Positions 1 through 19,120 of a stretch of DNA of 19,120 nt are shown here, one piece after another. Location: positions 1 through 19,120 of the forward strand of contig JAKSMH010000004.1 of the NCBI GenBank assembly GCA_024400715.1, read 5' to 3'. Below the pieces are notes generated by a model, which worked only from the letters and a program-made list of their open reading frames with translations, did no database searches and was not told the DNA's origin. This stretch comes from Bacteroidales bacterium (lineage in GTDB: Bacteria; Bacteroidota; Bacteroidia; Bacteroidales; WCHB1-69). Position 1 is the first letter of the stretch. Every line of letters begins with the position of its first letter. A program made the translations under genes and the position numbers.

Positions 1-2
1 TT

Positions 3-56
3 CGCGTTATCAACCTTGATGGAACGGTTAGCGAGGTCAAATTCGTGAAAAGATAA
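3..56 (+). CDS. 3' end of an unidentified gene
   Basis: An open frame enters from the left edge and ends at TAA (54-56), giving about 17 residues (RVINLDGTVSEVKFVKR). The other two forward frames stop within or just after this stretch. The palindrome and terminator that follow at 77-149 fit the end of a transcription unit. The fragment is too short to identify a family. That it is coding is inferred from the frame and the downstream terminator. Confidence 0.5.
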   Translation, partial: RVINLDGTVSEVKFVKR

Positions 57-76
57 TAGAATAATCGTTCAACCCC

Positions 77-104
77 GTGGAGACGGTGTGCACACCGTCT
101 CCAC
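77..104. repeat. 28-nt perfect palindrome (REP-like), copy 1
   Basis: The left arm GTGGAGACGGTGTG is followed directly by its exact reverse complement, with no loop. A second 28-nt palindrome with the same GAGACG core and the same position just upstream of a terminator lies at 2395-2422. A degraded right arm is seen near 3331-3348. The position in intergenic DNA next to terminators and the drifting arms resemble REP-type repeats. Confidence 0.85.
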
Positions 105-116
105 AATATCATATAC

Positions 117-149
117 AATCCCTCTTGCCGCAAACGGGAGGGATTTTTT
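117..149 (+). terminator. Rho-independent terminator, copy 1
   Basis: Arms AATCCCTC (117-124) and GAGGGATT (138-145) form a hairpin followed by a T run. It ends the gene entering from the left. The T run also overlaps the candidate -33 element of the next gene, so the two units are packed closely. Confidence 0.8.
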
Positions 150-179
150 GTTTTTAAATGAAATTTTGTTGTAAATTTG
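147..179 (+). promoter_or_regulatory. Bacteroidota-type promoter for the S46 peptidase
   Basis: TTTG at 147-150 and TAAATTTG at 172-179 are separated by 21 bases. This matches the Bacteroidota consensus (TTTG, 19-21 bases, TAnnTTTG). The -7 box ends 46 bases before the ATG at 226. Confidence 0.65.
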
Positions 180-225
180 CAGCATAAATATCAGAAAACA
201 TTAAAGAACTTAAAATATTGTAGTT

Positions 226-2370
226 ATGAGAAAAAAAATCAACCTCCTTTTCATCGTTTTGATGATGATTTTTATGGGTGCTCGCGCCGATGAAGGTATG
301 TGGCTGCCATACTCCATTAACGGACAAAACTTGGCTGAAATGCAACGCCTTGGCTGCAAACTAACCGCAGATCAGATTTTCAGTTTTAACCAGCCAAGTT
401 TAAAAGACGCCATCGTGCAATTCGGTGGCGGCTGCACCGGCGAGCTCATTTCTCCCGAAGGCCTCTTGTTGACCAATCACCATTGTGGTCTTAGCTATGT
501 GCAATCTCATTCCTCCGTGGAACACGATTATCTTCAAGATGGATTTTGGGCCAGAAGCAAGGACGAAGAACTTCCCAACAAGAGTCTCACCGTTTCATTC
601 CTTAACTATATTGAGGATGTCACGGATGCGGTTTTGAAGGGCTACACCACCAAAATGACAGAAGCTGATCGCGACAAACTCATCAAGGAAAATGGTCAAA
701 AATTGATTAAAGAGCGTAAGGAAGGCCGTACCGTGGAGGTGGAAATTGTTCCTTTCTATCACGGTAATCAATACATATTATTTATGTATGATGTATATAA
801 AGATGTCCGTTTGGTGGCTTGTCCACCTTGGGGTATTGGTAAGTTCGGTGCCGATACCGATAACTGGACTTGGCCGCGTCATAAAGGCGATTTCTGCATT
901 TTCCGCGTTTATACTGCCCCTGATGGTTCGCCAGCGGAATACAGCAAGGACAATGTTCCGATGAAATCCAAACATTACCTGCCGATTTCATTGAAGGGCG
1001 TACAACCAGGTGATTATACAATGATTATGGGTTATCCGGGTTCTACCGACCGCTATTCTACTTCTGGTGCCGTGAAGAATGTTATTGAACAGGAAGGTCC
1101 CGCCATCATCGCTTGCCGCACTACCAAGTTGGAGCAGTATCGTAAGCACATGGATGCCGACCAGGCGGTTTTCATCAAATACGCTTCCAAACAGGCCAGT
1201 GTCAGCAACTATTGGAAATACTATATCGGACAGGTAAAACAACTGCAACGCAACAAGGTGTTTGAAAAACGTACCGAACAAGAACAGGCCTTCCGCCAAT
1301 GGATGAATGAAAACAATGAACGCAAAGCACAGTACGGCAATCTTTTTGACGAAATTGACAAATACTGGGCGCATCAGGAAAAATATACCAAGGCCCTGAT
1401 TTACCATCGCGAAGCCGGTTGGCGCGGCGGTGAAGCCGTTTCCTTTGCCGTTCGCTTTAGACAGCTTAACAATGCCATTGTTACCAAATCTGCTTCCCGA
1501 GGCGATATTGTCGCATACGCCCAAGGAATGAAAGCCGCGGTTAAAGATTATTTCAAAGATTACGATCAGGCCACCGATCTTGATGTGACGATTGCCTTGA
1601 TCAACCTCTTATATAAAGACATCAATCCTGCCCAACTGCCAATCACCATCAAGAAGGTGGGAGACAAGTCAGGCGGTGATTTCACCGACTTTGTCAACAA
1701 AGCTTTTGCCAAGTCCATCTTTGTAGATGAAGCAAAATTGAATGCTTGGTTGGATGCGCCTAAGGCGTTGACCAAAGATCCTATTTTTGCTTTGATGAGT
1801 GAAATCGTTGATAATTATCTGGTGTTGAGTGATGCTTCCGAAGCTGTAGATAACTCTCGGTCCGAAAGACTCTTTATGCAGGGTTTGATGGAAATGCAGA
1901 AGGATCGCAATTTCTATCCGGATGCCAACTTCACGATGCGACTCACCTACGGTAGTGTACAGGATTGCAAGCCTGCCGATGGTGTTACCTATAATTACAT
2001 TACCACTTTGGACGGCGTGATGGCCAAATACAAACCCGGCAATTGGGAATTTGACGTGCCACAGGTCCTTATCAAATTGTGGGAAAGCAAGGATTATGGC
2101 CGCTATGCCAACGAAAATGGAGATTTGGTTGTAAACTTTATCACCACCAATGACATTACGGGCGGCAACTCCGGCAGTCCCGTTATTGATGCCAACGGCA
2201 ACCTTATTGGTTTGGCTTTCGACGGCAACTGGGAAGCGATGAGCGGCGACCTCTCCTTTGAGAACGAAGTGCAGCGCACCATCTGTATGGATATGCGCTA
2301 CCTCCTCTTTATCATTGACAAGATGGCCAATGCCCAGAACCTGATGCGGGAAATTACGATTGTGGAATAA
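226..2370 (+). CDS. dpp7: S46 family dipeptidyl-peptidase, DPP7-like
   Basis: This is a secreted serine exopeptidase that removes dipeptides from the N-termini of oligopeptides in the periplasm, feeding amino acid-fermenting metabolism. Residues 1-21 form a signal peptide (basic start, hydrophobic core, cleavage likely after ARA). The trypsin-like triad is visible: His86 in TNHHCG, Asp222 in RHKGDF, and Ser649 in GGNSGSP. The length of 714 residues is normal for S46. Eighteen residues after the catalytic serine lies Gly667 (FDGNW). In the family, Gly at this site marks DPP7 (hydrophobic or broad P1) and Arg marks DPP11 (Asp/Glu P1), so DPP7-type specificity is inferred. It stands alone, with its own promoter upstream and terminator downstream. 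The large antisense frame at 1669-2391 is a shadow. Confidence 0.93.
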   Translation: MRKKINLLFIVLMMIFMGARADEGMWLPYSINGQNLAEMQRLGCKLTADQIFSFNQPSLKDAIVQFGGGCTGELISPEGLLLTNHHCGLSYVQSHSSVEHDYLQDGFWARSKDEELPNKSLTVSFLNYIEDVTDAVLKGYTTKMTEADRDKLIKENGQKLIKERKEGRTVEVEIVPFYHGNQYILFMYDVYKDVRLVACPPWGIGKFGADTDNWTWPRHKGDFCIFRVYTAPDGSPAEYSKDNVPMKSKHYLPISLKGVQPGDYTMIMGYPGSTDRYSTSGAVKNVIEQEGPAIIACRTTKLEQYRKHMDADQAVFIKYASKQASVSNYWKYYIGQVKQLQRNKVFEKRTEQEQAFRQWMNENNERKAQYGNLFDEIDKYWAHQEKYTKALIYHREAGWRGGEAVSFAVRFRQLNNAIVTKSASRGDIVAYAQGMKAAVKDYFKDYDQATDLDVTIALINLLYKDINPAQLPITIKKVGDKSGGDFTDFVNKAFAKSIFVDEAKLNAWLDAPKALTKDPIFALMSEIVDNYLVLSDASEAVDNSRSERLFMQGLMEMQKDRNFYPDANFTMRLTYGSVQDCKPADGVTYNYITTLDGVMAKYKPGNWEFDVPQVLIKLWESKDYGRYANENGDLVVNFITTNDITGGNSGSPVIDANGNLIGLAFDGNWEAMSGDLSFENEVQRTICMDMRYLLFIIDKMANAQNLMREITIVE

Positions 2371-2394
2371 TTGATTATATACGAATGACACACT

Positions 2395-2422
2395 GTAGAG
2401 ACGTGGCGTGCCGCGTCTCTAC
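2395..2422. repeat. 28-nt palindrome (REP-like), copy 2
   Basis: Arms GTAGAGACGTGGC and GCCGCGTCTCTAC surround a 2-nt centre and pair fully except for one T·G wobble. Length and core match the copy at 77-104. It lies 24 bases after the peptidase stop and just before a terminator. Confidence 0.85.
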
Positions 2423-2471
2423 AATATTATAACAGAATCCCTCCCGCTACAACAATGGGAGGGATTTTTTT
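2421..2471 (+). repeat. 51-bp direct repeat, left copy (contains terminator)
   Basis: By eye this stretch is identical to 3347-3397. It holds an AT-rich lead, a perfect 10-bp hairpin (AATCCCTCCC at 2436-2445 with GGGAGGGATT at 2457-2466) and a T run. It overlaps the last two bases of the palindrome at 2395-2422. The two copies bracket the toxin-like module. Confidence 0.9.
2436..2471 (+). terminator. Rho-independent terminator of the S46 peptidase
   Basis: A 10-bp perfect stem with an 11-base loop is followed by a run of T. It lies downstream of the peptidase and upstream of the toxin-like pair. Confidence 0.88.
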
Positions 2472-2518
2472 GTGAAAAATTTTTGTATTTTTGCTGTTCA
2501 ATTTTAATGAATCTAACA

Positions 2519-2710
2519 ATGTCAAAAGAAGAAGTTCGATCTTATCGACTCAATTCTATGGAGGAACCAACGGATGAAATGTTGGAATATGTGATGCTCC
2601 AAGTGCGTGATGCTGCGATAATTGCCACGCAAAATGCCAAGGAAGAATTGCAGAGAAGATTTGCAGAAATGTGTTCAAATATATCACGAAGAAAAAAATG
2701 TAAGGCATGA
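2519..2710 (+). CDS. Small protein upstream of Zeta-like kinase; putative antitoxin
   Basis: This encodes 63 residues, charged and probably helical, with no recognised domain. The start at 2519 (MSKEEVRSY...) is preferred. The frame is open back to 2408, but that longer version would run through the palindrome and terminator and give an unlikely N-terminus. An in-frame ATG at 2507 would add four residues. Its TGA (2708-2710) overlaps the next ATG (2707) as ATGA, which implies translational coupling. A possible -7 box (TATTTTTG, 2486-2493) lies upstream. The antitoxin role is inferred only from size, order and coupling. A non-toxin role, for example as an accessory subunit, is possible. Confidence 0.6.
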   Translation: MSKEEVRSYRLNSMEEPTDEMLEYVMLQVRDAAIIATQNAKEELQRRFAEMCSNISRRKKCKA

Positions 2711-3309
2711 ACGATGTAAAACGTCCTACGCTGTGTGTAGTTGCAGGTCCCAATGGTTCTGGGAAAACTTCTACTACGGTTCAACTTCTTGCAAACGAGT
2801 GGACCGAAGACAGTTTGTATATAAATCCTGATAATATTGCCATGCAGAAATTCGGTGATTGGAATTCCTCCAAAGCGGTGATGGAAGCTGCTCAATACGC
2901 TACAGAATTAAGATATAAATGTTTATCTGAAAGAAGAGATTTTGTGTTTGAAACGGTGTTTTCATCAGATGAAAAACTCGATTTTTTGAAGAATGCACAT
3001 CAGAAAGGTTTTTTTATCCGTTTCTTTTTTGTCTGTACAAATTCACCCGAAATAAACATTATGCGTATTGCAAAGCGTTATCTCAACGGGGGGCATGAAG
3101 TGCCGATATCCAAGGTGTTTTCAAGATATTACAAATCCATTGAAAATGCATGTTTGGCCATAGAATTTGTTGACAGAGCATACATTTATGATAATTCGAT
3201 TGAGAATCAAACACCGCAATTATTGTATCGTACTATAAATGGGAAAGTTGTCAAAAGATATGTGAATACACTTCCAGAATGGGCCGAGCAACTTATTAAC
3301 CCTATGTAA
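2707..3309 (+). CDS. Zeta toxin-like P-loop kinase
   Basis: This 200-residue protein is a P-loop NTPase of the Zeta toxin/COG4185 type. Visible motifs are Walker A GPNGSGKT (14-21), INPDN (39-43), FET (81-83), and the RYLNGGHEVP segment (124-133) followed by Arg/Lys-rich SRYYKS, typical of this family's phosphate-binding region. Zeta and PezT toxins phosphorylate UDP-N-acetylglucosamine and so block cell-wall synthesis, but many chromosomal COG4185 members have no tested substrate. It overlaps the upstream small gene by ATGA. A terminator lies 50 bases downstream. The family call is firm; toxin activity is an inference. Confidence 0.85.
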   Translation: MNDVKRPTLCVVAGPNGSGKTSTTVQLLANEWTEDSLYINPDNIAMQKFGDWNSSKAVMEAAQYATELRYKCLSERRDFVFETVFSSDEKLDFLKNAHQKGFFIRFFFVCTNSPEINIMRIAKRYLNGGHEVPISKVFSRYYKSIENACLAIEFVDRAYIYDNSIENQTPQLLYRTINGKVVKRYVNTLPEWAEQLINPM

Positions 3310-3346
3310 CTCATACTTTCATATAAATGCACGACCGTACATCTCC

Positions 3347-3397
3347 ACAATATTATAACAGAATCCCTCCCGCTACAACAATGGGAGGGATTTTTTT
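3347..3397 (+). repeat. 51-bp direct repeat, right copy (contains terminator)
   Basis: Identical by eye to 2421-2471. Upstream, only a degraded right palindrome arm remains (TCTCCAC at 3342-3348); the left arm is missing. The toxin-like pair lies exactly between the two copies. Confidence 0.9.
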
Positions 3398-3398
3398 T
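3362..3398 (+). terminator. Rho-independent terminator of the toxin-like pair
   Basis: A perfect 10-bp stem (3362-3371 with 3383-3392) is followed by eight T in total (3391-3398). Confidence 0.88.
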
Positions 3399-3489
3399 GG
3401 AAAATTCAGTTTTTAAATATTCTGATTCATAAAGAGTAAAGAAGTAGCTGGCGGAGGAAAGATGAGGTATAAAGTTCAAAAATTTTATG

Positions 3490-3497
3490 TATCTTTG
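3490..3497 (+). promoter_or_regulatory. -7 box for the TM1266-hydG unit
   Basis: TATCTTTG matches the Bacteroidota TAnnTTTG box. No clear TTTG is seen 19-21 bases upstream. The implied leader of about 85 bases contains a small inverted repeat (TCTCA/TGAGA, roughly 3501-3517) and a second possible pairing with AAAATGAG near 3540. The rest of 3399-3587 shows no gene. Confidence 0.45.
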
Positions 3498-3587
3498 CAT
3501 TCTCATTTCATCTGAGAAAAGGATTTATTCTTTTCAAAGAAAATGAGTTGAAAAATTTTATAAATATCTAATCTAAAGGAAATTCCA

Positions 3588-3890
3588 ATGGAAAAGAGAA
3601 TCGGGAGTATCAGCATACTCATATCCAATCGTGCCATCGTTCCGCAGGTTAACCTGCTTCTTTCCGAATTTGCCGACCTCATTTTGGCACGGCAGGGTTT
3701 GCCTATGCGCGAACACGGACTTCATTTCATTTCCCTCATTATCGAAGGAACGACTGAGCAAATCAGTGCCTTGACGGGCAAATTGGGTCGTTTGGCCGAT
3801 GTGGAAGCCAAGTCGATGGTGGCCAAGAAAACGATTCGCTCGGCTTCGGTCCCGCGTATTATCAGTATAGATTCAAATATTAATCATTAA
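3588..3890 (+). CDS. TM1266-type iron-only hydrogenase system putative regulator
   Basis: This 100-residue protein resembles the TM1266 family, small proteins with an ACT/NikR-C-like fold that are encoded beside [FeFe]-hydrogenase maturation genes. The N-terminus (RIGSISILISNR) and the central segment (GLPMREHGLHFISLIIEG) fit the family. It has no DNA-binding domain of its own, so the regulator label comes from family naming and context. It lies 12 bases upstream of hydG, very likely in one transcript. The effector is unknown. Confidence 0.82.
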   Translation: MEKRIGSISILISNRAIVPQVNLLLSEFADLILARQGLPMREHGLHFISLIIEGTTEQISALTGKLGRLADVEAKSMVAKKTIRSASVPRIISIDSNINH

Positions 3891-3902
3891 ATTATATAAA
3901 TC

Positions 3903-5357
3903 ATGAAATTTAATCCTGAAAAATGTCGTATTCCAGATGAAATCGGAAAACCGTTCATTGACCCAGAAGAAATCTGGGATTACATCAACAACACGAAAAG
4001 CACACCGGAACGCGTCCGAGCCCTGATTCAGAAATCATTGGACAAGCAGCGTTTGACGATGGAAGAAACCGCCGTTCTCATCAACACGACCGATCCCGAA
4101 TTGGTTGAGGAAATCAAGGAAGGTGCCCGCGAGTTGAAACGTCGTATTTATGGAAATCGTATCGTGCTTTTTGCTCCTCTTTATGTGGGAAATTACTGCG
4201 TGAACAACTGCAAGTATTGCGGTTTTCGTTCGTCTAATCACGAGCAGGTGCGTACCACCCTTACCGATGAGGAGTTCGTACACAATATCGAGGCTTTGGA
4301 AGAAGACGGTCAAAAGCGTTTGATTTTGGTGTATGGCGAATCTCCCAAATATTCACCCGAATTTATTGCCCACACCACTCGTCTGGCTTACTCGGTTCAC
4401 AAGGGTAACGGTTCCATTCGTCGTGTCAATATCAATGCCGCTCCTTTGGATGTGGAAGGTTTTCGCACGGTGAAAGAGGCCGGTATCGGCACATACCAGA
4501 TTTTCCAGGAAACTTATCATCCCGAAGCCTATACCTGGTATCATCCGGCCAACACCATCAAGGGAAATTATGAGTGGCGATTGACGTCTATGGACCGTGC
4601 CCAGCAGGCCGGCATCGACGATAATGGTCTCGGCATTTTGTTCGGTCTTTACGATTGGCGTTTTGAAGTGTTGGCGATGATTCGTCATACCAATCACTTG
4701 GAGGCTTGTTTCAATGTCGGTCCTCACACGATTTCGTTCCCGCGTATCAAGGATGCTTCGGGCTTGAATATCGACACCAAGTATTTTGTCGATGATGAAA
4801 CTTTTGAAAAGATTATTGCCATTTTCCGTTTGGCGGTGCCTTATACGGGTATGATTTTGACGGCTCGCGAAACCGCCGAATTTCGTGCCAAGGCCATCCA
4901 ATATGGAATTTCTCAAATCGATGGTGGTACCAATTTGCAGATTGGTGACTATAAATATCATCACGAAGAGGAAGAAAAAAACAGCGATAAAGTTGAAAAC
5001 CAAAACCTGCACCGCGAACAATTCAAGATTGGCGATGACCGTAATTTGGGCGAAATCATCGAGGAATTATTAGACGAAAACTATATCCCGAGTTTCTGTA
5101 CGGCTTGCTATCGTTTGGGACGTACGGGCGAGCATTTTATGGAATTCAGCGTGCCCGGCTTCATCAAGCGCTATTGTACGCCCAACGCCATTCTGACACT
5201 TAGTGAATACTTGGTTGATTATGCCACACCAGAAGTTGCCGCCAAGGGTTGGAAAGTGATTGAGAACAATATCGTCAATGTGGATGAAAAGTTCCGTGAA
5301 GAATTGCTGAAACGTATCGAACGCATTAAAAACGGTGAAAGAGACTTGTATTTCTAA
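3903..5357 (+). CDS. hydG: [FeFe] hydrogenase H-cluster radical SAM maturase HydG
   Basis: HydG is a radical SAM tyrosine lyase. It cleaves tyrosine to p-cresol and dehydroglycine, then makes CO and cyanide for the diiron centre of [FeFe] hydrogenase. The radical SAM cluster motif CX3CX2C is present (Cys99, Cys103, Cys106). The C-terminal motif CX2CX22C (Cys399, Cys402, Cys425), which binds the auxiliary cluster and labile iron, separates HydG from the tyrosine lyase ThiH. The length of 484 residues is normal. It follows the TM1266-type gene directly. The partner maturases HydE and HydF and the hydrogenase HydA are not in this window, so they must lie elsewhere if the system works. Codon use matches the core genes here (nearly all Arg codons are CGN). 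Confidence 0.96.
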   Translation: MKFNPEKCRIPDEIGKPFIDPEEIWDYINNTKSTPERVRALIQKSLDKQRLTMEETAVLINTTDPELVEEIKEGARELKRRIYGNRIVLFAPLYVGNYCVNNCKYCGFRSSNHEQVRTTLTDEEFVHNIEALEEDGQKRLILVYGESPKYSPEFIAHTTRLAYSVHKGNGSIRRVNINAAPLDVEGFRTVKEAGIGTYQIFQETYHPEAYTWYHPANTIKGNYEWRLTSMDRAQQAGIDDNGLGILFGLYDWRFEVLAMIRHTNHLEACFNVGPHTISFPRIKDASGLNIDTKYFVDDETFEKIIAIFRLAVPYTGMILTARETAEFRAKAIQYGISQIDGGTNLQIGDYKYHHEEEEKNSDKVENQNLHREQFKIGDDRNLGEIIEELLDENYIPSFCTACYRLGRTGEHFMEFSVPGFIKRYCTPNAILTLSEYLVDYATPEVAAKGWKVIENNIVNVDEKFREELLKRIERIKNGERDLYF

Positions 5358-5494
5358 TCGAAATCAGGCTTAATGGTTATTTTTTCTCATAACTTGGCGA
5401 CAATATTGCAAATTATCCGTAATGTCTCTGTTCTTTTCTGATACAATTAGTATTTGACTCTGGAAAGTAATAGTTTCTTATATCGTTTTTTTTG

Positions 5495-5502
5495 TAATTT
5501 TG
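5495..5502 (+). promoter_or_regulatory. -7 box upstream of the six-gene block
   Basis: TAATTTTG fits the Bacteroidota -7 consensus and is the best candidate in the 224-base gap after hydG. The -33 element is unclear. Transcription would begin near 5508, giving a leader of about 75 bases before the ATG at 5582. All six downstream genes could be read from it. I see no convincing terminator in 5358-5494. Confidence 0.5.
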
Positions 5503-5581
5503 CATCGTCAAGTTATGATTCGTAAAAAAATTTGATATTAAAGGTATCTCATTCTTTTGAGGTTTTAAACACTTACAAGTT

Positions 5582-6652
5582 ATGATTACGCAAAATATGT
5601 CCGAACGTATCACTTCATTGCGTTGGTTGTGTATCATTCTTGTGGTGTTGCAGCATTCTGTACAATGGCCTTATTTCCAGTCATCTATGGCTGATTTTTG
5701 TTTTGAGCCAGTGTTTGGGTGGATATATATGGTGGTTGAGGATGGACTGGGCATTGGAATAGTGCCAGTCTTTTTCATAATGTCGGGCTATCTGTATTTT
5801 GAAAAGCCTCGCAAATATAGGGATACTATCGTGAAAAAGAGCAGGGGACTTCTGCTTCCCATAATACTATGGACAGCTATTGTCTGTATAGAATATCTGG
5901 TGCTGAAACGGTGGACAGGAGAGATTGATAGATTCGCTTTTCTGAACAGTTCTTCTCCATTGGAGTGGTTCAAAGGAATAATCGGAGACTACTCCAATAT
6001 GATGCATGGCGGAATAGGCGTTCCTGTGTTATACCAATTTTGGTTCATACGAGACCTGTTTATATTGTCGCTTCTGTCACCAGTGATAAACTGGTTACTG
6101 CAAAAGATTCCGTGGATATATATGACAGTTTGTTTGGCCTTGATGTTTTTCTTGATTTCTCCGGCTGTTGCGCCCCATGCCCTGTTCTTTTATTCGCTCG
6201 GCGGGCTCTGTGCAATCAGAGAATGGAATTTCTTCGATATTGCAGACAAATATGTACCTTGGCCATTGGTAATCATAGGTGCCGTAGCAGCCGTCATATT
6301 TGTTCATACAGAAGGAATATATTGCGGTATTACAACTCATTTTCTTGCTCACATGCCAACATTTTTCCTCTTGCTGAAGCTGTCGAAATTTCTCATTGCC
6401 AATAAGAAAGTATATGAATTCACCAGGAAGATGGCACCTCAGTCCATGTTTCTTTACGGAGCCCATACCTATATGCTGATAAACGTCATTGGCATGATGC
6501 TGGTAAGTATCATTGACGTAACCAGCACATTGGGCATAATTGTCTTTTTTTTGCTGCTTTTTTTCGTGGATGTGTGTATTTGTACAGCGGCGGGAATTGC
6601 GGTACGGAAATATTTGCCTAAAACATTCAGTTTGCTAAGTGGAGGACGTTAG
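5582..6652 (+). CDS. Acyltransferase-3 family membrane protein
   Basis: This 356-residue integral membrane protein of the acyltransferase-3 family probably transfers an acyl (often acetyl) group to a sugar or other hydroxyl at the inner membrane. The N-terminal signature is present: Arg14 in SLRWLCIILVVLQH with His25, followed by FFIMSGYLYF and a basic loop. About ten hydrophobic segments follow, as expected. Starts at Met1 or Met6 (MSERITSLRW) are both possible. Its TAG is 2 bases before the next ATG, and a GGAGG Shine-Dalgarno for the next gene (6641-6645) lies inside its 3' end. AGA/AGG and ATA codons are frequent, unlike hydG just upstream. The acceptor molecule is unknown; context suggests the product of this block. 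Confidence 0.85.
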   Translation: MITQNMSERITSLRWLCIILVVLQHSVQWPYFQSSMADFCFEPVFGWIYMVVEDGLGIGIVPVFFIMSGYLYFEKPRKYRDTIVKKSRGLLLPIILWTAIVCIEYLVLKRWTGEIDRFAFLNSSSPLEWFKGIIGDYSNMMHGGIGVPVLYQFWFIRDLFILSLLSPVINWLLQKIPWIYMTVCLALMFFLISPAVAPHALFFYSLGGLCAIREWNFFDIADKYVPWPLVIIGAVAAVIFVHTEGIYCGITTHFLAHMPTFFLLLKLSKFLIANKKVYEFTRKMAPQSMFLYGAHTYMLINVIGMMLVSIIDVTSTLGIIVFFLLLFFVDVCICTAAGIAVRKYLPKTFSLLSGGR

Positions 6653-6654
6653 AT

Positions 6655-7827
6655 ATGAATGAAGTATATAAACAGGTGTGCCCGGGATTGTATTTCGTAG
6701 AGTACGATGATTTCGACTTTGACAAGGCCGCTGAATGGGCAAACAAAAGATTCTTTCCCGAAGGACCGTTTTGTTCAGCTGTGAGAAAAGGTAGATATGC
6801 TGGACGAAATATGGATATCTTGTCAGAATTCAAGGCTGCCGTTATTATGCTGATGAAAAGCAGTTGTGCTCGTTTTTCCTCTTTGAACACTTCTGAAATC
6901 TCATTATTTCCTGCCATTCAGGATGCCATCGAGAGTCAAGAAAGAAAAGACGTATATTACAAATTACCGCAAATGACATACGATGGCATTAACGAAAAAG
7001 GCGTCACGGCAATATCATTGATGACATCAAATGGCAATGCATCGGAAGACAAGTCAAAATGGGGAGGCCGGGAGTGGGGCAAGAGTGCGGCATTTACAAA
7101 GCCGGATGCCCTGAAGACCTATTCTACAACACTGCTGGTAAGGTACGTGCTTGACAATGCGGCAAATGTGGATGAAGCCATCGAACTCATAAAGCAAGTC
7201 AACTGGTTCGACCCTGACAGATTTACCTGGCGAAATCATGCTGGTGCTCTCAAATGGCTAATATCCGATCCGAAAAAATCTGCTGTAGTGGAATTTATTG
7301 ACAACGAGATTAAAATTCTTCTTACAGATGATGTCAATAGGCCTTCGCTAAGAACCCTTGCTGCTAATTTCAGTCAATATCTTATGGAAAAAGGGATTGT
7401 CCAATATGACGCAACGGGTTACGAACGTTTTGACCTAATGTGCGATCTATATAAGAATGTGGATGATTCCATAGATGGTATCCAGTCTGTTCTGAGGTCA
7501 GTAATGATGTCGGAAAAACATAAGCGAAACATTTCAGACAAATACTTTTTTGCGACAGAATATATGTGGGACGAATCTCCTACGGGCAGACATTTCAATG
7601 CAGAAGAGATTTATCAGGGAAATGCCAGACACGATCCTGATTTTATTAAAATTGTTGAACTGGAAAAGGAAAGACATTACAACAAGTCGCTGAGACCAAA
7701 AAACTATCGGACTCACGTTACCGTTTATACAACAGTATATGATATGGCAGAAAAAAAATTATGGATACTGCTCAACGAGGGAGTGTCCGACAGCAAATGG
7801 TATGAATTCGAATTTTTAAATAAATAG
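6655..7827 (+). CDS. Ntn-type linear amide C-N hydrolase (choloylglycine hydrolase-like)
   Basis: This 390-residue protein resembles the choloylglycine hydrolase/penicillin V acylase group, which hydrolyses linear amides with an N-terminal cysteine nucleophile. Cys40 (FCSAVRKG) is followed by GRNMD (Arg51, Asp54). DGINEKG (Asn113) and KWLISDPKKSAVVEF match other family motifs. The nucleophile would become N-terminal only after removal of about 39 residues, so an autocatalytic propeptide is inferred. The N-terminus lacks a signal peptide, so it is probably cytoplasmic, unlike secreted bile salt hydrolases of Bacteroides. It sits 2 bases after the acyltransferase, suggesting that it removes or rearranges an acyl group in the same pathway. 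The related acyl-transferring C45 type is an alternative. Substrate unknown. Confidence 0.78.
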   Translation: MNEVYKQVCPGLYFVEYDDFDFDKAAEWANKRFFPEGPFCSAVRKGRYAGRNMDILSEFKAAVIMLMKSSCARFSSLNTSEISLFPAIQDAIESQERKDVYYKLPQMTYDGINEKGVTAISLMTSNGNASEDKSKWGGREWGKSAAFTKPDALKTYSTTLLVRYVLDNAANVDEAIELIKQVNWFDPDRFTWRNHAGALKWLISDPKKSAVVEFIDNEIKILLTDDVNRPSLRTLAANFSQYLMEKGIVQYDATGYERFDLMCDLYKNVDDSIDGIQSVLRSVMMSEKHKRNISDKYFFATEYMWDESPTGRHFNAEEIYQGNARHDPDFIKIVELEKERHYNKSLRPKNYRTHVTVYTTVYDMAEKKLWILLNEGVSDSKWYEFEFLNK

Positions 7828-7831
7828 AATT

Positions 7832-9040
7832 TTGAAAAATATAGCAATAATATCGCATGATAATATTATGTCGTGGTCTGTGGCGAAGATTGCGGTTGGG
7901 TTGAACGATTATTTGAATAGCAGGGGATTGGTATCCAAACTGTATGTAGCTGTTGGTGAAGACAATTCGTCAGTTTGTGTTTTCTGCAACAAGGTTGATA
8001 TGGCCATCCATAAATTTCTTTTCTGGCTTACCGGAAAGGATGGAAATTACTCTCATTATTCCACACGAAAATTGCTTCGGAAACTTGAAGAACGCAAGGT
8101 TGATACGATCTATATCCTGATGATGCATTCTTTTTTCATCAATGAGTCAATGTTGTTCAACTACATAAAGAAACGAGGTATTTCTGTGGTGAATATTATG
8201 CTTGACGAATATGTTTTTTCTGGCAAATGCCATTTTAACTTCGGATGTAAGGAGTTGGAAGATGAATGTGTGAATTGTCCGCATCTCAGAAAGCACCCTG
8301 TCTGCATAATGAAATCAGGACCGCACAAGGTGTTCCTCCGAAAGAAGCGAAACTATGAGGGAACCAATATGGTCTTCGTTGGTCCCGAGATGGCACTGAA
8401 TGGAGCGCGTCGTTCTCCTTTGCTGAAGGGACGTGTCTTGATAGAGGCCGATGAATGTATCGACACTCTCCGGTTCCGTCCGCGGGATACATCCGCTCTA
8501 AGACGGGAATTGGGTATTTCCCAAGACAAGATCGTTTGTATGTGTGTGGCAGTATATGATGGTATTCATCATGAACGCAAGGGTGTACCATATTATATCG
8601 AGTTGGCCAGACGGTTTGAGCAAGACGACAGATTTGTTTTTGTGCAGGTGGCATATATGGCTGATTATCCCGGTGGACTGCCATCCAATTATATTGCAAA
8701 AGGTTTCATCAACGATATCGATCTCGTTGCTGAATATCTATCACTTGCAGATCTGTTCATCTTCCCGTCTATGGCAGATACAATGCCAAACACTTGCATT
8801 GAGGCTATGTCTTGCGGAACTCCTTTGCTCTGCTGGAAGGTGTATGGCAACGAGAAAATGGCTCCTCCAGAGATTGCGACGTTTGTTACTCCCAGAAATC
8901 TTGATGAAATGGAAGAAGTGGTGAATCGGCTTGAAAAGAAAAATGAGAATATGATAAACCGATGTCGCGAATATGCCGTTAAGAGATATGATAATCAGGC
9001 ATATTTCAACAAACTAATGGAAATAGGAGAAAATTTATGA
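7832..9040 (+). CDS. GT4-type glycosyltransferase (WcaC-like) with four-cysteine motif
   Basis: This 402-residue cytoplasmic retaining glycosyltransferase has a GT-B fold. The start is TTG at 7832, which gives the typical first strand (KNIAIISHDN); the next in-frame ATG would remove it. A four-cysteine motif CX5CX6CX2C (Cys133, Cys139, Cys146, Cys149) is seen in a subset of GT4 enzymes such as WcaC-like proteins and may bind zinc. The C-terminal donor-site signature is Asp316-X7-Glu324 (DTMPNTCIEAMSCGTP), with Asp in place of the usual first Glu. Its TGA overlaps the next ATG. It could use the nucleotide sugar made by the next two genes; donor and acceptor are unproven. Confidence 0.85.
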   Translation: MKNIAIISHDNIMSWSVAKIAVGLNDYLNSRGLVSKLYVAVGEDNSSVCVFCNKVDMAIHKFLFWLTGKDGNYSHYSTRKLLRKLEERKVDTIYILMMHSFFINESMLFNYIKKRGISVVNIMLDEYVFSGKCHFNFGCKELEDECVNCPHLRKHPVCIMKSGPHKVFLRKKRNYEGTNMVFVGPEMALNGARRSPLLKGRVLIEADECIDTLRFRPRDTSALRRELGISQDKIVCMCVAVYDGIHHERKGVPYYIELARRFEQDDRFVFVQVAYMADYPGGLPSNYIAKGFINDIDLVAEYLSLADLFIFPSMADTMPNTCIEAMSCGTPLLCWKVYGNEKMAPPEIATFVTPRNLDEMEEVVNRLEKKNENMINRCREYAVKRYDNQAYFNKLMEIGENL

Positions 9041-10215
9041 AAATAAAAAAAGATTTTATTCCGTTTTCTCGTCCTTCAATAGGCGAGGATGCCGTTGAAT
9101 CCGTTGCGGAATCCATCCGTGCGGGATGGGTGGCAATGGGTCCTAAAGTCCTGCAATTTGAAAAGGCCATTGCAGAACGTACGGGCGCTTCGTACGCTAT
9201 ATCAATGAACTCGGCAACAGCAGGTCTGCATTCGTCAGTCATGGCAATGGGTATAGGGAATGGTGACGAGGTAATCACTACACCGATGACTTTTGCTTCA
9301 ACAGTGAATGCCATAATCTTCGCTGGCGCAAAACCTGTACTAGTGGATATTGACAGAAGGACATTCAATATTGATACAGCAAAAATAGAACAGGCTATAA
9401 CAGCTCATACGAAAGGAATCATACCCGTTCATTTTGCCGGAATGCCTTGCGATATGGATGAAATCGAACGGCTAGCTTCCAAATACAACCTCGTGATAAT
9501 CGAAGATTCCGCCCATGCTTTAGGAGCTTCGTACAAGGGTAAGGAAATAGGAGCAGACAAAGGCAAAGGACATGTGGCCGTGTTCAGTTTTCATCCTACA
9601 AAAAACATCACAACAGCCGAAGGTGGAATGGTCTGCACTGAAGATGAGGATATCGCCGAATATCTGTCCGTCTTCAGACAGAACGGGATGTCGAAAGGTG
9701 CGTGGAATAGATACTCTTCTTCCGGCAGTACACATTACGATGTTCCTATGCCTGGATTGAAATACCAGATGTCTGACATTCAGGCCTCCATCGGACTTTC
9801 CCAGATAAAGCAGCTTGACGACTTCAACTGGCGGCGTAGGGAGCTGTGCGAGATATACGAGAGAGAGCTCTCCGATTGTCCGGGCATCACTTTTCAGAAA
9901 CCGGCAGAATATAATTATGTGCATAGCAGACATATATTTCCAGTGCTGGTGGATAGTGACGTTCTCAGGATTGATCGAGACTTGTTTATGCAGCAGATGA
10001 AGGATAGAAACATAGGCACTGCTATACACTACAATGCCATCCATCTGTTCAGTGCTTATGCAAAGATAACAGGAAATACAAGAGGCGATTATCCGGAAGC
10101 TGAATATGTGTCGGACAGAATAGTTTCAATTCCGATGTTTCCTGCTATGAGCTATGACGATTTGTCATACTGTATCGATGCAATTAAAGAAATATGTAGA
10201 AACAATATCAAATAA
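9037..10215 (+). CDS. DegT/DnrJ-type sugar-nucleotide aminotransferase, ArnB-like
   Basis: This 392-residue PLP-dependent enzyme transfers an amino group to a 4-keto sugar nucleotide. The PLP lysine is Lys189 in SFHPTKNITTAEGG, and Asp157 in EDSAHA contacts the ring nitrogen. The N-terminus (IPFSRPSIGED, GW...GPK) and the overall spacing resemble ArnB of enterobacteria, whose PLP lysine is Lys188; ArnB makes UDP-4-amino-4-deoxy-L-arabinose. Other members of this family (PseC, perosamine synthase) are possible. The ArnA-like neighbour 11 bases downstream favours the ArnB assignment. It overlaps the glycosyltransferase by ATGA and has a GGAG site at 9026-9029. By hand count, 12 of 19 Arg codons are AGA/AGG. 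Confidence 0.88.
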   Translation: MKIKKDFIPFSRPSIGEDAVESVAESIRAGWVAMGPKVLQFEKAIAERTGASYAISMNSATAGLHSSVMAMGIGNGDEVITTPMTFASTVNAIIFAGAKPVLVDIDRRTFNIDTAKIEQAITAHTKGIIPVHFAGMPCDMDEIERLASKYNLVIIEDSAHALGASYKGKEIGADKGKGHVAVFSFHPTKNITTAEGGMVCTEDEDIAEYLSVFRQNGMSKGAWNRYSSSGSTHYDVPMPGLKYQMSDIQASIGLSQIKQLDDFNWRRRELCEIYERELSDCPGITFQKPAEYNYVHSRHIFPVLVDSDVLRIDRDLFMQQMKDRNIGTAIHYNAIHLFSAYAKITGNTRGDYPEAEYVSDRIVSIPMFPAMSYDDLSYCIDAIKEICRNNIK

Positions 10216-10225
10216 TGTTTTTGAA

Positions 10226-11242
10226 ATGAAAATACTTGTTACCGGTATCAACGGATTTATAGGTTCTCATTTTTTGGATTATGTGATTGCAAATACCGAT
10301 TGGGAAATATTAGGCGTTGATATATCTGACAGTTACGTTAGTCGTTATGCAGGAGAAAACAGATTTTCTTTCCATAAATTGGATATTAGTGAAAATCAGG
10401 ATTCGATCAGAGAGTTGATTTTACAATCTGATTTGGCAATCCTTCTTGCTGGTATAGCACGTCCCGCAGAATATGTGCAGCACCCGTTGAAGGTCTTTGA
10501 ACTGGATTTTGAGTATAATTATCAAATGGTGAAGATGTGTGCGGATGCCGGTGTGAGGATTATCTTTCCATCTACTTCTGAAGTCTATGGTCTGGGAAAT
10601 GACCAGCCAATGAATGAAGATAAAACAAATCTCGTCCTTGGCCCAATTTGTGAGACAAGATGGATATACAGTAATGCCAAGCAGATGATGGACCGCATAA
10701 TCTTTGCGTTAGGGCAGGAAAGAGGACTTGGATTCACCATCATTCGTCCGTTTAATTGGACGGGACCAAGACTTGATTCTTTTGCACACGCGAAACAACA
10801 CCAGGCGAGGGCAATTACGCAGATGGTATATGATTCCTTTCACCATCACGAAATAGTCATTGCGGGGGAAGGAAATCAAAAACGCAGTTTTACGTGGATT
10901 GGTGATGGTATCGAAGCTATTGTATCCATCATCAAAGCAGGTGATGCCGCCTGTGGCAAAATCTTTAATATCGGGAATCCTGACAACAACTGTTCGATCA
11001 AGAAATTTGCCGAATTGCTGTTGTCTGTCATGAAGGAATTTCCAGAGACGGAAGCAGCCGCACGACAAACAGTACTCAAGGAAGAATCGTATGCGTCATA
11101 TTATGGTATAAATTATGCCGATACCATCAACAGGATACCGGATATCAGCAATATAAAATCCGTGACAGGCTGGAGTCCGGTTACGCCAAATTATGAGATC
11201 ATCAAAAATACAATTGAGTCTATAATAAGAAATGATGTATGA
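10226..11242 (+). CDS. NAD-dependent UDP-glucuronate decarboxylase, ArnA C-terminal domain-like
   Basis: This 338-residue short-chain dehydrogenase-type enzyme probably oxidises and decarboxylates UDP-glucuronate to a UDP-4-keto-pentose. The start at 10226 gives MKILVTGINGFIG with the NAD motif at Gly7, Gly10 and Gly13. The frame extends back to 10154, but that part overlaps the upstream gene. STSEVYG (Ser118, Glu119), Tyr148-X3-Lys152 and Arg303 match the ArnA residues Ser433, Glu434, Tyr463, Lys467 and Arg619, which are linked to decarboxylation. RWIYS, RPFNWTGPRLD and RAITQ are also shared with ArnA. The ArnA formyltransferase domain is absent. UDP-xylose synthase is a less likely alternative. 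The stop overlaps the next start (ATGA). Confidence 0.86.
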   Translation: MKILVTGINGFIGSHFLDYVIANTDWEILGVDISDSYVSRYAGENRFSFHKLDISENQDSIRELILQSDLAILLAGIARPAEYVQHPLKVFELDFEYNYQMVKMCADAGVRIIFPSTSEVYGLGNDQPMNEDKTNLVLGPICETRWIYSNAKQMMDRIIFALGQERGLGFTIIRPFNWTGPRLDSFAHAKQHQARAITQMVYDSFHHHEIVIAGEGNQKRSFTWIGDGIEAIVSIIKAGDAACGKIFNIGNPDNNCSIKKFAELLLSVMKEFPETEAAARQTVLKEESYASYYGINYADTINRIPDISNIKSVTGWSPVTPNYEIIKNTIESIIRNDV

Positions 11243-12987
11243 ACATCGGCAGAAAAAGAAGTGACATTATCAACAAGATGTTCAGTAGTTACATCTTGTC
11301 ATCAATACTAATAATGGTATCTGTCCCCATTCTTGAGATAACAGATGGCATTATGCTTAATCGTGCGGTTTCGCCAGATGCGTTGTCAATGGTTGCTCTG
11401 CTGGCACCTGTCAATATTTTCTTTTTTGCGATCAAAACCATTTTTGTCACTGGACTTTCAATTCTTTCAGCAAAAGCCTTAGGAGAATGCGATTACCATA
11501 AAGGATCGCAGCTGTTTACCGTGGCCATAACTTCAAATGCCATTGTTATAATCGGGCTTACGGCATTGGCATACTTGTTCTTTCCTCAGTTTGTCCAGCT
11601 GTTTTGTGATATTGATAGCCCAATTCATCCTCTTTTGTACGAATATGTCAAGGTAATACTTTTGCAATTTCCTCTTTTGGCAATTTTGTCATCGCTTGAC
11701 ACATATATGCGTCTGGCAGGAAAGTCCCGTCTTGTTTCTGTTACCATTATTGTTAGTTGCTTCTTGAATATTGTGTTGACTTGGATTTTCTTGTATGTTT
11801 TGCATTTGGGAATTAGGGGAGCTGCCATTGCCACAATAATCTGTGCCATAATCACAAAGATTCCGTATATACCATATCTGATTTCCGGAAAGTTCCCGTT
11901 CCGAATCGTCAAAACAAAGTTGTCAACTTATTTTGAAATGATATGGTTAGGTGTCAAGAGAGGCAGCCCAAGTGCACTGAATGATATTGTTATGAGTGTT
12001 ATCTTTTTCGCCACGAATGGCATCGTACTCAATACTCAGGGAGTACAGGGAATGTTTATCTGGTCTGTTACACTGCAATTGCTATCCTTAACAGGAATGA
12101 TTTCAATGGGTTTCAATGGAGTAATGCAGCATATTGGAGTAATGCTGTTGGGTGAAAATGATAACGAGGGATTTATGATTCTGTCCAAGAAAATGTTCTG
12201 GATTCAACTGTCGTCCATTGTGGTTGTAGTTGCATTATGTCTGATTTCCCCAAGGGACATCCTGTACTTTTTCACAAACGGAACAGTAACAGTCACCGAT
12301 CAGTTTATCCATTATTTTATACTCGGAATTTTGATGCTTCTTCCAATGAAAACCTGCATTTCTATTACGGAAATAATAAATATTGGAGGACATACCGGCT
12401 TGGCATTAATAGTCAATTTGTTATCTCTTGTATCAATCTTTATTGCTGCTTTTGCCAGTGTGGCTTTAGGAACGAAATATTTCTGGTGGATGCTGCCAAC
12501 CCTGCAGATGATAGTACTTGTGTTTTTGATGGCAACAACAATCATTATGCATATAAAAAACAGGTATTATTCCTGGTTCGCACTTGTCCCCACAATGCCT
12601 GATGGAGTTTCTATGTTGCTCACTGCAAAATATGACCCTAAGGAAATCGATCCGATGTTGAAAACTGTGTCTAAGTTTCTTGCCATTGCAGAATTGCCTG
12701 AAAATGTTGAGAGAGATGTGCGATTGATATGTGAAGAACTCGTATATCACGTAATTGCTGAAAAGAATGCAAACCCGGATATTACTTTTGAATTGCGTCT
12801 TTCTGACAAACCTGATAAGCTGATTGTTTTTGTTAAAGAAATCGGGAACCTCAAAAATCTCAATGATTTTTTAAATGCTGAAACTTTGAGTACAAAGATG
12901 ATAAGCACTACGGTTCCTGAAGCGAAATATGATTATTTCAACGGGGTCTGTGTTATATCAATCTGCATAGGCAAGACACAGGTTTGA
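11239..12987 (+). CDS. MATE family exporter fused to a C-terminal HATPase-like domain
   Basis: This 582-residue protein has a MATE transporter of about twelve membrane segments (residues 15-450) followed by a soluble domain (about 471-578). MATE proteins export drugs or metabolites using sodium or proton gradients. The soluble part (ENVERDVRLICEELVYHVIA, then alternating strands) resembles RsbW/SpoIIAB-type ATP-binding domains. The N-box asparagine appears to be replaced (CEELVYHV), and no clear glycine-rich ATP lid is visible, so it may not bind ATP. Ordinary MATE proteins have about 450 residues and lack this tail. It is the last gene of the block and overlaps the decarboxylase by ATGA, so it is the likely exporter of the block's product. 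The MATE call is firm; the tail assignment is tentative. Confidence 0.82.
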   Translation: MNIGRKRSDIINKMFSSYILSSILIMVSVPILEITDGIMLNRAVSPDALSMVALLAPVNIFFFAIKTIFVTGLSILSAKALGECDYHKGSQLFTVAITSNAIVIIGLTALAYLFFPQFVQLFCDIDSPIHPLLYEYVKVILLQFPLLAILSSLDTYMRLAGKSRLVSVTIIVSCFLNIVLTWIFLYVLHLGIRGAAIATIICAIITKIPYIPYLISGKFPFRIVKTKLSTYFEMIWLGVKRGSPSALNDIVMSVIFFATNGIVLNTQGVQGMFIWSVTLQLLSLTGMISMGFNGVMQHIGVMLLGENDNEGFMILSKKMFWIQLSSIVVVVALCLISPRDILYFFTNGTVTVTDQFIHYFILGILMLLPMKTCISITEIINIGGHTGLALIVNLLSLVSIFIAAFASVALGTKYFWWMLPTLQMIVLVFLMATTIIMHIKNRYYSWFALVPTMPDGVSMLLTAKYDPKEIDPMLKTVSKFLAIAELPENVERDVRLICEELVYHVIAEKNANPDITFELRLSDKPDKLIVFVKEIGNLKNLNDFLNAETLSTKMISTTVPEAKYDYFNGVCVISICIGKTQV

Positions 12988-13044
12988 TAGACTTTCTGAT
13001 ATTTATTAATTCACTGAACGGCCTCATCGAAATCAATTTAAAAG

Positions 13045-13080
13045 AAAAAAGGGGACGATTTGCAGAAATCGCCCCTTTTT
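13045..13080. terminator. Bidirectional terminator between MATE and lipocalin genes
   Basis: An A run and GGGG-A-CGATTT pair across a short loop with AAATCGCCCC and a T run, with one bulged A. The same hairpin has a T run on either strand, so it can end the + strand block and the convergent lipocalin gene. Confidence 0.88.
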
Positions 13081-13096
13081 CAATAATAACTAAGAT

Positions 13097-13636
13097 TTAT
13101 TTACTATGTTTAACCCAAATTAATTTATTGGTGTCATAGCCACGGTTTTTAGCTTGCTGGAGTACGAACTCCAAGTCTTTTCCATCCATTTCCGGCGTTC
13201 GACTCAAAATCCACAGATATTTGTCGTTTTTGCTTCCCACCAACGAGAAACGATAGTCCGGAGCCAATTCCATCACATTGTATTGGGAATAGAAATCCAT
13301 AAAGAAGGAAACCTCCAATTGCCCGGGAACATTCTCGTTGGGGCGGCGGGCTTTGCCGATACTTTGCTTGAATTTGCCGTTTAAGCTGCCACGGTAGCCC
13401 GAGTTGGTGACCTTGACGGTGCCATCGCTCTTCAGTTCGTAATCTGCCGTGCATCCTTCCAAATTTCTTTCGAAAGAATGGTCGAAGCGGGCAATTTCGT
13501 ACCAATGGCCCATATACTTGTTGATGTCCAATTCGGCCACTGTAGAGTTGTTGATGGGCGTGCTCTTGGTACAAGCACAAGAAGATAATCCTACAAATCC
13601 GAGGATTCCGCATAAATAAGTGAATAGTTTGCTCAT
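13097..13636 (-). CDS. blc: Lipocalin family outer-membrane lipoprotein, Blc-like
   Basis: This 179-residue bacterial lipocalin is anchored by a lipid. The signal peptide ends in the lipobox LSSC with Cys20 as the lipidation site. The lipocalin signature GHWYEIARF begins at Gly43, and the rest fits an eight-stranded barrel of normal length. Blc-type proteins bind fatty acids or lysophospholipids and are linked to membrane stress and maintenance; the ligand here is unknown. It is convergent with the MATE gene and shares its terminator. A possible -7 box (TATTTTTG on the minus strand, 13707-13714) lies 70 bases upstream. It has no operon partner. Confidence 0.92.
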   Translation of the reverse strand: MSKLFTYLCGILGFVGLSSCACTKSTPINNSTVAELDINKYMGHWYEIARFDHSFERNLEGCTADYELKSDGTVKVTNSGYRGSLNGKFKQSIGKARRPNENVPGQLEVSFFMDFYSQYNVMELAPDYRFSLVGSKNDKYLWILSRTPEMDGKDLEFVLQQAKNRGYDTNKLIWVKHSK

Positions 13637-13720
13637 GGTTTTTTGTTTTTAATGGTTAATACTGATGGTTGATAAAATTTTGTTTTCATGGTTTTGTTTT
13701 CGATGACAAAAATAGACCAA

Positions 13721-13768
13721 TTTTTTCATTGAAAAAGCATTGTTTTATGAATGCTTTTATTGAAAAAA
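13721..13768. repeat. Long AT-rich imperfect inverted repeat
   Basis: AAAAGCATT (13733-13741) and AATGCTTTT (13750-13758) pair around an 8-base loop. The pairing extends outwards through TTTTTTCATT/ATTGAAAAAA with a small bulge. It lies between the tRNA terminator and the lipocalin start and covers the candidate lipocalin promoter region. Its function is unclear; it could be an AT-rich structural element or a weak terminator. Confidence 0.5.
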
Positions 13769-13835
13769 ACGATAAAAAGGAAAAAATGGGGAAAAGATGT
13801 TGGAAATTTGTGTGAATTGTGATATGATAATTCTG

Positions 13836-13868
13836 AAAAAAAGAGGTTCCTGCGTAATTCAGGAACCT
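13836..13868 (-). terminator. Terminator of tRNA-Arg
   Basis: On the minus strand, AGGTTCCTG pairs perfectly with CAGGAACCT (9 bp, 7-base loop), followed by CTC and a run of seven T. It lies just 3' of the tRNA. Confidence 0.85.
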
Positions 13869-13876
13869 TCTTTCCG

Positions 13877-13948
13877 TAGCTCCGCTGGGAATCGAACCCA
13901 AATCTAAGGTTTAGGAAACCTCCATTCTATCCATTGAACTACAGAGCC
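13877..13948 (-). tRNA. tRNA-Arg (anticodon CCU)
   Basis: The minus strand folds as a standard cloverleaf of 72 nt. The acceptor stem is GGCTCTG/CGGAGCT (two wobble pairs), with discriminator A. The D arm is followed by the anticodon stem GAGGT/ACCTT with loop TTCCTAA (anticodon CCT), and the T arm carries TTCGATT. The 3' CCA is not encoded. This tRNA reads AGG, and the six-gene block upstream is rich in AGA/AGG codons. A -7 box lies just upstream and a terminator just downstream, so it is a single-gene unit. Confidence 0.95.
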
Positions 13949-13960
13949 AGTTTCAAAATG

Positions 13961-13968
13961 CAAAAGTA
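13961..13968 (-). promoter_or_regulatory. -7 box of the tRNA-Arg promoter
   Basis: The minus strand reads TACTTTTG, a good TAnnTTTG match, 12 bases before the tRNA 5' end. A TTCG on the minus strand at 13991-13994 could serve as a weak -33 element (22-base spacer). Confidence 0.6.
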
Positions 13969-13985
13969 CTTCAAATTTCTTTACC

Positions 13986-14016
13986 TTCGGCGAAATAAAA
14001 AATTTTACTATTTTTG
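13986..14016 (+). promoter_or_regulatory. Promoter of the potassium uptake operon
   Basis: TTCG at 13986-13989 and TATTTTTG at 14009-14016 are spaced by 19 bases, fitting the Bacteroidota consensus with one mismatch in the -33 box. It is divergent from the tRNA promoter. Confidence 0.6.
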
Positions 14017-14042
14017 CCACCGATATTATAAATAATGATAGT

Positions 14043-14738
14043 ATGTCGAATGAAAAGTTTGCCATTATAGGAGCAGGGCATTTTGGCTCGGCTATCGCAA
14101 CGGCTCTTTCGGAAAAGGGCGCGGAGGTGTTAGTGATTGATTCTGACATCAATGTGGTGCAGGAAATCTCTGAAGACGTGGCGTATTCTGTCTGTATTGA
14201 CGCCACAAACAAGCGTGCCCTGATGGGCGAAAATATTCAGGATTTTGACGCCGTCATTGTCGCTATCGGCAACGATTTTGTCAAACGTCTGCTTTGTGCC
14301 GCCAATTTGCTGGACTTGAACGTAAAGCGCATCATCTGCCGTTCTATGGGCGAAAGCCAGCGTATCATTTTGGGCAAGATGGGTATTACCGAATTCCTTT
14401 CTCCGGAAGATGAAATCGGAAAGCTCTTTGCGGAAAGGTTGATGAATCCGAGTATGTTGTCGTATCTGCAATTGCCCGATGAATATCGAATTGCGGAAAT
14501 TATCACGCCCACCCGTCTAATCGGGCTTACGGTGGGGGATATAAATTTCCGCGACAATCATCACTTGAGCTTGATTACGATTAGACGTGCGTTTGAAGAG
14601 GTCGTGGCCGACAAAATCGATAAAGAAGAACATATCCTCGGTGTACCTGAAAATACTACCCAAATCAAAGAAAACGACGTCTTTGTGCTTTTCGGCAAAT
14701 CAATAGATATCGATAATTTTATCAAGATAAATCAATAG
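14043..14738 (+). CDS. trkA: Potassium uptake RCK regulatory subunit (TrkA/KtrA type)
   Basis: This 231-residue cytoplasmic protein gates the potassium channel subunit encoded by the next gene. It has one RCK_N domain (GAGHFG, Gly10-X-Gly12-X2-Gly15, with acidic Asp33 and Asp35 at the end of strand 2, for nucleotide binding) and one RCK_C domain (about 145-231). A single RCK pair matches KtrA; classical enterobacterial TrkA has two. Its TAG is 4 bases before the next start, so the two genes form an operon. By hand count, only 2 of 11 Arg codons are AGA/AGG. Confidence 0.92.
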   Translation: MSNEKFAIIGAGHFGSAIATALSEKGAEVLVIDSDINVVQEISEDVAYSVCIDATNKRALMGENIQDFDAVIVAIGNDFVKRLLCAANLLDLNVKRIICRSMGESQRIILGKMGITEFLSPEDEIGKLFAERLMNPSMLSYLQLPDEYRIAEIITPTRLIGLTVGDINFRDNHHLSLITIRRAFEEVVADKIDKEEHILGVPENTTQIKENDVFVLFGKSIDIDNFIKINQ

Positions 14739-14742
14739 CGAG

Positions 14743-16542
14743 ATGACAGATCCTCTGTTGAATTTCAACAAGACAAAAATCGATTTGCATATTGTCCAAC
14801 GAAAACAATCGGTGGAGAAGACGATGCATATCCTGAGTTTTATTGTCTCCGTGATTACTATCGCCGCTATTGTCTTTTACCACGGATGCTATATGACTTC
14901 TTTCGTGGCATCGCTTATTCGGGGACTGGTATATGCCAGTTTGATTTTCTACATTTTTAAGTATTTCCTGTTGATGTTCTATTCGCTCCATAAGAGTAAA
15001 TATATAAAGAAATCCTGGTTTGAATTCACGATTATTGTCGTGTTATTGTTGCATTTTATCCTATTTTCATTATTTGGGTTCGATCTTTTCGATTTATACA
15101 AGTATGAAAATATATATATGTTGTGCATTCAGCTGTATTTCTTGGTGATTGTGATGATTGAATTGGCCAAGGCCAGCACGTTGTTGGGAAAAATAGACCT
15201 CAGTCCGCCGTTTTTGCTGATGTTGTCTTTCTTCATTCTGATTGTCCTGGGTACTATTTTGCTCTTGCTGCCACGAATGACCACCCACCATATTTCATTT
15301 ATTGATGCGTTGTTTACGGCCACGAGTGCCAGCTGTGTAACCGGTTTGACGGTGTTGAGTACCGCCAACGATTTTTCCTTTCAAGGGCAGGTGGTGATTA
15401 TGATTCTGATGCAGTTGGGCGGTATGAGTATTTTATCGTTTGCTACTTTCTTTACCACGTTTTTGTCCCGTTCGTTTGTGGGTTTGCGCTACCAGTACCT
15501 GGTCAAGGATATGCTGTCGGCCAACAAGGTTTCCGACACGTTCAGCTTGTTGCGTCAAATCATTTTGGCCACCCTCGTGATTGAAGCTTCCGGTGTCCTG
15601 ATGTTTTATATGTATTGGCGTACAACCGGCTTCTTTGACGGCAAGGGAACGACGTTCTTCTATTCGCTTTTCCACGCGATTTCGGCGTTCAACAATGCGG
15701 GTTTTGCCCTTTGGGATGCCAGTTTCCGTGATGCCCAGGTCTGCAACAGCTTTTTCCCTCAAACAATTATTATGATCCTGGTCTTCTTGGGTGGCATTGG
15801 CTTTGTGACAATTAGCGAGTTCTTCAATCCGGCTATTATTCGTGAAAGGAAAAAATACAGATGGAAACAACTTTCTCCCGGAACCAAAATCGTCTTATTG
15901 ACCACTTTTGGCATCATTATCGTTGGCACGCTGCTGTTTTTCTTTTTAGAGTATAATCACTCCTTGGCAGAAAAAAATACGCTATTAGATAAGATTTTTG
16001 CCAGTATGTTCCAAATAATTTCGGGGCGCACGGCAGGTTTCAACATTATTGATGTCAATGCGATTTCGATTCCGGGTATGTTGTTGGTAATGGTGATTAT
16101 CTTTATCGGGGCATCACCGGGTTCTACGGGCGGTGGTATCAAAACCACTACGTTTTTCGTGCTGATGAAGTCCGTTTTTGCCACGATAAAAGGTAAAAAA
16201 CATATCGAGTTTGATAAAAAGACGATTCCTTTCAGTTTGGTGGATAAGGCCTATTCAATTGTAGTTTTGTCCATCGGGATTATCTTTATTTCTGTGTTTG
16301 TGTTGGCCATTATCGAACCTGAAACCAATCTTATCAATATCTTATTTGAATCCATTTCCGCATTTACTACTTGCGGATTGTCCACCAATTGCCAAGCCGC
16401 GTTTTCGGATGCCGGCAAGTTTGTGTTGGTAATGGATATGTATATTGGTCGAATCGGGACTTTGACCATTGCCTACGCCTTGGGCAAGCGGTCCTTCGAG
16501 TCCAATCATACTTATCCGGAAACTTATTTTATGGTGGGTTAG
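14743..16542 (+). CDS. trkH: Potassium uptake channel subunit (TrkH/KtrB type)
   Basis: This 599-residue inner-membrane potassium channel has four membrane-pore-membrane repeats. The four pore-filter segments are visible: SCVTGLT (Thr200-Gly201), FNNAGFAL, GRTAGFN and FTTCGLST. The central part, including SPGSTGGGIKTTT, which belongs to the gating loop region, is typical. Compared with KtrB (about 450 residues), there are about 150 extra N-terminal residues with roughly four hydrophobic segments, a form common in Bacteroidota. It pairs with the RCK subunit upstream. Its TAG lies 5 bases from the stop of the convergent era gene, with no visible terminator between them. Confidence 0.93.
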   Translation: MTDPLLNFNKTKIDLHIVQRKQSVEKTMHILSFIVSVITIAAIVFYHGCYMTSFVASLIRGLVYASLIFYIFKYFLLMFYSLHKSKYIKKSWFEFTIIVVLLLHFILFSLFGFDLFDLYKYENIYMLCIQLYFLVIVMIELAKASTLLGKIDLSPPFLLMLSFFILIVLGTILLLLPRMTTHHISFIDALFTATSASCVTGLTVLSTANDFSFQGQVVIMILMQLGGMSILSFATFFTTFLSRSFVGLRYQYLVKDMLSANKVSDTFSLLRQIILATLVIEASGVLMFYMYWRTTGFFDGKGTTFFYSLFHAISAFNNAGFALWDASFRDAQVCNSFFPQTIIMILVFLGGIGFVTISEFFNPAIIRERKKYRWKQLSPGTKIVLLTTFGIIIVGTLLFFFLEYNHSLAEKNTLLDKIFASMFQIISGRTAGFNIIDVNAISIPGMLLVMVIIFIGASPGSTGGGIKTTTFFVLMKSVFATIKGKKHIEFDKKTIPFSLVDKAYSIVVLSIGIIFISVFVLAIIEPETNLINILFESISAFTTCGLSTNCQAAFSDAGKFVLVMDMYIGRIGTLTIAYALGKRSFESNHTYPETYFMVG

Positions 16543-16547
16543 AAGTC

Positions 16548-17441
16548 TTAGTCGGCTTCGGAATAGCCAAAACGCTTCATTAACAGGTCGCTGTTGCGCC
16601 AATCCTTAAGAACCTTGACCGACATATCCAAATAGACGTGTTTGCCTAAAAATTCCTCGATGGCAGTGCGGGCCTCTATTCCCAATCGTTTGATGGCACT
16701 TCCCTTGCTGCCGATGATGATGGCTTTCTGGGTGTCGCGTTCCACATACAGGATGGTGCCAATGCGAATCATATCCTCTTCTTCTTTGAAACTATCTACG
16801 ACAACTTCAACACTATAGGGAATTTCTTTTTTATACAATAGTAATAACTTCTCTCTGATGATTTCTGAAACGAAAAAACGGACGGGGCGGTCGGTGAGTT
16901 CGTCTTTGGGAAAATAGGCCGGAGAAATAGGAAGATGTTGTTTGATTTTCTCTATCAACACCGAAATGTTTTTGTCGTCGCGTGCCGAAATTTCCACGCA
17001 GTCGGCTTTGGGAAGCAGTCCTTGCCAAAGTTGTTTGGCAGCTTCGATCTGTTCGGCTGTTGCTTTATCTATTTTGTTGATAACAAGAATAATAGGAATT
17101 TCAAGCACATTCAGTTTTTCAATAATTTCCTCGTTGTATTTGCTTTCACCGCATTCCACCAAATAAAGCACCACGTCGGCATCTTTCAGCGATTCGGTGA
17201 CGAAACGCATCATCATTTCCTGCATTTTATAGGCAGGTGTAAGAATGCCGGGAAGATCAGAATAGACAATCTGAAAATCGTCTCCGTTGACAATTCCCTT
17301 GATGCGGTGGCGGGTGGTTTGCGCCTTAGCCGTAATAATGGACAGGTTTTCGCCTACCAAGCGATTCATCAAGGTACTTTTCCCCACGTTCGGATTGCCG
17401 ATGAGGTTTACAAATCCCGCTCTATGTGTTGTTTGTTCCAT
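16548..17441 (-). CDS. era: GTPase Era, 16S rRNA maturation factor
   Basis: Era binds the 3' end of 16S rRNA and helps assemble the 30S subunit. This 297-residue protein has G1 GNPNVGKST (15-23), switch I QTTRHRI, G3 DLPG (62-65), G4 NKID (122-125) and G5 SAR (152-154). A KH domain follows, with GSKG at 244-247. The usual G3 sequence in Era is DTPG; Leu63 here is unusual, though the essential Asp and Gly are kept. It lies 9 bases after the lpxH-like gene in the same direction and is probably cotranscribed with it. It converges on the potassium channel gene. Confidence 0.95.
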   Translation of the reverse strand: MEQTTHRAGFVNLIGNPNVGKSTLMNRLVGENLSIITAKAQTTRHRIKGIVNGDDFQIVYSDLPGILTPAYKMQEMMMRFVTESLKDADVVLYLVECGESKYNEEIIEKLNVLEIPIILVINKIDKATAEQIEAAKQLWQGLLPKADCVEISARDDKNISVLIEKIKQHLPISPAYFPKDELTDRPVRFFVSEIIREKLLLLYKKEIPYSVEVVVDSFKEEEDMIRIGTILYVERDTQKAIIIGSKGSAIKRLGIEARTAIEEFLGKHVYLDMSVKVLKDWRNSDLLMKRFGYSEAD

Positions 17442-17450
17442 AAATTTCTT

Positions 17451-18230
17451 CTATTTATCGTATTGCTTTAATTGCGGTCCATCGTTTTCCTTAAATTCCA
17501 AAAAGCTAAAATGGGTAATCCAATCCCCGATGTTGAAGTAAACCGCTTTGTCGTCAATGTTTTTTTCAATCATCAAATGTCGATGGCCGTAAATGAAAAA
17601 ATGAATATTTTCGTGTTGGATAATCTGTTGGCAGTATTGTACCAGCATTTCCTTGTCATCGCCCATATAGGAAATCTCGTCTGCCGAGGTCATCGTGCGG
17701 CTTTTGTGTGAAAAAAATCGTGCGATGGCGAAACTGTGACGGGGATGCAGGCATCCGTATAATTTGCGGTTGGGGCGGAAGGCGAAAACGCTTTTGATGA
17801 ATTTATAGCCCAGGTCTTTGGGACCTAATCCATCACCGTGTCCCACCATACATCTTTTCCCGTTGATGACAAACGCTTGTTGTTTCCTGAAAACAATCGC
17901 TCCAAATGTTTTGGAGAAATAGTCTTGTACCCACATATCGTGGTTGCCCGTAAAATAATAGATGGTGATGCCTGATTCGTGCAATTCTTGAAGTTTTGCC
18001 AACAGCAGAATATAGCCGCGCGGCACCACGTCCTTGTATTCAAACCAGTAATCAAAGATGTCGCCCAAGAGGAAGAGGTGTGTACATTCCGATTTGATGT
18101 CGTCTAACCATTGGACAATTTTTCTTTCACGGACATTACTTTCCTCCTCACTGGGTACTCCCAAGTGAAAATCGGATGCGAAAAACGCGTTTCCCTGAAT
18201 CGTAATTGCTTGTTGAAAGATAGTTGCCAT
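17451..18230 (-). CDS. lpxH: UDP-2,3-diacylglucosamine diphosphatase, LpxH-like
   Basis: This peripheral inner-membrane metallophosphatase makes lipid X in lipid A synthesis. The calcineurin-like metal-binding motifs are all present: DFH (Asp20, His22), GDIFDYW (Asp57), GNHD (Asn96, His97), GHGDG (His131) and GHRH (His216, His218). The length of 259 residues is near that of LpxH. The phosphoesterase family includes other members in Bacteroidota, but GDIFDYWFEY and GHGDGLGPKD favour LpxH. It precedes era with a 9-base gap. Confidence 0.88.
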   Translation of the reverse strand: MATIFQQAITIQGNAFFASDFHLGVPSEEESNVRERKIVQWLDDIKSECTHLFLLGDIFDYWFEYKDVVPRGYILLLAKLQELHESGITIYYFTGNHDMWVQDYFSKTFGAIVFRKQQAFVINGKRCMVGHGDGLGPKDLGYKFIKSVFAFRPNRKLYGCLHPRHSFAIARFFSHKSRTMTSADEISYMGDDKEMLVQYCQQIIQHENIHFFIYGHRHLMIEKNIDDKAVYFNIGDWITHFSFLEFKENDGPQLKQYDK

Positions 18231-18247
18231 TAAAATGATTATAAATG

Positions 18248-18255
18248 CAAAAATA
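18248..18255 (-). promoter_or_regulatory. -7 box for lpxH-era
   Basis: The minus strand reads TATTTTTG, 17 bases before the lpxH ATG and within the 43-base gap after the PNGase-like gene. No well-spaced -33 box is seen. Confidence 0.5.
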
Positions 18256-18273
18256 CGAATTTTTTCAATAGTC

Positions 18274-19120
18274 CTATGGTTCCGTGATTAGAACGCCGCT
18301 GACAGACCAGAAGCTGAAACTTCCCGCTTGGGGTTCGCCTTGCGGAATGGCGATGGTGAGTTTGTGCTTTCCGGGTTTGAGTTGGCTTAAGTCGAAATAA
18401 ACGGGTTGGGTGGCGGTTCCCGGACACCAGCCGCTACGTGAATAATCGCTGCTGGAAACACCGTTCCAGAAGTTGCCGCTGACGGGATTTAAATGACGGT
18501 AGCAGCCGCAGTCCTCGCGCCACGGGGTATGCGAAAACATAGGCACGCCGTCAATCAGCAGGGTGTTGGTCTTGGGATTGAACTCGTCGCCACCGCCCCA
18601 GCCGCCGTGGCCGGTGCTGATGTAGCGCAGACGGGCATTTTGGGGATTGACGAGGTCAAATTCCACACTTAGACTGTCGCTGCCGAAAATCTTGCCGTAG
18701 TTTTGCCCTGCCATCTCCAGCACGTTGCAGGTGTTGAACAGCGATTGGCAAAGTTCAGTCTCGACTTTTTGCGGAATGTCGCTCCAAAAGTAGTCGCCGG
18801 GATACGATTTGATGTCCAAAGTGACTTTGTGACCGCCTCCGTCATAATTGCCAATCCAAATGCCGATGAGGGCGTCTCCGCTCAAATAGACGGCTAAATC
18901 GCTGACTTCCTGTTTGTAGTAGGCTTCTTTGGCCCATTCGAGTCCGTCAATTTTGACGCGCCCATTAAAATGTCCAACGCCGAAAGGCGTGAAAAAACGC
19001 ATTAGTTCCACGGGTGGCTGCTAGCTGTACAGCGTGGCTCCTGCTGTCCATTGTGTTTGAGCCCTGCCTTCGTCTTCCTGTCCGTCGCGGACATAAATGC
19101 TGGGCAGCGAATCTGGGTGC
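18274..19120 (-). pseudogene. PNGase F-like protein, 5' end outside window, interrupted by in-frame TAG
   Basis: PNGase F enzymes release N-glycans from glycoproteins by cleaving the glycosylasparagine. Downstream of 19011 (GTG), 245 residues match the C-terminal part: RFFTPFGVG (compare RFITPYWVG in PNGase F), a GWG turn, DEF at the place of Glu206, and SGWCPG (compare AGWCPG). The same frame is also open from the window edge and reads SIYVRDG, which matches VYVKNK, and an Asp seven residues before that Val lies where catalytic Asp60 should be (19111-19113). Between the parts is one TAG at 19021-19023. So it is either a nonsense mutation, a sequence error, or a split gene. Translation restart at GTG 19011 would give a protein without the N-terminal domain and signal peptide. 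The substitutions near the E118 region make the substrate uncertain. Confidence 0.7.

Follow-up and report, generated by a model that had tools for sequence, protein, structure and literature searches.

A six-gene genomic island in a Bacteroidales bacterium that may encode an acylated, exported (amino)pentosyl metabolite

Introduction

Nucleotide-activated 4-aminopentoses are known mainly from the lipid A of polymyxin resistance and from a few actinobacterial antibiotics. The CalS9/CalS13 and AtmS9 branches are located in large actinobacterial clusters. CalS9 and AtmS9 supply a 4-keto-pentose to aminotransferases in calicheamicin and AT2433, as described in parts of PMC10338323.

Here, a 19,120-nucleotide stretch of Bacteroidales DNA (the whole of which is called the window) was analysed. 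For a block of six genes within it, the gene content, the fold or subfamily of each protein, the conservation of the set and the boundary of the island were established. The block is best explained as a modular, horizontally acquired cluster of specialised metabolism, whose product would be a small (amino)pentosyl molecule that is acylated and exported, a reading to which we give nearly an even chance. The bacterium of the window is kin of bacteria from horse faeces.

Results

Positions 5582-12987 of the + strand contain all six open reading frames, none of them interrupted by a stop codon, as a preliminary description of this DNA had it. The intergenic distances along the block are 2, 4, -4, 10 and -4 bases, consistent with the tight packing described there, with a maximum gap of 10 and not 11 bases. 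For the six proteins, every Pfam family assigned is above its cut-off. A search for the same gene order, as had been proposed, recovered acyltransferase-amidase-GT4-decarboxylase-MATE in G048 (five genes; another genus; proteins 53-79% identical) and amidase-GT4-aminotransferase-decarboxylase in G881 (four genes, a partial set); thus, the arrangement goes beyond chance. The leader region (5367-5581, + strand) has a TAnnTTTG match at 5495-5502, a pattern match alone, which may be a Bacteroidota -7-like element. The RNA search returned a tRNA as its sole match. No description of the gene set was found in the open-access literature with queries of which some were too broad to inform.

In G008, a genome of the same genus, the genes that flank the block adjoin each other and the block is absent. 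In the window, the 7.7-kb block is bounded by two copies of the 10-bp direct repeat ATCGAAATCA, the left one at 5357-5366, starting within the hydG stop codon, and the right one, a word match, at 13026-13035; there are exactly two occurrences of the repeat in the window and a single one in the 18-kb stretch of G008 that spans the empty site. Because the flanking genes of G008 stand side by side without it, the block is an inserted DNA island with precise boundaries; with one empty site seen, loss from G008 by recombination between the repeats stays a formal alternative. Among the 25 longest inverted-repeat pairs listed, none lies at both island ends. Neither the island with its direct repeats nor the ATPase-like C-terminal tail of the MATE protein (below) figured in the preliminary description.

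Close copies of the block are rare, and their surroundings are unrelated. Close matches of gt4 were found in 2 of 104 genomes of the host's family, 1 of 395 across the phylum and 1 of 299 in the family of G881, and of epi in 1 of 295 genomes of the order. In the window the block is flanked by hydG and a lipocalin gene, in G048 by genes for a sodium:solute symporter and a metallophosphoesterase, and in G881 and G883 by other genes, unrelated by eye. The viral collection gave no match for gt4 or its alignment and one distant match (25%) for the amidase alignment, and phages gave none for the amidase. In plasmids, gt4 matched 30 records, all at <60% identity (22-31% for the 20 listed).

The gene epi (10226-11242, + strand; 338 aa) encodes a putative UDP-glucuronate oxidative decarboxylase (Pfam Epimerase, 153.2 bits), with a start most likely at 10226 (MKILVTG, as in relatives) rather than at the 10154 of the mechanical ORF list, which is within the aminotransferase gene. 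Model NF008872 gives epi 367.7 bits against a cut-off of 294, while the UXS-like paralogues of G001 and G048, at 107.2 and 105.7 bits, are far below it. By its sequence, epi is therefore placed in the ArnA dehydrogenase/U4kpxs subfamily; as proof of U4kpxs over ArnA the model was rejected, since the E. coli ArnA domain itself scores 505.8 bits. Glu119, Tyr148, Lys152 and Arg303 are all present, so that the ArnA-like decarboxylase described earlier, with these four residues kept, is borne out. The same four are invariant in the UXS-like paralogues and therefore do not separate a producer of 4-keto-pentose from one of xylose; as proof of a 4-keto product they were rejected. Release of UDP-4-keto-pentose is the candidate activity of epi. 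PF03721 matches in G001 and G048 may be UGD or a related dehydrogenase.

The gene at (9037-10215, + strand; 392 aa) encodes a DegT-family PLP sugar aminotransferase (PF01041, 407.3 bits), the Schiff-base Lys189 of which aligns with the ArnB lysine. E. coli ArnB and one PseC are each ~41% identical to it. On the ArnB model NF008658 it scores 399.2 bits, under the cut-off of 631 (E. coli ArnB as positive control, 739.5), and in a tree that carried a long-branch warning (WecE, PseC_Solidesulfo and PseC_Mariluticola) and had 10 of 28 inner branches open, it was left out of both the ArnB clade (4 rows, support 100/100) and the PseC clade (6 rows, 100/98), sitting instead in a third, unlabelled group of 20 rows (86/93). 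The identification of at as ArnB was rejected on that cut-off and the tree: of the 'ArnB-like aminotransferase' of the preliminary description, the DegT family and a likeness to ArnB hold, but not membership of ArnB.

It is quite improbable that the substrate of at is some other 4-keto sugar nucleotide, such as a 6-deoxy-AltNAc precursor of the PseC type brought in from elsewhere. Its place in the third group agrees with such a role, as does its pairwise match to a PseC-like protein of Acetoanaerobium (41% identity, 331 bits, versus 310-325 bits for four ArnB enzymes), whose gene adjoins genes that look, by eye, PseG- and PseI-like. Moreover, at comes closer to the cut-off of the PseC model TIGR03588 (377.5 of 423.5 bits) than to that of ArnB; however, E. 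coli ArnB itself reaches 365.8 bits there, so this score is not diagnostic. Against four of the six PseC proteins at scores lower, at 228-240 bits, and the decarboxylase is the sole sugar-nucleotide enzyme adjoining it.

In G048, the aminotransferase is missing from an otherwise retained block, the closest ones in that genome being 35-36% identical; therefore, the core system can do without the amino group. It is thus conceivable, though rather unlikely, that gt4 transfers a plain pentose (xylose or 4-keto-pentose) and that the aminotransferase, where present, acts later or on a different molecule. Consistent with this, the window's gt4 matches its G048 counterpart at 79.4% and that of G881, where the aminotransferase is present, equally closely at 78.9%, and ArnA-type and EvdS6-type enzymes are also able to yield UDP-xylose, according to parts of PMC10338323. 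However, G001 and G048 each have one separate UXS-like gene, so a supply of UDP-xylose alone does not require epi, an ArnA-type enzyme being redundant for it; furthermore, at is tightly set between gt4 and epi (4-base overlap and 10-base gap) and occupies the same place in G881. The unusual five-carbon sugar is probably, not provably, an amino sugar, and likely, if unproven, Ara4N, as an option within the cluster family. From the Ara4N-type pathway of the preliminary description, the decarboxylase subfamily is upheld, but the sugar itself is not secured, the residues being non-specific and at lying outside ArnB.

Two acyl-handling genes open the block. The first, acyl3 (5582-6652, + strand; 356 aa), encodes a membrane acyltransferase (Acyl_transf_3, PF01757, 89.3 bits) with a 61% identical copy in G048 and, besides that of G001, no further orthologue across the loci compared. 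The second, ntn (6655-7827, + strand; 390 aa), encodes an Ntn-fold amidase/acyltransferase, probably cytoplasmic and with no apparent signal peptide, which passes the CBAH and AAT cut-offs (40.3 and 32.2 bits versus 20.4 and 23.2). Its predicted nucleophile, Cys40, lies behind a 39-residue pro-piece and is present in 35 of 35 sequences, and in most structural alignments with mature acylases the first aligned position is residue 40 of the model and residue 1 or 2 of the chain. The modelled ntn is thus a CBAH/AAT Ntn hydrolase of penicillin-acylase fold with predicted cleavage of the pro-piece.

The gene gt4 (7832-9040, + strand; 402 aa, TTG start) encodes a soluble GT4 glycosyltransferase (PF00534, 50.8 bits). 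Its predicted model (pLDDT 93.1) is closest to the folds of SPS, GlgM, BshA and MshA. The four cysteines C133, C139, C146 and C149 are kept in 47, 47, 46 and 47 of 47 aligned sequences; we take this motif to be of the type seen in exopolysaccharide-type GT4 enzymes and, together with a DxxPNxxxEA motif, to be that of WcaC-like GT4s, so that a lipid-linked acceptor is possible. An unlikely reading, if one to be weighed, is therefore that the block is a minimal envelope-modification locus, in which gt4 adds the (amino)pentose to a lipid-linked acceptor of a surface glycolipid or polysaccharide and the MATE protein is the flippase. MATE proteins are relatives of Wzx flippases, O-acetylation of surface glycans is a common role of Acyl_transf_3 enzymes, and gt4 has a weak match to the WcaC model (31.5 bits versus a cut-off of 784.85). 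Against envelope decoration, no priming transferase, polymerase or ligase was found among the 17 window proteins scanned or, on reading by eye, in the surroundings of the G048, G881 and G883 copies, and no capsule or O-antigen locus was seen there, as it would be if homologues always sat in such loci. Moreover, an Ntn amidase without apparent signal peptide and adenylation-carrier (A-T) proteins (below) would be odd in such loci, and the folds that best fit gt4 are mostly those of enzymes with small soluble acceptors, though PimA is within 2 Z.

The last gene, mate (11239-12987, + strand; 582 aa), encodes a MATE exporter (MatE, 66.5 bits, above cut-off), so the block does carry its own exporter, as described earlier. 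Roughly its last 140 residues form a degenerate HATPase_c_2-like tail (16.9 bits, below the cut-off of 27.4), which has lost the nucleotide-binding residues and is not listed for the MATE of G048. Among five other tailed MATEs aligned with it, merely 21-24% identical, four passed the HATPase_c_2 cut-off and one just missed it. Two of the five, in G881 and G885, adjoin NRPS genes; one in G884 is beside the same accessory genes, G881:C10 is among transporter genes and that of G883 is beside a sensor gene. The tail as a sure sign of an NRPS cluster is weakened by these counts.

Among the sister clusters, L003 and L060 carry A-T proteins; in G882 and G881 these lie either within the block or adjacent to it, and no acyl3 orthologue was seen beside them. 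Within the window's block, Pfam searches of the six proteins found no adenylation, carrier or condensation protein, and no scaffold-making enzyme was found. MATE proteins are often drug exporters, and the best models of mate are MATE efflux families, all under cut-off; a self-protection or detoxification module, by which a toxic gut small molecule would be glycosylated, acylated and pumped out, is nevertheless very improbable, given that the block has its own sugar-nucleotide enzymes, that the two sister clusters hold activating A-T enzymes and that the six proteins have no match in the PADLOC defence library. An anti-phage defence role was rejected on the same lack of a PADLOC match.

Discussion

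For the metabolite cluster speak the compact set shared by two genera and in part by G881, the empty site, the rarity of the block, the ArnA/U4kpxs subfamily of epi, the tailed MATEs that adjoin NRPS genes, the A-T proteins of the sister clusters and the precedent of CalS9 and AtmS9; against it, the block has no scaffold-making enzyme, at lies as far from ArnB as from one PseC and is absent in G048, the cysteine motif of gt4 could point to a lipid-linked acceptor, and mate has a degenerate tail and low identity to the other tailed MATEs, two of which are not next to NRPS genes. In the following scheme the substrates, the acceptor, the sequence of reactions and the export are all inferred. UDP-glucuronate from a dehydrogenase encoded elsewhere in the genome would be oxidatively decarboxylated by epi to UDP-4-keto-pentose, which at would convert to UDP-4-amino-4-deoxy-pentose, of arabino configuration if it acts like ArnB. 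The soluble gt4 would then move the sugar, with retention, onto a small cytoplasmic acceptor, ntn might make, remove or exchange an amide-linked acyl group, the membrane-bound acyl3 might add an O- or N-acyl group and mate would export the product. Since at is missing in G048, and G881 and G882 have an A-T protein and no acyl3 was seen there, the block probably yields one member of a modular product family. The 'soluble, exported amino-pentosylated product' proposed earlier is thus favoured by the exporter and by the lack of a capsule or O-antigen context, but its amino-pentose is not secured.

A more specific version, which we consider unlikely, is that the block is one module of a family of mobile, mix-and-match clusters by which hindgut Bacteroidales produce N-acyl aminopentosyl metabolites for secretion, with an acyltransferase-type Ntn enzyme acylating the 4-amino group and, in the sister clusters, being fed by A-T proteins. 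If true, this family would parallel the gut fatty acid amides in glycosylated form, and UDP-Ara4N-type chemistry would be re-used outside lipid A. More generally, if a compact, self-contained mobile cluster of gut Bacteroidales does, as it appears to, put the same chemistry into a molecule for export, microbiome metabolites would have a new source, and lipid A modification could not be assumed for every ArnA/ArnB-like pair met in a gut genome. At six genes, the whole block is directly testable in a laboratory host.

Compared with the E. coli arn operon, the block is alike in that epi is 40% identical to the ArnA domain and adjoins a DegT aminotransferase at 41% to ArnB. It differs in its soluble GT4, Ntn amidase and MATE, in an aminotransferase that is outside the ArnB clade and missing in G048, and in the lack of the formyltransferase, ArnC, ArnD and ArnT, none of which, as the preliminary description noted of the lipid A route, is among the Pfam matches of the 17 window proteins scanned; an ArnT-like gene was found in none of three carrier genomes (E 1e-4, search without positive control). 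With U4kpxs, epi shares a score over the NF008872 cut-off, but this model does not split U4kpxs from ArnA and the aminotransferase is not in its definition. Like penicillin V acylase, bile salt hydrolase and isopenicillin N acyltransferase, ntn has their fold, nucleophile Cys position and pro-piece; it differs from bile salt hydrolase, an identity that was rejected, in being far under its equivalog cut-off (NF038245, 33.6 versus 350 bits).

Unlike the CalS9/CalS13 and AtmS9 branches, the block is a Bacteroidales locus of just six genes in which no scaffold enzyme is visible; it resembles them, as far as parts of PMC10338323 describe, in pairing a 4-keto-pentose-releasing decarboxylase with a PLP aminotransferase in a natural-product cluster, and CalS13 is a PDB match of at (146.3 bits). 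The gut fatty-acid-amide clusters (OaaA/OaaACP/OaaC of Coprococcus eutactus), as presented in parts of PMC13142362, differ from the window's block, which is without A, T and C domains and has sugar-nucleotide enzymes and a glycosyltransferase. The likeness to them lies in the A-T protein of the two sister clusters and in the related tailed MATEs which, in other Bacteroidales of the horse gut, have NRPS and A-T-TE genes as neighbours.

Occurrence of the block and its empty site

Six genes in one direction occupy 5582–12987 of the window (forward strand), as the preliminary description had proposed, with intergenic gaps of 2, 4, −4, 10 and −4 bases. Each product is above its Pfam cut-off: acyl3 (Acyl_transf_3; membrane acyltransferase), ntn (CBAH/AAT; Ntn-fold amidase/acyltransferase), gt4 (GT4 glycosyltransferase), at (DegT aminotransferase), epi (SDR decarboxylase) and mate (MatE exporter). 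The six proteins are 98.5–100% identical to those of L001, a locus of a horse-faeces Bacteroidales MAG (Horse_feces121). Scanning the species-genome collection, which reaches close relatives only, returned six loci, with four records named after horse faeces and two bearing equine species names.

The rarity of the block was gauged in samples that overlap one another and are mostly draws from larger groups: gt4 matched 2 of 104 family genomes (E 1e-45), 1 of 395 genomes sampled across the phylum and 6 of 393 genomes of the order (E 1e-30), where only the nearest genome, G001, was close (98%; the other five, 25–31%). Within the family of G881, which carries a partial sister cluster, the sole gt4 match among 299 genomes was G881 itself. 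Matches to epi were found in 1 of 295 genomes of the order (E 1e-40), and to ntn in 8 of 148 relatives (E 0.001), two of the eight being near full length at no less than 54% identity (G001 and G048, the latter of another genus) and the remaining six weaker and partial. The N-terminal domain of gt4 (7832–9040) carries a conserved C-x5-C-x6-C-x2-C motif (residues 133–149), which could possibly bind metal. Proteins roughly 40% identical to gt4 form a family outside Bacteroidota.

In the same-genus genome G008, hydG directly adjoins the lipocalin gene. The match to G008 runs to 5366 of the window and resumes at 13023. Exactly two copies of ATCGAAATCA are present in the window (5357–5366 and 13026–13035), and a single one, at the corresponding place, in the 18-kb G008 stretch; one repeat plus the block forms a 7,669-base unit. 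No recombinase was recognised in the six-gene set. The block may have been lost from G008 by deletion between these repeats, but because the block is rare, insertion is the simpler account. This is the only empty site seen, the lipocalin search having no match in 7 of 9 same-genus genomes.

Outside the block, G008 (L061) carries about 3 kb in place of the short gap at 3391–3483 of the window, with ABC-transporter-like and sigma-factor-like genes read by eye; this is a second insertion or deletion near the island. A 100-residue protein overlaps a Zeta-toxin-fold kinase gene (46.6 bits) at 2408–3309, in a toxin–antitoxin-like arrangement; both genes are also present in G008. The peptidase S46 gene at 226–2370 has two close relatives in G048 (L031, 6356–8572 and 11172–13313), between which lie an amidase-like gene with a lipoprotein-type start and an ATPase-like gene. 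Near the window end, 18274–19011 encodes a Peptide-N-glycosidase F-like protein (N-glycanase_C, 161.8 bits; N-glycanase_N, 64.7 bits).

The decarboxylase and the aminotransferase

On the U4kpxs model, whose cut-off is 294, the protein epi reached a score of 367.7 bits, far above the UXS-like paralogues of G001 (107.2) and G048 (105.7), and is thus placed by sequence in the ArnA/U4kpxs subfamily; on the full-length ArnA model it scored 343 bits (cut-off 777). The U4kpxs model cannot separate U4kpxs from ArnA, as it gives the E. coli ArnA domain 505.8 bits. The subfamily of the earlier 'ArnA-like decarboxylase' stands, yet the four residues then cited for it (Glu119, Tyr148, Lys152 and Arg303) show no variation across the five proteins aligned, the two UXS-like paralogues among them. 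According to the EvdS6 paper (PMC10338323), most glucuronate decarboxylases yield NDP-xylose, while ArnA, AtmS9, CalS9 and RsU4kpxs release the 4-keto sugar, ArnA on long incubation giving some UDP-xylose too, and structures leave the difference unexplained. UXS has been reported in Bacteroides (PMC5607165). As G001 and G048 each hold a separate gene besides epi that is UXS-like on alignment, the more likely reason for keeping epi is the 4-keto sugar. Both genomes also have PF03721 matches above cut-off, which makes a UDP-glucose dehydrogenase likely in each.

The aminotransferase had been called ArnB-like. It retains Lys189 and is 41–42% identical to four ArnB proteins, but it scored 399.2 on the ArnB model (cut-off 631), where E. 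coli ArnB scored 739.5, and 377.5 on the PseC model (cut-off 423.5; E. coli ArnB, 365.8). Identity was 41% to a PseC-like protein of Acetoanaerobium and 33–39% to five labelled PseC proteins. In a tree of 31 rows (the window, G881, 18 among the 120 homologues listed and 11 references), at belonged to a 20-row group of its own (86/93), distinct from ArnB (100/100) and PseC (100/98). On these grounds at is not named ArnB, and its substrate is assigned by gene neighbourhood only. Several members of its group outside the block are named Synergistaceae. Many DegT aminotransferases (P0213–P0297) are about 61–67% identical to at and, as sampled in the tree, group separately from both ArnB and PseC.

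Sister clusters

G048, of the same family, has acyl3, ntn, gt4, epi and mate in the window's order (61, 53, 79, 78 and 63% identity). An aminotransferase gene was not found in its block, where gt4 and epi lie 33 bases apart (gt4 stop codon included), and the two DegT proteins found elsewhere in the genome are 35 and 36% identical to at. In G881, ntn-gt4-at-epi reaches a contig end (L002), and another contig opens within epi and continues into an AMP-binding plus PP-binding protein (L060); as both overlap within epi, the two are inferred to join. In G882 (L003), ntn is followed by a protein of the same two domains, 67% identical to that of G881, and then the start of gt4. G883 (L004) has ntn-gt4 running to a contig end; L005 and L006 hold the start of ntn only. 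Among all fetched loci, acyl3 matches were confined to G001 and G048, and no orthologue was found at the G881 and G882 loci, of which L003 extends just 952 bases ahead of ntn. In G881, the search for MATE proteins gave nothing above 23% identity.

Amino-acid-activating A domains have a conserved Asp in the FD motif. The A proteins of G881 and G882 read FY there, a weak hint that their substrate lacks an alpha-amino group.

Tailed MATE proteins

The C-terminal ~140 residues of mate resemble HATPase_c_2 below the cut-off (16.9 against 27.4 bits). The proteins of the window and G048 have other residues in place of the N-box Asn and the DxG motif, so ATPase activity of their tails is improbable. 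Searching with mate found five other MATEs with such a tail, 21–24% identical over the match: L047 (G881:C70; 45.0 bits), L049 (G885:C2; 46.3), L051 (G884:C184; 43.3) and L048 (G881; 30.6) over the cut-off, and L050 (G883; 26.1) just under it. L047 and L049 adjoin an A-T-TE gene, a 420–439-residue protein without Pfam match and an NRPS gene whose domains are condensation, AMP-binding, PP-binding and NAD_binding_4; the 4-kb contig of L051 has a similar 420-residue protein and a beta-lactamase-family gene. Together, these tailed MATEs, reductase-ended NRPSs (L047 and L049), A-T-TE and beta-lactamase-family genes and the ~420-residue protein apparently represent a recurring small-molecule cluster of horse-gut Bacteroidales. 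The neighbours of L048 were read by eye as transporters, with no NRPS. L050 adjoins a sensor gene with PDC and HAMP domains (3–1199, cut by the contig end), and SpoIIE-type phosphatase genes lie near ntn in L004 (8174–9862; divergent, upstream of ntn) and L005 (419–2611); these genes hint at a signalling link.

Proposed product and relation to known systems

The product would be a small molecule that bears an acyl group and a pentose or aminopentose and leaves the cell through mate. In the window and G048, acyl3 would do the acylating; in G881 and G882, this may go through the A-T protein. That the block is a horizontally acquired specialised-metabolite cluster for such an exported (amino)pentosyl compound is put at slightly under even chances, a figure lowered slightly on account of two tailed MATEs, out of five, that have neither NRPS nor accessory genes beside them. 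Outside lipid A, 4-aminopentose chemistry occurs in calicheamicin and AT2433 (PMC10338323). Judged against the open-access literature, three features appear new here: a compact island in Bacteroidales, its pairing of this chemistry with a tailed MATE and an Ntn amidase, and an aminotransferase that is optional.
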